A stretch of DNA of 64,000 bases. Source: Lacticaseibacillus parakribbianus. Lineage in GTDB: Bacteria > Bacillota > Bacilli > Lactobacillales > Lactobacillaceae. Location of the stretch: positions 62,001 to 126,000 of the forward strand of contig NZ_JANQBA010000007.1 of the NCBI RefSeq assembly GCF_025490915.1, in the 5' to 3' direction. The notes under the pieces are model-generated. The model was not told the origin of the DNA and did not search any database. It saw nothing but the letters and a program-made list of their open reading frames with translations. Both the position numbers and the translations under genes were made by a program. This document shows positions 1 to 64,000 of this stretch, piece after piece. How positions within the stretch are numbered: position 1 is the stretch's first letter; every line of letters begins with the position of its first letter.

Positions 1-1063
1 AGCGGCGAGCCCGGGGGTTGGTCGGGTCATAGAACACGTTGTTGCCGTGGAAAATCATCTGAACATCCAGGCCACGGGTGGTCTGAACCAGCAGGCCGTT
101 TTGGCGCATCTCCGCGTAATTTTCACTTCGCACGTCAATCTGCGGCCACACCGACACCATCAGCTTGATGCCGTATTCGTGCAGCTCGGCCGCCATCGCC
201 GCGGGGTCCGGGAACGCGTCCGGATCGAAGCGATAGTCACCGCAGCGCGGCCAGTGGTAGTAATCGATCACCAACACGTCGATGGGGATCTGGCGCCGGT
301 GGTACTCACGCGCCACGGCCAGGACCTCCGCCTGCGTCGCGTAGCGCAGCTTGCACTGCCAAAAGCCCAGCCCGTACTCGGGCATCTCCGGGGCCCGGCC
401 GACCACGGCGGTGAACTGAGTCACAATCTGCGCCGGCGTGGCGCCGGCCGTCACCCAGTAGTCCAGCTGGGCGGTGCTGTCGGCTCGCCACTCGGTGGTG
501 TTGCGCCCGAAGGAGACGGAGCCGACCGCCGGATTGTCCCAAAAGAAGCCGTAGCCTTGATCCGACAGGTAAAACGGAATCGTCACCTGCGAGTTGCGCT
601 GCGCCAGCTCCAGGTTGCAGCCCTTGAGGTCAAAGAAGTCCTGCTGGTACTGCCCCATGCCGTACAGCCGCTCGTTTCGCGCCGACTGGAAGGTCGCCTT
701 CAGCCGCCAGTCGCCGCCGCCCAGTGGCTGAAAGTCCCGGGCCCGGTGCATCAGGGCCCCGCCGTCGTCGGCCTCCTTGAGCAACAGCTGGCCTTGGTCA
801 TCGTAAAAGGCCAGCTGACCGCCACCGTTGTGCGTCAGGTCGACCACGGCGGTCAGCGACCCGTTTTGAATGCTGGCCCGGGTCGCCTCAATGGTCACGG
901 TTGCGGCCCGGGTCGGCCCAAGCAACGCCGGGCTGGTCAGGTCCAGCTCGCCATTGGGTCGGCTCACCACCCGCAGGCTGTTGGCCCCCCAGGCGGTGAG
1001 GCGAACGGTTTCGGTCTGCACCCGCCACTCGAGAAAATCCGTCCCTGCTGCGAAAACTGTCAT
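1..1063 (-). CDS. Glycoside hydrolase family 31, alpha-xylosidase/alpha-glucosidase type (partial, C-terminus outside window)
   Basis: Only the first ~354 codons are present; the gene runs off the left edge. ATG at 1063 follows a GGAGGG ribosome site. The N-terminal beta-sandwich is followed by motifs typical of GH31: RLYGMGQYQQ near residue 130, then GLGFWQCKLRY, IPIDVLVIDYYHWP and FYDPTNPRARR at the truncated end. The catalytic Asp lies beyond the edge. The CKLRY/MGQYQQ wording is closest to YicI-like alpha-xylosidases, but an alpha-glucosidase cannot be excluded. There is no signal peptide, so it should act in the cytoplasm on imported oligosaccharides. It lies 50 nt downstream of the GH30 gene and is probably the last or a late gene of that operon. 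Confidence 0.88.
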   Translation of the reverse strand, partial: MTVFAAGTDFLEWRVQTETVRLTAWGANSLRVVSRPNGELDLTSPALLGPTRAATVTIEATRASIQNGSLTAVVDLTHNGGGQLAFYDDQGQLLLKEADDGGALMHRARDFQPLGGGDWRLKATFQSARNERLYGMGQYQQDFFDLKGCNLELAQRNSQVTIPFYLSDQGYGFFWDNPAVGSVSFGRNTTEWRADSTAQLDYWVTAGATPAQIVTQFTAVVGRAPEMPEYGLGFWQCKLRYATQAEVLAVAREYHRRQIPIDVLVIDYYHWPRCGDYRFDPDAFPDPAAMAAELHEYGIKLMVSVWPQIDVRSENYAEMRQNGLLVQTTRGLDVQMIFHGNNVFYDPTNPRARR

Positions 1064-1113
1064 AGTCCCCTCCATCATCTCTGGCCGCGCGTTCGGCACG
1101 GTCGATCGCGTTT

Positions 1114-2508
1114 TCAGCCTGCGCTGACCACCGTTGTGAAGCTGTGCGGCGCCAAGGTCACCGCCACCGCCGCACCGGTCTGGATCACACGCTGGGCCTG
1201 GACGGCGGCCGCGGCGGTCCTGTTTCCGGTGCCGGTCGCGGTCTCAGCCGCGGTGCCGGTCCCGCTTCCGACCGCACCGCCCAGGCTCACCGTCACCCGC
1301 CGCTCAACTTCAAGCGGATTACTGATCACCACCACCCGGCTGCCATCCGGGTTTTCAAAGCCCAGGGCGTTGCCGGCCAGCGGTCCGGTCAGCGACAGCG
1401 CATGGGCCCCGGCCTGCACCGCATGGGCGACGTGCTTCATGACGTAGAACTCGGGGTTGTAAGAGACGGTGCCGGTGGTCGGATCCACCGAGATCATCGC
1501 ATTTTGCCGCCAGCCCCAGGTGCTTTCGCCGCCGATTTCAAGCACCGCGTTCCAGTAGGTGTAGCCGGCCACCCCGTTGGTGATGTAGTGGCGCATCAGA
1601 TCGAACACATACTCGGCGTAGGCCCAGGTGTTTTGGCCGTCGCCGCACTCGTTTTCCGTCTGCAGGTAATCGAGTTCGGGGTAGGCCGCCACCGTCTGCT
1701 GCAGCGCCGCCTTACCGGCCCATTGGTAGCCGACGCCGCGGATGTAGCCTCGGGCCTGAGAATCGGCCAGCACCGCGCCGGCAAAAGCGGCGTAATCCGC
1801 CGAGTTGATCGTGCCCAGCCACAGCTGCGTGTCCAACCCCGCCGCGGTCATCGCGGGGCCGAGGTAGTCGCCGATGAAAGTGGCGAGTTGTGGTCCGGAC
1901 CAGACGCAGGACGGGAATTTCTGATCCGCCACCACCTCGTTTTGCACGTGCAGCTGGGCGATCGGGGCCCCGGCTTGCGCGTAGGCCTGCAGGAAGCGAA
2001 CGAGGTAGTCGGCGTAGGTCTGCTGGCTGCGCGGGTCGGCCTTGAGGTGGCCGTAGTTGTACACCGCCGGGTACTTCAGCCAGGCCGGCGGCGACCACGG
2101 CGAGGCGAATAGCAACAGGTTCGGGTTGCGGCGCAGCCCCTCTTGGATGTAGGGCAACAGCCACTGGCGGTCGCGGTCGATATTAAAATGCGCCAAGGCG
2201 TAGTCGCCGCGAACGCCGTCGTGGCTGTACCAGTCGACGGCGTAATCGCTGGCCCCGACCGGCAGCCGGCCGATCTGCAGGTGCAAGTCGCCGGCCGGGT
2301 CAAACAGCGCGTCGAGCACCGCCGCTCGCGTGGTGGCGGCGAGTTTTTGCAGCGCGACCATCCCCAGCTCGTTGAAGCAGGTGCCAAAGCCCCAAAACGG
2401 CCGAGGCGATACGGCGGCGACGCCGAGCGCGGCCTGCCTGTCGTCTGCGGCCGTTACCGGCGGCGTTTGCCAAGCCGCGGTCGCGGTGGATTGAACAACT
2501 TTGAACAT
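1114..2508 (-). CDS. Glycoside hydrolase family 30 enzyme
   Basis: A 464-aa cytoplasmic enzyme. The start chosen is the ATG at 2508, because AGGAGG lies 7 nt upstream; an in-frame ATG at 2538 lacks a ribosome site. The N-terminus has the GH30 signature GFGTCFNELG. The acid/base is Glu191 in HVQNEVV and the nucleophile is Glu285 in LQTENECG. The C-terminal beta domain carries a short Gly/Thr/Ala-rich stretch (roughly residues 415-440) that looks like a low-complexity insertion. GH30 members cleave beta-glucosyl, beta-xylosyl or beta-1,6-glucan links, and the substrate cannot be read from sequence. The upstream ROK regulator gene stops 10 nt before this start, so the two are co-transcribed. Confidence 0.88.
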   Translation of the reverse strand: MFKVVQSTATAAWQTPPVTAADDRQAALGVAAVSPRPFWGFGTCFNELGMVALQKLAATTRAAVLDALFDPAGDLHLQIGRLPVGASDYAVDWYSHDGVRGDYALAHFNIDRDRQWLLPYIQEGLRRNPNLLLFASPWSPPAWLKYPAVYNYGHLKADPRSQQTYADYLVRFLQAYAQAGAPIAQLHVQNEVVADQKFPSCVWSGPQLATFIGDYLGPAMTAAGLDTQLWLGTINSADYAAFAGAVLADSQARGYIRGVGYQWAGKAALQQTVAAYPELDYLQTENECGDGQNTWAYAEYVFDLMRHYITNGVAGYTYWNAVLEIGGESTWGWRQNAMISVDPTTGTVSYNPEFYVMKHVAHAVQAGAHALSLTGPLAGNALGFENPDGSRVVVISNPLEVERRVTVSLGGAVGSGTGTAAETATGTGNRTAAAAVQAQRVIQTGAAVAVTLAPHSFTTVVSAG

Positions 2509-2518
2509 CTCAAACCTC

Positions 2519-3850
2519 CTATTGTGTGTCTTGCGCAACAGTCGCGCCCATAGCCAGCCGGTTGTCGGCCACCCCGAGCAGCGCGTGGGCCATCACCGAA
2601 CAGCCGCCGAGCAGCTCGCAGTGATCAACCCCGGTGACGGCGGTCAGGGTGACCGTCGTGCGAATCGCAGTCGGCAGCAGGTTGCGCAACTCCCCCAAAA
2701 GCCGCGGCATCGCGGCCACCAAAGGGGAGTTTACCACGATTCGGGCCGGGCCAAGCACCGTGGCGAGATTAAATATGACCGCCGCCAGCCCCCGGCAAAA
2801 ATCGCCAACCAAGGCGGTGACCACCGGGTTGCGAGCGGTCGCCAGCTGCGCGATGGCCGCCGTCGTGTAGGGCCCGTCACCCAGGCTTTGGGCCACCGCC
2901 TGCCGCAGCGCGAGCTCCGACGTCACCGGCTGCCCCACCAAGGGCCCCGGGCAGCCTTCGCCTGGCTGATTCGCGGCTCGGCCTGGTCGGGCCAAGACCT
3001 CACCTGACGCATCCGCAGTCCCGCCTGGCCGCGCCGAGGCTTCACCTGACGCATCCGCAGTCCCGCCTGGCCGCGCCGAGGCTTCACCTGACCGATTCGT
3101 GGTCCCGCCGGTGCGACCCGCGGCGGCGCCGCGCGGCCGGGCCAACGTGCCGACCGCCCCGGCCGTGTGGCGATAGCCGGTGTAGAGCTCACCACCGATG
3201 ATGATGCCGGCGGCGACGGCGTCCGTGGTGCTGAGACACACCAGGTCCTCGCCGGCCCCGCGGCGCTGAAAATCACGCACGTAGATTGCCGCCAGGTCGG
3301 CCGCCGCGTGGAGGGACACCGGCACCCGGAAGCGCGTCGCCAAGGCGCCGACCGGATCAAGCGCCGCAAGCCCCGGAAAACCCGTGGCCACGGACCGCTC
3401 GCGGTCCACCACCGCCGGCACGGCCACGACGATGCCCAGCAGGCGCTGGTGACGCGGATACGCCGCAATCTGGGCAACAATCAGCTCGAGTACCGCCGTC
3501 GCGGCCATCCCGCTGATGGGGAACTGCGCCGTCGTCAGCACTGCGCCGTTGAGCCGCGCGAACAGCAGGTCCAGCGTCGTCTTGCCCCAGCCGACGCTGA
3601 CCACGTACCCCAGGTCCCAGTTGATGGTCAAAAGCGTCGGTCGCCGCCCTCCGAGCTGGGTGCTTTGACCCTGGCCGCGCTCGCGCAACAGCCCGGCCGC
3701 CAGCAAGTCGGCCACCAGCGCCGACACGGTGGCCTTGTTGATGCCGCTGGCGCTTGCAATCTGGCTGCGTGACGTCAGCTTGCGGTTGAACACCTCGAGC
3801 AGGATGCGCTGCTCGTTTTCGGCCTGCACCCGACTTTTCACTTCCTGCAT
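2519..3850 (-). CDS. ROK-family transcriptional regulator (XylR/NagC type) with repeat insertion
   Basis: 443 aa; ATG at 3850 preceded by GGAGGTG. Residues ~10-75 form a winged helix-turn-helix (RSQIASASGINKATVSALVA) and the rest is a ROK sugar-sensing domain. The zinc motif CxCGxxGC usual in ROK proteins is absent. At its place (after AGAVGTLARP) sits a 14-residue repeat, SGEASARPGGTADA, present as two exact and two degenerate copies. It probably represses or activates the GH43-to-GH31 cluster in response to a sugar, as XylR does for xylose genes; this role is inferred from position. It could be impaired or have altered ligand sensing because of the insertion. Confidence 0.85.
   Translation of the reverse strand: MQEVKSRVQAENEQRILLEVFNRKLTSRSQIASASGINKATVSALVADLLAAGLLRERGQGQSTQLGGRRPTLLTINWDLGYVVSVGWGKTTLDLLFARLNGAVLTTAQFPISGMAATAVLELIVAQIAAYPRHQRLLGIVVAVPAVVDRERSVATGFPGLAALDPVGALATRFRVPVSLHAAADLAAIYVRDFQRRGAGEDLVCLSTTDAVAAGIIIGGELYTGYRHTAGAVGTLARPRGAAAGRTGGTTNRSGEASARPGGTADASGEASARPGGTADASGEVLARPGRAANQPGEGCPGPLVGQPVTSELALRQAVAQSLGDGPYTTAAIAQLATARNPVVTALVGDFCRGLAAVIFNLATVLGPARIVVNSPLVAAMPRLLGELRNLLPTAIRTTVTLTAVTGVDHCELLGGCSVMAHALLGVADNRLAMGATVAQDTQ
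2959..3126 (-). repeat. 42-bp tandem repeat inside the ROK regulator gene
   Basis: Positions 3001-3042 and 3043-3084 are identical 42-bp copies. 2959-3000 and 3085-3126 are degenerate copies. The unit length is 14 codons, so the frame is kept. The repeat replaces the region where ROK proteins normally bind zinc. Confidence 0.9.
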
Positions 3851-3880
3851 GGTCCCACCTCCAAAGGTATGGCGCTTGCG

Positions 3881-4846
3881 CTAATCCTCCCCGGGATAGC
3901 GCAGCCCCCACTGAGCGCGAGCGGCGTCCATCACCGCCATGGTGTCTGCCGTCCAGGCCGCGGTGGGGTTGGTGCCTGACGCGACGGCTTGCGCCAGCGC
4001 CTGCGCCTCGTAGCCCATCGCCCGACTGGTGGCCCCAGCGCTGACGGTCACCGGCTCGCCCTCGTTGGGCAGCCAGGTCGCCTGCGCCGCCCGGCCAAAG
4101 TTGATGATTTCAAATGAGCCGTCGGCAAAGGTCAGGTAGGCGCGGTTGGGCAGCCGCGCCGCCAGGCTGGTCACCAACACGGCCTGCTCGCCTTGGGCGT
4201 TGGTTAACACCAACGTGCTGGTGAGATCCACCCCGGTGACGGCCTTGGTGGCCGCAGTCGCGACCAGCTTTGGCCTGGCAGTCATGAAGCGCCGCGTCAG
4301 GCTCAGCGGGTAGATGCCCATGTCCAGCAGGCCGCCGCCGGCTCGCTGCGGGTTGTAGAAGCGGTCCTCAAGATTGACGGGCACCTGCTCGCCTAGGCTG
4401 GCCTGAACCAGCCGCAGGGGCCCCACCGCGTGAGCAGTCACAAAGTCTTCGATGGCCCGGTACAGCGGCATGTGGTAAATCGTCTGCGCCTCCATCAGCA
4501 CCAGCCCCTTCTTAACGGCCAGCGCGGTCAGCGCCGCCAGCTGGCGGCCGTTGAGCGTGATCGGTTTTTCGCACAGCACGTGCTTGCCGGCCTCAAGCGC
4601 CAGCCGGATGTCGGCGGCGTGAAAATCATGGGTGGTCGCGATGTACACCACATCGATGGCCGGATCGGCGCATAGCGTCCGGTAGCTGTCGTACACGTGC
4701 GGCACGGCCAGGTCCTTGGCAAAGGCGACCGCCCGTTCAGGCGCCGACGCGGCACAGCCGTACAGGGTCTGACCGGCGGGAAACTGCGCCACGAACTCAC
4801 GGGCGATCCGCCCCAGGCCGATGATGCCCCAGCGTAAATTTGGCAT
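3881..4846 (-). CDS. Gfo/Idh/MocA-family NAD(P)-dependent oxidoreductase
   Basis: 321 aa. The ATG at 4846 is chosen because AAGGAGGAG lies just upstream; the longer reading frame from 4879 has no ribosome site. The N-terminal Rossmann domain begins RWGIIGLGRIA and the family signature CEKPITLN (catalytic Lys of EKP) lies near residue 95. The C-terminal alpha/beta domain follows. Members oxidise or reduce sugars, inositol or dihydrodiols; which substrate is used here is unknown. It sits between DUF624 and the ROK regulator, so it likely processes a sugar released by the cluster's hydrolases. Confidence 0.85.
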   Translation of the reverse strand: MPNLRWGIIGLGRIAREFVAQFPAGQTLYGCAASAPERAVAFAKDLAVPHVYDSYRTLCADPAIDVVYIATTHDFHAADIRLALEAGKHVLCEKPITLNGRQLAALTALAVKKGLVLMEAQTIYHMPLYRAIEDFVTAHAVGPLRLVQASLGEQVPVNLEDRFYNPQRAGGGLLDMGIYPLSLTRRFMTARPKLVATAATKAVTGVDLTSTLVLTNAQGEQAVLVTSLAARLPNRAYLTFADGSFEIINFGRAAQATWLPNEGEPVTVSAGATSRAMGYEAQALAQAVASGTNPTAAWTADTMAVMDAARAQWGLRYPGED

Positions 4847-4872
4847 AAGCTCCTCCTTAATGCTTTTTGATT

Positions 4873-4912
4873 CAAACAAACAGGGCCCGTGACGATATCA
4901 CCACAGGCCCTG
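4873..4912 (-). terminator. Intra-cluster terminator/attenuator after the DUF624 gene
   Basis: On the minus strand the arms CAGGGCC and GGCCCTG (4906-4912 with 4881-4887), extended by GTG/CAC after one mismatch, are followed by a broken T tract (TTTGTTTG). It lies between DUF624 and the oxidoreductase and could reduce expression of the downstream genes. Confidence 0.5.
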
Positions 4913-4926
4913 CAACCCGCCGGTGG

Positions 4927-5562
4927 TCAGGCCGCCGGGCTCACCTGCTTGCTCAACTCGGCCAGGTGACGGAACCGCTTGTGCAGAATGTGGAAGGTTC
5001 CGGCCAGCTGCGCCGTGATGAACACCGGCAGCAAGAACGCCGGTAGGAAGCGAAAGACCACGTAGAAGCCGACCAGAAAGGCCAGGATCGCCGCCAGCTG
5101 CACCGGGCTGGTCAGGGTGACCAGGTAGGCCTGCAGGATGTAGCGCGACTTCGGCAGGTCGAAGTAGGCATAAAGCGCCAACAGCGTCTGGAAGCTGATC
5201 ACGCTGATCACGATCACCACGTCCAGCACGTACCGGAAGAACACGGTGACCGGGTCGCTCAGCAACGTGGTCATCCGAAACTCCAGGTACAACAACGCCG
5301 CAATCCCCAGGACCTGAAGCCCCAGCAGGTTGGCCGACCAGAAATTGGCCCGGTACCGCTCAACGTACAGCTTGACCATGAAGCGGAACTTGAAGTACGA
5401 GTCGAAGTCGCGGTGGAACTTGCGGTACAGCGACATCGCACTGAGAATGGCCGGGAAAAAGCCCAGCACCACCCCGCCGGCCAGGATCCCAACCAAGGTC
5501 AAGACGTTGAGCACCAGCAAGTTCAGGTAGTAACTGCAAAACCGATAGACAAAAGCTGCCAT
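4927..5562 (-). CDS. DUF624 (YesL-like) integral membrane protein
   Basis: 211 aa. The ATG at 5562 has a GGAAGGGTGAG ribosome site; a longer frame starting at 5673 has none. The protein starts MAAFVYRFCSYYLNLLVLNVL and has about five hydrophobic segments, with the pattern LTLVGILAGGVVLGFFPA then SLYRKFHRD typical of YesL. YesL-like proteins are repeatedly found beside LplB/LplC-type sugar importers; their job is unknown. Here it sits directly downstream of such permeases, which supports a role in the same import process. Confidence 0.85.
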   Translation of the reverse strand: MAAFVYRFCSYYLNLLVLNVLTLVGILAGGVVLGFFPAILSAMSLYRKFHRDFDSYFKFRFMVKLYVERYRANFWSANLLGLQVLGIAALLYLEFRMTTLLSDPVTVFFRYVLDVVIVISVISFQTLLALYAYFDLPKSRYILQAYLVTLTSPVQLAAILAFLVGFYVVFRFLPAFLLPVFITAQLAGTFHILHKRFRHLAELSKQVSPAA

Positions 5563-5798
5563 AATCTCACCCTTCCGGATCCGCTTGTGATCCACGATTG
5601 CGATAGTGTCACGAGCCGTCACGCCTGGCGCGGCGGCAATCAGGTCGCCGCAGCGCCGCATGGGTTCGGTCACACACCCCGAACCCCACAGGCACCGTCA
5701 CGCGCCTGTGGCGACGCTGGCTTCGGCGACCGCGATTGCGCTTGGTCACAACCCAGACCACACGCAACCCGTGCCGACGTCGCCGGCGTAGACTGCGA

Positions 5799-6704
5799 TC
5801 AACCCTTCACGGAACCCAGCATGATCCCTTTTTCGAAGTACTTGGCCGTGATCGGGTACAGCACCAGGATCGGCAGCGTCGAGATCACGATCGAGGCGTA
5901 CTTGATGGCCTCCTTGGACTGGCTGATCGTGTCCATCGTGTTGGTCGTCAGAAGCTGACTGTTGTTGGCCAGCGTCTGGTTTTGAATCAGGATTTCGCGC
6001 AGGATCAGCTGCAACGGGAACAGGCTGCGGTTGGACAGGTAGATCATCGCATCGAAGTAACTGTTCCAGCGGCCCAGCCCGTAGAACATCGTCATGACGG
6101 CGATGATCGGCGTCGACAGCGGCAGCACGATTTTGATTAAGAGCTGCATGTCCGACGCGCCGTCCAGGTAGGCACTTTCCTCAAGCTCGGTGGGAATGCT
6201 CTGGACGAAGTAGGTCCGCATGATGATCATGTTGTAGACGCTGATCGCGCCCGGAATCACCATCACCCACACGGTATTGACGATGCCCAGCATCTGGTTG
6301 AGCAAGTAGGAGGGAATCAGGCCGCCGGAGAAGAACATGGTGAAGGTGAAGAAGAAGGTCAGTGGCCCCTTCCCCTTCAGCTCGCGCCGCGACAGCGGGT
6401 AGGCGGCCAGCGTGGTCATCACCAGGTTGACCAAGGTCCCCAACACGGTGTAGATCACCGAGTTGCGCATCCCGGTCCAGATGTCCTTGTTGGTGAAAAT
6501 CATCTTGTACCCTTCGAGGTTGAAGCCCTGCGGCACCAGCAGCAGAGGGGTCTTGAAGATCTCGCGGGGGTTACTGAACGACGCCATGACCACGAACCAC
6601 AGCGGATACAGCAGAAGCAGCGTGATGATGGCGACCAGGATCACGTTCACCACATCGAAGGTGCGGTCGGCCTTGGTCTCGGCTTTTACTTTCAGGTTTA
6701 CCAT
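5799..6704 (-). CDS. Carbohydrate ABC transporter permease, LplC type
   Basis: 301 aa with six predicted membrane helices. It contains the binding-protein-dependent permease EAA region (ELEESAYLDGASDMQLL around residues 175-190). It starts at the ATG at 6704, overlapping the end of the lplB-like gene by 7 nt, which indicates translational coupling. It forms the membrane channel with the LplB-type partner. No ATPase gene is in the cluster; such importers normally use a shared MsmX-type ATPase encoded elsewhere. Confidence 0.92.
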   Translation of the reverse strand: MVNLKVKAETKADRTFDVVNVILVAIITLLLLYPLWFVVMASFSNPREIFKTPLLLVPQGFNLEGYKMIFTNKDIWTGMRNSVIYTVLGTLVNLVMTTLAAYPLSRRELKGKGPLTFFFTFTMFFSGGLIPSYLLNQMLGIVNTVWVMVIPGAISVYNMIIMRTYFVQSIPTELEESAYLDGASDMQLLIKIVLPLSTPIIAVMTMFYGLGRWNSYFDAMIYLSNRSLFPLQLILREILIQNQTLANNSQLLTTNTMDTISQSKEAIKYASIVISTLPILVLYPITAKYFEKGIMLGSVKG

Positions 6705-7618
6705 AAGCTCGTGTCACCTACCTTCTTGGCAATCTGGTTGACGGCGATCAGCACGACGAAGTTGACAATGTTGTTGAACAGGCCGATCGCGGTTGAGAAG
6801 CTGAAGTCCGAGCCGACGACCCCCAGCTTGTAGACGTAGGTCGAAATCACTTCCGACACCGGCAGGTTCATGTCGTTTTGCATCAGCAGGATCTTCTGGA
6901 AGTCGGCGCCGAGCACCCCGCCGGCGGCCAGGATCGAGTTGATCACGATGGTCGGCTTGATCGAAGGCAGCGTGATGTGCCAGATGGTCTGCATCTTGGT
7001 CGCGCCATCGAGGTAGGCCGCCTCGTACTGGTCTTGGGGAATGCCGGACATGGCCGCGGTGTAAATCAGGGTCCCCCAACCAACCCCTTGCCAGACGCCG
7101 GACCAGACGTACACATGCGGAAAGATGCTGGTCGAGCCCATGAAGTCGACCTTGTGCATGTGGAAAAAGCTCAAAACGGTGTTAAACACCCCGTCGACCG
7201 GGGACGTGAAGAACAGCACCATCCCCACGACAACGACGACGGAGATGAAGTTTGGCACGTAAGAAATGGTTTGGCTGATGGCCTTGAACCGCTTGTTTTT
7301 CAGCTCGTTGAACATCACCGCCAAGATGATCGGCAGTGGAATGCCGACCACCAGGCTGTACAGGCTGAGCCGCAGGGTGTTGATCAGCGTTTCCATGAAG
7401 TAGTTGGACTGGAAGTAGCGGGTGAACTGCGCCATGCCGACCCAGGGGCTCTTGAAGACCCCGAGTACCGGTGAGTAATTCTTGAACGCGATCACGATCC
7501 CGTACATTGGACCGTAACAGAAGATCAAGAAGTAGATGACCGGCAGAATCAGCATGATGTACAGCCACGGGTGTTTGAACCGCGGCATCAGCCGTCTTTT
7601 GGTATTGGTGTTCGTCAT
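6698..7618 (-). CDS. Carbohydrate ABC transporter permease, LplB type
   Basis: 306 aa. The ATG at 7618 follows AAAAGGAGT. The N-terminus (HPWLYIMLILPVIYFLIFCY) is the first membrane helix and the EAA loop reads QYEAAYLDGATKMQTIWHIT near residue 200. It is the second half of the importer channel. The ~105-nt gap to the solute-binding protein gene contains short inverted repeats (for example GGGAC/GTCCC), which may set the usual excess of binding protein over permease. Confidence 0.92.
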   Translation of the reverse strand: MTNTNTKRRLMPRFKHPWLYIMLILPVIYFLIFCYGPMYGIVIAFKNYSPVLGVFKSPWVGMAQFTRYFQSNYFMETLINTLRLSLYSLVVGIPLPIILAVMFNELKNKRFKAISQTISYVPNFISVVVVVGMVLFFTSPVDGVFNTVLSFFHMHKVDFMGSTSIFPHVYVWSGVWQGVGWGTLIYTAAMSGIPQDQYEAAYLDGATKMQTIWHITLPSIKPTIVINSILAAGGVLGADFQKILLMQNDMNLPVSEVISTYVYKLGVVGSDFSFSTAIGLFNNIVNFVVLIAVNQIAKKVGDTSLW

Positions 7619-7723
7619 GTCTTTGACTCCTTTTCGATTTGGGACTTGCCACGCGGCGGATAAGCGAAGGCGAAACGTCCCATGGTGACCATGAACCGTT
7701 CCGCCTCCTGCTCGATATGGAAA

Positions 7724-9313
7724 TTAACGCGCCTTCATGTAGCGATCGTACTGAGTCTGCTTAATCTTCATATACTTGTCCGCACCAAGCTTCTTGATCT
7801 GCTTGACGTAGGCATCCCAACCGGAGTCGATGTCGGTCTTGCCGGTGACAAAATCAACACGCGCCTGGGTGACGTACTTGCCAATGTCGTTCATGATCGG
7901 CGTCACGGTGTCCGCCTCTTCCTGAGTCGTTGGCAGGTCGCCGACCAGTTTGCCGATGAACTTGTGGGAGTGCGTTGCCGGGCTCGCCCACTGCCAGTAC
8001 TGGTCCAGCGTCATCTTACGTGCGTTAGCCACTTGCTGGAACGTTGGTTCAACGTATGGGTAGCCGCCGCCGTAGACGTTGTCGACCCACTGGAAGGCAC
8101 CCAGCTGAATACCGTCCTTGTAGTCCAGAATCTTCTTGTCGTAAACAATCTTGCCGTTTTCAATGTTGTAGGTGACCCCCTTCTTACCGAAGGCGCCGAG
8201 GATAATCCCCTTTTCACCGTACATGTAGTCCATCCACTTGACCAACCGGGCCGGGTTCTTGCAGGCGCTGGTGACCATGAAGGCCGATGGGCCGGCCACC
8301 ATCGGGTAGTAAACCGCAGTGGACTTGTCGCCGGCAGGGCCCTTCAGCCCAGTAATGCCGACGTAATCTGTGGATTTGGCACCGAACTGCGCCGGGCCAG
8401 ACTCGGTGTAGGCGCCGACGATGCCGTCGGTGCCGTCGGCCAGCCACTTTTCCTTGGTCACGTTGCCGAAGGTCTGCTGGTTGATCAGGCCTTCTTTGTA
8501 CAGGTCACGCTCGTACTTCAGCACTTCCTTGTACTTCGGGTCGGTGACGGTCATCTTGACCTTCTTACCGTTGTTGCTCAGGTAAAAGAGCGCGGAGGTG
8601 GAGAAGTCGCCGGCGTTGGTCAGGCCGTAAGCGCCCATAATCTGGCGGTCCAGCGTGTTGCTGAAGCTGTTGGTCGTGTCGTTGTACCAGCCCTGCTCGT
8701 CCTTTTTGCCGTTGCCGTTCGGGTCCTTAGTGACAAAATCCTTCAGAACCGTCTTGAATTCCTTCAGGTTGGTCGGCGCCTTCAGCCCCAGCTTGTCCAT
8801 CCACTTCTTATTGAAGTAAATCTTCTTCGTGTTGTCTTCCAGGTTCAGGTAAGGCATCGCGTAGATGTGGCCATCGGGCTGCGTCAGCGCCGCCTTGATG
8901 TCCGGGTACTTGTCGAACAGCTTCTGCAGGTTCGGCGCGTCTTTTTTGATCAGCTTTTCCAGCGGAATGAACAGGCCCTGGCCACCGTACTTGGCCAGCT
9001 CCGTGTTGGAGAAGTTCATGCCGTAGTAGGCGTCCGGCTGGTCCTTGGAGGCCAGCAGCACGTTCTTCTTGTCGGCCAGCGAGGCGTCGGTGATTTCTTC
9101 AAAATCAACCTTCACCCCGGACTGCTTGTAGCGTTCCTTCCACATCCACAGCTTGTTGGCATCCGGCCGCACGTCTTGGAACCCGCGCCGCACGATGTGG
9201 TAAGCCGCGTCCTTGCCGCTGCTTTCCTTGGACTTGCTGCCACCGCAACCCACTAAGATCAAGCTCGAAAGGATCGCCGCGGAAATGAACCAAAGCTTCT
9301 TACTTTTGATCAT
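7724..9313 (-). CDS. Extracellular solute-binding lipoprotein of the sugar ABC importer (LplA/YtcQ type)
   Basis: 529 aa. The ATG at 9313 has AAAGGGG upstream. The N-terminus is a lipoprotein signal ending in the lipobox LILVGC with Cys23 as the lipidation site, followed by a Gly/Ser/Lys linker. The body is a type-1 extracellular binding protein of the large LplA class (~530 aa). It captures an oligosaccharide outside the membrane and delivers it to the two permeases downstream. Codon use is A/T-richer and more adapted than that of its neighbours, consistent with high expression. Confidence 0.92.
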   Translation of the reverse strand: MIKSKKLWFISAAILSSLILVGCGGSKSKESSGKDAAYHIVRRGFQDVRPDANKLWMWKERYKQSGVKVDFEEITDASLADKKNVLLASKDQPDAYYGMNFSNTELAKYGGQGLFIPLEKLIKKDAPNLQKLFDKYPDIKAALTQPDGHIYAMPYLNLEDNTKKIYFNKKWMDKLGLKAPTNLKEFKTVLKDFVTKDPNGNGKKDEQGWYNDTTNSFSNTLDRQIMGAYGLTNAGDFSTSALFYLSNNGKKVKMTVTDPKYKEVLKYERDLYKEGLINQQTFGNVTKEKWLADGTDGIVGAYTESGPAQFGAKSTDYVGITGLKGPAGDKSTAVYYPMVAGPSAFMVTSACKNPARLVKWMDYMYGEKGIILGAFGKKGVTYNIENGKIVYDKKILDYKDGIQLGAFQWVDNVYGGGYPYVEPTFQQVANARKMTLDQYWQWASPATHSHKFIGKLVGDLPTTQEEADTVTPIMNDIGKYVTQARVDFVTGKTDIDSGWDAYVKQIKKLGADKYMKIKQTQYDRYMKAR

Positions 9314-9326
9314 TATGTTTTCCCCT

Positions 9327-10649
9327 TTATTCACCGTAGTCTTCTACCGATAAAGCCTCTAAAGCAAACGTGCCTTCATACCCCTTGATGCTGATCTGGT
9401 TCACCTTCCCTGGGCGAATCGTGACCGTGTAATTCGAGAAGCCGTCGAAGTTATCGAGGGCCCCGGAGAACGGCAGGTTCAAAAGCGTCTCGAACTTGCC
9501 ATTCACAAACAGCTGCAGCTTGGCCAACTTGGCCGGCGTCGCGTAGTGGAAGCCGAGGTTGACCCGGCCGGTGGCAAAACCGTCCACGGCGTCAAAGGTC
9601 ACAACCTGTTCGGCGCGGTCGATCGGTTCGGTGGCCAGGTCCTGGTAGTTGCCGGCAAACGGGCGAGCCGCCACGCCGGTCAGCTCGGCTTCGTTGAGCC
9701 CGTAGGCCTGCAGCTGGCCGAGCGGGGTCGGCGCTGCATCCGCCAGCGGCAGCCGGCCGTTGCGGCTTTGCACCACCAGGCGCATCGTGCCGTCCTCGTT
9801 GAACTCGACCGGATCGACGCAGATGGAGCGCAGCACGCCTTCCTGAGACAGGTCGTCGGAGTGGTAAAATGCGTACCACTGGCCCTTGTACTCGACCACC
9901 GAGCCGTGGCTGGTCTCGCAGTTGGTCGGCGCCAGGTACGGCCCCATCGCCTGCCACGGCCCCAGCGGGTTGTCACTCATCGCGTAGCACAGGTGGTTGT
10001 TGCCCGAGTGGTTGTCCGAGTAGGTCAGGTAGTAGATGCCGTTGCGCTTGAACGTCCATGACGCCTCGTGGAAGTCGCCGAGCCCCTCCATCGGCACCAG
10101 CGGGGTCTTGAGCGAGTGCATGTCGTCGTTCAAAACCGCCGCCATGCAGTGACCACCGCCGCCGTAGTAGAAGTACGGGGTGTTGTCGTCGTCGACGAAC
10201 ACGGCCGGGTCGATCATCGCAAAGCCGCCGACCCCTTCGATGTAGCCGAGGTCTGCGAACCCTTGCGTCGGGCTCGTGCTGCTTGCCACGCCGATCTTCC
10301 ACGAGTCGTTCCAAGCCTCTTCGCTTGGGTGCGGGTAGAAGAAGTAGTAGTGGCCGTTGCGGTAGGCGCAGTCCGGCGCCCACATAAAGCCGCCGCTGGG
10401 CCGGCCCCAAGGCGACTTGGATGAGTCGAACAGCTCACCCTCGTCGCGCCAGTTGACCATGTCCGTGGTCGAAAACGCGTGGTACTTATCCATGAAGTCG
10501 CAGCCCTGCGCCGGATCGATGTCGCGGGACGGGTAGACGTACAGCCTACCGTCGTTCCACACATGCGCCGACGGGTCGGCGGTGAAAATGCTTTGAACAA
10601 ATGGGTTGATCGAATAGGATCTGTGACGTCGCTTCGCCAAGTTGTCCAA
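9327..10649 (-). CDS. Glycoside hydrolase family 43 enzyme with C-terminal carbohydrate-binding-like domain
   Basis: 440 aa. The start is a TTG at 10649, 9 nt after GGGAG; no ATG with a ribosome site is near. The GH43 five-bladed propeller residues are visible: Asp25 (TADPSAHVW, base), Asp147 (MIDPAVFVDDD, pKa modulator) and Glu195 (GDFHEASW, acid). Residues ~335-440 resemble a CBM6/CBM35-type beta-sandwich. Family members are beta-xylosidases or alpha-L-arabinofuranosidases. There is no signal peptide, so it is cytoplasmic. It is the first gene of the minus-strand cluster and ends 13 nt before the binding-protein start. Confidence 0.9.
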   Translation of the reverse strand: MDNLAKRRHRSYSINPFVQSIFTADPSAHVWNDGRLYVYPSRDIDPAQGCDFMDKYHAFSTTDMVNWRDEGELFDSSKSPWGRPSGGFMWAPDCAYRNGHYYFFYPHPSEEAWNDSWKIGVASSTSPTQGFADLGYIEGVGGFAMIDPAVFVDDDNTPYFYYGGGGHCMAAVLNDDMHSLKTPLVPMEGLGDFHEASWTFKRNGIYYLTYSDNHSGNNHLCYAMSDNPLGPWQAMGPYLAPTNCETSHGSVVEYKGQWYAFYHSDDLSQEGVLRSICVDPVEFNEDGTMRLVVQSRNGRLPLADAAPTPLGQLQAYGLNEAELTGVAARPFAGNYQDLATEPIDRAEQVVTFDAVDGFATGRVNLGFHYATPAKLAKLQLFVNGKFETLLNLPFSGALDNFDGFSNYTVTIRPGKVNQISIKGYEGTFALEALSVEDYGE

Positions 10650-10744
10650 GAAGTTTCGCTCCCTTCAAAATAATGGCATTAGGTCCAAAAGGATTGAGTG
10701 CGACATCGCGCCGAACAGTCTATACCAAACGCCGTGCGTTCGGA

Positions 10745-10759
10745 TGTGAAGCGCTCTCA
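10745..10759. promoter_or_regulatory. Weak cre-like site upstream of the GH43 cluster
   Basis: TGTGAAGCGCTCTCA contains the cre core AAGCGCT and the 3' CA but the left half is off by one base. It would allow CcpA control of the GH43-led cluster. Confidence 0.3.
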
Positions 10760-11106
10760 AACACCTTCGCTCGTAAGATACCACAATATTTAAAGGTCGT
10801 CTACATTGTCTGTATATTTGTAACATTTCAACACGCCGTTTGTTTGTGTCGCCCAACCATACCGTTAAGTTGACAATCTTTCGCTTTGGGCCTGGCTTCG
10901 GCGCTGATCGCCGACCAAAAGCAACGTACCGGTGCCGGTTAGGTTGGTAAAATAATTTTACGAAGTCACCTCGTGTTCGCCATCGCGTTCCAAGCTCGTG
11001 ACATGTTCCGAATTGGGTTACAGGTCGCAACCCCTGATGTGACGGCGTTTCAAACGGTCATGCCAAAACGGTGCCCGTTTTCATCTGCAACTTTCAAAAA
11101 ATGGCA

Positions 11107-11134
11107 TTGAACCGTTTGTATTATTTGTTATAAT
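11107..11134 (+). promoter_or_regulatory. Promoter of the AraR-like regulator gene
   Basis: TTGAAC (11107-11112), 16-nt spacer, TATAAT (11129-11134). The AT-rich spacer holds GTTTGTATTATTTG, which is similar to half-sites of AraR-type operators, so autoregulation is possible. Confidence 0.65.
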
Positions 11135-11261
11135 GTATGCGAGCTCTCTGGCAGGCGATCCGCACCGCGGGTAGACCAGTGGGCCTTGTTGCGCCGTGCC
11201 GTTCGCGGCCGCGCCACCACACCGCACCAACCAATTCAAATTCCTACGTGAGGGATAGCCA

Positions 11262-12395
11262 ATGCCAAAGAAAGACCCGATTTATGTCACCATCGCCGAC
11301 CACCTCAAGTCCCAGATCAGGGACGGCACCTACCGTCCCGGCGACCAGCTGCCAACGGAAAAGGAGCTGGTCGATCGCTTCTCGGTTTCCCGCGTCACCG
11401 CTCGCAAGAGCCTAGACGCGCTGGAAGGCGAGGGGCTGATCGAGCGCTTCGCCGGTCGCGGCACTTTCGTCAAAACCGCCGGTGAGGATTCCGACGGCAC
11501 CGCCCCGATCACCCACCACAGCGTGATCGGCGTCGTGCTACCCGAAATCACCCCTTGCTTTGGGACCCACCTACTTTTTGAGACCTCACAAATTGCTCAG
11601 GACAATGACCTGCGCCTTTTTTACATGGGGACAAGAGACGACCAGTACCGCGAGGCGCAGATTATCCGCGAGTGCAAAGAATACCCGGTCGACGGCCTGA
11701 TCATCTGGCCGGTCCCCGGGAAATTCATCAGTTCCGAAATTCTGAAGATGATTCTCAGCGACTTTCCGGTGGTGCTGCTCGACCGGTACGTCCAAGACGC
11801 CAACGCCAACTTCGTTTCAACCGACAACAAGGCGGCGACGCGACTACTCTTAGACCACCTAATCAACATTGGGCACCGAACAATTGCCGTGGCGCAGGGC
11901 GAAGTCGGCAATGACTCGTCGCTGCGGGACCGCGTGCTGACCGCACAGTTGTACCTGTCCAACTACACGGATGACACCAACACTAATTATCTCGGTGGCA
12001 CCCTGACCCTGCCGACCTTTGACTTTAAAGACCCGACCGACATCGCCGAAAAAAAGCGCCAGTTCCTGCCGAAACTACGCGCATTCATCGCAACCAATCC
12101 TAACGTAACGGCGTTCTTCATCGCCGAGTATTATCCGGCGACCTTCTTGTACATGTGCCTGACGGACCTTGGCTATCGTGTGCCTGACGACTTCTCCATC
12201 GCCTGCTTTGACTCACCGGACTACTATTTGGAGCAAACGCCACGCTTCACGCACATTCACCAACGCGAGCAGGCACTTAGCCAAGCCGCCGTCACAACCC
12301 TTAAAGAGGCGATGGCCAATCATGACAAGCGCTATCGCCAATTAGTCGATGTCGACTTGGTTGTTGGCGACACGACCGGAGCCCCGCGTTCATAG
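11262..12395 (+). CDS. GntR/LacI-hybrid transcriptional regulator (AraR-like)
   Basis: 377 aa; GAGGG lies 7 nt before the ATG at 11262. Residues ~5-72 are a GntR winged helix (PTEKELVDRFSVSRVTARKS, then GRGTFV). Residues ~85-375 are a LacI-type periplasmic-binding-like sensor (VIGVVLPEI; VDGLIIWP; GHRTIAVAQGE). This domain order is that of AraR, the arabinose repressor. It is divergent from the GH43-led cluster and directly upstream of the GH3 gene, so it likely controls one or both in response to a pentose or oligosaccharide. Confidence 0.88.
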   Translation: MPKKDPIYVTIADHLKSQIRDGTYRPGDQLPTEKELVDRFSVSRVTARKSLDALEGEGLIERFAGRGTFVKTAGEDSDGTAPITHHSVIGVVLPEITPCFGTHLLFETSQIAQDNDLRLFYMGTRDDQYREAQIIRECKEYPVDGLIIWPVPGKFISSEILKMILSDFPVVLLDRYVQDANANFVSTDNKAATRLLLDHLINIGHRTIAVAQGEVGNDSSLRDRVLTAQLYLSNYTDDTNTNYLGGTLTLPTFDFKDPTDIAEKKRQFLPKLRAFIATNPNVTAFFIAEYYPATFLYMCLTDLGYRVPDDFSIACFDSPDYYLEQTPRFTHIHQREQALSQAAVTTLKEAMANHDKRYRQLVDVDLVVGDTTGAPRS

Positions 12396-12501
12396 GTTAC
12401 GTCACGATTCGTTTCGACCCTGACGCGTCAAACAGCAGACTATAGTTCTGCCGATCTTCTTGGCTTTTCGCTCTAGCGAAGGCTTGCCTAAGGAGGCACT
12501 C

Positions 12502-14613
12502 ATGATCTCAGATGCTCAAGCACGGCAAAAGGCGCAGGCGCTGGTGGCCCAGATGACCCCGGCCGAAATGATTGCGCAGCTCGAATACGACGCCCCGGCG
12601 ATTCCGCGGCTGCACCTGCCGGCCTTCAATTACTGGAGCGAGGCGCTGCACGGCGTGGCCCGGGCCGGCACCGCGACCGTTTTTCCCCAGGCGATTGGGC
12701 TTTCGGCGATGTTCGACCCGGCGACGCTGGCCAAAATCGGCGCCGCCGTCGGCACGGAGGTTCGCGCCAAGCACAACGACGCCGTGTCACACGGCGACTT
12801 CGGGATTTACAAGGGGCTGACGGTGTGGTCGCCCAACGTCAACATTTTCCGCGACCCGCGCTGGGGCCGCGGCCACGAGACCTACGGCGAGGACCCCTAC
12901 TTGACGGCGAAAAACGCGGTCGCTTACATCCACGGCCTGCAGGGCGACGGCCCCTACCTGCGCGTCGCCGCCTGCGCCAAGCATTTCGCCGTTCACAGCG
13001 GCCCCGAGGCGCTGCGCCACGAGTTCGACGCGCGGCCGACGCCCAAGGACCTGACCGAAACCTACCTGCCGGCCTTCAAGGCGGCGGTGCAGGAGGGCCA
13101 CGTCGAAAGCGTGATGGCGGCCTACAACGCCGTCGCCGGGGTGCCGGCGCCGGTCAACGCCACGCTGTTGACCGAGACCCTGCGCCAAAAATGGGGCTTT
13201 GACGGCCACGTCGTCTCCGACTTCGGCGCCGAGGAGGATGTTTGTGCGACGCATCACTACACGACCAGCGACGCCCAAAGCATCGCCCAGGCGCTGCAGG
13301 CGGGGTGCGACCTCTGCGCCGGCCACCTGGCGCCGGCGCTTTCCCAGGCACTGGCCGCCGGGCTGGTCGACCAGGCCACGATCACGCGAGCCGCGGAGCG
13401 GGTTTTGACCACGCGGATGCGGCTGGGCCTGTTCGCCGAAGACGACCCCTACGCCGAGATCGATTACGCCGAAAACGACACCCCCGCTCACCACGCCCTG
13501 GCGCTCGAGGCCGCGGCCAAGAGCTTCGTGCTGCTGAAAAACGCGGGGCAGCTGCCGCTGTCGCTGGCGTCTTTGACCAGCGTGGCCGTCGTCGGGCCAA
13601 CCGCCGACAGCACCCGGGTCCTTGAGGGCAACTACAACGGCACCGCCTCCAACCGCACCACCATTTTGGCCGGGCTGCGGCAGGTGCTACCGGCAGGCGT
13701 CCGGCTTAACTACGCCGAGGGCTGCCACCTGTTTTTGGACCGCACCGAGCCCCTGGCCGAGCCCGCTGACCGCCTGGTCGAGGCCGTCAGCGCCGCGGAA
13801 CACAGCGACCTCACGATTGCGTGTCTGGGCATGGACGCGACCATCGAAGGCGAGCAGGGTGACGCTGGCAACGCCGAGGCGGCCGGCGACCGGCGCGACT
13901 TGGCGCTGCCCGGTCGCCAGCAGCAGTTGCTCGCGCAACTGCTCGCGGTCGGCAAGCCGGTCGTGTTGATTCTGACGGCCGGCTCGGCCGTCACGCTCGG
14001 TGGCTTGGAGACCCATCCCAACCTGACGGCCATTCTCGACGTCTGGTACCCGGGGGCGCTGGGTGGCCAGGCCGTCGCCGACGTGCTTTTGGGCAGGCAT
14101 TGCCCCACCGGCAAGCTGCCGATCACGTTTTACCAAAGCACGGCGGAGCTGCCGGCCTTCACGGATTACGCGATGGCCAAGCGAACCTACCGCTACATGC
14201 CCCAAGCCGCGCTGTTCCCGTTCGGCTACGGCCTCACTTACGGCCACATGACGCTGGCAGACGCCGGCGTTCGTTGGCTGACCGCAGACCGCGAGGCGGC
14301 CGTGGCGGTCCAGGTTCACAATCCGGAGCCGTATCCGGTGACCGAGGTGGTGCAGGTTTACCTCCGGGCCAACCATCCGGACGCGACCCCGCATCCCCGG
14401 CTCGCCGCCTTCCAGCGCGTCACCGTGGCGCCGATGCAGACGCAGCGGGTGACGCTGACCGTGGGGGCGGACGCGCTGTGCGTGGTCGATGCCCAAGGCG
14501 GCACCCACCTGCCCGACACCGACTACGACGTGTACGTCGGCTTCGGCCAGCCGGACGCGCGAACGGCCGCGCTGACCGGCCAGCAGGCGCTGCACGTGAC
14601 ACTGAGCAAGTAG
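12502..14613 (+). CDS. Glycoside hydrolase family 3 enzyme (beta-xylosidase/beta-glucosidase type)
   Basis: 703 aa. The ATG at 12502 follows AAGGAGG; the longer frame from 12460 lacks a site. The N-terminal barrel has FNYWSEALHGVARAG and WSPNVNIFRDPRWGRGHETYGE, typical of GH3 beta-xylosidases. Asp240 in HVVSDFGAEED is the nucleophile. The second alpha/beta domain with IEGEQGD should hold the acid/base. A fibronectin-III-like C-terminus begins after FPFGYGLTYG. No signal peptide, so it acts on imported xylo- or gluco-oligosaccharides. It lies ~106 nt downstream of the AraR-like gene on the same strand. Confidence 0.92.
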   Translation: MISDAQARQKAQALVAQMTPAEMIAQLEYDAPAIPRLHLPAFNYWSEALHGVARAGTATVFPQAIGLSAMFDPATLAKIGAAVGTEVRAKHNDAVSHGDFGIYKGLTVWSPNVNIFRDPRWGRGHETYGEDPYLTAKNAVAYIHGLQGDGPYLRVAACAKHFAVHSGPEALRHEFDARPTPKDLTETYLPAFKAAVQEGHVESVMAAYNAVAGVPAPVNATLLTETLRQKWGFDGHVVSDFGAEEDVCATHHYTTSDAQSIAQALQAGCDLCAGHLAPALSQALAAGLVDQATITRAAERVLTTRMRLGLFAEDDPYAEIDYAENDTPAHHALALEAAAKSFVLLKNAGQLPLSLASLTSVAVVGPTADSTRVLEGNYNGTASNRTTILAGLRQVLPAGVRLNYAEGCHLFLDRTEPLAEPADRLVEAVSAAEHSDLTIACLGMDATIEGEQGDAGNAEAAGDRRDLALPGRQQQLLAQLLAVGKPVVLILTAGSAVTLGGLETHPNLTAILDVWYPGALGGQAVADVLLGRHCPTGKLPITFYQSTAELPAFTDYAMAKRTYRYMPQAALFPFGYGLTYGHMTLADAGVRWLTADREAAVAVQVHNPEPYPVTEVVQVYLRANHPDATPHPRLAAFQRVTVAPMQTQRVTLTVGADALCVVDAQGGTHLPDTDYDVYVGFGQPDARTAALTGQQALHVTLSK

Positions 14614-14624
14614 AATACGCCAAA

Positions 14625-14673
14625 AAACGAGCGAACGCCCGTGGTCGGTTGACCGCGGCGTTCGCCCGTTTTT
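14625..14673 (+). terminator. Rho-independent terminator after the GH3 gene
   Basis: Arms around AGCGAACGCC and GGCGTTCGCC with one mismatch at the base, loop ~18 nt, then TTTTT. Confidence 0.8.
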
Positions 14674-14697
14674 ACGTTGTGAATGACTAGGCATCGT

Positions 14698-14898
14698 TTA
14701 CTTGCTGCGGTGCCGCCGCCACGCCGTCACCAGCGCCCAAATGGCCGCGGCCGCGAGCATCGCCTCGCCCAGCGGCACGGTGAAGAAGAACGGCTCATGC
14801 ACCAGGCCGTTCTTGGCCACGTAGGAGAACTGCGCCCCGATCAGCGGCAGTGCGATGCCCGCCAGCACCAGGATCAGCGGTCCCAGGTAACGCTTCAT
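14698..14898 (-). CDS. DUF3955-type small membrane protein
   Basis: 66 aa; ATG at 14898 with a strong GGGAGGGGGTGAG site. Two membrane helices (residues ~4-22 and ~44-60) flank the loop GLVHEPFFFTVPLGE, which is the hallmark of DUF3955 proteins in lactobacilli. Function unknown. It lies 52 nt downstream of the ROK kinase and may share its transcript. Confidence 0.8.
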   Translation of the reverse strand: MKRYLGPLILVLAGIALPLIGAQFSYVAKNGLVHEPFFFTVPLGEAMLAAAAIWALVTAWRRHRSK

Positions 14899-14950
14899 CG
14901 TTGCTCACCCCCTCCCTGCCAGTTTACCAGCTGGGTGCGAGCCGGTGGCT

Positions 14951-15835
14951 TCAGTTTTGGTTAAGTCTGGCCCAGATGCCGGCGTTGACCACCGCCTCGA
15001 AGTCCGGCTCGACTAGGCAAGCGACGTGATGCGCCGCCAGCGCGGTCGTCAGCGGCTGGCCGAAGTACGTGAAGCTCTTGGCAATCTGACCGCCGAGCAC
15101 CAGCGCTTGTGGTGCAAAATCCTTCACAAATGGCGCCACGGCCTGGGCCACCACCTGGCCAAACGCCGTGAAGGTCGCCCGGGCCGCCTCGTCGCCGGCC
15201 GCCGCCAGTGCCGCCAGCTGGGCCCCGCTGTAGGCCACGCCGGTGTGGCACTTGGCCAGCCGCGTCAGCCCTCGCGCCGACACGTAATCGTCGACGATGC
15301 CGGCGCGAAACGGGGTGTCATACAGCCAGCCGTGCGGCGGCACTCCGGCCCCGGTGGTCACCAGCCGGCGGTTCGCCACGAAGGCCGAGCCGGCGCCGGT
15401 GCCGATGGCCAGGCACATGAAGCGTTCGCAGTCTCGCGCCACGCCACCGCGCGTTTCACCCAGCCCAAATGCGGCGATGTCGTGAATGTAGGCGAACCGC
15501 GCGTGGGTGAGCCAAGGCAGCGTCCGGGCCGCGGCGTGTTGAATCGCCGGCGTCAGCGGCATGCCGTACAGCGCGTCGTACTTGCCAAGTCCCCGCATCA
15601 GGCTGACGCCGCCTGCGTAATCGAAGGGCCCGGGAAAGGCGAGGCCGACGCCGGCCAGCGCATCCCCCGCCGCGGCCGCGGTGATGATGCTGACAAAATT
15701 AGCCACAATGGTTGCCGCCGACTCGGTCGCCTTGGCCGGGTAGTGCCTGGCCGGACCCACCGGCCGACCGGCGGCGGTCACCCGCGTCGCTTTGATCTCG
15801 GTGCCGCCGACGTCCAGCAGTAATTGATCTGGCAT
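14951..15835 (-). CDS. ROK-family sugar kinase
   Basis: 294 aa; ATG at 15835 after GAAGGAGGA. The phosphate-binding motif LLLDVGGTEIKA is at the N-terminus and the catalytic Asp is Asp119 in YIHDIAAFGLGE. The usual ROK zinc motif (GHxxCxCGxxGC) is missing, as in a subset of glucomannokinase-like members. It likely phosphorylates mannose or glucose released by the two GH38 enzymes, feeding the isomerase encoded just upstream. The exact sugar is inferred from context only. Confidence 0.85.
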   Translation of the reverse strand: MPDQLLLDVGGTEIKATRVTAAGRPVGPARHYPAKATESAATIVANFVSIITAAAAGDALAGVGLAFPGPFDYAGGVSLMRGLGKYDALYGMPLTPAIQHAAARTLPWLTHARFAYIHDIAAFGLGETRGGVARDCERFMCLAIGTGAGSAFVANRRLVTTGAGVPPHGWLYDTPFRAGIVDDYVSARGLTRLAKCHTGVAYSGAQLAALAAAGDEAARATFTAFGQVVAQAVAPFVKDFAPQALVLGGQIAKSFTYFGQPLTTALAAHHVACLVEPDFEAVVNAGIWARLNQN

Positions 15836-15908
15836 GTTTCCTCCTTCTCAAGCCGCAGCGCTTGCGTCGTGGTGTTTTTGACAAGACGGGATTCCCGGCC
15901 GCCTTGGC

Positions 15909-17750
15909 TCACGGCCGCACCGTGGCGACCAGCACCGCGCAGGTCTTATCCAGCGGGGTCAAGCGAAAATCCCCGGCGGCGGCCGGAACAATGAAGGTCT
16001 CGCCGTAATGAACCTGGTACGGCGCAAAGGCGTCGCGCGTCGACGACACGATGGCGCCGGTGCCTTCGACGACGTTGGCCATGTGGACGCTGCCGTTAGC
16101 GGCCACCACCGCACCGGCGCGGGTCTTGAGCCAGTAGCGCGTGGTCTGGATGAACTCCTGGGTCGCCAGGCCGGTGGTTTCCTTTTTCACATTCGGAGTG
16201 TCTTGCTCAACGTGGACCTGATCGATCAGGTTGGCGTTGACGTAAGCCTCGCGCCGGTTCCAGGCGATCACCTGCTCGCCGTCTTCGATGTGAACCGGCC
16301 GCGGCCGGCCGTCCAGGCCCAGGCGGCCCCAGTCCCAAAGCTTGAAGGTGAACAGGTACGGCGTGGCGCTGATTTCAAGCACCACGGTGTCTTTGCCGGA
16401 ACAGTGAACCGTGCCGGCGGGAATCAGGAAGTGGTCGTGCGGCTGCACCGGCCACTTGGCGACGTAGCGGTCGGCGTCAAAGGGCGCCGTCCCGGCGTCG
16501 GCGGCTTGCAAGGCGCTGATCATGGCAGCCGGGTCTGTGGTGTTTTTCACACCCAGGTAGACCGTTGCGCCGGGCTTGGCAGCCATGATGTAGTAGCTTT
16601 CGTCCTGCGTGTAAGGCATGCCGTAGTGGTCCCTGATGTACTGGGTGGTCGGGTGAACCTGCAGCGACAGGTTCTGGCCGCCCATGGTGTCGAGAAAATC
16701 AAAGCGGATCGGGAACTCGGCGCCAAAGCGGCTGTAAACCCGCGTTCCCAGCAGCCGCTCGGCCTGATCCAGCACCAAATCCATCGCCGGCAGCTCCAGC
16801 GTGACATCGCCGAAGGTCAAAAGCAGGCTGTTCTCCTCCGGCACCCCGTCGAAGGCCCATGCGTAGTTCGGCACATCACCAGGCAGTTCGAACTGCTCGC
16901 GCGTCCACTGGCCGCCCCAGACGCCGGGCGCGAAGTACGGCTTGAGCCGAAACGGGGTTTGCGCGAGCTGGCGCAGCCCGGCTCGCAGCCCGGCACCGGC
17001 GACCAGGCGCGGTGCGTCGGCGATTGTGGTGTCGATCACGGCATCGAGGCGCGACAGCAGCTTTGCCTTTTGCCGGTCGGCCATGCGCCACTCGACGAAG
17101 TACCCCTGCTTGACTTTGCGCAACTGATCGCCTTGTCCGTTGGCCGACTTCCAGTTCGGGCTGCCGGCCTCATAGCGCAGCTGGGCCTCCCAGCGCGGCA
17201 AATCGCAGTAAACCAGCACCGAATAGTCACACACGAGGCTGGCGCCGACGCCGTAAACCACGGTGACCGGGGCGGTGCTGGTCGCAATGGCCTGCCGCAT
17301 CGCCGCGGTTTTGGCTGGGTCGTACGCGTCCTGCAGGGTCAGCGTGTTCATGATGCCAAACACGCGGTCATCTGTGAGAAACGGCGCAATCAGCCGCTGA
17401 TAAGCGGCGTCCGTGATGCAGCTCGCCTCACTCGCCACCAGCTCGGCGTCGAGCGTGGCCAGGGCCGCCGCCAGCTCGGCCTGGCGAACCCCGGGGTAGC
17501 ACTCCACGGCCACGACCACGTGGCCACTGGCGCTGGCCGCGGCGGCGGTGGCGGTGGCGTCAGTCGCCGGGTCGCTACCCGTCGCGTCCGAACCGGTCGG
17601 CGAATTGCCGGATTCGGCCGTTGAACCGGTCGCGGTCACGCCCGTTGCCGCGGCGTCAATCAGCGCCTGCAGCCGCGCCACCACGGCCGGCCAGCCGGCC
17701 ACCGCCGCGAAGCCCGGCACCCGCTGCACCGGAAATTTATCGTAAGTCAT
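15909..17750 (-). CDS. manA: Class I mannose-6-phosphate isomerase, long two-domain form
   Basis: 613 aa. The ATG at 17750 overlaps the 3' end of the GH38 gene by 14 nt, with an AAAGGGGCAGG site. The N-terminal ~250 residues resemble a degenerate nucleotide-kinase-like domain found only in the long Firmicutes isomerases. The catalytic cupin domain follows, with metal-site segments NLSLQVHP, DESYYI and PAGTVHCSG. Converts mannose-6-P to fructose-6-P for glycolysis. Residues ~38-75 are a Thr/Ala/Ser/Gly/Asp stretch absent from the family members I remember, and look like a low-complexity insertion. Neighbours (GH38, ROK kinase) fit mannoside use. Confidence 0.9.
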   Translation of the reverse strand: MTYDKFPVQRVPGFAAVAGWPAVVARLQALIDAAATGVTATGSTAESGNSPTGSDATGSDPATDATATAAAASASGHVVVAVECYPGVRQAELAAALATLDAELVASEASCITDAAYQRLIAPFLTDDRVFGIMNTLTLQDAYDPAKTAAMRQAIATSTAPVTVVYGVGASLVCDYSVLVYCDLPRWEAQLRYEAGSPNWKSANGQGDQLRKVKQGYFVEWRMADRQKAKLLSRLDAVIDTTIADAPRLVAGAGLRAGLRQLAQTPFRLKPYFAPGVWGGQWTREQFELPGDVPNYAWAFDGVPEENSLLLTFGDVTLELPAMDLVLDQAERLLGTRVYSRFGAEFPIRFDFLDTMGGQNLSLQVHPTTQYIRDHYGMPYTQDESYYIMAAKPGATVYLGVKNTTDPAAMISALQAADAGTAPFDADRYVAKWPVQPHDHFLIPAGTVHCSGKDTVVLEISATPYLFTFKLWDWGRLGLDGRPRPVHIEDGEQVIAWNRREAYVNANLIDQVHVEQDTPNVKKETTGLATQEFIQTTRYWLKTRAGAVVAANGSVHMANVVEGTGAIVSSTRDAFAPYQVHYGETFIVPAAAGDFRLTPLDKTCAVLVATVRP

Positions 17751-20127
17751 GCCCTGCCCCTTTCTCGAAGCGATAGAAGGTCCACACGTCCTGGTTCAGC
17801 GCCGCTGCCTGCGTGAAGGCCTGCGCAAGCGTGGATTTTGCGAAAGGCTGCACACTGTAATGGAACTGGTAGAAGCCGCCGAGGTCGGCCTTGAAGTTGG
17901 TTTCCCAGAAGTTGTTCATCAGCCACGAGTAGACGGGGTCGGTGTTGCTGGCGCCTTCGCCCATCAGCCGAATCGGGTGAGCGGCCAGGTCGCCCAGCGT
18001 GACCAGCGGTGCGTCCTGGCTGGCCACCACCCAGTTGTCTTGGCCCTCAAAGACCACGCCGTTTTGCGTCGCGTAAAAATCGATGCAGGTTCCCGGCAGT
18101 TGGTCGATGCGCGGCCGCACGATGGCACCGGTTTTGTCCAGGGCAACCTGCGAAGCCGCAAACGGCAGCGCCAGGTAGACGTTTTCCGGTCGCCACTCGC
18201 TGAGCTTGTGGAACCGCACGTCGACGTCGACCTTGGGACTCAGCTTGTAGGCGGTCAGAATCACGGCGCAGTCCTGCAGCCCCGCGGCCAGCCGGTACCC
18301 CAGCTGCACCCGCGTGTAAAGCGGCCCGTTCTCAAGCACCTTCACGTCATTGAGCTGCCCGACCGACCGCTGAGTGCGAAACGCCTTGCGGTTGCGGCCG
18401 AGGTTGCGCCGCACGGACTGGTAGTTGTCGCCCAGCTCAAGCGGCGTCACCTCGTAGACCGGCGTGAACGCCCCTAGCTCGCCGGGCTTGAGGCGCTCTT
18501 CACCCGTTGTCTTATCCAGCCAGCTCGTGATACCGGCGCCTGCCTGCCAACTGATCTTGTAAAAATCGTTCTCCAAGCCGTCAACGGTGGCGGTGCCGCC
18601 GGCGGCCAGCTCTGCGGCACGCCGCCAAGCCAAGTCGTCGACGCCGTCCAGGCCGATGGGCTGGCGCATCCCGGCCGAAAACGGCCGCGGTGCCGGCACC
18701 TCGCGCAATGAGAAGTGCTTCTCTTCACGTGCCGCCAGGTCCAGCCAGATGCACAGCTCGTAGCCGCGCGAGTAGTGGCTGATCTGGAATGGCACGGGCT
18801 GGCCGGTCGCCTGGTCGATCACCTCGAAATGCTCGTGGCCGAACCACACCTCCAGGTCCTGCTTGAGCATGGTCCGAATCGGGAAGTCGTGCGGGTTCAC
18901 GGCCCGAAACGTAATTTCCTTGCTCAAAGACAGCGGCGTTTCGCCGTGCTGCTGCTGGATGCGTTCGCGAATCTTGGTCGCCGCCTCGGCGGCCTTGAGC
19001 GCATACAGCCGCTTCCACTGGTCGAGGTTGTTGACCTGCGGGTGGAAGGGCTCGGTGATCGAGCTGGAGTAACCCCAAGTGTGTTCGGCGTAAAACATCA
19101 GGTTGTCCCGGGCCGTGTCGTACCACTCCTGCGGCGCCAGCTCGTGTTTGGGGTCGAGCTTTTCGGCCACCGCGTAGTCGCGGGCCGCGTGGCGGTACTG
19201 AATCACATCGGCCGGGGTGGAGCCGATGCCATCGGCCCACCAGTCGGTCCAATCGCCGCGGTAAGTGGGAATCGGCACAGTGCTTGCTCGCACTTGGTCA
19301 AAGAATTCATCGAGTGTGACCATGCGCAACTGAATGTCGCCGCCGAGTGCGTTGTAGCGGTCGATGAAGTGCAGAATTTTCAGCGTCGCCGGCGAATTAT
19401 CGGTCATCAACCCGCTGAGGCTGATCGGGACAAAATCGTAGGCGTAACCCTGTTCCGTGAGCGTCTGCACGTAATTTTGAATGCGTTCGCACGAGCGGTC
19501 GAACAGCGACAGCTTGGTGTCGTTCAGGCCGTCTTGGAGGGTGTACTCGAAGGTCGCCGCCTCGGAAATTCCCAGCTCATTTCCCAGGTTATAATGCTCG
19601 CCGTTCCACGCCAGAATGCGCTGACCGCTGGCCCCTTCCCACCAAAACGGCGCCTGCTTGCGCAGCGGGTGGTAGCCGTGGTGAGTGTGCAGGCAAGACA
19701 TCAGGTTGGTGACGCCGGCCTTGGCCAGGCCTTCCACCATGCCCCACGAGTAACCGTTGATGTCCGAGGTCAACGCGCTTTTGGCCGGAATGTGCAACGC
19801 GTCGCGCTGGCGGCGTGTCTTTGCCATCACCTCATCGAACACCTGCGCCGAGACCAGCTCCGTCAGGTTCAGGTAGCTGCCGGAGAGGCCGATGTTGCCA
19901 GCCTGCACCGCCTTGACGAAGGCCGCCTGCTCCTGGGGCGTCGCCTCCTTCAAAAACTGCTCGACCGGCCAGTAGGTCTCGCAGTTCCACTTGAAGCGCG
20001 GCTCCTGGGCGATCAGGTCCAGAACCTCCTTGATGAAGCCGATGTGATGGGCCCGCATTTTCTCCTGCGTGTCCGTGTAGCCGACATCGGTGTGTGAGTA
20101 GTGCAAAACGTCGATTGTGAACGTCAT
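17737..20127 (-). CDS. Glycoside hydrolase family 38-type alpha-mannosidase (first of two paralogues)
   Basis: 796 aa. The ATG at 20127 has AAAGGAGAG upstream; the open frame continues far 5' but without a start site and against the divergent regulator. The N-terminus HYSHTDVGYTD gives the zinc ligands His12 and Asp14. TSDINGYSWG supplies the likely nucleophile Asp, and AEHTWGYSSS a further His. The C-terminal half is the all-beta mannosidase domain. Some databases label this branch DUF5054. Cytoplasmic. It forms an operon with manA and the ROK kinase and is divergent from the GntR regulator. Confidence 0.85.
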   Translation of the reverse strand: MTFTIDVLHYSHTDVGYTDTQEKMRAHHIGFIKEVLDLIAQEPRFKWNCETYWPVEQFLKEATPQEQAAFVKAVQAGNIGLSGSYLNLTELVSAQVFDEVMAKTRRQRDALHIPAKSALTSDINGYSWGMVEGLAKAGVTNLMSCLHTHHGYHPLRKQAPFWWEGASGQRILAWNGEHYNLGNELGISEAATFEYTLQDGLNDTKLSLFDRSCERIQNYVQTLTEQGYAYDFVPISLSGLMTDNSPATLKILHFIDRYNALGGDIQLRMVTLDEFFDQVRASTVPIPTYRGDWTDWWADGIGSTPADVIQYRHAARDYAVAEKLDPKHELAPQEWYDTARDNLMFYAEHTWGYSSSITEPFHPQVNNLDQWKRLYALKAAEAATKIRERIQQQHGETPLSLSKEITFRAVNPHDFPIRTMLKQDLEVWFGHEHFEVIDQATGQPVPFQISHYSRGYELCIWLDLAAREEKHFSLREVPAPRPFSAGMRQPIGLDGVDDLAWRRAAELAAGGTATVDGLENDFYKISWQAGAGITSWLDKTTGEERLKPGELGAFTPVYEVTPLELGDNYQSVRRNLGRNRKAFRTQRSVGQLNDVKVLENGPLYTRVQLGYRLAAGLQDCAVILTAYKLSPKVDVDVRFHKLSEWRPENVYLALPFAASQVALDKTGAIVRPRIDQLPGTCIDFYATQNGVVFEGQDNWVVASQDAPLVTLGDLAAHPIRLMGEGASNTDPVYSWLMNNFWETNFKADLGGFYQFHYSVQPFAKSTLAQAFTQAAALNQDVWTFYRFEKGAGHDLR

Positions 20128-20140
20128 GGTAAACTCTCCT

Positions 20141-20169
20141 TTGTGTTTAAAATCGCAAATCGTTATGAT
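20141..20169 (+). promoter_or_regulatory. Promoter of the GntR/UTRA regulator gene
   Basis: TTGTGT (20141-20146), 17-nt spacer, TATGAT (20164-20169). It lies in the 72-nt region shared with the divergent GH38 gene, so a regulator bound here could block both. Confidence 0.6.
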
Positions 20170-20199
20170 GAAAGTAACAAAATCACAGGGGGAAATGCG

Positions 20200-20925
20200 A
20201 TGCCTGATCTCAATGCCAACATGCCGCTGTACCAGCAGGTGGCCGCCGATTTTCGGCGTCAAATCGCAAGCGGCCGGTGGCCGGAGCGATCCGCCCTGCC
20301 GACGGAGGAGGCGCTGGCGGCGCAGTATGCGGTCAGTCGCATCACGATTCGCAAGGCGATCGCCGCGCTGCTTCAGGAACAGCTTTTGACCAAGGTACCG
20401 GGCCACGCGCCGCGGGTGGCCAACGCCCGGACCCAGCCGGCGCCGAACCAGACGCTGATTCGGCCGCAGCAGCTGGCCATCGACGAGGTGTTCGAGGACC
20501 ACAAGCAGCAACAGGCCGACCTGACCCGCGTCCTGGCCGACCTGCGCTGTGCGGAGATGCTCGCGCTGCCCCTGGGGGCCCCAGTCACCCTTTTGTCGCG
20601 ACGCGTGTTTGACAACGAGGGCCTGGTCGCGGTGTTCAAGACCTACTTCGTGGCGCCGGCGCTGGCCACCGCCGATATCAGCCGCTTCATTCAGACCAAG
20701 AAGTCCTTTTATGATTTCCTCGCCCGGCACGGCATCGAACCGGTGGTGCAGCGCGAGGTGATCACCGCCGTGCCGGGCGGCACCGACGCCTTCGCCGGGC
20801 AAAAGGCCGCACCGCTGTTGCGCCGCGAACGCCTGGTGGCCGCGGCCGCGGCCGACTACCGCGAGTACAGCGACTGCTACTACGCCGCCGACCGCTACCG
20901 CTTCGTGCTGGACTTCACGCACTGA
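20200..20925 (+). CDS. GntR-family regulator with UTRA sensor domain
   Basis: 241 aa. The ATG at 20200 follows AGGGGGAAA. The winged helix lies at residues ~8-70 (LPTEEALAAQYAVSRITIRK). The UTRA ligand-binding fold follows, ending CYYAADRYRFVLDF. HutC/UTRA regulators are usually repressors that release DNA on binding a phosphosugar. It is divergent from the GH38-manA-kinase operon and faces the second GH38 gene, so it is the likely local regulator of alpha-mannoside genes. Confidence 0.88.
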   Translation: MPDLNANMPLYQQVAADFRRQIASGRWPERSALPTEEALAAQYAVSRITIRKAIAALLQEQLLTKVPGHAPRVANARTQPAPNQTLIRPQQLAIDEVFEDHKQQQADLTRVLADLRCAEMLALPLGAPVTLLSRRVFDNEGLVAVFKTYFVAPALATADISRFIQTKKSFYDFLARHGIEPVVQREVITAVPGGTDAFAGQKAAPLLRRERLVAAAAADYREYSDCYYAADRYRFVLDFTH

Positions 20926-21021
20926 GGTGGTGCGGCAGACCGTCGCGGCTCAACGCTGTGACGCGGTGAGCGAGGGCGACCGGCACCCGGACACGGCGGT
21001 TCGCCCCGATTGCAGCGGTGA

Positions 21022-21079
21022 GGCCTCGCGGTGCTGCGGCGAGGCCACGCAGTCAGCGCGGCGCCTGAATGGCGCCGCG
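21022..21079. other. Two GC-rich hairpins between convergent genes
   Basis: GGCCTCGC/GCGAGGCC (8 bp) and CGCGGCGCC/GGCGCCGCG at 21057-21079 (9 bp, loop TGAAT). Neither has a T tract. They lie in the 166-nt gap between the convergent GntR and second GH38 genes and may act as weak bidirectional terminators or RNA 3'-end protectors. Confidence 0.45.
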
Positions 21080-21091
21080 GCGCGAATCCGG

Positions 21092-23692
21092 CTAGTCCTC
21101 GTTCGTGATTAAGGTCACCACGCCGAGGTTTTCGGCCACCAGCGCCGCATGGGCATCCGCCAGCGACTCGGTGCGTGACTGGGTGAACAGATCGAAGCCG
21201 AACTCGTAGAAGCCGGACAGGTCGACCTTGAAATTCGTTTCCCAGAAGTTGTTCATGACCCAGGCGTATAGCGGCGCCTGGTTTTTCTTTGCCGTCTGCG
21301 GCCCGGCGAGCTGAATCAGGTGTGGATCGAGGTCGCCCAACGTGACCAGCGGCGTGTCCTTCAGGCACAGACCCAGCATGTGGCCGCTCGGCTGGCGGTA
21401 CAGCAGTCCGGAATTGAGCAGGAAAAAGTCGGTGTTGGTGCCGGGCAGCTGATCGATGGCCGGCCGGAACAGGCGGTCGCCTTTTTCGGCATACAGGTCG
21501 CCTTGCGCCGCAAACGGCAGCGAGACGTACAGGTTTTCCGGTGCCCACTCGTTGTTTTTCTGAACGCGAACCGTCGCCTCAATCTTCGGCAGGTGCTTGT
21601 AAAACTTGAGCTGGACGCTGTACAGCTGGGTGCCGGCCAGCGCGTAATCCAGCGCGATGGTCTGGAACACGGCGCCGTCTGCGACGTTGCGAATGTCCGT
21701 CAGCCGGGCAAAATCGCGCCGCACCCCTTTGCCCTTGCGGTTGCGACCCATGCGCCGGCGTTCTTGGCACGGGTCGGTTTTGACCGGGGTGACCTCGTAG
21801 ATGCCGGCAAACAGCGGCGCCTCCGCCTCCCGCAGCAGGTTCTTGCCGGTCGCCTTGTCGATTAGCGTCTTGATGCCGCGGGTTTCGTCCAGCAGGCAGA
21901 GAAAAGCGTCGGTCGTAATCGTCAGTTCGTTGGGCTTGCCGGGGTAGGCGATGTCTTGCACCCCTTCGGCGCCTTGCACGAAGTTGACGTAGTGGTAGTC
22001 GGCTGTTTCGTGATTCACATCACCCAACCGCAGCCCGAGCCGCTTTTCCTCGTGCGGCGCCAGGCTCACCACGACCTCGACTTCGTAATCGGAGGCGGCC
22101 GGCGTCACCTGGCGGGGGTAAACCGTCCCGGTGGCGAGGTCGTAAGCCTCGATGTACGGCACATCCGCGGCACTCAGGCGCTTGCCGCCAAGCGTCTCCC
22201 AGTAGGCCAGGGCCAGGGTGACCGGCGCCGTGACGTTGCGGTCGTGCGGGTTGACCACCTTGTAGGTCTTGTTTCGCGCAACCCGCGGCCAGACGCGGCC
22301 GAATCTCGCGGCGGTCAGCTTGTTCAGGTAGGTGTTCACCGTCATGCCGGCGGTCACGGCGTAGTTGGCCTTGCGGTACTCGAGCTCGTTGACCATCGTC
22401 GCCCAGGGTTCGGACACCGAGGAGTGGTAGCCCCAGGTGTGTTCGGCAAAAAGCATCAGCTGGCTTTCGGCCGTGGCCAGGGCGGCCGGGTCGGGCGTTG
22501 CGGTGGCGCCGGTGGCCGCATCCGTGGTCGGCACGTCTGTCGCCGGTGCGGCGGTGGCTGCATCCGTGGTTGGCGCGGCCGTGGCCGGTGCGGCGGTGGC
22601 TGCATCCGTGGTTGGCGCGGCCGTGGCCGCATCTGCCGTCAGTCCGTCAGTGGCCGCGTCTGCGGCCGCGGCGGCGGTGCCGGTGGTCGTCAGCCGTTCG
22701 GCCAGCTGGTACTGGCGCTGGGCGGCGCGGTAAATCTTGGTGGCACCGGGGGTCGAGCCGACCCCGTCGGCCCACCAGTCGTTCCAATCGCCGCGGTAGG
22801 CCGGCAGGTCGGCAACGGCCGTCTGCTCGCGCAGCATCGCAAAGAAGCCGGTGACGCCGATCATTTTGACCTGAATCTCCGAGCCGTACTGCGCGTTCCA
22901 CTCGGCGATGCGGTCGACCACCGCCTCGTTGGGGCCGGCATTGTCCGTCGACATGCCCGAAATCATCACCGGGGCAAAATCGTACGGGTAGCCTTCCTGG
23001 GCAAGTGCATCAAAGTACTTGTTGATGCGCGTGTGTGCCACTTCACGCCACTCGCTATCCGGGGTCCCTGAGAACTGATCCTTAATCGAGTAGCTGCCCG
23101 GTGCGTCGGGCATCATGCCCAGCTCGTTGCCGATCTGGTAATGCTCACCGTTCCACACCAGAAGCCGCCGGCCGTCTTGGGTTTCCCACCAAAAGGCCGT
23201 CTGATTCTTGAACAACGGGTACAGGCCGTGGTGGCCGTGAATGCAGGTGAACAGGTTCTCGATGCCATTGTTCAGCAGTTTATCTGCGTAGGCCCATGCG
23301 AAGCCGTTCACATCCGCCGTCATGGCCGAATCCAGTTGCCGCCGCAGCCGCTTGGCGAACCGCCGGCCCCGGGCCAGGCTGTGATCCAGCGCGGTCGCGT
23401 CGACCAGCTCGGTCATGTTGAGGTAATTCAGCGACATATCGATGTGCCCAGCCTCGACCCCGGCCAAAAACGCGGCTTGCTCCGCCGGCGTCGCCTCGTG
23501 CCAGAAGTTTTGCACCTGCCAGAAATTTTCACAGGTCCAGACGAACTCGTCGGCGCGACCCTTGGCCTCAAGGTCGGCGATAATCGCCAGCACCTGGCGA
23601 ATGTAGTCGACGTGGTACGCCGCGATGTCTTCCTGACGGGCGGTGTAGCCGATGTCAGTGTGCGAATGATTGATCAAGTACAGTGTCTTCAT
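21092..23692 (-). CDS. Glycoside hydrolase family 38-type alpha-mannosidase (second paralogue) with repeat insertion
   Basis: 866 aa; ATG at 23692 after GGAGG. It aligns along its length with the GH38 protein encoded at 17737-20127: NHSHTDIGYTARQ (zinc ligands His11, Asp13), MTADVNGFAWAY (nucleophile Asp), DWNDWWADGVGSTP and AEHTWGYHSS. It differs by an Ala/Thr/Asp/Pro-rich insertion of ~70 residues (about 335-405) between the WADGVGSTP helix and AEHTWG, where the paralogue has only a short loop. Probably cleaves alpha-mannosides of different linkage. It has its own promoter and a cre-like site. Confidence 0.85.
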   Translation of the reverse strand: MKTLYLINHSHTDIGYTARQEDIAAYHVDYIRQVLAIIADLEAKGRADEFVWTCENFWQVQNFWHEATPAEQAAFLAGVEAGHIDMSLNYLNMTELVDATALDHSLARGRRFAKRLRRQLDSAMTADVNGFAWAYADKLLNNGIENLFTCIHGHHGLYPLFKNQTAFWWETQDGRRLLVWNGEHYQIGNELGMMPDAPGSYSIKDQFSGTPDSEWREVAHTRINKYFDALAQEGYPYDFAPVMISGMSTDNAGPNEAVVDRIAEWNAQYGSEIQVKMIGVTGFFAMLREQTAVADLPAYRGDWNDWWADGVGSTPGATKIYRAAQRQYQLAERLTTTGTAAAAADAATDGLTADAATAAPTTDAATAAPATAAPTTDAATAAPATDVPTTDAATGATATPDPAALATAESQLMLFAEHTWGYHSSVSEPWATMVNELEYRKANYAVTAGMTVNTYLNKLTAARFGRVWPRVARNKTYKVVNPHDRNVTAPVTLALAYWETLGGKRLSAADVPYIEAYDLATGTVYPRQVTPAASDYEVEVVVSLAPHEEKRLGLRLGDVNHETADYHYVNFVQGAEGVQDIAYPGKPNELTITTDAFLCLLDETRGIKTLIDKATGKNLLREAEAPLFAGIYEVTPVKTDPCQERRRMGRNRKGKGVRRDFARLTDIRNVADGAVFQTIALDYALAGTQLYSVQLKFYKHLPKIEATVRVQKNNEWAPENLYVSLPFAAQGDLYAEKGDRLFRPAIDQLPGTNTDFFLLNSGLLYRQPSGHMLGLCLKDTPLVTLGDLDPHLIQLAGPQTAKKNQAPLYAWVMNNFWETNFKVDLSGFYEFGFDLFTQSRTESLADAHAALVAENLGVVTLITNED
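22519..22644 (-). repeat. 42-bp tandem repeat inside the second GH38 gene
   Basis: Three units (22519-22560, 22561-22602, 22603-22644) encode 14-residue repeats of the type TTDAATAAPATAAP. The middle unit and the first half of the third are nearly identical at DNA level. The unit length equals that in the ROK regulator gene although the sequence differs. Confidence 0.88.
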
Positions 23693-23703
23693 ATGAATGC
23701 CTC

Positions 23704-23717
23704 CGCAATCGGTTTCA
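23704..23717 (-). promoter_or_regulatory. cre-like site in the leader of the second GH38 gene
   Basis: Minus strand TGAAACCGATTGCG matches 13 of 14 positions of TGWAANCGNTNNCA. It lies between the -10 box and the start codon, a position where CcpA would act as a roadblock during growth on glucose. Confidence 0.5.
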
Positions 23718-23732
23718 TTAGCTTTCCCCTCC

Positions 23733-23761
23733 AGTATAGCGGGTCGCGCCGTCCCTTGCAG
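23733..23761 (-). promoter_or_regulatory. Promoter of the second GH38 gene
   Basis: CTGCAA (23761-23756), 17-nt spacer, TATACT (23738-23733), about 40 nt before the start codon. Confidence 0.55.
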
Positions 23762-24060
23762 GCTCTTATGAAAGCCCGGTGCAGCGCGGTTGGCCCGGGA
23801 TTGGCTCGGATCGGCTCAGATCAGCTCGGCGAGGCCGCGCCCGGCTCTGGATTGGCTGGCATTAGCTCGAGACGGACCGGGGATTGACCCGGGATTGCCC
23901 GGAATTGCCCGGGATTGACCCGGAATTTCCCGGAATTGCCCGGGATCGGGTCGGATCGGCTCGGCGGAGTTGCGCCTGCATACCGATTGCGACCCTGCGA
24001 GAAACTGCCGAGGGACCACCAACCGCCGCGACCACGAGTAGGTGCCTGCTACGCCAATGC
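23762..24060. other. Gene-free stretch with 10-bp periodic repeats
   Basis: No credible gene. The left two thirds are imperfect 10-bp tandem repeats; the right third shows nothing recognisable before the terminator. Confidence 0.6.
23794..23958. repeat. 10-bp tandem repeats (CCCGGGATTG / GCTCGGATCG variants)
   Basis: Block A, 23794-23833: CCCGGGATTG, GCTCGGATCG, GCTCAGATCA, GCTCGGCGAG. Block B, 23888-23958: seven units of the form CCCGGRATTG with one 11-bp unit. The stretch between keeps a similar period. One unit equals one DNA helical turn. Confidence 0.85.
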
Positions 24061-24114
24061 AAACAGGCGCCAGCCGCCGCCAAGAAGCACTTGGCGGCGG
24101 TTAGCGCCTGTTTG
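24061..24114 (-). terminator. Long hairpin terminator after the GH127 gene
   Basis: AAACAGGCGC / GCGCCTGTTT outer arms and CCGCCGCCAAG / CTTGGCGGCGG inner arms form a stem of over 20 bp with a 5-nt loop, flanked by T-rich ends on both strands. It lies just downstream of GH127. Confidence 0.7.
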
Positions 24115-24136
24115 TTCGGTGGCGTTTTGCCAACAA

Positions 24137-25951
<1,815 letters not shown>

Positions 25952-26006
25952 TGTGATTGTGCCTTCTTTCGCATGATGTGCTGTGTTAAGCTGGTTCCAG
26001 CATAGC

Positions 26007-26020
26007 CGTTAGCGGTTTCA
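26007..26020 (-). promoter_or_regulatory. cre site between GH127 and the AraC regulator gene
   Basis: Minus strand TGAAACCGCTAACG matches 13 of 14 positions of the CcpA consensus. It is followed on that strand by a -10-like TATGCT, so it probably represses GH127 under glucose and may also affect the divergent araC-type gene. Confidence 0.55.
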
Positions 26021-26077
26021 CAAGCGCTAGCCGATGTTGCCCTGAATCTGCCTAATCTGACCCACCTGGAGGCCGTC

Positions 26078-26932
26078 ATGCCCGTCGTCACCTTTCTCGG
26101 TTCCGCCCTACCCATTTTCCTGTTCGCCGGTCGCGATACCTACGCGCCCGGCCGCGCCCATCCGACGCGGCGCGACCTCGGCGTGTTCGATCTGCTGGTG
26201 GTCAGCCAAGGCGAGCTGCTGATGCAAGTCGTTGGCCGCGACCTGGCCGTGCCGGCCGGCCACGCGCTGCTGATGCCGCCGGTCGGGCGCCACGCCGGGC
26301 GGCCGGTGACGACCACCACCGCCTTTTACTGGCTACACTTTCGCCCGGTGGCTGGCTGGCAGGCCGGCCCGGTGCCAAAGGCGCCGGCCACGACAGCCTT
26401 GAACCCGGTGTTCCCCGGGCTGGTGATGCCGCAGCAGCAGCCCGCACCCCTGGCCCTGACCGCGCCGCTTTTGGACCGGCTGATCACCCTGGCGATTCGC
26501 ACCGACGACGCAGCGCAGCTGGCCGCCCAGGTCACCTTCCACGACCTGCTGCTCGAGCTGAGCCGGGCGGTAGCCCCGACGCAAAACGCGGCGCAGCGGG
26601 TGGCGGCGGCGACCACCCGCTACCTCGAGGCCCACTTTGATCAAGCCATCACGTACCAGACGCTGGCGGCCGCGCTGAACTACGCGCCGAGCTACATCGC
26701 GCGGTGCATGCGGACCGTCGCGCATGAAACCCCGGACGCGGCGCTGACCCGCATCCGCCTGACCCACGCCTTGGCGCTTTTGACCAGCAGCGACCAGTCC
26801 ATCGACGCGATCGCGCGGCAGGTCGGCTACCCCAGCGGCAACTACCTGGCGCGGCGCTTCGTCCAGGTCACCGGCCGGCCGCCGTCGCAGTTTCGTCACG
26901 GTGGCGAGCGGCCGCCATTCATCCTTCGATAA
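26078..26932 (+). CDS. AraC-family transcriptional regulator
   Basis: 284 aa; ATG at 26078 after GGAGG. An N-terminal cupin-like sensor (residues ~20-95, GELLMQVVGRDLAVPAGHALL) is followed by two helix-turn-helix motifs in the last 100 residues (ITYQTLAAALNYAPSYIARC; SIDAIARQVGYPSGNYLARR). It is divergent from GH127, and AraC proteins commonly activate such a neighbour in response to the released sugar. No terminator is seen between it and the next gene, but that gene has its own promoter. Confidence 0.9.
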   Translation: MPVVTFLGSALPIFLFAGRDTYAPGRAHPTRRDLGVFDLLVVSQGELLMQVVGRDLAVPAGHALLMPPVGRHAGRPVTTTTAFYWLHFRPVAGWQAGPVPKAPATTALNPVFPGLVMPQQQPAPLALTAPLLDRLITLAIRTDDAAQLAAQVTFHDLLLELSRAVAPTQNAAQRVAAATTRYLEAHFDQAITYQTLAAALNYAPSYIARCMRTVAHETPDAALTRIRLTHALALLTSSDQSIDAIARQVGYPSGNYLARRFVQVTGRPPSQFRHGGERPPFILR

Positions 26933-26951
26933 AAATAATAAAATATTTCGA

Positions 26952-26991
26952 TTTATCATCCCGGTAAATAAGTTGAAGCGTTTTATCATCC
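26952..26991. promoter_or_regulatory. Direct repeat TTTATCATCC upstream of the reductase promoter
   Basis: Two identical 10-bp copies at 26952-26961 and 26982-26991, exactly 30 bp apart (three helical turns), in an AT-rich patch 20 nt before the -35 box. This layout fits an activator or repressor binding on one DNA face. Confidence 0.45.
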
Positions 26992-27010
26992 GATTCTCAT
27001 GACTGTCTTC

Positions 27011-27039
27011 TTGTGGCGTCACAGCGGGGCCGTTATACT
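27011..27039 (+). promoter_or_regulatory. Promoter of the reductase-EIIC operon
   Basis: TTGTGG (27011-27016), 17-nt spacer, TATACT (27034-27039), ~43 nt before the start codon. Confidence 0.7.
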
Positions 27040-27081
27040 AAAGCCGTAATGTGCAATTATTCACAACTAGGAGGCAACGAC

Positions 27082-28020
27082 ATGAAGATCACAATTTTAG
27101 GCGCCGGTGGTATGGGTAGCCGCTTCGCGCTGATGCTTCACCAAGCAGGCAATGACGTCACCCTGGTCGACGGCTGGCAGGCCAACATCGACGCCATTCG
27201 CAAGGACGGGCTGCAGGCCGACTTCAACGGCCAGGCAACCGTCGCCCACCTGCCGATCTATTCCCCGGCAGAAATCGACCAGCTCGGCCAAACCGCGGAG
27301 CTGATCATCGCGTTCACCAAGTCCAACCAGCTTCGGGCGATGTTCGAGGCGGTGCGGCCGATTATCGGCCCCGACACCTACGTCCTGTGCCTGCTCAACG
27401 GCATCGGTCACGAGGACATTTTGCAGGATTTCGTCACCGCCGACCACTTGATTCTGGGCATCACGATGTGGACCGCCGGCATGACCGGCCCGGGCCACGT
27501 CACCCTGCTCGGGGAGGGCGAAGTCGAGCTGCAAAACTTCGCCCCGGCCGGCGAAGCCTTCACCCAAGACGTGGTGGCCGCGTTCCAAGCGGCTGGGCTG
27601 AACCCGACCTACAGCCAAAACGTCAAATACGCCATCTGGCGCAAGGCCTGCGTCAACGGCACGTTGAACAGCTTGTGCAGCCTCTTGGACTGCAACATCG
27701 GCGAGCTCGGCGCCACCGCGGAGGCCGAGACGCTGCTGAAGACCATCATCGGCGAATTCGCCAAGGTCGCGGCGCATGAAGGCATCGCGCTGGACGAGGC
27801 CGAGGTCTACACACACATTGCGCAGACCTTCACAGCTGCCATCGCCGCGCATTACCCGTCCATGTACCAAGACCTGATTGTGAACCACCGGCTGACCGAA
27901 ATCGACTTCATCAACGGCGCGGTCTGGCAAAAAGGCCAGCGCTACGGCATCGCCACGCCGTACTGCGCGTTGCTGACCCAGCTGATTCACGCCAAGGAAC
28001 AGCTCGTCGGTGCCAAATAG
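27082..28020 (+). CDS. Ketopantoate reductase-family protein (2-dehydropantoate 2-reductase)
   Basis: 312 aa; ATG at 27082 follows TAGGAGG. The NADP-binding motif is ILGAGGMGSRFALML at the N-terminus. The family segments KACVNGTLNSLCSL (catalytic Lys and Asn) and TEIDFINGAVWQKGQRYG are present. PanE reduces 2-dehydropantoate to pantoate for coenzyme A. Because it is coupled to a PTS EIIC gene 10 nt downstream rather than to panB/panC, it may act on another 2-keto acid or sugar acid. Confidence 0.85.
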   Translation: MKITILGAGGMGSRFALMLHQAGNDVTLVDGWQANIDAIRKDGLQADFNGQATVAHLPIYSPAEIDQLGQTAELIIAFTKSNQLRAMFEAVRPIIGPDTYVLCLLNGIGHEDILQDFVTADHLILGITMWTAGMTGPGHVTLLGEGEVELQNFAPAGEAFTQDVVAAFQAAGLNPTYSQNVKYAIWRKACVNGTLNSLCSLLDCNIGELGATAEAETLLKTIIGEFAKVAAHEGIALDEAEVYTHIAQTFTAAIAAHYPSMYQDLIVNHRLTEIDFINGAVWQKGQRYGIATPYCALLTQLIHAKEQLVGAK

Positions 28021-28030
28021 GAGGCAAACC

Positions 28031-29104
28031 ATGGCTGATATGAAAAAAGCAACACTCACGCCGAAGGAATTCTTCAACAAGGTCCTGGCCGGTACCGCCA
28101 CCGGGATCATCGTGGGGCTCATCCCCAACGCCGTTTTGGCCGCGATTCTCAAGCTGTTCGGCCAAAACGCGATCGCGCTGTCCCTCACCCACGTGGTCGT
28201 CGTGTTCCAGTGTGCGACCCCGCTTCTGATCGGCGCGTTGATCGCCCTGCAGTTCGGCCTCGGCCCCTTGGACATGGCAATTGTCGCCGGTGCGGCCTAC
28301 GTCGGCGCCGGTGTCACGCAGTTCAACGGCGCGGCGATCAACCCGGCCACCAAGGCGGCCGGCATCTACGTCTCGGCCGGCACCGGTGACCTGATCAACA
28401 CCATGATCACCGCCGCACTTGCCGTCGGGCTGACGCTTTTGATCGGCAACAAGTTCGGCTCGGTCAAAATCGTGCTGTCCCCGATCGTGGTCGGCGCCGG
28501 CGCCGGCTGGATCGGCTTTCTGATTCTGCCTTACGTCGCCAAAATCACGACCTGGATTGGGAACTTGATCAACTCCTTCACGACCCTGCAGCCGATTTTG
28601 ATGTGCATCCTGATCACGTGCATGTTCGCGATGCTGATTATCACCCCAATTTCCACCGTTGCGATCGGCATGGCCATTCAGCTCAACGGCCTGTCTGCCG
28701 GCGCGGCCGCCATGGGCGTCGCCGTGACCACCGTGGTTTTAGTCATCCACTCCTGGCGGACCAATAAGTCCGGGGTCACGATTGCCGTCGGCCTGGGTGC
28801 GATGAAGCTGATGATTCCCAACCTGTTCCGCCACCCCATCATTCTGCTGCCGATTCTGACCACCGCGATCATCTCCGGCATCCCGGTGGCGCTGCTCAAC
28901 GTCCTCGGCACCCCGGCCAGCGCCGGTTTCGGGCTGGTCGGCTTGGTTGGGCCGCTGGCCTCGATTAACGCCGGGCTGAACGCGCTGATTGCGCTGCTCG
29001 TTTGGTTCGTGATTCCAATCGCGGCCGGCCTGGCCTCGCGCCTGGTTTACGAGAAGCTGCTGCACATTTACGACGAAAAAGAGGTCTTCGCCTACCTCGG
29101 CTGA
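28031..29104 (+). CDS. PTS transporter subunit EIIC-like membrane protein (PF13303 type)
   Basis: 357 aa with about ten hydrophobic segments. The ATG at 28031 follows TAGGAGG, 10 nt after the reductase stop. The sequence has the pattern of the stand-alone EIIC_2 family: FFNKVLAGTATGIIVGLIPN at the start, FNGAAINPATKAAGIYVSAG in the middle and a cytoplasmic C-terminus ending VFAYLG. No EIIA or EIIB gene is nearby, so it may work as an ordinary carrier or borrow other PTS parts. Co-transcription with the reductase suggests they share a substrate or product. Confidence 0.8.
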   Translation: MADMKKATLTPKEFFNKVLAGTATGIIVGLIPNAVLAAILKLFGQNAIALSLTHVVVVFQCATPLLIGALIALQFGLGPLDMAIVAGAAYVGAGVTQFNGAAINPATKAAGIYVSAGTGDLINTMITAALAVGLTLLIGNKFGSVKIVLSPIVVGAGAGWIGFLILPYVAKITTWIGNLINSFTTLQPILMCILITCMFAMLIITPISTVAIGMAIQLNGLSAGAAAMGVAVTTVVLVIHSWRTNKSGVTIAVGLGAMKLMIPNLFRHPIILLPILTTAIISGIPVALLNVLGTPASAGFGLVGLVGPLASINAGLNALIALLVWFVIPIAAGLASRLVYEKLLHIYDEKEVFAYLG

Positions 29105-29118
29105 CCTCACCACAACGC

Positions 29119-29167
29119 AAACAAGCCCGTGCCACCCGGAAAAAATGGGCGGCACGGGCTTGTTTTT
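29119..29167 (+). terminator. Rho-independent terminator after the EIIC gene
   Basis: AACAAGCCCGTGCC / GGCACGGGCTTGTT arms (14 bp) with a 17-nt loop, then TTTTT. Confidence 0.9.
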
Positions 29168-29722
29168 GGTCTCTGCGCGATTGCTGAGTTCGATGGACGC
29201 GCCGAAGCCACCGCGCTTACACTACGCGGTGGCCTTGGCCTGATTCTGTTAGGTTCTAACCTCGTCTTACCGATTCGTGGTACGGGTGGTACACCAGTCG
29301 TCCCTGTGGCCACACGGCTACCCCACACTGTGGGTGGCGGTCGCAGGACTGCAACGGCTGGGTGGAAGTCCTTCCCCCTGGTTTCTCCTAGGATCAGGAG
29401 TTGCACTAAAGCTCTCGAGTTTAAAGTCGCGTGGACGATACACTGCGACTTGGCATGGGTATGGTACTGGAGGCGCTTGCGCTCCGGACCGTTCCCGTGC
29501 GGTGGCTACTCCGGCGACCGTGGCTTTGAGTCGTCGCCCCGCACTAAGATAATCATCTGGGTGCATCATAACACCATACCAATTTGGCGTCAAACTTTTT
29601 GCGCCACTTTTTTTGACGAAGCCCTATCGGTTCAAAAATCGCTGATTTAAAGGCCTTTTTGACGAGCGTCCGTCGACTTGTGACAGTTTATTTTGTGTCA
29701 ACGTTTCACTCAGACAGATTTC
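29168..29722. other. Gene-free stretch before the duplicated unknown protein
   Basis: About 555 nt. Open frames exist on both strands but lack ribosome sites and show no family resemblance. Base composition is lower in GC than the surrounding genes and drops further after 29540. No RNA gene is recognised. Confidence 0.5.
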
Positions 29723-29751
29723 GTTACATTTGGCGACATCGCGCTTATACT
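29723..29751 (+). promoter_or_regulatory. Likely promoter of the duplicated unknown protein
   Basis: Good -10 TATACT (29746-29751) with a weak -35 GTTACA 17 nt upstream. Confidence 0.45.
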
Positions 29752-29778
29752 GACAGAAAAAAGAAAGCAGGTGCCGCC

Positions 29779-31320
29779 ATGCAATCGAATCACCCCAATG
29801 TGCGATTAACCGTGACGCTCCTTGGAACTTACGCTGGCATACTTTTGGACGACCGCTTTCAGACTAGTCAAGATGAGCTGCTGTCGGTTCGGATTGACGC
29901 AGTGTCGCTACTCGACAATACCAAAATTCCGTTCACACCACTAGATGGTTACCTTGAGTTCGACCCGGCCCACACCCCCCTCGGTGTTTTGTGGCGCATC
30001 GGCGACCGCTTCGAAGTATCCGGTCGGCTGCGCTTTTTTCGTGCCGCCCCCAGTGCAACTTATGTCGCTAAGATCCAACGGCTACTGCGTCAAGCCAAGG
30101 ATTCAATTGTTCAACCGACGCTGGCGTGGATCAACCTGTTGCCGACACAGCCCAGCCGCAACCGATTTCTGCGACTTCTGACGCAATTTCAAAAGGAACA
30201 ACTTAGCTTTTCTGCGTTTCAGGAACAACAAACCCTGAAGGCCCGTGTGCTCTCGGCGTCACAACGTGCGGGTCTCGCCCGGGTTCAGCAACGGCAAATT
30301 GCCATCATGCGGCCAATCTTCGAGGCGCTTGCACGGCTTGCACCCGAGCAACCACTGATTTCACACCCGCGCGACATTAAAATGATTGAGCTAAAATTCA
30401 GCCCTAAAATGGCAACTCGCGTGAATAAAGACCGGCTCGGAGACCCGACCTACCGTCACCAACTCTTTATGCAACTCGTCAATCCTGACGCTTCTCCGCA
30501 GCTGACGACGCTGCCACCAGCTAAACCACGCGCCACCCCGAAGAGCCAACCGGCTACTGCATCCAACCGCTTCATCCCGGCCCCCGCCCCGGCCAAACTG
30601 ACCATCGCCCTGCTGCAGGCTCAGACCCTGTGCATGGCCGCGCCCAACGGCCGCCTCACCCCCGTCGACACCCTGGGTGTTCGCGTCAGTGAGTTCGGCG
30701 TCCCTGAACCCACGGTGGTGACGCCGCCGCGCGGCCGCTCGCGGCGCAAAACCGCCGCAGATGGCGACAACGGCGTGTACTTTAATCCGCACCTCCCCAC
30801 GTTTTTGGTGTACGACGCGGCGCTGGCCCCGCTGCAGCTGACACCGGGCTACCAAGGCGCCCTCAGCGGCACCCTGCGGCAGGTCCGACTGGTCACACCC
30901 GCCAAGCGGCAGGCGCTTGAACGCGCCCACGCACGGGCCATTCACCACCTGCGCCGACTACTTGCGCGGTCCCTCACCGCGCCGCAGCCGGAGCTCACGC
31001 GGCTGACCGACCGGCTGGCTGCAGGCCGGCTGACGTTTTCCGGCTACCACAAGCTGCTGGCGGGGCTTTTGCCGAAGCGCGATGCGCAGCTGGCGACGCG
31101 GTTGGATGATACCTGGGCGGCCTTCACCCAAAAGTGGCTGGCGCTGACTTTCCCCGCGTGGTTCCTGGATCACGTCACCGCCCAAGACACCATTGAAGAC
31201 GGCGCGATGCTGCCGCTGCTGCGCATCGACCACGCGCAGCTGAAGGACGCCGCCTACCGCCACCGCCTGTTCGCCCAGTGGCAGCAAAACGCAGGCAAAA
31301 AGCCGCTGGACCACCAGTGA
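29779..31320 (+). CDS. Protein of unknown function with an internal tandem duplication
   Basis: 513 aa. ATG at 29779 after GCAGGTG; upstream in-frame codons lack a ribosome site. I do not recognise the family. The two halves (about 1-245 and 275-513) match in order: RLTVTLLG versus KLTIALLQ near each start, LTQFQKEQLSFSAF versus LTDRLAAGRLTFSGY in the middle, and TYRHQLFMQL versus AYRHRLFAQW at each end. A Pro/Ala/Lys-rich linker joins them. No signal peptide or membrane helix. Codon GC rises sharply from the first half to the second, which suggests the halves have different histories or that the 5' half came from elsewhere. Monocistronic. Confidence 0.75.
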   Translation: MQSNHPNVRLTVTLLGTYAGILLDDRFQTSQDELLSVRIDAVSLLDNTKIPFTPLDGYLEFDPAHTPLGVLWRIGDRFEVSGRLRFFRAAPSATYVAKIQRLLRQAKDSIVQPTLAWINLLPTQPSRNRFLRLLTQFQKEQLSFSAFQEQQTLKARVLSASQRAGLARVQQRQIAIMRPIFEALARLAPEQPLISHPRDIKMIELKFSPKMATRVNKDRLGDPTYRHQLFMQLVNPDASPQLTTLPPAKPRATPKSQPATASNRFIPAPAPAKLTIALLQAQTLCMAAPNGRLTPVDTLGVRVSEFGVPEPTVVTPPRGRSRRKTAADGDNGVYFNPHLPTFLVYDAALAPLQLTPGYQGALSGTLRQVRLVTPAKRQALERAHARAIHHLRRLLARSLTAPQPELTRLTDRLAAGRLTFSGYHKLLAGLLPKRDAQLATRLDDTWAAFTQKWLALTFPAWFLDHVTAQDTIEDGAMLPLLRIDHAQLKDAAYRHRLFAQWQQNAGKKPLDHQ

Positions 31321-31440
31321 CGACGCGATCGCACCGGCGCTTGCCTAACCGGTGCGGCCGCAGGGCACCGGTCCCTGCACCATCACCATTAATAGGCCGT
31401 CACAAGTCTGTGGCGACCCTCAAATTAATTTTTGATATAA

Positions 31441-31471
31441 CAAAAACAGGTCGCACCCTGGCGCGACCTGC
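31441..31471 (-). terminator. Rho-independent terminator after glf
   Basis: CAGGTCGCG and TGCGACCTG arms read on the minus strand, then TTTTTG. Confidence 0.85.
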
Positions 31472-31476
31472 CAACC

Positions 31477-32586
31477 CTATGCGGTCACCTGCGGCACGGC
31501 GTCCAGCGCCGCGCGGATGACCTGGTCCATGTTGTAGTAGCGATACGCCCCCAGGCGGCCGCCGAAGCGAACCGTCGGGTAAGCGGCGGCCGCAAAATCT
31601 TGGTACCGCGCCAAAAGCGCCGCGGTGGTCGGGTTGTTGACCGGGTAGTACGGCTCGGCCCCCGGCGTCCAGTCCTGCGGGTACTCGTGGGTGATCACGG
31701 TGTGGCCCGGTCGGCTGTTGGCGAGATCGAAGAATTTGTGCTCGATGATACGCGTGAAGGACGTGGCAGCGTCGGTGTAGTTGATCACCGCGTTGCCCTG
31801 GAAGTTGTCGCAAGCCAGCGTCTGGGTTTCAAAGCGCAGCGAGCGGTAGGCCAAGGCCCCGAAGCGGTAGTCGCAGAACTGATCGATGGCGCCGGTGAAG
31901 ACCACGCGGTCATAGTCGGCTAAGTAGGCCTGACGCTGCGCGAAGAAGTCGCTTTTTAGTCGCACCTCAATGTTTGGTAACGCCAGGATTTTGGCCACCA
32001 GCGCGGTGTAGCCGCCGATCGGAATGCCCTGGTACGGGTCGTTGAAGTAGTTGTTGTCGAAGGTGAACCGCACCGGCAGCCGGCGGATGATGAACGCCGG
32101 CAGGTCGCGCGGCGCCTGGCCCCACTGCTTGGCCGTGTAATCTCGCACAAGCTTCTCGTAGATGTCGGTGCCGACCAGCGAAATCGCCTGCTCCTCTAGG
32201 TTGGTCGGCGTTTTGCCGGCCAGCACGGCGCGTTGGGCCGCAATTTTCGCCTGAGCCTCCGCCGGCGTAGTCACGCCCCACATGCGGTTGAAGGTGTTCA
32301 TGTTGAACGGCAGGTTGTACAGCTCGCCCTTGTAATTGGCGATGACCTCGTTGGTGAAACGGTTGAAGTCTGAAAACCGCTTCACGTACTGCCACACCGC
32401 CGCGTCGGCCGTGTGAAAAATGTGGGCGCCGAAGCGATGCACCTGGATGCCCGCGACGTCTTCGGTGTAGATATTGCCGGCGATGTGGTCGCGCTTGTCA
32501 ATCACCGTCACCCGGTGGCCGGCCGCCGCCAGCTCCCTGGCGCTGACGGCACCGTAAAGACCGGCGCCGACGATCAAAATTTTCAT
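31477..32586 (-). CDS. glf: UDP-galactopyranose mutase
   Basis: 369 aa, the usual length; ATG at 32586 after GAGGAG. The FAD-binding motif ILIVGAGLYGAVSARELA starts the protein. Family segments HRFGAHIFHT, YNLPFNMNTFNRMWGV, AKQWGQAPRDLP and NDPYQGIPIGGYT (substrate pocket) are all visible. Converts UDP-galactopyranose to UDP-galactofuranose for exo- or capsular polysaccharide. It stands alone here, without glycosyltransferases. Confidence 0.96.
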   Translation of the reverse strand: MKILIVGAGLYGAVSARELAAAGHRVTVIDKRDHIAGNIYTEDVAGIQVHRFGAHIFHTADAAVWQYVKRFSDFNRFTNEVIANYKGELYNLPFNMNTFNRMWGVTTPAEAQAKIAAQRAVLAGKTPTNLEEQAISLVGTDIYEKLVRDYTAKQWGQAPRDLPAFIIRRLPVRFTFDNNYFNDPYQGIPIGGYTALVAKILALPNIEVRLKSDFFAQRQAYLADYDRVVFTGAIDQFCDYRFGALAYRSLRFETQTLACDNFQGNAVINYTDAATSFTRIIEHKFFDLANSRPGHTVITHEYPQDWTPGAEPYYPVNNPTTAALLARYQDFAAAAYPTVRFGGRLGAYRYYNMDQVIRAALDAVPQVTA

Positions 32587-32692
32587 ATTCCGACTCCTCG
32601 TTTCTTTCCGGCGCCGCCGCGCCGCATCCCCATCATTATAAGGGAAGCCGGCTGGCGCCGCCAGCCGTGCCGCCGGTTTCGGGGTTTTAGGG

Positions 32693-32796
32693 TTGCCGGG
32701 CTGCCGGGTTGCCGGGCTGCTGGGCTGCCGGGTTGCCGGGCTGCTGGGCTGCCGGGTTGCCGGGCTGCCGGGTTGCCGGACTGCCGGGTTTCCGGG
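32693..32796. repeat. 8-bp tandem repeat array (YTGCCGGG)
   Basis: Thirteen consecutive 8-bp units, alternating mainly CTGCCGGG and TTGCCGGG with single-base variants (CTGCTGGG twice, TTGCCGGA, TTTCCGGG). Unit length is not a multiple of three, so it is not coding. Confidence 0.92.
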
Positions 32797-32829
32797 CTTA
32801 GGCCCTTGAGCCCCGGTCTCCGGATTCAG

Positions 32830-32858
32830 GGCCGACCGCCGCGGTGGTCGGCCTTTTT
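32830..32858 (+). terminator. Strong plus-strand terminator downstream of the 8-bp array
   Basis: GGCCGACC / GGTCGGCC, 8-nt loop, then TTTTT. No plus-strand gene ends nearby, so it may end an untranslated transcript through the repeats. Confidence 0.75.
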
Positions 32859-32904
32859 CGCCGCCACCCGTCGCGACTTGTTCGGCGCCGCCCCGCGACT
32901 CGTC

Positions 32905-33063
32905 CGTTCGCCGCCCCTCACGTCACCCGCCGCCACCCTTCCGTTCGCCGCCCCTCACGTCACCCGCCGGACTCGCCCGTTCGCCTCACCCTAACGCCAC
33001 GTCACCCGCCGCGACTCGTCCGTTCGCCTCACCCTCACACCACCCGCGACTCGCCCGTTCGCC
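32905..33063. repeat. Imperfect 36-43-bp tandem repeats before glpK
   Basis: CGTTCGCC recurs at 32905, 32942, 32978, 33021 and 33056, each followed by a TCACC/GCCCC variant and, in most copies, TCACGTCACCCGCCG and CGACTCGYC. Spacing is 35-43 bp. Confidence 0.8.
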
Positions 33064-33201
33064 GCCCTTCTCATCATTCTCATCGCGGTATCATCGCCGA
33101 CCCCCTGCCCCCTAACCCGGACGCGGCGCCGGCTTCGACCGTTTTTGGCCGTGCAAAATTCAAACGTCTTCAATTTAATTATTAGAATTGTACACAACCG
33201 A

Positions 33202-33243
33202 TTTACTCGGCGAATTGAAACCGCTATCATGGGGTCGTACAAA
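33202..33243 (+). promoter_or_regulatory. glpK promoter region
   Basis: Two overlapping options: TTTACT-N16-TATCAT (33202-33229) and TTGAAA-N17-TACAAA (33215-33243). Both overlap the cre site, so CcpA binding would block either. Confidence 0.55.
33216..33229 (+). promoter_or_regulatory. cre site in the glpK promoter
   Basis: TGAAACCGCTATCA matches all 14 positions of TGWAANCGNTNNCA. Its overlap with the promoter indicates glucose repression of the glycerol operon. Confidence 0.75.
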
Positions 33244-33255
33244 TGAAATTCTTGA

Positions 33256-34776
<1,521 letters not shown>

Positions 34777-34810
34777 GCCGGTCGCCATCATTCACACAGG
34801 AGGAGATACC

Positions 34811-36644
<1,834 letters not shown>

Positions 36645-36648
<4 letters not shown>

Positions 36649-37361
36649 CGACGACGATCATGACCCAGGCGCTGGGCGAGTTCATCGGCACGTTGGTTTT
36701 GGTGCTGCTCGGCGACGGCGTCGTGGCCGGGGTGTCTCTGGCCAAGTCCAAGGCCCAAGGCGCCGGCTGGCTGGCGATCGCGCTGGGCTGGGGCCTGGCG
36801 GTGACGCTGGGGGTTTACGCGGCGGCCTTTCTCGGCCCCGCTCACCTGAACCCGGCCGTCACCCTGGCGTTCGCCGCAAGCGGCCACTTCCCTTGGGCCG
36901 GCGTGGTGCCGTTCATCGCCGCCCAGATGCTCGGGGCCTTCGTCGGCGCCGTTCTGGTGTGGCTTCAGTACTGGCCGCACTGGCAAGAGACCCACGACCA
37001 GGCGGCGATTCTCGGCACCTTTGCGACCGCCCCGGCGATTCGCAACCCGCTGGCCAACTTCTTCTCCGAGGCGCTGGGAACGCTGGTCTTGGTCTTCATG
37101 CTTTTGGCCTTCACCAAGGGCCAGTGGACCGCCGGCCTGGCCCCGCTCGGCGTCGGGGCGTTGATCACGGCGATCGGCTTCTCTTTGGGCGGCACCACCG
37201 GCTACGCGATCAACCCGGCGCGTGACCTCGGGCCCCGCCTCGCCCATGCGGTCCTGCCGATCGCCGGCAAGGGCGGCGCCGATTGGGGCTACGCCTGGAT
37301 TCCGGTGCTGGGGCCGGTGGTCGGCGGCACCTTGGGGGCCTGGCTGTTCAATCTGCTCTGA
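36645..37361 (+). CDS. glpF: Glycerol uptake facilitator (aquaglyceroporin)
   Basis: 238 aa with six helices. The ATG at 36645 overlaps the glpO stop (ATGA), with AAGGAGG inside glpO. Both pore motifs are present: HLNPAVT and AINPARDLGPR, the latter with the Asp after NPAR that marks glycerol channels. Lets glycerol diffuse in for trapping by GlpK. Confidence 0.95.
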
Positions 37362-37419
37362 GTGGCCGCTGCCGGTCCGGCTACCGACTTGAACGGACCA
37401 CTGCCGAGCCCATGTGCGG

Positions 37420-37435
37420 TGTTTCACGTGAAACC
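37420..37435. promoter_or_regulatory. parS chromosome-partition site
   Basis: TGTTTCACGTGAAACC matches 15 of 16 bases of the palindromic ParB site TGTTTCACGTGAAACA. Chromosomal parS sites cluster around oriC, which agrees with dnaB, rplI and gdpP lying 23-26 kb away. It sits in the spacer between glpF and the proteinase gene. Confidence 0.85.
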
Positions 37436-37512
37436 CCCGTGACCGGTCGCACCACGCCGCCGAACGACTGGTGTTCCCGCAAGTTGGCCCGGTTGAAACC
37501 CGCCGCGACACC

Positions 37513-37559
37513 AAAAGAAGACCTGATTCACCGTTGCGTGGTGAACCAGGTCTTCTTTG
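37513..37559. terminator. Bidirectional terminator between glpF and the proteinase
   Basis: AAAGAAGACCTG.TTCACC / GGTGAA.CAGGTCTTCTTT arms (18 bp with one mismatch), 7-nt loop, T-rich on both strands. Serves two convergent transcripts. Confidence 0.9.
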
Positions 37560-37578
37560 CGTGACTCAGTTCTTGGGC

Positions 37579-40500
37579 TTAATCCTGCTTGCGCTTGAAG
37601 CCGAACAGTCCAGCAACCGCTGCGGCTGCCGCCAGAACGACGCCCATCACGGCGACGTTCCAGGCGACCTTCTCGCCGGTCTGCGGCAGGTCGGAACCCT
37701 TGCTGCTGGTCGAGCCGGTTGCGGCTTGCGCCGTCGTGCCGGTCGCGGTGCCGGTCGTGGCAACGCCGGTGCCGTCGGCGATTGTGGTTGCGGCCGAACC
37801 GGTTGTGCTGCCAGTCGCGGTCCCACCGGCGATGGTGCTGCCGGTGCTGGTGCCGTCGCTGGTGCCGATTGCGTCGCCGTTCGGGGTGCCTGCGTCGGTC
37901 CCGGTCGTATCACCAGTCGTGGCACCGGTGGTGTCGCCGTCGTCCGTCCCGGTCGTCGTGCCAGTGGTATCACCGTCGTCGCTCCCGGTCGTGGTGCCGG
38001 TGGTATCGCCGTCATCCGTCCCGGTCGTTGCGCCGGTGGTATCACCATCGTCGCTCCCGGTCGTGGCACCGGTGGTGTCGCCGTCGTCGCTCCCGGTCGT
38101 CGTGCCGGTGGTGTCGCCGTCATCGCTCCCGGTCGTATCGCCGGTGGTATCGCCGTCGTCCGTCCCGGTCGTCGTGCCAGTGGTATCGCCGGTCGTGTCG
38201 CCGTCGCCTGCGGCCTTCAGCTGGATCACGGCCTTGGTCGGGGTGCCGGTGTGGCCGAAGTCGTCGGTGGTGCGAACCAGGACGTTTTCGGACTGATCGA
38301 TGGTGACCGGCGCGGTGTAATCCTGCCAGGTCTTGCCGTCGTCCGTGCTGTACTGCAGGTGGGTGGCCGCCTTTTCGGCTGCGGTCAGGTCCTTGTCGTA
38401 GCCGGCCGTCAGGGTCGCCTCGGTGCCGTCTGCGTTGTAGGTCACGTCTGCGGTGGCCTCTGCGGCGACGTCCTTGGCGATGTTGGTCACATCCCCTTCG
38501 ACCGCGTCGGAGGTGTTGCCGTACTGGTCGGTGGTGCGGAACTGCAGCTTGGTGTTTTGGGTGGTGGTCAGGCTGCCGTTGAGCGTGGTCCAGGTCTTGC
38601 CGCCATCGGTGCTGTACTGAACGCTGCGTTTCTCGTTGGTCGGTGCGTCGGCCAAGGCGGCGCCGGCCGTGGCGGTGATTTTGACGCTGCCATCGGTCAA
38701 GGCCGTGGTATCCGTTGTGACGGTCGGCTGGTTCAGCTTGGCGCTGTAGTAGTAGATCTTGAACGTCGTGGTGTTGCTGTTGTTCAGCTGATCGTACAGG
38801 GTGACGTTCATCGAGTTGGCGCCCTTGGTCAGCGGGTACTCGTAGGTGAAGGTCTTTTGTTCGGTGGTGTCCGTGGCGCCGGTGTTCAAAAGCGCGGAGC
38901 CCATCTGCTTGGCATCGATGATGTCGTTGTTGATCTTCAAAACGTAGCTAGCGGACATATCGTAGGTCCCGGTCAGCTTGTAGGTCGACTCGTTGGTGTA
39001 GATGTCGCCCTTGGCCTTGTTCAGCGCCACGTTCGGCGCCGTCGCGTCGATCAGGAAGTCGTAGGAACCGCTGGTGATGATCTTCTGGCTGGTGTCGCCG
39101 GCGTAATCGCCGGAGCCGTCGGTCACGTCGTCGGTGGCGATGGCCGGAATCTTCAGCTCCTGGTTCTTGGTCAGGTCGATTTTGTCGAGGGTGACGGAGA
39201 ACGCCCGGGTCTCCGGGTTGTACTCGGTGGTGTCGCCCTTGGCCTTGGCGTCGGCGATGATGTCAACGTCGTTCAGGTAGAAGTGGTCGACCGGCGCGTT
39301 CAGGCGGCCGGCAATCTTGATGGTGCCGGTGCCGTCGTCAGCCTGCGAGGCGTAGTTGGCGCCGGACGCGAGCATCAGGATCACGGCCAGGCCGCCGAAG
39401 TTGGCGGAGGTCACGACGTTTGGTGTGTCGAACTTGGCGCCGTCGGTCGGGGTGATCAGCTTCTGCGGGTCGACGGCAAAATCGGTATCGCCGTACGAGG
39501 CCACTTGCGCGGTGACCATGCTGGAGTTGCCGTCCTTGTCGGTGACCGTGATGTTCAGGCTGAACGTGCCGTAGCTGGTCGGCAGGTTGGCGTCAAAGGT
39601 GCCATCGGCCGCCATGTCGGTGGTGATGTCGGTCTTCGTCGCCGCCCCCGTCAAAGCCGTGCTCAGGCCGCTCAGGACGGAGTCGAAGGACAGGTCCGTC
39701 CCCATGCCGACGGTGTAGGTGATTTTGGCCACGTTCTCCGGGTTGGAGACCTTACCGGTGACCTCCACCTTAGTGTCGCTGGTCTCGATCTCGTCGTTGT
39801 CGAGGGTCAAAACGGACTCAGGGGTGGTCTTGTTGGTCGTTTCGATGGTGCGGATGATGTCCGTCCCGGCTTCGTCGGTCGTGAAGACCCACTTGCCGTC
39901 CGTCGGTACCGCGACGGTCTGGGCGAAGCTGCCGTCATCCGCCAGCTTGATCGCCTTGCCGTTCAGGTACAGGGACTTGCCGGTGTACTCACCGCGCAAA
40001 GCCAAGTTGTTGGCGCTGTAATCCTTGTCGGCGCCGCTGATCACCTCGCCGTTGTACAGGTCGTACAGGGAAAGCCCGGTGTCCTTGGCGGTGGCGTCGT
40101 CGGCGGCGGCCCCGGCCTGGGTGACGGTCAGGTAGTTGTCCTGCTCGCCGTAGTTGTCGGCGTTGTCGTAGACGCCCAGCTGGATGTCGTTCTTGGTGGC
40201 GGTGTTGATCGCCGCCGCCTGGGCCGCGGTCAGGTCGATGGTGACGTCTTGTTCAAGGTCGTTGGTCGGGTCGTCCAGGGTGTAGTCGACGGTGTTGATC
40301 ACGCCGTTGACCGCGACGGCCAGCTTGCCGGTCGTCGCCAGGCCGGACAGGTTATCCTTCAGCGTGGCCTTGACGGTGTAGGAGCCGTCCGAATTTTGAA
40401 CCAGGCCGTCCTTTTCGATGGTCGCCGTCGGCTTGGTCGAATCGACCTTGATCGGCAGCACGGTGACGTGCTTGCCCTTCAAGGCGTTGTCGGCCGTCGA

Positions 40501-43500
40501 GACGTCGCTGGTGGCCACCGCGGTGTCTTCGGTGTCGCCGGCGTCGGCCGTCAGCTCGGCGTCGGGATCGGTGTTGCCGGAGCCCCAGTTGGAGGCGGAG
40601 ATGACGTAGTAGTACTGGCCGTCCTTCACGGTTTCGGTTTCGCCGTTAATCGTCGCGGAGCCATCCCAAGCGTTGCCGTCGAGGCTGGACTGGTCGTACG
40701 TGGCCGCGGCGCCGAGCTGGGCGAACTGGCCGCCGGTGCTTTCCATCGCGTAGGACTTGAAGGCCGATTCCTGGTAGAAAACGGTCCGCAAAGACTTGGC
40801 GTTGGCGTCCTTGGTCGGGTCGCTGGTGTAAATCTGGCCGCGGATGTCCTTAGCATTGCGGTACAGCGTCGCATGCACCGTCGCCGTTTTGATCGAGGAT
40901 TCCGGCGACAGCGCGACGTTGTCCGGCACGATGTTGCCGTCGTTATCCAGGCCGAACGCGGTGAACTGATCCTCGTCGGTCGAATCGCCGTTGGCGTAGT
41001 AGCCGATGTAACTCTGCTGGAAGAGGTTCGAGTTGTCCGTCGCGGTGTCGGCGAACATGTTGGAGTCGTTGTTCCACGAGCCGTAGTAGCCCATGTAAGG
41101 CACGGACAGGTTCGTCACGCCGGCGGTATCGCCGACCGCGTCAAAGCCCAGGTAGCCTTCGACGAAGGACTGCGTGGCCGTCAGTGGAAGCGTCATTTTG
41201 ATGTTGACGGTGGCGGCGGAACCGGCCGGCACGGTGATGGTCTGTGTGGCGCCCTTGGTGCTCAGGTCGCCGCCGTTGACGGAGGTGATGGCCAGGCTTG
41301 CGCCGAACAGCTGCTTGTCGTACATCTGCGCCGAATCGGTGTCGTTGTTGCCGTTGGTGTAGACACCACCGTAATCGTCGAAGGTGTAGGTGGCATCCGC
41401 CTTGCCGTTGTTGGTCAGGGTGACGCCCAGGGTCTTTTCACTGGAATTGATCTCGTGCAGCGCGAGGAAGCCCTGCATGGACGCGGCGTTGGCGCTGGTG
41501 GCGACGACCAAAGACTTGGTCGCGTTGCCGACGTTGACCTCGCCGGCGCCGGCGAGGCGCGGCGAGATGATGGCCGCGGAGCCATCGGCGTTCGGGTGGT
41601 CGGAATCAAGCTTTGGCGTCGCGGTGTTCATCAAAAGCGTCTTGACGTAGGCCGGAATCTGGTCGTCGGTCGTCTCGGCCGTTTGACCGCTGTTCATCGC
41701 GTCGTTGATCAGGTCGTTGATGGTTTTGCCAGAGGTGTCGGTCGTCGCCGCGGCCGCGGCGTCATCCCCGAACAGGCCTTCGTGCTTCAGGGCCTCGACG
41801 ACCAGGGCCGAGGCCCCGGCGATGTAAGGCGTCGCCATCGAGGTCCCGCTCATGGACTGGTAGGAGTCGTTGTTGGCCAAGGACCAGATGCCGCCGCCCG
41901 GTGCGGTGATGTCGGGCTTGAAGTCCAGCGTCGAGGATGCGCCGATGGAGCTGAAGTAAGACATCTCGCCGCCAGTCGCCTGGGTCTTTTTGGCCAGGGA
42001 GGTCGAGAAGGTGTAGGTCGAGTCGCCGTCCGTGCCGCCGTCGAAGCCGGTGGCCTTCAGGAAGGCCAGGCCGTCGGAGTTGTGCAGCGCGATGGTCGGA
42101 ATGCCTTCGCTGATGGAAAAGGCGCTGGCCGTGCCGTCGTCGGCCGCCTGGTTATCGATGATGATGACGCCGGCCGCACCGGCCATCAGGGCGTTCTTCT
42201 GCTTGACGGTGAAGTCCAGGTTGTTGCCCCGGGCGACCACGGCGATTTTACCCTTCACGCCGCTGTCGAAGTCGGTCGTCGCGCCGTAACCCGGCAGCCC
42301 GTTCTCGCCGTTCTTGGCGAAGTACAGGGACTTGCCGGCGAACTCGGTGATCGGCGACTTGTTCAGGGAGAACTGCGCCCAGTCGGCGGAGAAAATCTGC
42401 TTGCCGGAGGCGTCGGCCACGGCGACCTGGCGGTTAACCGTGACCGTGTTGTCGGAGGACGCGACGGTGATGGCCGACGGGGTCAGGCCGGGGTTACTCT
42501 GCTGGCCGTTATCGTTGGTGTTGTTCAGGGCCGAGTCCGACGAGGCGTTGCTCGAGTCGGAGGAGCCGGAGTTGCCGGCCGCCACGGCGACCACGACGCC
42601 GGCCTGGGTGGCGGCGGTGACCGCCGCCTCCTCGGGCTCGGAGGTGTCGGTGTTGCCGTCCTTGCCGCCGATGGACATGTTGATGACGTCGGCGCCGAGC
42701 TTGACGGAGTCCTCGATGGCCTGGATGATGACCTCATCCCAGTCACCGCCGCCGTTGGAGTTGGAGAAAATCTTCATGTTGAGCAGCTGCGCTTGCGGCG
42801 CCACGCCCCGCACGTAGTCGATGTCTTCTTCCTCATCCGCGCTGGCCGCGGTGCCATCCGCCGCCGCGATCCCGGCGACGTGCATCCCGTGCATCGCACC
42901 GGTGCCGTTATCCTTGGAAATCTTGTTGGTGTTGTCGCCGTAGTCAAAGGAGTAAGGCACCTTGTCGGACAGCCAGGTCCCCTTGGTCCCCGTCGACGTG
43001 ATCAGGTCGGTCATCTCGGCCTTGGTGTACTTCTCGTTGGTCGTGCCTTCCTCGCTGAGCTTGAGGTCCTTGTGGCTGGCATCGATCCCGGTGTCGATGA
43101 TCGCAATGGCGGTGCCTTCGCCTTCGTTAGGCAGCTCGGAATCGGCGTTCCAGGCGGAGCTGACGTTGCCGGTCTCGTTGGCGGCTGCGTCTTCCTTCTC
43201 GTACAGGCTTTGCACCGAGACGCTTTGGACCTTCGGCAGGGCCTTGATCTTTTGGATGTCCTTGAACGAGGCCTTGATCGCAAAACCGTTGATCAGGTAG
43301 CCGTACTCGTGGCTGACCTTGTTGCCGGTGATCGCCTCAACCTTGTCCTGCGTGGTCTGTTGGGCGTCCAGCACCTTGTCGGTCGCGGACTTGATCTGCG
43401 CGGTGGTCGCCGCGTCGCCGTCTGCGCGGCCGGTGTCCTCAATCGCCGCGTCCTTTTTCAGCTGGACGATGATTTTGACGTCCTTGTTGGCAATCTGGCT

Positions 43501-43764
43501 GGCCGTCAGGTTGCTGGTGTCGGTGCCGGTGGCGGTCAGCTGTTCCTTGATCGCCGTCTTGAACTTGTCGTTGTTCTTGCTGGTCTTGGTGGTGGATGCC
43601 TTACTCAAGGCCTTTTGCAGTGCGGCCTTGGAAGCCGAGTCGATCTTGCTCGACTTGCTGCTGGTCGCGGCAATGACCTGAGCCAGCGGCAGCGTGTTCG
43701 CCCCAACCGAGGACAAGAGCATCACCGTCATCGCAAGGTGCGTCGCAATGTGTGTCTTCTTCAT
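37579..43764 (-). CDS. Cell-wall-anchored subtilisin-like envelope proteinase (lactocepin/PrtP type)
   Basis: 2061 aa. The ATG at 43764 has CGGGGGT upstream. Order: signal peptide (~1-35), I9-like propeptide (~90-200), S8 catalytic domain with Asp224 (AIIDTGID), His292 (AMHGMHVAG) and Ser642 (SMSGTSMATPY), with a PA domain inserted (~455-580). Long fibronectin- and Ig-like beta domains (~740-1850) follow, then a Gly/Asp/Thr spacer repeat, and a sortase signal LPQTG (from residue 2026) with hydrophobic tail and FKRKQD. It should be secreted, wall-linked by sortase A, and cut proteins such as casein for amino-acid supply. No prtM-like maturase gene lies beside it. Monocistronic with an AT-rich promoter region. 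Confidence 0.94.
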   Translation of the reverse strand: MKKTHIATHLAMTVMLLSSVGANTLPLAQVIAATSSKSSKIDSASKAALQKALSKASTTKTSKNNDKFKTAIKEQLTATGTDTSNLTASQIANKDVKIIVQLKKDAAIEDTGRADGDAATTAQIKSATDKVLDAQQTTQDKVEAITGNKVSHEYGYLINGFAIKASFKDIQKIKALPKVQSVSVQSLYEKEDAAANETGNVSSAWNADSELPNEGEGTAIAIIDTGIDASHKDLKLSEEGTTNEKYTKAEMTDLITSTGTKGTWLSDKVPYSFDYGDNTNKISKDNGTGAMHGMHVAGIAAADGTAASADEEEDIDYVRGVAPQAQLLNMKIFSNSNGGGDWDEVIIQAIEDSVKLGADVINMSIGGKDGNTDTSEPEEAAVTAATQAGVVVAVAAGNSGSSDSSNASSDSALNNTNDNGQQSNPGLTPSAITVASSDNTVTVNRQVAVADASGKQIFSADWAQFSLNKSPITEFAGKSLYFAKNGENGLPGYGATTDFDSGVKGKIAVVARGNNLDFTVKQKNALMAGAAGVIIIDNQAADDGTASAFSISEGIPTIALHNSDGLAFLKATGFDGGTDGDSTYTFSTSLAKKTQATGGEMSYFSSIGASSTLDFKPDITAPGGGIWSLANNDSYQSMSGTSMATPYIAGASALVVEALKHEGLFGDDAAAAATTDTSGKTINDLINDAMNSGQTAETTDDQIPAYVKTLLMNTATPKLDSDHPNADGSAAIISPRLAGAGEVNVGNATKSLVVATSANAASMQGFLALHEINSSEKTLGVTLTNNGKADATYTFDDYGGVYTNGNNDTDSAQMYDKQLFGASLAITSVNGGDLSTKGATQTITVPAGSAATVNIKMTLPLTATQSFVEGYLGFDAVGDTAGVTNLSVPYMGYYGSWNNDSNMFADTATDNSNLFQQSYIGYYANGDSTDEDQFTAFGLDNDGNIVPDNVALSPESSIKTATVHATLYRNAKDIRGQIYTSDPTKDANAKSLRTVFYQESAFKSYAMESTGGQFAQLGAAATYDQSSLDGNAWDGSATINGETETVKDGQYYYVISASNWGSGNTDPDAELTADAGDTEDTAVATSDVSTADNALKGKHVTVLPIKVDSTKPTATIEKDGLVQNSDGSYTVKATLKDNLSGLATTGKLAVAVNGVINTVDYTLDDPTNDLEQDVTIDLTAAQAAAINTATKNDIQLGVYDNADNYGEQDNYLTVTQAGAAADDATAKDTGLSLYDLYNGEVISGADKDYSANNLALRGEYTGKSLYLNGKAIKLADDGSFAQTVAVPTDGKWVFTTDEAGTDIIRTIETTNKTTPESVLTLDNDEIETSDTKVEVTGKVSNPENVAKITYTVGMGTDLSFDSVLSGLSTALTGAATKTDITTDMAADGTFDANLPTSYGTFSLNITVTDKDGNSSMVTAQVASYGDTDFAVDPQKLITPTDGAKFDTPNVVTSANFGGLAVILMLASGANYASQADDGTGTIKIAGRLNAPVDHFYLNDVDIIADAKAKGDTTEYNPETRAFSVTLDKIDLTKNQELKIPAIATDDVTDGSGDYAGDTSQKIITSGSYDFLIDATAPNVALNKAKGDIYTNESTYKLTGTYDMSASYVLKINNDIIDAKQMGSALLNTGATDTTEQKTFTYEYPLTKGANSMNVTLYDQLNNSNTTTFKIYYYSAKLNQPTVTTDTTALTDGSVKITATAGAALADAPTNEKRSVQYSTDGGKTWTTLNGSLTTTQNTKLQFRTTDQYGNTSDAVEGDVTNIAKDVAAEATADVTYNADGTEATLTAGYDKDLTAAEKAATHLQYSTDDGKTWQDYTAPVTIDQSENVLVRTTDDFGHTGTPTKAVIQLKAAGDGDTTGDTTGTTTGTDDGDTTGDTTGSDDGDTTGTTTGSDDGDTTGATTGSDDGDTTGATTGTDDGDTTGTTTGSDDGDTTGTTTGTDDGDTTGATTGDTTGTDAGTPNGDAIGTSDGTSTGSTIAGGTATGSTTGSAATTIADGTGVATTGTATGTTAQAATGSTSSKGSDLPQTGEKVAWNVAVMGVVLAAAAAVAGLFGFKRKQD
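37905..38215 (-). repeat. 36-bp tandem repeats in the wall-spanning spacer of the proteinase
   Basis: Encodes repeated GDTTGTTTGSDD-type units of 12 residues with T/A and S/T swaps. Such repeats usually vary in number between strains and set how far the enzyme reaches from the wall. Confidence 0.88.
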
Positions 43765-44075
43765 CGAAATACCCCCGAACAAAATTTGATATGGCAGCGC
43801 CCGTCGTCCAGCTCGTTCGGCTTTATTAGAATTCGGCTAGGTTTTGCTTAGAACGAATTATATTTTTAGTTTTAAGTTTTTGCAACGACATTCACAAAAA
43901 AGTCATAATTCAATTAGTTTATTCGTTCTTGCATATTTATGCGTGTATACCGGCCGGTTTCGGGGACAGTCGGTATTTATTCTCATTATAATTTATAAGC
44001 CGCCGGTCGCCGTGTCTCTCATAATTTACTAATTTAATAAACATTTTCGTTCGCCATTCTCATAATCGGGCGTCG
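43765..44075. other. AT-rich upstream region of the proteinase gene
   Basis: No gene. From about 43820 to 44060 the sequence is markedly AT-rich against the GC-rich genes around it, with several TATAAT-like words. It holds the proteinase promoter and probably further regulatory sites. Confidence 0.65.
43857..43885 (-). promoter_or_regulatory. Promoter of the envelope proteinase
   Basis: TTGCAA (43885-43880), 17-nt AT-rich spacer, TATAAT (43862-43857). It leaves a ~85-nt leader. Confidence 0.75.
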
Positions 44076-44127
44076 AAAAGCCCCGGTTCCCTGCCGTGGC
44101 GAACGGGGAACCGGGGCTCATTTTTTT
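44076..44127 (-). terminator. Terminator after the Old Yellow Enzyme gene
   Basis: GCCCCGGTTCCC / GGGAACCGGGGC (12 bp) with a 14-nt loop; T tracts on both sides, so it works in either direction. Confidence 0.85.
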
Positions 44128-44197
44128 CGAATCACCGGCGGCGCAACGCCGCTACGGACCACTGGCGAAGTCGGGCCTGGCCCTACGGCCGCGCCGA

Positions 44198-45379
44198 CTA
44201 CAGCTTCTTTTCGAAGCCCTCCATCGGCGCCAGCTGGGCCTGGTAATCCGCGACGGCCCGGGCGTTGGTCGTGAAGTGAATCACCTCACCGAACGACTCA
44301 CGCAGGTAGTCCTGCATCACCGGCGGAATCGCCAGCTCGGCCATGTCGGCCGGGCTGAGCTTGACGCGCAGGCTGGCGGCATCACCTGCCGCGACCTTTT
44401 GGACCCAGTTGGGCTCGCGAATCAGCTCGCGACCAAGCGCCGCAAAGTCCGCCCCCAAGTCGAGCGTCGCCTGCGCGTCTGCGGGCCGCTCGATGCTGCC
44501 GACGCCGATCAGCGGCAAGTGGCCTGCGGTAATCGCGGCGAACTTGGCCAAAAGCGGCTGCGTGTCCTGCTTGTCGTTGAGCGAGCTGCGCTTGTAGCTG
44601 CCCATCGACAGGTGGAGGTAGTCGACCAGGTCGCGAATCGCCGTCGCAAAGGCCAGCGTGTCGGCCAGCCGCAGCCCAGGCGTCTCGATTTCCTCCGGCG
44701 ACAGGCGGTAGCCGACGATGAACGGCCGCTCAACCGCCGCGGCCGCTTGCTTGACGGCGGCGATGACCGCCAGCGGCAGTGCCATGCGCCGGGTCAAGTC
44801 CCCGCCCCACTGATCGGTGCGGCGGTTGGCGTGGGGCGACAGGAACTGCTGCAGCAGGTACGTGTTGGCCCCGTGCAGCTCGACCCCGTCGAAGCCGGCG
44901 GCGGCCGCGCGGCGCGTCGCCGCCGCGAAATCGGCAATCAGCTGGTCAATCTCGGCCGCCGTCATCGCCCGGGGTACCTCGGAATCGGCCGGGTACTCGG
45001 CCGCCACGGCGCTTGCGCTGAGCGGCTGCTCGCCGCGCAGAATCTTGTGGTTGCTCTTGCGGCCGGCGTGGAAAATCTGCAGAATCGCGCGGGTGCCATC
45101 TTGGTGAATCGCGGCCGCGACCCGGGCGAGCCCGGGAATCATCGCGTCTGACGCCACCGACAGCTCGCCCTCAAAGCCCTTGCCGCTGGCCTCGACGTTG
45201 GCGACGCCAGTGATGATTAGGCCGGGACCGCCGCCGCGCCGCGCGTAGTAGGCGACCTCGTCGGTGGTGACCATCCCGTTGTGGAAGCTGGTCATCGTGG
45301 TCATCGGTGCCATCACGATGCGGTTCTTGACGGTCAGACCGTTGTGAAAACGGTAGGGTGTCAGAAAGTTTGTGTCCAT
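44198..45379 (-). CDS. NADH:flavin oxidoreductase, Old Yellow Enzyme family
   Basis: 393 aa. The second of two close ATGs (45379) is chosen because AAGGAG lies 8 nt before it. TIM barrel with NRIVMAPMTTM near the N-terminus, LQIFHAGRKS, and the family signature ELHGANTYLLQQFLSPHANRRTD. It binds FMN and reduces alpha,beta-unsaturated carbonyl compounds. It is divergent from an HxlR-type regulator, an arrangement seen with electrophile- or quinone-responsive reductases. Confidence 0.92.
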   Translation of the reverse strand: MDTNFLTPYRFHNGLTVKNRIVMAPMTTMTSFHNGMVTTDEVAYYARRGGGPGLIITGVANVEASGKGFEGELSVASDAMIPGLARVAAAIHQDGTRAILQIFHAGRKSNHKILRGEQPLSASAVAAEYPADSEVPRAMTAAEIDQLIADFAAATRRAAAAGFDGVELHGANTYLLQQFLSPHANRRTDQWGGDLTRRMALPLAVIAAVKQAAAAVERPFIVGYRLSPEEIETPGLRLADTLAFATAIRDLVDYLHLSMGSYKRSSLNDKQDTQPLLAKFAAITAGHLPLIGVGSIERPADAQATLDLGADFAALGRELIREPNWVQKVAAGDAASLRVKLSPADMAELAIPPVMQDYLRESFGEVIHFTTNARAVADYQAQLAPMEGFEKKL

Positions 45380-45522
45380 TGTCATTGCTCCTTGTGCGTT
45401 GGCTTATTTTTTGTTAGCATTTTGTCGACGTAATTCAGTATACGCGAACCGGCCGATTGTGCGAGTACCCACAATAAAGTCGGTCAGGCACCTGCAAGTA
45501 AGAAATGGAGCGAGACAACGTT

Positions 45523-45897
45523 ATGAGCAAAATTTACCGGTTGGGCATCGAGGCGACGCTGGCCGTCATCGGCGGCAAGTGGAAGCCCGTGATCCTCTGC
45601 CACCTGGGCGGCGGTCCCCGGCGGCCGAGCTTCCTGCTCGCCAACATCCCAGGTCTCACCCAGAAAATGCTGACGCAGCAGCTGCGCGAGCTTGAGCGAG
45701 ACGGCATCGTCAGCCGCACCGTCTACCCCCAGGTGCCGCCCAAGGTCGAGTACGCCCTCACCGAACGCGGCAAAAGCCTACGCACCGTTTTGGTCGCGAT
45801 GTCGGCCTGGGGCGAAAGCGCCATCGCCGCTCGCGCCGCGGCCGGCGAGGATGTCACCTTGCTGCACCCGGAACACGACGGCTTCCTGCTGTTTTGA
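45523..45897 (+). CDS. HxlR-family winged-helix regulator
   Basis: 124 aa from the ATG at 45523, with GGAG 12 nt upstream; an ATG at 45505 is possible but has no site. Core pattern [19 protein letters not shown], then [33 protein letters not shown] single Cys (Cys26) sits in the first helix region. HxlR members such as YodB and HypR sense thiol-reactive stress through Cys and control a divergent oxidoreductase, which fits the neighbouring OYE gene; the mechanism here is inferred. Confidence 0.88.
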
Positions 45898-45924
45898 GGC
45901 CGCCAGTCTGTCGCCAAGTTAGCC

Positions 45925-45971
45925 AAAAATGTCGCAGGCCCCCACCGTTCGGGGACCTGCGACATTTTTTT
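45925..45971. terminator. Bidirectional terminator between the HxlR gene and the purine permease gene
   Basis: AAAAATGTCGCAGG.CCCC / GGGG.CCTGCGACATTTTTTT, 6-nt loop; serves both convergent genes. Confidence 0.92.
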
Positions 45972-45991
45972 CACAATCTTGACGCGGCGGC

Positions 45992-47449
45992 TTACAGCAC
46001 CGCCAACACGATGAAGTTCAGGATGAAGCCGACCGAAACGATGGCCAGAATCGGGTGAATCTCGCGAGCCTTGCCGGTGATCAGCTTGACGATGCAGTAG
46101 AAGATGAAGCCGGCCGCGATACCGTAGGAGATGTTGTAGACCAGACCCATGACGATCGACGCCATGAAGGCCGGGACGGCCTCGGCGAGGTCGGTCCAGT
46201 CGATCTCCTTGAAGCTGCCCAGCATCATCACACCGACCAAGATCAGGGCCGGGGCGACGGCCTGGGTCGGCACGATGGAGATCAGCGGCGCGAAGACGGC
46301 GGAGACCAGGAAGGCGACGGCGGTGGTGACCGCGGTCAGGCCGGTGCGGCCACCGGCGCCGATGCCGGCGGCGGATTCCACGTAGGTCGTGGTGTTGCTG
46401 GTGCCAAACACCGCGCCGATGCTGGTGGCGATGGAGTCGGCGAACAGCGCCTTGTCCATCTTGGAGGAGAAGCCGTGGCCGTCCTCCATCGCCTTTTCAT
46501 CCGCCGCGGAGAAAATGCCGGTGCGGCGGCCGGTGCCGATGAAGGTGCCCAGCGTGTCGAAGGTGTCGGAGAAGCTAAAGGCGAAGATTGTCATCAGCGA
46601 GATGAAAATCTGCGTTGGGCTTGTGAACAAACTCCCCATCCCCGCGTGGGAGAACGCGGCGCCAAAGGTGGTGCCGAGCTGGGAGAAGGAGCTGCCCAGG
46701 CTGTTGGCGGCGTTGAAGGTCAGGTCGGTGACCCCCATCGGAATACCGATCAAGGTGACGGCGACGATGCCGATCAAGACGGCACCTGGGACCTTTTTGA
46801 CCACCAGAATGGTCATCAGGACCAGGCCGATCAGCGCCAGCTGGACGCCGGGGTCGGTGAAGTTGACCAGGGCCGGCACGATGCCGCCGCCGGTGACGAC
46901 GCCGGTGACGCCGTCCTTGTAGTTGCTGGTCGCCGCGTTGTAGGCGGCATTGTTGATGCTTAAGATGTTGCTACTATCGGACGTGAACTGCAGGAAGCCG
47001 GCGTTTTTGAGCCCGATGTAGGCGATGAAGACGCCGATCCCGCCGCCGATGGCGTGTTGCATGACCTCGGGGATCGCCATGATGATCATCTTCCGCACCT
47101 TAGTGACGGTGATCAGGATGTTGATCATCCCGCAGATGAAGACCAAAGCCAGCGCCTGCTTCCAGTTGTACCCCAGTGCGAACACCACGGTGTAGGTGAA
47201 AAAGGCGTTGAGCCCCATCCCCGGCGCCAGGGCGTAAGGGACGTTGGCGAAAAGCCCCATCACCAGCGTCCCGACGGCGCTGGCGATGATGGTGGCCAAA
47301 AAGACCGCCTGCGACGGCATCCCGGTTTGCGACAGCACCTGCGGGTTAACGAAGAGAATGTACGACATCGCGAAGAACGTCGTTAAACCCGCCATAATTT
47401 CGGTTGAGAACTTAGTATTATTCGCTTTAAGCTGAAAGAATTTTTCCAT
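45992..47449 (-). CDS. pbuG: NCS2-family purine permease (AzgA/PbuG type, guanine/hypoxanthine)
   Basis: 485 aa, about 12 membrane segments. The ATG at 47449 has GAAAGGG upstream; the longer frame from 47515 has no site. Signature regions: TTFFAMSYILFVNPQVLS, ALAPGMGLNAFFTYTVV, FAFSFSDTFDTLGTFIGTGRR and TYVESAAGIGAGGRTGLTAV. Imports hypoxanthine, guanine or adenine for salvage. Single gene, with a promoter and PurBox-like operator upstream. The symbol is by family; the substrate is not proven. Confidence 0.88.
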   Translation of the reverse strand: MEKFFQLKANNTKFSTEIMAGLTTFFAMSYILFVNPQVLSQTGMPSQAVFLATIIASAVGTLVMGLFANVPYALAPGMGLNAFFTYTVVFALGYNWKQALALVFICGMINILITVTKVRKMIIMAIPEVMQHAIGGGIGVFIAYIGLKNAGFLQFTSDSSNILSINNAAYNAATSNYKDGVTGVVTGGGIVPALVNFTDPGVQLALIGLVLMTILVVKKVPGAVLIGIVAVTLIGIPMGVTDLTFNAANSLGSSFSQLGTTFGAAFSHAGMGSLFTSPTQIFISLMTIFAFSFSDTFDTLGTFIGTGRRTGIFSAADEKAMEDGHGFSSKMDKALFADSIATSIGAVFGTSNTTTYVESAAGIGAGGRTGLTAVTTAVAFLVSAVFAPLISIVPTQAVAPALILVGVMMLGSFKEIDWTDLAEAVPAFMASIVMGLVYNISYGIAAGFIFYCIVKLITGKAREIHPILAIVSVGFILNFIVLAVL

Positions 47450-47480
47450 GATGACCCTTTCGTTCGCCTTTGATAGACAC

Positions 47481-47509
47481 AGTGTAAGGGATTGTGAGCC
47501 AAAATTCAA
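47481..47509 (-). promoter_or_regulatory. Promoter of the purine permease gene
   Basis: TTGAAT (47509-47504), 17-nt spacer, TACACT (47486-47481). Confidence 0.65.
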
Positions 47510-47544
47510 GCGCAAATCCGGTTTATTTTAATGTTTATGTCACG

Positions 47545-47557
47545 AATGTTCGTGTTT
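47545..47557 (-). promoter_or_regulatory. PurBox-like PurR operator upstream of the purine permease gene
   Basis: Minus strand AAACACGAACATT matches 11 of 13 positions of AWWWCCGAACWWT and lies 36 nt before the -35 box. The core CACGAACATTCGTG is a palindrome. Confidence 0.5.
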
Positions 47558-47561
47558 AACG

Positions 47562-47598
47562 TAAAAACCGGGCGACTTTCCTGAGGAAGTCGCCCGGT
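47562..47598 (-). terminator. Terminator after hicD
   Basis: CCGGGCGACTT / AAGTCGCCCGG (11 bp), 8-9-nt loop, then TTTTT on the minus strand. Confidence 0.92.
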
Positions 47599-47626
47599 GC
47601 TTGTGATTGTGTTCAGTTGTGCGAGC

Positions 47627-48622
47627 TCACCGCGGCAGCACCTCGGTGGCGGTGCTGCCGGTGGTCAGAAACTCGACCAGGTAATTCAAGGAGAAGTCGA
47701 CCATGTTCTGCACCGCCGTCTCCGTGTGGTAGGCGATGTGCGGCGTCAACAGCACGTTCGGCAGCGCCCGCAGCCGCTCCCACTGGGCGTCTTCGAAGCG
47801 GCCCTGGTCGTGCAGCGCCAGCAGGTTGGCCGATTCGTTCTCGTAGGTGTCGATGCCGGCGCCGCCGATGTGGCCGGACTCAAGCGCCGCGATCAGCGCC
47901 TGGGTGTCGACCAGGTTGCCCCGGGCGGTGTTGATCAAAAGCGCCCCTTGCGGCATCGCCTGAAGCGCCGCGGCGTCGATCAGGTGGTCGTTGGCCGCAA
48001 TGCCCGGCACGTGCAGGTCGACCACCGTGCTTTGCGCCAAAAGCGCCGGCAGGTCGACGTAGCGGCAGGCCAGGCTGGCGTCTTGCACCGGGTGGGGATC
48101 GTAGGCCAAGACCTTGGCGCCAAACGCCGCAAAAAGCCGGATCGCCTCGCGCCCGATGCGGCCGGCGCCGATCACGCCGACGGTTTGCTGCGCCAGCTCG
48201 CGGCCGATGAACTTGGTCGCCTGCAGGTAATCGCCGGCGTTAAGCGCCGCCTGGCTCTCCCCCAGCCGCCGCAGCAGCGTCAGCGTCGCGGTGACCGCGA
48301 ACTCGGCGATCGCGTTGGGCGAATAGGCCGGCACGTTGGCCAGGTGAACGCCCAGCTCCCGGGCCGCGGTCAGGTCGATGTTGTCGGTGCCGACGTTGCG
48401 AATGGTGACGTAGCGAATGCCCAGCTTCGCGATGCGCTCGAACATCGCGCGGGTGACCGGCGTGGTCTGCAGCAGGTTGATGCCGTCGTAACCGGCGGCC
48501 CAGGCGAGGTTTGCAACCGTCGCCGGCGCCTTGTGGATGTCCAGCGTGTGGCCGGTTCGCGCCTGCCATTGCGTCATGTAAGTCAGCTCGTCGTCGTGGG
48601 CGCCGTACGTGATGATTTTCAA
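47627..48622 (-). CDS. hicD: D-2-hydroxyisocaproate dehydrogenase (D-2-hydroxyacid dehydrogenase)
   Basis: 331 aa. The start is a TTG at 48622 after AGGAGG; the upstream ATG at 48700 has no site and would add unrelated residues. The protein follows the L. casei enzyme closely as I remember it: KIITYGAHDDE, GYDGINLLQTTP, YVTIRNVGTDNIDL, NVPAYSPNAIAEFA, IGAGRIGREAIRLF (NAD site) and LTPHIAYHTETAV with the catalytic His. Reduces branched 2-keto acids from amino-acid breakdown to D-hydroxy acids, regenerating NAD. This fits a proteinase-bearing organism. A D-lactate dehydrogenase is the alternative reading. Confidence 0.9.
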   Translation of the reverse strand: MKIITYGAHDDELTYMTQWQARTGHTLDIHKAPATVANLAWAAGYDGINLLQTTPVTRAMFERIAKLGIRYVTIRNVGTDNIDLTAARELGVHLANVPAYSPNAIAEFAVTATLTLLRRLGESQAALNAGDYLQATKFIGRELAQQTVGVIGAGRIGREAIRLFAAFGAKVLAYDPHPVQDASLACRYVDLPALLAQSTVVDLHVPGIAANDHLIDAAALQAMPQGALLINTARGNLVDTQALIAALESGHIGGAGIDTYENESANLLALHDQGRFEDAQWERLRALPNVLLTPHIAYHTETAVQNMVDFSLNYLVEFLTTGSTATEVLPR

Positions 48623-48773
48623 AAAAGTCCGCCTCCTGCTGCGTTGATAGTGTGTATCTAAGTATACGCAATCACGAACGCGACTGGCTACCGTCCTCAT
48701 TCGATTTTAACGCGACCGAAATCCTAAAAGTTCGGTGAAAGCGGTGTCTTCTGTATCACAACAGGGTTTGGTG

Positions 48774-48782
48774 TGTTATGCT
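48774..48782 (+). promoter_or_regulatory. Extended -10 promoter of ddl
   Basis: TGTTATGCT, an extended -10 (TGnTATGCT) without a clear -35, about 35 nt before the start codon. Confidence 0.5.
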
Positions 48783-48816
48783 TAAGGTTCTAAAACAATC
48801 GGGAGGCATAATACCT

Positions 48817-49878
48817 ATGAAAATTGCCGTACTAGCCGGTGGGCGAAGCACTGAGCGCAATGTTTCGATCTCAAGCGGCTACCGCATCACCAACGCCTTG
48901 CGGGCGCAGGGACACCAGGCCACCTTCATCGATCTGTTCCTGGGGTTCGACCTACCACAAGGCGCCGCACCGGTCAGCGTTTTTGACGACGCCAACACCA
49001 GTGCCGATCTCAAGATTTCGGACGCCATCCTGACCGACGCGGACATCAACGCGCTGCGCCAAGACGGCACCACGCAGCTGTTCGGCCCCAACGTCTTGGC
49101 CATCTGCCAGGCGGCCGACATCGTCTTTCTCGCGCTGCACGGCGGCGACGGCGAGAACGGGAAGGTCCAGGCCTACCTGGACCTGAACAACATCAAGTAC
49201 ACCGGCAGCGGCTCGACCGCCTCTGGCATCACCATGAACAAGGTGTACAGCAAGGAAATCATGCTGCAGCGCGGCATCAAGACCGCGGCCTACGTCGAGA
49301 TCACCCGCGACGAAGGCGCCACCGGCCACACCCTGCCGTTCGGCTACCCGGTCGTGGTCAAGCCAACCTCCGGCGGCTCCTCCGTCGGGACCCACATTGT
49401 GCATGATGCACAAGAGCTTGTTGACAGTCTCACAGACGTGTTCCGCTTCGACAACTCCGCGATCATCGAGGAATTCATCACCGGCCGCGAGTTCTCGCTG
49501 GGCGTGGTCAACGGCCACGCCTTCCCGGCCATCGAAATCCTGGTTCACGACGGCTGGTACGACTTCGAGCACAAGTTCCAGGCCGGCCACACCGACTTCG
49601 TGACCCCGCCGGACAACCTCGACGAAGGCGTCCACAACGAGATGAAGCGCGTCGCCGTTCAGACGATGAAGGTCCTCGGCCTGCAAAACTACGGCCGCGT
49701 CGATTTTCTGACCAACGACGACGGCGTCTGGGTGATCGAGGCCAACAACCTGCCGGGCATGACCCCGCTGTCCCTGCTCCCGCAGGAGGCCGAGGCCGAA
49801 AACGTGCCGTACGGCGAGCTGGTCGAAAGCATCGTCAAGGGCAAGCTGAAGCTGTACGAGGACGGAATGACCAACTAG
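48817..49878 (+). CDS. ddl: D-alanine-D-alanine/D-lactate ligase (ATP-grasp)
   Basis: 353 aa. The ATG at 48817 follows GGGAGGC. ATP-grasp layout: [18 protein letters not shown] at the N-terminus, [34 protein letters not shown], and GRVDFL then [14 protein letters not shown] at the metal site. Phe254 in FEHKF is at the position of E. coli DdlB Tyr216; Phe there is characteristic of D-Ala-D-Lac ligases and of intrinsic vancomycin resistance in lactobacilli. The N-terminus resembles a second Ddl branch rather than the ~380-aa lactobacillar Ddl, so another copy may exist elsewhere. Makes the peptidoglycan dipeptide or depsipeptide. Confidence 0.9.
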
Positions 49879-49882
49879 CAGA

Positions 49883-49995
49883 GGGTGGCAAAGCGCGGGT
49901 TTAGCGGGACGGCTAGCGTCGCGCTGGCGCTTGAAGCGGGTCATGCTTCGAGCACCAGTGCAAGCTGGACGCTCCCGCGTTGCGCTTTGGAACCC
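49883..49995 (+). ncRNA. Structured repeat unit 1 downstream of ddl
   Basis: Begins 5 nt after the ddl stop. Predicted fold: GGGT/ACCC, then CAAAGCGC (49889-49896) with GCGCTTTG (49982-49989), then GCGGGA (49904-49909) with TCCCGC (49973-49978), a conserved GGCTAGCGT bulge opposite AGCTGGACGC, and a long apical hairpin with loop GGGTCAT. No open frame. Whether it acts as RNA or as a DNA palindrome is unknown. Confidence 0.7.
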
Positions 49996-50002
49996 GTTTA
50001 GA

Positions 50003-50114
50003 GGGTGGCACCGAGCGCTTAGCCAACCGGCTAGCGTAGTGAAGGCACTTGGGGCGGCACCTTGCCCCAAGTGCCTTTACTAGCTGGACGCGTTGGCGAT
50101 GCTCGGTGGAACCC
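50003..50114 (+). ncRNA. Structured repeat unit 2 downstream of ddl
   Basis: Same architecture as unit 1 with different bases in each helix: CACCGAGC (50009-50016) with GCTCGGTG (50101-50108), GCCAAC (50022-50027) with GTTGGC (50092-50097), and a ~17-bp apical stem AGTGAAGGCACTTGGGG / CCCCAAGTGCCTTTACT. The conserved GGCTAGCGT and AGCTGGACGC elements are kept. It is joined to units 1 and 3 by the 7-nt linker GTTTAGA. Confidence 0.7.
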
Positions 50115-50121
50115 GTTTAGA

Positions 50122-50234
50122 GGGTGGCAAAGCGCGGGTTTAGCGGGACGGCTAGCGTCGCGCTGGTGCTTGAAGCGGGTCATGCTTCAAGCACCGGTGC
50201 AAGCTGGACGCGTTGGCGATGATCGGTGGAACCC
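50122..50234 (+). ncRNA. Structured repeat unit 3 downstream of ddl (chimeric arms)
   Basis: The 5' half is that of unit 1 (CAAAGCGC at 50128-50135, GCGGGA at 50143-50148) and the 3' half is that of unit 2 (GTTGGC at 50212-50217, ATCGGTGGAACCC). The two basal helices therefore cannot form within the unit, although the apical hairpin and GGGT/ACCC can. Its 3' arm could instead pair with the 5' arm of unit 2. Confidence 0.65.
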
Positions 50235-50275
50235 GTTTATGGCAGGACGCATACGTAGCCAAATGCTACCGAATA

Positions 50276-50284
50276 TGGTAGTAT
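50276..50284 (+). promoter_or_regulatory. Extended -10 promoter of the candidate antitoxin RNA
   Basis: TGGTAGTAT (TGn plus TAGTAT). It places the RNA start at about 50290, at the first base of the 12-bp direct repeat. Confidence 0.5.
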
Positions 50285-50289
50285 TGCCT

Positions 50290-50380
50290 TGAAGAGAACG
50301 GCACGGTGACAAACCGCATTGGGAGTAGTGCCCCAATGTATGCCGGCGACGAGCGTCCAGAGATGGGACGCTCGTTTTTT
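50290..50380 (+). ncRNA. Candidate antitoxin RNA of a type I (Fst/Lpt-like) system
   Basis: About 90 nt, plus strand, convergent with the toxin mRNA. It begins with TGAAGAGAACGG (50290-50301), which recurs at 50619-50630 over the toxin start, so the RNA is complementary to the toxin message there. A three-way junction follows: CGGCA/TGCCG enclosing hairpins CGGT/ACCG and CATTGGG/CCCAATG. It ends in a strong terminator. Short further matches to the toxin locus are GTATGC (50338 and 50674) and CGAGCGTC (50350 and 50509). This layout mirrors RNA II of the par locus of pAD1. Confidence 0.65.
50351..50380 (+). terminator. Terminator of the candidate antitoxin RNA
   Basis: GAGCGTCC / GGACGCTC, 7-nt loop, then TTTTTT. 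Confidence 0.9.
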
Positions 50381-50392
50381 CTTCGGCGACGT

Positions 50393-50434
50393 AAAAAAAA
50401 CACCGCCCACAAGTAGTGCGACCCGTGAGCGGTG
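50393..50434 (-). terminator. Terminator of the toxin mRNA
   Basis: Minus strand CACCGC...GCGGTG (50434-50429 with 50406-50401) with inner CAC/GTG pairs, followed by eight T. Confidence 0.8.
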
Positions 50435-50454
50435 CGTGTCGGCCGGCGCATGAC

Positions 50455-50634
50455 TTAACGTTGCGGTTTTTTACTGCGACGCTTGTTGACGACGCAGTGT
50501 TTACCTACCGAGCGTCTGGCATGTCGACCAGGGTGCTGGCTTGCGTGACGCCACTCAGCCCAAAGGCCAGTGATAAGCTGGGCCAGCAATGTTGCCGCCG
50601 CGGGGGCGAACACCAGTGTGAAGAGAACGGACAA
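50455..50634 (-). CDS. Fst/Lpt-like type I toxin, small membrane peptide
   Basis: 59 aa from a TTG at 50634 with GGTGA 9-10 nt upstream; GTG codons at 50646 and 50667 are alternatives. The N-terminus MSVLFTLVFAP has the same length and pattern as Fst (MKDLMSLVIAP), with the Ala-Pro at identical positions. One membrane helix (to LITGLWAEW) follows, then a basic tail rich in Arg, His and Lys, longer than in Fst. Such peptides insert in the membrane and stop growth unless an antisense RNA blocks translation. It is flanked by its own promoter and terminator and faces the candidate antitoxin RNA. Confidence 0.7.
   Translation of the reverse strand: MSVLFTLVFAPAAATLLAQLITGLWAEWRHASQHPGRHARRSVGKHCVVNKRRSKKPQR
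50619..50630. repeat. Direct repeat shared by the antitoxin RNA and the toxin translation start
   Basis: TGAAGAGAACGG, identical to 50290-50301. On the toxin strand it covers the first codons after the TTG start, where pairing would block ribosome entry. Confidence 0.8.
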
Positions 50635-50697
50635 CGGAGAACTCACCGCCGGGAGATGCGATATCACCCTGGGGTATGCAGAGCTCCCAGCCCCGCC

Positions 50698-50727
50698 AGT
50701 GTATCACGACCCCACATCATTTGTCAG
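50698..50727 (-). promoter_or_regulatory. Promoter of the toxin mRNA
   Basis: CTGACA (50727-50722), 18-nt spacer, TACACT (50703-50698). Predicted start near 50691, giving a ~57-nt leader. Confidence 0.55.
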
Positions 50728-50944
50728 GGCCCACTCGCCCCTTGCTTTTCCCCTACACATCGGTTACGATGTAGGCAAAGAAGACTGTATGTATCAAGAG
50801 TGTTGGTAGTGGCTATGCACTGTGACCAACCGGCAACGTACCGTAAGGCAACGTGCCCCACCATAGACGGATGCAGATCAACCACTTGGGAGGTCGTGCA
50901 TACGTGTACGGCCTTCTTTTAATACAAAAAGTGGAGGTTTTCCC
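50728..50944. other. Spacer between the toxin locus and the next gene
   Basis: No gene seen. CCTACACATCG / CGATGTAGG near 50751-50775 form an imperfect hairpin. The sequence before 50945 is AT-richer but has no clear promoter. Confidence 0.4.
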
Positions 50945-51313
50945 ATGCTTATTTTTCAAGACAATAATCTGACCGAGGTGCCGTCCGGCGAGGCCGCGGT
51001 GCAGGCTCTGATCGACGCGCTGCCGCAGCGCGAGTACGAGAACTTCATCGGCGTCAACGACTACCGCCTGGCGTGGCACAACGGGACGCCGGCGCAGCAG
51101 GCGGCGCTTAACGCCATCGTGATTCCGCGACTGACGGCGGCGGCCCAGTCCGTCGCCACCGCCCCCGTGCTGCCCCGCTCCAACAAGCACATCCTGAACT
51201 ACTACCACAACCACGCGCTGAACATTGCGCGAAACTGGCTGGCCGACTTCGCGGAGGCGGCCGACCTACCCCAGGCGGTGCGTGAGGCGGCCACGGTCGC
51301 GACGGCACGGTGA
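50945..51313 (+). CDS. Hypothetical protein
   Basis: 122 aa; ATG at 50945 with a strong GTGGAGGT site. It begins MLIFQDNNLTEVPSGEAAVQ. The composition is mostly helical and rich in Ala and Asn, with no signal peptide, membrane segment or motif I recognise. The good ribosome site and ordinary codon use support a real gene. It stands alone between the toxin locus and a candidate sRNA. Confidence 0.7.
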   Translation: MLIFQDNNLTEVPSGEAAVQALIDALPQREYENFIGVNDYRLAWHNGTPAQQAALNAIVIPRLTAAAQSVATAPVLPRSNKHILNYYHNHALNIARNWLADFAEAADLPQAVREAATVATAR

Positions 51314-51351
51314 CGTCGCGGCGGAATGCCGCCCCCGCCGCCCGATTGCCG

Positions 51352-51380
51352 TTGACGCCGCCGCGTAAACATGCGATACT
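51352..51380 (+). promoter_or_regulatory. Promoter of the candidate sRNA
   Basis: TTGACG (51352-51357), 17-nt spacer, GATACT (51375-51380). Confidence 0.65.
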
Positions 51381-51386
51381 GAACGA

Positions 51387-51484
51387 CGGTGCCAAACCAC
51401 GGTCGGGGTACGGAATCGGCGCTTCGGCGTTCTGAAGGTTCCCGCACCCGACCACTGCCACGAGCTTGCTCGTGGTATTTTTTT
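51387..51484 (+). ncRNA. Candidate small RNA with its own promoter and terminator
   Basis: About 98 nt. A main stem GGTCGGG (51401-51407) / CCCGACC (51447-51453) encloses CGGAA/TTCCCG and a CGC-TTCG-GCG tetraloop hairpin; a terminator hairpin follows. No open frame with a ribosome site fits. It does not carry the conserved SRP-RNA loop GGAAGGAAGCAGCC. I cannot assign a family. Confidence 0.6.
51458..51484 (+). terminator. Terminator of the candidate sRNA
   Basis: CCACGAGC / GCTCGTGG with a 2-4-nt loop, then TATTTTTTT. Confidence 0.9.
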
Positions 51485-51581
51485 GGCCAAAAATCGGTGC
51501 CTCCGCGGCGGTCAAGCAAGGGCCACGCACCGCACTTTGCGCAGTCTGCCTGCCGCGCGAAGGTGTTGGGTCCCCACAGCG

Positions 51582-51625
51582 AAAAACCCGCAAGCCGCAA
51601 CCGATAGCGGTTGGGTTTGCGGGTT
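51582..51625 (-). terminator. Terminator after the MMPL transporter gene
   Basis: Minus strand AACCCGCAA...CAACC / GGTTG...TTGCGGGTT with small mismatches, then TTTTT. Confidence 0.85.
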
Positions 51626-51631
51626 CAGCGG

Positions 51632-54600
51632 TTACGCGTCGTGCCGATCGTAGGTCAAGGCGACGCTCGCCGACAAAATGATCGGCAGCAGCACCACCAA
51701 AATGATCAGCCCGATCATCACGGTGATGGCGACCTGAATCAGCGTCAGCACCCCGGACGGCATCAGGGCGGCGAAGGTGCCGCCGAGAATGATCGCCGCG
51801 GAGATGACCACGGCGCCGATGATCTCGGCGGCCTGGACCATGGCGCGGCTCGGCGCCAGCTCTTGGCCGAACTCACGGTACTTCATCATCAGGAAGATGC
51901 TGTAGTCGACGCCCAGCGCAATCAGCATGATGAAGCCGAAGAACGGCGTGTTCCACGTCAGCTCAGCCTGGCCGAGCAACGCCGCGCTGAGCAGGCGCGT
52001 CAGCGTGAGCGAGGAGAAGTAGGCCAACAGCAGCGTTCCGAGGATGTAGACCGGCTGCAGCAGCGAGCGGGTCACCACCATCAGGGCCAGCGCGATGCCG
52101 ACCAGCATGATGACGGCGGTTCGCATGAAGTCGCTGGACGCAACGTCGCGGGTATCCGCGGTGAACGCGGTTTGGCCGCCGATTGCCACCGTGGCGCCGG
52201 CCAGCGCCGTGCCGCGGAGCTGGTTTTGGACCTCTTTTTGCAGCGCGGTGACCTTGGCCATCGCCTTTGCGGAGGCCGGATCGACCTTGAAAACCAGTGT
52301 GAGCTGCGTCGCGGTCTGGTCCTTGGACAGGTACTGGTCAAGCGCCGGCTCGAAGGCCTTGCCCGTCAGCTGAGCCTTGGGAATGTAGAATTCCTTGGCC
52401 GCGGCGGAATGCTTGAGGCCGGTGAGGTAGCCGTTGGCGGTTTGAACACCGCCATCGATCTGGGTCAGGCCGGCGGTGGCCGAGCCGAGCCCGGTTTGCA
52501 GCTGCGTCATCTGACCGGTCAGTCCGACCAGCGTGTTGTACATGGTCTGCTGCCCGGCGCGTTCCTGTGTCAGGCCGCTGGTCAGGGCCGGCACGTTAGC
52601 GGCCAACTGCTGGGAGCCGGCCAAAAGCTGTGCGGCCCCCGACGACAGGCCGGTGGCATTGGCGGCCAGCTGGCTGGTGCCGCTCGCCACCTGGTTGACG
52701 CCGCTCACGTACTGCGAGACGCCGCCGGTCAAGGCGGCCAGCTGCCGCGTCATCGCGGCGTTTTGAATCGTGTTTTGGATCGTCTTTTGGCTGCTCAGGT
52801 CAACCCCCGAGCCGTTCACGCCGGCGTTGAGCTGCGTGGCGATCTGAACGGCCGCGTTGGAGTTGGTCTGCAGGGTCTTGAGCCCGGTTTGCAGCTGGGT
52901 CAAGGCCGTGGTCAGTTCACCGAGCTTGGCGGTCTGGCCGCTCAGCGCGTCGGCCTGGTCCAGCATGCCGGCGGCCGATTGCATCAGCGCCTGCGCGTTC
53001 TGCAGCTCGCTTTTCAGCTCGGCGATGTCGTCGTCGCTCGGCAAGGCGGCGGCGAGCTCGCGCAGCTTGGTCAGATCGGGCAGCGTCAAGGCGCCGGCCT
53101 GGCTGGCGACACCGCTGATCGCCTTGGTGTTGGCCTGCAGGTTGTCGCTCAGGTTGGCCTGAGCCTTGGTCACAATGGCCTGCGCGGCCTTCTTGGCGGC
53201 GGCGCTGGCCGTGTCGTCGGCCACGATGGCCTGCGCCTGCGTGATGATTGCGCGTTCCGCCGCGGTGGCGGCCACGTTGCGCAGCGCCACCTGGGTCATC
53301 GTCGTGCGAACCGTCGCCAGCGTCTTGGTCAGCCCGGTCGCTTTGGTCTGCAGCGCGGTCAGATCGGCCTTGGCGGCTTGGAGCTGATCGAGCAGCTTGA
53401 TGGCGGCGGCCAGCTGCGGTGCCAGCTTTTGCGCGGCGGCCAGCTGGGTTCTCATCGTCGCGGTTTGGGCTGTCAGCGCCTGCATCTGTGTTTGCGCCGC
53501 CGCCAATTGGCCGAACGCCGCGGCGTTGTCGGCCAACGCCCCATTGATCTGGGCGATGCCGCCGTTGATGCCGGTTGTGTAGGCGGTCAGCCCCGCCACG
53601 GCCAGGGGCAGCGCCTGGGTCTGCTGCGTCAGCTGGGTGACGCCGGCCTCAAGCTGCGGTGAGTTAGCCGCCAGCTGCGTCGTGCCGGCGTTGAGCTGCG
53701 CCACCGCCCCCGTGTACTGACCGACGCCTTGGTTCAGGGTGTTGGCCCCGGTCGCCAGCTGCTTGGTGCCGGATTGCAGCTGCTTGGACCCGGTCAGAAG
53801 CTGGTCCGTGCCGCTGACAAGCTGCCGCACCCCGGCCAGGCCGCTGGCCATGTCGGCCCCGGCGAGCTGCGAGCTGGCCGACTGCAGGCCGCGGTTGATC
53901 TCGCCCAGCCCGGTGCGAGCCTGGGTCATGCCACTGGTCACGGTTCCCAGCTGCTTTTGGACATACAGGTCGCTGATTGCGCTGCCGCCGGGCTGGGTGA
54001 CCGAGGCGACCGTCTCGATGCTCGGGTCTTGCTGCAGCTTGCGGGTCAGCTGGTCGATCACCTTCAGGTACTGATTGGCCGCCAGCTTCTTGTCACTTTG
54101 AATGTACAAAGTGGAAGGCTCGGCGGTGCCCTTGGAGTAATGGGCCTGGATCACCTTGAAGCCCTGCTTGGCCGGCACCTTGGCGCCGAGCTCAACCACG
54201 GTGTCGTAGTTCAAAGAACCGTTGTAGCCGAGCAGCACCGGCACCGCGCAAAGGGCGACCAGCACCAGCGCGATCAGCGGATGCAGCACCGAGCGACTGG
54301 CCAGCGCCTGCCAAAACCGGCTACGGCTGCCGCCGGTGAAGTCCTTGGTCGGCCAAAACAGCCGCTTGCCCATGGTCGCCATGAAGAACGGATTGAGTGT
54401 CAAGAGCACTACCAAAAGCACCGCCACCCCGACGGCAACGCCGACCGCGGATTGGTAGATCGAAAACTTCGCCAGCCCTAGGGCGGAAAAGCCAATCAGC
54501 ACCGACGAGCCGCTGTACAAAATGGTTCGCCCGGCGACGCGCCGCGCCTTGGCCGCCGCCTCGGTGTTCGAGAGCCCCGCGGCCAGCTCCTCCTTGAACT

Positions 54601-55366
54601 GGTCGTACAGCAGGATGTTGTAATCCGTGCCAATACCAAACAAGATCACCACCATGAAGACCTGGGTGAAGGCGGAAAGCGGAAAGCCGAGGAACTTGAC
54701 CAGGTTCATCACCAGGCTCAGGCTGACCAGCAGCGACACGCCGACCGTGGCCAGGGAGATCACCGGCACCACCGGCGAGCGGAACACCAGGATCAGCACG
54801 ACAAAGATGAACACCGCGGCAATCACCTCGGTTTTCTTGATCCCGGCCTCCGTCGCCTGGTTGAAGTCATCGGTCAGGATGTCGGCGCCGGTCACGTAGG
54901 TGGTGACGTGCTTAGTTTTGACCGCCTTTTCAAGCGTCGCGGTCATCTGCCGGACGGTTTGCTGCTTGCCGACCATCAGCTGCACGATCTGGGTCGTGCC
55001 GTCCTTGGCCACCAGCTGTTTTTTGGTCTCCGCGTTGTCCGACGGCGCCATGATCGACTTGATGTGGTACTTGGCGCGGTTGTTTTGCAGGAAGGTCACG
55101 GTTTGGGCCACGCTTTGCCGCTGGCTTGCCGTCAGCTTGGCGTCGCCGTTGCTGAACACCACGGCCACCTGCCGGGCGTCGCTTTGGCCCTTGCCCCACT
55201 TGTTTTGGATGGCCGTCGCCACCTGGCTTTGCATCGTCTTGGGAACGCGGATATCGCCGCGTTCGCGAACCAAGGCGGCGGTGTCGGGCATGCCGGCCAC
55301 CGCCACGATCACGATGAGCAGCCAGGCGAGCAAGGCGCCGATGTGGTGTTCTAAGAATCGTTTCAC
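51632..55366 (-). CDS. MMPL/RND-family membrane transporter with long heptad-rich extracellular domain
   Basis: 1244 aa. GTG start at 55366 after AAGGAGG. One N-terminal helix, a ~150-residue extracellular domain, a five- to six-helix block (VFIFVVLILVFRSPVVPVIS; ILFGIGTDYNILLYDQFKEE), then a ~500-residue extracellular domain of GxxQLxxGxxxL-type repeats as in YhgE/MmpL-like proteins, and a second helix block (LIALGVDYSIFLMMKYREF). The GTDYN and GVDYS motifs carry the proton-relay Asp. Exports drugs, lipids or other hydrophobic compounds. It starts 15 nt after the amidohydrolase gene and is probably repressed by the divergent TetR protein. Confidence 0.9.
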   Translation of the reverse strand: MKRFLEHHIGALLAWLLIVIVAVAGMPDTAALVRERGDIRVPKTMQSQVATAIQNKWGKGQSDARQVAVVFSNGDAKLTASQRQSVAQTVTFLQNNRAKYHIKSIMAPSDNAETKKQLVAKDGTTQIVQLMVGKQQTVRQMTATLEKAVKTKHVTTYVTGADILTDDFNQATEAGIKKTEVIAAVFIFVVLILVFRSPVVPVISLATVGVSLLVSLSLVMNLVKFLGFPLSAFTQVFMVVILFGIGTDYNILLYDQFKEELAAGLSNTEAAAKARRVAGRTILYSGSSVLIGFSALGLAKFSIYQSAVGVAVGVAVLLVVLLTLNPFFMATMGKRLFWPTKDFTGGSRSRFWQALASRSVLHPLIALVLVALCAVPVLLGYNGSLNYDTVVELGAKVPAKQGFKVIQAHYSKGTAEPSTLYIQSDKKLAANQYLKVIDQLTRKLQQDPSIETVASVTQPGGSAISDLYVQKQLGTVTSGMTQARTGLGEINRGLQSASSQLAGADMASGLAGVRQLVSGTDQLLTGSKQLQSGTKQLATGANTLNQGVGQYTGAVAQLNAGTTQLAANSPQLEAGVTQLTQQTQALPLAVAGLTAYTTGINGGIAQINGALADNAAAFGQLAAAQTQMQALTAQTATMRTQLAAAQKLAPQLAAAIKLLDQLQAAKADLTALQTKATGLTKTLATVRTTMTQVALRNVAATAAERAIITQAQAIVADDTASAAAKKAAQAIVTKAQANLSDNLQANTKAISGVASQAGALTLPDLTKLRELAAALPSDDDIAELKSELQNAQALMQSAAGMLDQADALSGQTAKLGELTTALTQLQTGLKTLQTNSNAAVQIATQLNAGVNGSGVDLSSQKTIQNTIQNAAMTRQLAALTGGVSQYVSGVNQVASGTSQLAANATGLSSGAAQLLAGSQQLAANVPALTSGLTQERAGQQTMYNTLVGLTGQMTQLQTGLGSATAGLTQIDGGVQTANGYLTGLKHSAAAKEFYIPKAQLTGKAFEPALDQYLSKDQTATQLTLVFKVDPASAKAMAKVTALQKEVQNQLRGTALAGATVAIGGQTAFTADTRDVASSDFMRTAVIMLVGIALALMVVTRSLLQPVYILGTLLLAYFSSLTLTRLLSAALLGQAELTWNTPFFGFIMLIALGVDYSIFLMMKYREFGQELAPSRAMVQAAEIIGAVVISAAIILGGTFAALMPSGVLTLIQVAITVMIGLIILVVLLPIILSASVALTYDRHDA

Positions 55367-55381
55367 TGGGAGTCCTCCTTG

Positions 55382-56437
55382 TTACATGGCGAGCAGCTGC
55401 TCGGCGTTGGTGGTCAGAATTTCGCGCTGCAGCTGCGGCGTCACGACCTCCGCCCCGTTCATCATCTTCACCTCAATGTCCAGCAGCTGGGGAATCCGCG
55501 CGAGCTTGGCGCGTTTTTCGAAAAAGTGGTCGAAGTGATGCGCGGTTTGGATCAGCCGCTGCTTCTTGGCCGCCTGCTCACTGCTTTGGGTGAATAGGCT
55601 GAGCAGCTGCCCCGCAAGCGGTGAGCTGGTGTAGGGAATGTCGCTGCCGTAGAGAATGTGGTGCTCGTCGGTCAGCGTCAACAGCGTCGGCAGCTGCCGC
55701 GGGAACACGGCGCCGGCCGTGTCGAAGTAGACGTGCTGCAGCGCCGCATACAGGTCGCTTTGGTAGGTCTGCTTGACGAACGGCGCGTCGCGGTCGGCCA
55801 GGATGCCCAGGAAGGCGCCGGCGTGAGGCACGATCAGGCGAATGTCCGGGAAGCGGTCGAAGAAGTGGTACTTGAGCAGGTTCATGAATGTCATGGTGGT
55901 GTCGATGAAAAAACCCATCAAAGGCGTCGGCATGTCGATGTTGACGTTCAGCGGCAGCGCCGCCGGCTGGTTGGGGTGCAGCGCCACCAGCGCTTTTTCG
56001 GCGTTCAGCTTCGCGTAGACCGCATCGAAAATCGGGGTGCCGAAGTACAGGCCGCGGGTGTTGGTCGGCACGGTGAAGCCCCGCGCCGAATGGGTTAGGG
56101 CCCAGTCGACCTCCGCCACCGCCGCCTCTGCGTAGGGCAGCGGCAACGACGCCAGGTAGCCGAGCTGATCCGGATGCGCCAGCGTCAGCCGCTCGCCCTC
56201 CGCGTTGGCCTCCCGGGCGATCGTCAACGTCTCCTGCTTGTCGCCGAAGTTGAAGTGCGGCGACGACAGCGACAACAGCGAGTAGCGGATGTTATGCTGG
56301 TGCATGAAGCCCAGCGTAGTCGCCGGCCGCCAGCTCGGCGTCGGCCAGCCGTCGGGGTCGCCGGGAATGTGGCGCTTGAGAGCCGCGGTGTAAACCTGTG
56401 GCAGGTAGTGCGTGTGTGTATCGATGATGCCGTCCAT
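55382..56437 (-). CDS. Amidohydrolase family 2 (ACMSD-like) metal-dependent hydrolase/decarboxylase
   Basis: 351 aa; ATG at 56437 after TTGGAGA. Metal-binding motif GIIDTHTHYLP at the N-terminus, a further His in LIVPHAGAFLG and the catalytic Asp in HILYGSDIPYTSSP, the pattern of 2-amino-3-carboxymuconate semialdehyde decarboxylase and gamma-resorcylate decarboxylase relatives. The substrate is unknown, perhaps an aromatic acid. It leads the operon with the MMPL transporter, so enzyme and pump may detoxify the same compound. Confidence 0.87.
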   Translation of the reverse strand: MDGIIDTHTHYLPQVYTAALKRHIPGDPDGWPTPSWRPATTLGFMHQHNIRYSLLSLSSPHFNFGDKQETLTIAREANAEGERLTLAHPDQLGYLASLPLPYAEAAVAEVDWALTHSARGFTVPTNTRGLYFGTPIFDAVYAKLNAEKALVALHPNQPAALPLNVNIDMPTPLMGFFIDTTMTFMNLLKYHFFDRFPDIRLIVPHAGAFLGILADRDAPFVKQTYQSDLYAALQHVYFDTAGAVFPRQLPTLLTLTDEHHILYGSDIPYTSSPLAGQLLSLFTQSSEQAAKKQRLIQTAHHFDHFFEKRAKLARIPQLLDIEVKMMNGAEVVTPQLQREILTTNAEQLLAM

Positions 56438-56467
56438 GAAGCCATCTCCAAACCAGAATTTTTGTAC

Positions 56468-56482
56468 TCAACACGGTGTTCA
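56468..56482. promoter_or_regulatory. TetR-type operator A
   Basis: TCAACACGGTGTTCA, a near-perfect palindrome of half-site TCAACAC, in the leader/promoter of the amidohydrolase-MMPL operon. Confidence 0.6.
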
Positions 56483-56595
56483 CAACGTCACTCATCTTAC
56501 GGTCCCGGCTGACGCACAGCAATAATCAGAATCAACCGGAGTGTTGAGTTAAATGTCATAAAGGGCCGCAGCCGTTGCTACTGGCGGCCTGCCGC

Positions 56596-56610
56596 TGAAC
56601 ACGGTGTTGA
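56596..56610. promoter_or_regulatory. TetR-type operator B
   Basis: TGAACACGGTGTTGA, nearly the reverse complement of operator A, overlapping the -35 of the tetR gene. A lone half-site GTGTTGA occurs at 56541-56547. Confidence 0.65.
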
Positions 56611-56635
56611 TTTATTTTCTGAAACGGGGAATAAT
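56607..56635 (+). promoter_or_regulatory. Promoter of the TetR gene
   Basis: TTGATT (56607-56612), 17-nt spacer, AATAAT (56630-56635). Confidence 0.65.
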
Positions 56636-56663
56636 TGACTCAAAATAGGACGGGGGAATCGCA

Positions 56664-57269
56664 TTGCACAAGAAGAGCGCTGAAACCGAGGCGAGCATCA
56701 AGGCCGCCTTCGTCGACCTGCTGCAGACCAAGACCTTCGAGAAAATCTCGGTGCGTGACCTGAGCGTTCGCGCCGGCATCAACCGCGGCACGTTTTACTT
56801 GCATTACGTCGACAAGTACGACCTGCTGACGCAGTACGAAGACCGGCTGGTCGCGACCATCACCAAGCTGTTGGCCACCAATCTGACCGGCACCATGACC
56901 TACCAGTCGGTGAAGACCAACGGCATCTACACCTACCCCGTGGTCGAAAACGTCGTGAGCCTGGTGGCCAACGAGTTCGACTTGTTCAAGGTGCTGTTCG
57001 GCCCCAACGGCGACCCCAGGTTCGAGCTGCGGCTCAAGCGTCTGCTGCGCGACGCGATTGGCGACGGGCTGGATCGCATCAAGGGGCAGATCACGATGAC
57101 CAAGTACATCCCTGAGGACTACGCCTGGGAGCTGATTCTCTCCGGCCTCTTCGCCATCATCAAGACCTGGCTGCAGTCACCCACGCCCGAAGAACCCGCT
57201 ACCATCTGCACCATCATCATGAACACGCGCTTCCTGAGCCCCTACGACCTGCTGGGCATTCGCGAGTAG
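56664..57269 (+). CDS. TetR/AcrR-family repressor
   Basis: 201 aa. TTG start at 56664 after CGGGGGA; no ATG with a site is near. N-terminal helix-turn-helix at residues ~25-50 (EKISVRDLSVRAGINRGTFYLHYVDKYDLL). The C-terminal ligand domain resembles that of DhaS-type TetR proteins. Divergent from the amidohydrolase-MMPL operon with two matching palindromes between, so it most likely represses both itself and that operon until an effector binds. Confidence 0.9.
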   Translation: MHKKSAETEASIKAAFVDLLQTKTFEKISVRDLSVRAGINRGTFYLHYVDKYDLLTQYEDRLVATITKLLATNLTGTMTYQSVKTNGIYTYPVVENVVSLVANEFDLFKVLFGPNGDPRFELRLKRLLRDAIGDGLDRIKGQITMTKYIPEDYAWELILSGLFAIIKTWLQSPTPEEPATICTIIMNTRFLSPYDLLGIRE

Positions 57270-57280
57270 CCGGCGCGACC

Positions 57281-57330
57281 CAAAAAGGCGCTGCCACCGA
57301 TCACCATTGCAGTGATGGGTGGCAGCGCCT
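57281..57330 (-). terminator. Terminator after purA
   Basis: AGGCGCTGCCACC / GGTGGCAGCGCCT (13 bp) with an inner ATCACC.TTGCA.GTGAT hairpin, then TTTTT on the minus strand. Confidence 0.9.
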
Positions 57331-57355
57331 GATTCGCGTCTACCTTAGGGCGTGT

Positions 57356-58645
57356 TTAGAGTTTGTCCCAGATGTTGGCCAAAATGTTGGTCTGCTCGCG
57401 ATCCGGCCCGACGGAGAAGGTCAAGAGGTCGACGCCGATCAACGCGGCGATCCGCTCGACGTAGGCCCGGGCGTTGGCCGGCAGGTCGGCCAGGGTCTTG
57501 GCGGCGGTGATGTCTTCCGTCCAGCCCGGCAGCGTCTCGTAAACGGGTTCGCAGGCCGCCAGTTCCTTCAGGGAGGCCGGGTAGCGGGTGATCAGCTCAC
57601 CATTGAGCTTGTAGCCCGTGCAGATTTTCACGCTGGCCAGGCCGGTCAGCACATCCACGGAGTTCAGGCACAAGTCGGTGACGCCGGCGACGCGGCAGGC
57701 GTGACGCACCACCACGGCGTCGAACCAGCCGATGCGGCGCGGCCGCCCGGTGACGGTCCCGTACTCGTGACCGGCCTCACGAATGAAGTGGCCATCCGCA
57801 TCGAACAGCTCGGTCGGGAACGGGCCGTCGCCGACGCGGGAGGTGTAGGCCTTGGCGACCCCGGCCACGCGGTCGATGCGGCTGGCGCCGACGCCGGTGC
57901 CGGTGGCCACGCCGCCGGCCGGGTTGGAGCTGGTGACGAACGGGTAGGTGCCTTGATCGACGTCGAGCATCGTGCCCTGCGCCCCTTCGAACAGGACGTT
58001 TTCGCCCTTGTCCAGCGCCTCGTTCAACAAAACCGTGGTGTCGCAGACGTACTGGGCCAGCTGCTGGCCGTAGTCGTAGTATTCCTCGAAAATGTCATCG
58101 AAGGCGATCGGAGCCACGCCGTAAATCTTCGTGAACAGCGCGTTTTTCTCCGCCAGGTTGGCACGGAGCTTGGTCTCGAAGGTGTCTTTCTCCAGCAGGT
58201 CGGCGAAGCGGATGCCGACGCGAGCGGCCTTGTCCATGTAGGCCGGGCCGATGCCGCGATTGGTGGTGCCGATCTTGCCGTCGCCCTTGGCCGCCTCCTG
58301 GGCCTTGTCCAGCGCAATGTGGTAAGGCAAAATCACATGGGCGCGGTCCGAAATGCGCAGGTTGTCACCGGCGACCCCCTTGGCTCGCAGCGTCGCCAGC
58401 TCCTCAACCAAAGACTTCGGGTTGACCACGACGCCGTTGCCGATCACCGACAGCTGGTGCGGGTACAGGATGCCGGACGGAATCAGCCGCAGCTTGTACA
58501 CCACGCCGTTGTTGTGAATGGTGTGGCCGGCGTTATCCCCGCCTTGGTAGCGGCTGATCACGTTGGCGCCTTGGCTCAGGAAGTCGGTGATTTTCCCCTT
58601 CCCTTCGTCGCCCCACTGTGTGCCTACGATAACTACTGTCCCCAT
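57356..58645 (-). CDS. purA: Adenylosuccinate synthetase
   Basis: 429 aa, normal length; ATG at 58645 after TAAGGAG. GTP-binding and catalytic start [20 protein letters not shown] with the Asp of GDEGKGK and His in GDNAGHTI. Family signatures [14 protein letters not shown] and [12 protein letters not shown]. Joins IMP and aspartate to form adenylosuccinate for AMP synthesis. Single gene with promoter and PurBox-like site upstream. Confidence 0.98.
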
Positions 58646-58698
58646 GTTGATGTGCTCCTTAATTGCGATGTGCGTTCGCTTAGCGATTGCCACTAGCT

Positions 58699-58727
58699 AT
58701 TCTAGCAACAATTGGCCGCCGCGGCAA
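58699..58727 (-). promoter_or_regulatory. purA promoter
   Basis: TTGCCG (58727-58722), 17-nt spacer, TAGAAT (58704-58699), giving a ~45-nt leader. Confidence 0.65.
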
Positions 58728-58773
58728 GTTAAAAGCCGAATGATCCGCTTGAATATTGGAGTTTAAAATCAAA

Positions 58774-58786
58774 AATCCGAACGAAT
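58774..58786. promoter_or_regulatory. PurBox-like PurR operator upstream of purA
   Basis: AAATCCGAACGAA matches the PurBox core CCGAAC with an AT-rich 5' side. A weaker CCGAA word (58818-58822) follows ~40 nt away. Confidence 0.45.
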
Positions 58787-59057
58787 GTCTTCGGCCGGGC
58801 GTAAGTTGTAAAAATATCCGAAGGACGGTCACTTTCGCTCGGTGGCAACGGCGCCTAGGTCTGCCCCGTTCGCCGGCGGGGCCGATCCGGCCGCCGGTGG
58901 CTACCTCGGTCCGAACATCCCGCCACCTCGTCGGGGCATTTCCCGGGAAATAATCTATTTTTGGCCGCAACCGCCAGTTGCGACCCTGCGCCAAATTCGG
59001 TCTGGCCAGCGGCGCCGGCAACCGCTATCATATGTGTGAAGAAGGGCGGTGACAACC

Positions 59058-59438
59058 GTGAAATTTGCAACGCAGGTTCGGACTTACCGACAGGAACGCG
59101 GCTGGTCGCAGGAGGCGCTGGCGCAGCAGCTGTTCCTGACGCGCCAGACCATTTCAAAGTGGGAGCAGGGCGACGCGACGCCGGACCTCGAGACGCTGGT
59201 GCGGCTGGCGACGCTGTTCAACGTTTCACTGGATCGGCTGGTCCTTGGCCAGGCGACCGCGCCGGGCAGCGACGCGACCGCCGACCGGACGCAACGCCCC
59301 ACCCCCGGTCCCGAGAACACAAACCGCCGCCCCACCTCGCTGACGCCCAAGACCGGCCAGACGGCCTACGACTGGCTGGAGGACAACTGGTACCTCGGCC
59401 TGGTCCTCGTGCTGTGGATTTACGTCTTCTTTCATTGA
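59058..59438 (+). CDS. XRE-family DNA-binding protein with C-terminal membrane anchor
   Basis: 126 aa. GTG at 59058 has AAGGG 11 nt upstream; a GTG at 59049 is too close to it. The Cro/C1 helix-turn-helix occupies residues ~5-60 (GWSQEALAQQLFLTRQTISKWEQG). A Pro/Thr/Arg-rich linker leads to one membrane helix at the end (WYLGLVLVLWIYVFFH). Membrane-tethered XRE proteins of this size are common in lactobacilli; the target is unknown. Confidence 0.85.
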   Translation: MKFATQVRTYRQERGWSQEALAQQLFLTRQTISKWEQGDATPDLETLVRLATLFNVSLDRLVLGQATAPGSDATADRTQRPTPGPENTNRRPTSLTPKTGQTAYDWLEDNWYLGLVLVLWIYVFFH

Positions 59439-59448
59439 CTGTCACCCG

Positions 59449-59494
59449 CACGAAAGGCGGCGGCCCCAACCGGGACCGCCGCCTTTCGTGTTTC
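59449..59494. terminator. Bidirectional terminator between the XRE gene and the Sm-like repeat gene
   Basis: CACGAAAGGCGGCGG.CCC / GGG.CCGCCGCCTTTCGTG, 4-nt loop, with only short T-rich ends. Confidence 0.75.
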
Positions 59495-59511
59495 TGCATG
59501 TGTGCGGCGAC

Positions 59512-60660
59512 TCACTGCCGCATCCGCGCCTCCTGCAGGTAGGCGTAGATGTGGCCGAACGCCAGCTCCTGCACCGTGGCGAAGGTGAACGGCACGTCCT
59601 CGTCGGTGTCGTCGGCATGCATCGTGAAGCCGGTGGCGGTCACGTTCTCCGGCACCCCCATCAGCTGGTCGCCGGATTCCTTACCCCGCACCCGCACGAC
59701 CCGGTCGAAGGCCGCGGCCGACTGAATCAGGCTGGCAATCAGGTCGCCGCTGGCGTCGAACTCGCGGTCGGCGTTCAGGACCGGCTGTTTCTCCATGTCG
59801 TGAGCCGCGACCCACCGGCTGTAAAAGGCGATGGTCTGCAGGTAGTCGCTTTGCGTGGTCACGGTCTGAAGCCCCGTCAGCCGTAGCGCGACGTACCCAC
59901 CGAATTGCCCGGCCATATCCTTGAGCCGCAACACCACCAGCTCGGCGTTGAGGGCCAGCACCCGGCCGACGTAGAACTGGTCGGCGCCGCCCTTGGGCAT
60001 CACCGCCACCAGCGCCGCCTGGGCCTGGGCCTCGGCCAAAACCGCCTGGAGCTGGCCGTCGTTTTGGTGAATCTGCGTCGGCAAGTGCTTGAGCTGGTCG
60101 CGGTCGGCCTGCAGCGCGGTTTCCAAGTGTAGCTCCAGGCCCTGGAACTCGATGACCAGAACGTCGGAAAAGTCCACCTGCATCACCCGCACATCGGTGT
60201 AATTGAACTTGTTGAACACCGACAGCGTCAGCCGGTCCGTGTCGACCGCGGTCACCTGCCCTTCCAGGTAGGCATCGTCGTCGGCCAGCATCACCAAAAT
60301 CAGCTGGCCGCTTTTTTGCACCTGGGTGGCCAGCTGCAGCGTGAGGTCGCGCGTCGCGTCGAAGTGCAGCGGTGCCTTGATCGCCGGCAGCGACTTGAAG
60401 TGCTCCGCGGCGGCGACGCGCATCCGGAAGGTCATGTCCTCCAGGTCGGCGCCGGCGAATTCGACCTGCGAAATCGCGACGAAGCTGATCAAAACCGCCC
60501 CGTCGGCCAGCCCGGCGTCGTTGTAGGTGGCGACCAGCACGCTGTTTTTGCCCAGCGCCTGAACGTAACCGGTGTAAAAGTCCTCGGTGTCGCGCTGGTA
60601 AATGTTAATCAAAAGCTGCTCGTTCAAGGCAGCCATCAGGCTCATCAGGATGGCATCCAC
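59512..60660 (-). CDS. Protein of unknown function built of four Sm/SH3-like beta repeats
   Basis: 382 aa. GTG start at 60660 after AAGGAGG. I do not know the family. Four segments of ~60-75 residues (about 10-85, 115-180, 215-285, 315-375) repeat one pattern: a strand, a short acidic loop, GxVxA(L/V) at the second strand, a strand of alternating hydrophobics, then VxxxxFxDVxxxEF-like ends (for example FYTGYVQALGKNSVLV and AYLEGQVTAVDTDRLTL). This resembles small beta-barrels of the Sm/Hfq or SH3 kind. No signal peptide or membrane helix. It starts 24 nt after dnaB on the same strand, so it is translated with the helicase. Confidence 0.7.
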   Translation of the reverse strand: MDAILMSLMAALNEQLLINIYQRDTEDFYTGYVQALGKNSVLVATYNDAGLADGAVLISFVAISQVEFAGADLEDMTFRMRVAAAEHFKSLPAIKAPLHFDATRDLTLQLATQVQKSGQLILVMLADDDAYLEGQVTAVDTDRLTLSVFNKFNYTDVRVMQVDFSDVLVIEFQGLELHLETALQADRDQLKHLPTQIHQNDGQLQAVLAEAQAQAALVAVMPKGGADQFYVGRVLALNAELVVLRLKDMAGQFGGYVALRLTGLQTVTTQSDYLQTIAFYSRWVAAHDMEKQPVLNADREFDASGDLIASLIQSAAAFDRVVRVRGKESGDQLMGVPENVTATGFTMHADDTDEDVPFTFATVQELAFGHIYAYLQEARMRQ

Positions 60661-60684
60661 GATGCATCCTCCTTATCCATATCG

Positions 60685-62073
60685 TTACTGCCCCGGCGTG
60701 TAGGCGATCGAGCTGAACTTGTTGTACGATTTCACGAACAGCAGCTTGACCGTGCCTCGAGCCCCGGAACGGTTCTTTTCGATGATGACCTCGACCTCGC
60801 CGACGTTTTGGTCGTCGTCATCGTGATTGTTCTCTTCTTCACCATCGCCGTCCGGATCGCGGTAATAGTCGTCGCGGTACAGGAAGGCGACGATGTCGGC
60901 GTCTTGTTCGATCGACCCGGATTCGCGGATGTCCGACAGCACCGGCCGCTTGTCCTGGCGCTGCTCGACGCCACGCGACAGCTGCGACAAGGCGATGACC
61001 GGGCAGTGCAGCTCCTTGGCGAGTTTCTTGAGCTGGCGGGAAATCGCGCTGACTTCCTGCTGGCGGCTCTCCTGCCCGGAGCCTTCGATCAGCTGCAGGT
61101 AATCGATCACGACCAGGCCCAGCGGGGTCTCGGTGTGTTCGTGCTCCTTTTGCAGCTTGAGGCACTGCGAGCGGATCTGCGCCATGCGAACGCCGGGGGT
61201 GTCGTCGATGTAGATGCTGGCCTGGCTGAGGCTGCCCATCGCGATGATCAGGTGCTGCCACTCCTCCTCGTTGAGCTGGCCGGTTCGCAGGTGCTGCGCG
61301 TCGATGCTGCCTTCCGCACAGAGCATGCGGTTGACCAGCGACTCGGCGCCCATTTCCAGGGAAAACATCGCGACGGTCTTGCCGGTTTTGGTCCCGACGT
61401 TTTGCGCAATGTTGAGCACGAACGCGGTTTTCCCGACGGCCGGCCGGGCGGCCAAAATGATCAGCTCGTCGTCGTGCAGCCCGGTGGTCATGCGGTCCAG
61501 CTCCTTGAAGCCGGTCGGCAGCCCCGTGATCTCCTGATCGTTTTGGTAGAGCTTGTCGATCTCGGCCATCGTGCTGTTCAGCACGTCCTTAATCGGCTTG
61601 AAGCCCGAGCGGGAACCACCGTCGCTGACGGCCATCACCGCGCTTTCGGCGTTTTCCACCACCGTCGGCACGTCGTCTTGCTCGTCGTAGGCGGTCTGAA
61701 TGATCTGCTCCGAGGTCTCGATCAGCCGCCGCAGCTGGGCCTTATCCGCCACGATTTTGGCGTAGTAGGCGACGTTGGCGGCGGTCGGCACCGCGTCGGC
61801 CAGCTCGATCATGTAGCCGTTGCCGCCGACGTCGGCCAGCTGGTTGTTGGCCGTCAGGTAGTCCTCGACCGTCAGCACATCGATGGCGTCGCCGCGGTCC
61901 GACAGCTCGGTCAGCGCGTGGAACACCAGCTGGTTGCCGCGCTTGTAAAAATCGGCCTCGGTCACGAATTCCATCGCGCTGATCAGCGCGTCGGGCGACA
62001 TCAAAACACTGCCCAGCACCGCCTTTTCCGCGTCCAGGTTCGCCGGTGGCATGCGCCTGATCTGATTATCCAT
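60685..62073 (-). CDS. dnaB: Replicative DNA helicase
   Basis: 462 aa. The ATG at 62073 follows AGGAGGT; the longer frame from 62112 has no site. N-terminal helical domain begins RRMPPANLDAEKAVLGSVL. RecA-type domain: Walker A ARPAVGKTAF, Walker B GLVVIDYLQLI, and LSQLSRGVEQR then LSDIRESGSIEQDADIV. An acidic Asp/Glu/Asn insertion near residues 408-430 precedes the C-terminus. Unwinds DNA at the fork as a hexamer. Its place after rplI and before purA is the standard Firmicutes order near oriC. Confidence 0.98.
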   Translation of the reverse strand: MDNQIRRMPPANLDAEKAVLGSVLMSPDALISAMEFVTEADFYKRGNQLVFHALTELSDRGDAIDVLTVEDYLTANNQLADVGGNGYMIELADAVPTAANVAYYAKIVADKAQLRRLIETSEQIIQTAYDEQDDVPTVVENAESAVMAVSDGGSRSGFKPIKDVLNSTMAEIDKLYQNDQEITGLPTGFKELDRMTTGLHDDELIILAARPAVGKTAFVLNIAQNVGTKTGKTVAMFSLEMGAESLVNRMLCAEGSIDAQHLRTGQLNEEEWQHLIIAMGSLSQASIYIDDTPGVRMAQIRSQCLKLQKEHEHTETPLGLVVIDYLQLIEGSGQESRQQEVSAISRQLKKLAKELHCPVIALSQLSRGVEQRQDKRPVLSDIRESGSIEQDADIVAFLYRDDYYRDPDGDGEEENNHDDDDQNVGEVEVIIEKNRSGARGTVKLLFVKSYNKFSSIAYTPGQ

Positions 62074-62152
62074 GTTCCGACCTCCTACTATTTCCCGGGC
62101 AATACGTCTCATCTATCTTATCCGAGTTACCGCCCGGACGCAACGCGCGAAG

Positions 62153-62181
62153 CGCCGCCGATCCAGGCGCTGTCGGCGGCG
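62153..62181. other. Inverted repeat in the dnaB leader
   Basis: CGCCGCCGA / TCGGCGGCG, 9 bp with an 11-nt loop, no T tract, about 80 nt before the dnaB start. Confidence 0.4.
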
Positions 62182-62233
62182 TCAGCCCTTGCCCCGTCTG
62201 GCTTTGCGGCTCCCCCGTACCGGTCGCCGCAAC

Positions 62234-62271
62234 TAAAAAATCGTGCGGTGGCCGCAGCCAGTCGCACGATA
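62234..62271 (-). terminator. Terminator after rplI
   Basis: ATCGTGCG / CGCACGAT, 15-nt loop, then TTTTTT on the minus strand. Confidence 0.85.
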
Positions 62272-62336
62272 GCAGGCGAGCCGCCGCTCACCCGTGAAGT
62301 CCCGCGCAAGTGCTGTCGCACCCGCCGCGGTTGTGA

Positions 62337-62792
62337 TTACTTGAGCTCTGTGATGTGAACGCGAATGTTGGCGTCGACGCCTGGGTACAGGCTGACCTTC
62401 ACGTTGCGGTAGCCCAGCGCCTTGATCGGCTCCGGCAGGTCCATTTTGCGCTTGTCGACCTTGATCTGGTACTGCTTCTCCAGCGCCTGGGCGATCTGCT
62501 TGCTTGGAATCGAGCCGAACAGGCGGGAATCCGCGCCGGCCTTGCTTTGAATCTGAACGACGGTCTTGTCGTTCTCCAGCTGGGTCTTGACGACGACGGC
62601 CGCGGCCTTGGCCGCTGCGTCCTTTTTCTCCTCCAGCTTCTGCTGGCCGCGCAGCGCAGACATCGCCTGGGCGGTGGCCGCCTTGGCCTTGCCGTTCTTG
62701 ATCAGGAAGTTCTGGGCGTAGCCGTCCGGGACCTCCTTGACCTGACCGCGCTTGCCTTTGCCACGCACATCCTCGGTGAAAATAACCTTCAT
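62337..62792 (-). CDS. rplI: Ribosomal protein bL9
   Basis: 151 aa, normal length; ATG at 62792 after AGAAGGA. N-terminal signature MKVIFTEDVRGKGKRGQVKE and GYAQNFLIKNGKA, long central helix, and C-terminal domain ending DANIRVHITELK. Binds 23S rRNA. Follows gdpP as in other Firmicutes. Confidence 0.98.
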   Translation of the reverse strand: MKVIFTEDVRGKGKRGQVKEVPDGYAQNFLIKNGKAKAATAQAMSALRGQQKLEEKKDAAAKAAAVVVKTQLENDKTVVQIQSKAGADSRLFGSIPSKQIAQALEKQYQIKVDKRKMDLPEPIKALGYRNVKVSLYPGVDANIRVHITELK

Positions 62793-62841
62793 TGTGAGTC
62801 CTTCTTTCTTCTTGGGGCTTGGGGTTCATCGACCTACCTGC

Positions 62842-62893
62842 CGCAACTCGTTGCACCGCCGCGCTCGCCGCAGCGGCGGTGCAACGAGTTGCG
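62842..62893. repeat. Perfect 21-bp inverted repeat between gdpP and rplI
   Basis: Left arm 62842-62862 and right arm 62873-62893 are exact reverse complements (CGCAACTCGTTGCACCGCCGC) with a 10-nt loop. No T tract follows on either strand, so it is not a standard terminator. Confidence 0.9.
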
Positions 62894-62944
62894 CGTGGCC
62901 GCGCCACCGACGCCAGGCGCCAGGGCTCGGCGCGTTCGCGCCGG

Positions 62945-64000
62945 CTAGTTGTTGACCGCCTCGTCTTCGATCGCCCGGGCCAGCATGGTGCGAACCGCGG
63001 CGACCGACTCGCCCTTGATCTGGGTGGCCGCGTTGCTCAGGTGACCGCCGCCGCCCAACTTCTCCATCAGGCGCTGGACGTTGACCGAGCCCAGGCTGCG
63101 AGCCGAAATGCCGACCTGGTTGTCGGAGCGGCGGGTGATGACGAAGCTGGCCGTGATGCCGTTGAGCGTCAGCAAGGTGTCTGCCGCCTGGGCCGCGATC
63201 ACGGGGTCGTAAACCCGGTCCGCTTCACCTACACATAATGCCATACTTGGCGCAATCATTTCAATTGTATCGATGAGATGATTCTTCTGAATGTAGCTGT
63301 CGATATTTTCCTTCAGCAGGTTCTGGGTCATCAGGCCATCCGCGCCGTTGGAACGCAGGTAGGACGCGGCGTCGAAGGTGCGAGTGCCGGTTCGCATCGC
63401 GAAGTTCTTGGTGTCGACCGTGATACCGGCCAGCATCGCCGTCGCCTCCAGCTTGTTCAGGCCGGGAACGCCGGTCGGCTGGTACTCGAACATCTCGGTC
63501 AACAGCTCACAAGTCGAGCTGGCGTAGGGTTCGATGTAGACCAGCATCGGGTTTTCGGGGAACTCCTCGCCGCGGCGGTGGTGATCGATGATCACGGTGC
63601 GGGTCGAGAGCTTCTCGTACAGGTCCGGCGCCGCGGTGATCGAGGCCTTCGAGTGGTCGACCATCACCAACAGGCTCTTGTCGGTGGCCTGCGACAGCGC
63701 GGCCTCGGGCGTCACCACGGCGTTGGCGATTTCCGGATCCTTGCCGACCGCGGTCATCAGCCGCTCGACGTCGGAGTGCAGGTTGGCCGGGTCGACCACG
63801 ACGTAACAGTCCTTGCCGTTCATCTGGGCGATGCGGCGGATGCCCAGCCCCGCGCCGATCGCGTCCATGTCCGGCCGCTTGTGGCCGACCACGAAGATTT
63901 TGTCGGTTTGCTTGAACAGCTCCTGCAACGCCTGGGAGATCATCCGGGCCCGAACCCGGGTGCGTTTCTCCATCGGGTTGGTGCGACCGCCGTAAAACCG
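62945..64000 (-). CDS. gdpP: Cyclic-di-AMP phosphodiesterase GdpP, C-terminal DHH/DHHA1 part (N-terminus outside window)
   Basis: About 352 residues of the C-terminal half; the frame stays open to the right edge and the ATG at 63973 is internal. Segments FYGGRTNPMEKRTRVRARMI, GHKRPDMDAIGAGLGI, DHSKAS and VIIDHHRRGEEF provide the DHH metal site, and GGGGHLSNAATQI the DHHA1 site. Degrades c-di-AMP at the membrane, controlling osmolyte balance and wall stress. The membrane helices, PAS and degenerate GGDEF domains lie beyond the window. Confidence 0.96.
   Translation of the reverse strand, partial: RFYGGRTNPMEKRTRVRARMISQALQELFKQTDKIFVVGHKRPDMDAIGAGLGIRRIAQMNGKDCYVVVDPANLHSDVERLMTAVGKDPEIANAVVTPEAALSQATDKSLLVMVDHSKASITAAPDLYEKLSTRTVIIDHHRRGEEFPENPMLVYIEPYASSTCELLTEMFEYQPTGVPGLNKLEATAMLAGITVDTKNFAMRTGTRTFDAASYLRSNGADGLMTQNLLKENIDSYIQKNHLIDTIEMIAPSMALCVGEADRVYDPVIAAQAADTLLTLNGITASFVITRRSDNQVGISARSLGSVNVQRLMEKLGGGGHLSNAATQIKGESVAAVRTMLARAIEDEAVNN

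Follow-up and report, generated by a model that had tools for sequence, protein, structure and literature searches.

The three tandem hairpins behind the ddl gene of Lacticaseibacillus parakribbianus belong to a dispersed, high-copy repeat whose hairpin shape is preserved although the sequence varies. This suggests an undescribed family of small, structured and probably mobile elements, and not a single new RNA gene. We consider it rather probable (about 0.6) that the array arose from one insertion of a chromosomal, non-autonomous, MITE- or REP-like hairpin element of about 118 nt, which multiplies in tandem and is found in Lactobacillaceae and other Bacilli. The array was found within a stretch of 64,000 nucleotides (positions 62,001 to 126,000 of contig NZ_JANQBA010000007.1), here called the window; coordinates without a locus name refer to it.

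Structure of the array behind ddl

The gene directly 5' of the array (48778..49878, + strand, an ORF of 366 amino acids with a TAG stop codon at 49876-49878) is presumably ddl, encoding D-alanine--D-alanine ligase; ddl is the name used in the original prediction. A protein search placed its nearest relatives in Lacticaseibacillus, the closest being that of L. kribbianus with 95% identity. The array starts 3 nt past the stop codon and is followed downstream by a terminator-like hairpin with a T tail (50348..50376, + strand), so that ddl ends before the array and the putative terminator comes after it. A consensus scan found 4 terminator-like sites in the stretch, with 1.2 expected.

The array had been described as three tandem units of about 113 nt. 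Three structured units are indeed present on the + strand, but by the covariance model R1 (see below) they measure about 118 nt and repeat with a period of 119-120. Unit 1 (49882..49999) is a complete hairpin of the end class AG..GTTT and scores 116.4 bits with R1; it folds with z-scores of -6.45 as RNA and -4.74 as single-stranded DNA. Unit 2 (50002..50118; 106.1 bits) is also complete, has helix sequences unlike those of unit 1 and folds with z-scores of -10.41 and -9.86, respectively. The RNA z-scores refer to 200 dinucleotide shuffles of the + strand, none of which folded as well as unit 1 or unit 2. The two units share one hairpin frame with compensatory changes in the helix arms, as the original prediction had proposed. 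It was also right about unit 3 (50121..50238; 83.4 bits, RNA z-score -4.41), a chimera that combines the 5' arm of unit 1 with the 3' arm of unit 2, the latter with one change. Its fold leaves the base open, and helix 2 pairs at 2 of 5 positions.

The region between the array and the terminator (50262-50385) itself folds with a z-score of -6.70, gave no Rfam match and is near-identical in L. kribbianus (locus L040, about 4205-4330). It may be a small RNA or a 3' region with structure of its own.

A family of hairpin repeats in one genome

We rejected a single-locus RNA, as a blast search with the array returned 61 matching pieces in its own genome. An iterated profile gave 127 units in 48 arrays at the first loci examined. 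R1, which has 118 positions and 40 pairs and was built from 99 distinct units of this genome, found at least 150 full units. The array is thus not peculiar to the ddl locus, but one of 57 in the examined stretches of this genome. Within the 99 units 92.2% of the cells pair, compared with 77.4% in shuffled and 33-47% in slid alignments, both sides change in 28 of the 40 pairs, and the covariation score is 0.428 (0.168 shuffled), with the caution that the structure came from the fold of unit 1 and was adjusted on the same alignment, so that these pairing statistics lean towards it. The covariation noticed at ddl is therefore real, but extends genome-wide instead of being confined to one locus.

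For the detailed analysis we used 57 arrays with 137 units from this genome and 57 arrays with 112 units from L. kribbianus, all from examined stretches. Alignment A2 retained 150 of 154 matches, and 37 of 286 rows were dropped as overlaps, mostly reverse-strand readings of the palindrome. Genes next to the arrays were called with our own codon-usage caller trained on the window, not taken from the annotation. The counts of tail classes, replication strands, left-end categories (n=115) and the single G.U pair rest on another choice of overlaps, called here the second set, which contains at least one wrong-strand unit.

The arrays hold 1-6 units, which stand head to tail. What is conserved in the units is unpaired or sits at helix ends: the sequence TTTAG opposite CGTT, and single-base bulges near TAGC and TAGC/GTAGCTA. 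Paired G.U is fixed at certain places, and the helix sequences themselves vary. The ends fall into two classes, AG..GTTT and CC..GACGA, which hardly mix. In the second set, units preceded by AG have the tail GTTT in 108 cases, GACG in 1 and neither in 10, and units preceded by CC have GACG in 101 cases, GTTT in 1 and neither in 5. The dinucleotide 5' of the first unit is AG in 61, CC in 50 and another in 3 of the 114 arrays. Broken helices are infrequent (18 of 488 helix instances), and four of them are chimeras like unit 3. These chimeras, 4 among 249 units, look like recombination products; three are the last unit of their array and one is the last but one.

A second dispersed repeat of about 230 bp often abuts the arrays (locus L016, 130-360; locus L164, 6861-7130) and has more copies in the examined stretches of this genome and of L. 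kribbianus. In L164, a stretch between two arrays reads N just after position 6523.

Position and polarity of the arrays

In this genome 18 arrays read with both neighbouring genes, 16 read against both, 10 lie between divergent and 9 between convergent genes, and 4 have one unknown neighbour; the corresponding numbers for L. kribbianus are 21, 12, 4, 17 and 3. The two ends of the arrays behave differently. In 38 of 68 cases (18 of 29 in this genome, 20 of 39 in L. kribbianus) a co-oriented gene has its stop codon no more than 8 nt from the left end, while the right end is never that close to the stop codon of a convergent gene (0 of 55; 0 of 25 and 0 of 30, respectively). Of the 115 left ends of the second set, 12 lie at the Shine-Dalgarno sequence of an opposite gene, 20 at a T-run and 45 fit no category.

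The left end of the arrays is sharp and the right end is ragged, many arrays having a truncated final unit. Compared with the first unit, the final one pairs less in 26 arrays of this genome, more in 10 and equally in 5; the corresponding numbers in L. kribbianus are 17, 7 and 5. Bases -3 to -5 of the left flank recur before the second unit in 42 of 84 cases of the CC class (28.3 expected, p 0.0001) and in 39 of 90 cases of the AG class (30.2 expected, p 0.02), in short windows that we chose ourselves. In another Bacilli genome, G697, such recurrence has p 0.006 on 14 of 22 copies picked by eye, with p 1.0 and 0.26 for positions -1 and -2 alone. Such recurrence is compatible with an insertion that duplicates a short stretch, and equally with tandem duplications beginning a few bases upstream.

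The position behind stop codons also suits a different reading, in which the hairpins are RNA elements of untranslated regions that serve the host and are retained at every site for their effect in stabilising messengers or tuning translation. Ribosomes are reported to stall at REPs that lie within 15 nt of a stop codon (PMC12306157). We compared this reading with the strand on which the element folds. Since A.C on either strand corresponds to G.T on its complement, a structure acting as double-stranded DNA or as the opposite strand would show no lean towards G.U. On the + strand of the element, however, G.U outnumbers A.C by 492 to 114 in this genome and by 336 to 66 in L. kribbianus; in the second set a single pair, the G.U beside the TTTAG loop, contributes 118 and 100 of the G.U counts. 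The lean is the same whether both neighbours read with the element (145:37 in this genome, 108:23 in L. kribbianus) or against it (140:36 and 72:7). As G.U prevails on the element's own strand regardless of gene direction, one strand folds. The lean is inherited from common ancestors and therefore marks the strand that is important in the family, not at each site. For the 28 of 114 arrays with both neighbours against the element, the messenger of these genes would carry the complementary strand, yet the lean is unchanged, which argues against a host-serving RNA.

Distribution among relatives

R1 matched 26 of 30 Lacticaseibacillus genomes (own genome included) and, under strict filters, 16 of 121 genomes of the family. 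We then used a broader model, R2, from alignment A4 (51 rows, of which 3 read the reverse strand and 7 come from this genome), which was fitted to R1. R2 matched 158 of 301 genomes of the family in 24 of 40 genera (own included), with a best E value above 1e-7 in 6 of the 158. It also matched 15 of 398 genomes of the class (own included), where 7 of the 14 others exceeded 50 bits and the remainder were weak, and 3 of 398 genomes of the phylum, all of them Bacilli and again including our own. Distant matches below about 45 bits are weak, because the wrong strand of the palindrome reaches up to 42.6 bits with R2.

Both sides have changed in 36 of the 40 pairs of the cross-genus alignment, 90.9% of its cells pair, and it reaches a covariation score of 0.730 (0.196 shuffled). 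A search with a covariance model, as the original prediction had suggested, thus finds widespread matches with pairing conserved across genera. In two further genomes (G612 and G710) a unit starts directly after TAA, which we read by eye as a stop codon, and ends in CCCGTTT as in this genome. G697 contains eleven full-length copies that are 88-100% identical to the query copy (itself counted) and have therefore been amplified recently. Four copies of G697 (loci L207, L208, L210 and L212) occupy an identical position within a different hairpin repeat of greater length, and hence the composite has itself multiplied.

The original prediction had named no known RNA family, and we likewise rejected membership in an Rfam family: Rfam 15 gave no match in the window at the gathering score, and a permissive search of 621 bases (49800-50420) gave four matches with E values of 1.7 to 7.8. 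Six Rfam matches in 20 loci of distant relatives do not overlap the element. Another Bacilli genome has a Bacillaceae-1 RNA (RF01690; locus L199, 1828-1894) at a distance of some 1.8 kb from one copy. The T-box leader (RF00230), whose antiterminator motif resembles AGGGTGG.ACCG, matched neither in the window nor in the permissive search of 49800-50420. At the sensitivity of blastn we rejected carriage by phages or plasmids, in which the element was not found; one exact Lacticaseibacillus-type pattern likewise had 0 matches in viral contigs. We found no description of the hairpin family in the open-licence literature, though one may exist elsewhere.

Turnover between species

L. kribbianus often has arrays at the same places as this genome, with a different number and sequence of units (14 sequences, ten loci). 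The array beside ddl has three units here and one unit with a stub in L. kribbianus, and elsewhere one unit in this genome corresponds to three. At three compared places without an array in L. kribbianus the flank differs too and leaves no clean empty site. The ddl locus of genome G011, which stands here for L. kribbianus, is 90% identical to that of this genome over about 4 kb. An array 3' of ddl in the same orientation, 0-5 nt from the stop codon, is present at 7 of 23 Lacticaseibacillus loci and is patchy on the Ddl tree. Copy number therefore varies between near relatives, as the original prediction had asked to be checked, and it does so even between the sister loci L047 and L045. L047 has two units and a stub (4081-4420), while L045, with 95.1% identity over the preceding 1000 bases, has only two unit ends joined together (4081-4150); its hairpins were lost through a deletion at their base.

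We also scanned for scars of collapsed hairpins as a common feature and rejected the idea, the matches being close to or below the expected counts. The 418 kb of this genome gave 5 matches (4.8 expected), two at array edges and two at ordinary unit starts, and the 400 kb of L. kribbianus gave 2 (5.4 expected). Since the scan was no better than expectation, collapse is supported only by the pair L045/L047 and the two edge cases.

The persistence of array positions between species could reflect a host function, and the recurrent array behind ddl is in keeping with hairpins kept at each site. The patchy occurrence on the Ddl tree, the collapse in L045 beside L047, and the fast turnover of copy number and sequence speak against it. 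Together with the strand lean, we regard a host-serving RNA element as unlikely.

Could the apparent covariation arise in the absence of selection? Template switching in replication is known to correct imperfect palindromes towards perfect symmetry where long quasi-palindromes stand in tandem. The element offers just this setting, and both collapse and chimeras show that recombination is active, so that corrected palindromes might mimic covariation. However, the unpaired motifs (TTTAG opposite CGTT, and the bulged G and C) would be lost under such correction, and it would give no preference to G.U above A.C on a single strand, yet both features are kept across genera. We hence consider this explanation very unlikely.

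Proposed mechanism and the question of the mover

We favour the insertion and tandem multiplication of a hairpin element and propose the following course. Recognition would act on the element's own + strand, folded as single-stranded DNA or as RNA. New units would enter at the left junction, beside a stop codon, the T-run of a terminator or a Shine-Dalgarno sequence, copying a few bases of the flank, and an enzyme would presumably mobilise them. Older units at the right would decay, give rise to chimeras by recombination, or collapse. If an array comes to lie in a 3' untranslated region, as at ddl, the hairpins would probably also act on the messenger like the REPs of E. coli, protecting its 3' end or slowing ribosomes at the stop codon; such action would be a side effect.

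Among the points that count against mobility, tandem duplication would also copy flank bases, and the arrays lack the replication-strand bias that many single-strand transposons show. Indeed, in strongly skewed stretches of the second set 31 are on the leading and 28 on the lagging strand, so we rejected a preference for the lagging strand.

The search for a mobilising enzyme was made for the Y1 transposase family and found no candidate in this genome or L. kribbianus. A REP-associated Y1 transposase (RAYT) might move the elements if they were of the REP/BIME kind, whose members likewise form intergenic clusters of hairpins near stop codons with complementary mutations (PMC2817692, PMC3733652). 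A Y1 transposase is encoded in 13 of the 30 genomes of the genus, including the element-rich G013, G024, G025 and G027. Nevertheless, Y1 (PF01797) is absent from this genome, L. kribbianus and G010, which have at least 120 units each, whereas G021 has one Y1 and no R1 match; the units are moreover 118 nt long instead of 20-40 and stand head to tail. A genome can thus be rich in elements without Y1, which may nevertheless have acted earlier, and we rejected it as the present mover. An origin by RAYT is highly improbable.

The competition of unit 3 for the arms of its neighbours, as suggested by the original prediction, is physically possible, as the fold of the whole array (-224.7 kcal/mol, compared with a sum of -215.4 kcal/mol for separate folds of the three units with slightly different ends) encloses unit 2 between the paired 3' half of unit 1 and 5' half of unit 3, and A-B-A order is over-represented in this genome (24 of 39 triples). 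A regulatory switch of this kind can nevertheless practically be dismissed, because chimeras are too rare for a conserved arm-swapping design, L. kribbianus has the A-B-A order no more often than by chance (9 of 26 triples) and the ddl array of that species consists of one unit and a stub.

A bolder version of the element reading is possible, if doubtful: a mobile element class found throughout the Bacilli that moves as one folded strand selected by hairpin shape and not by sequence, enters gene ends (stop codons, terminators, Shine-Dalgarno sequences) in one set orientation, has two interchangeable end classes and builds polar tandem arrays with an enzyme other than Y1.

Apart from the mechanism, food and gut bacteria would have over a hundred strong hairpins standing behind housekeeping genes. 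Such a load matters for the stability of messengers, for the assembly of genomes and for the typing of strains, and high-copy structured repeats conserved this deeply seem to be uncatalogued for lactobacilli in Rfam and the open-licence literature. With its strict end classes and its fixed left junction, the family allows the question of the mover to be tested directly.

Comparison with known systems

REPs are 20-40 bp long and carry GTAG or CGTC tags, the GTAG type being associated with a Y1 transposase (PMC3733652, PMC2817692). Like the REP and BIME sequences of Proteobacteria, our elements are high-copy, intergenic, clustered hairpins, often close behind stop codons, with complementary changes and variation between strains. 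Unlike them, they have 118 nt with 40 pairs, a head-to-tail arrangement and conserved internal loops, in a genome with no Y1 gene. In place of an unpaired GTAG or CGTC tag at one end we find AG or CC at the left and the tails GTTT or GACGA. The tail GACGA of the CC class contains CGTC on the complementary strand only, which is a resemblance to the REP tag and no more.

The nearest described repeats in Bacilli are, by their description, bcr1-bcr18 of the Bacillus cereus group (PMC3446304, PMC2267715). These are intergenic structured repeats, some MITE-like and some predicted to act as RNA, about half of which are transcribed in messengers (PMC3446304). Tandem arrays and the stop-codon rule, which distinguish our family, are absent from the portion of the bcr description to which we refer (PMC3446304).

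The elements are small, non-coding, palindromic and dispersed in many copies, as MITEs are. A short duplication of the flank is suggested in the manner of a target site, by the recurrence of flank bases (p 0.0001, 0.02 and 0.006), with no clean empty site to set beside it. They differ from MITEs in their strand-specific fold and their tandem growth at one junction, and the Y1 search yielded no parent transposase. The attC sites of integrons fold as single strands, lie directly behind stop codons and keep their structure while the sequence varies. Our arrays resemble attC sites in these respects but have no gene cassettes between their units.
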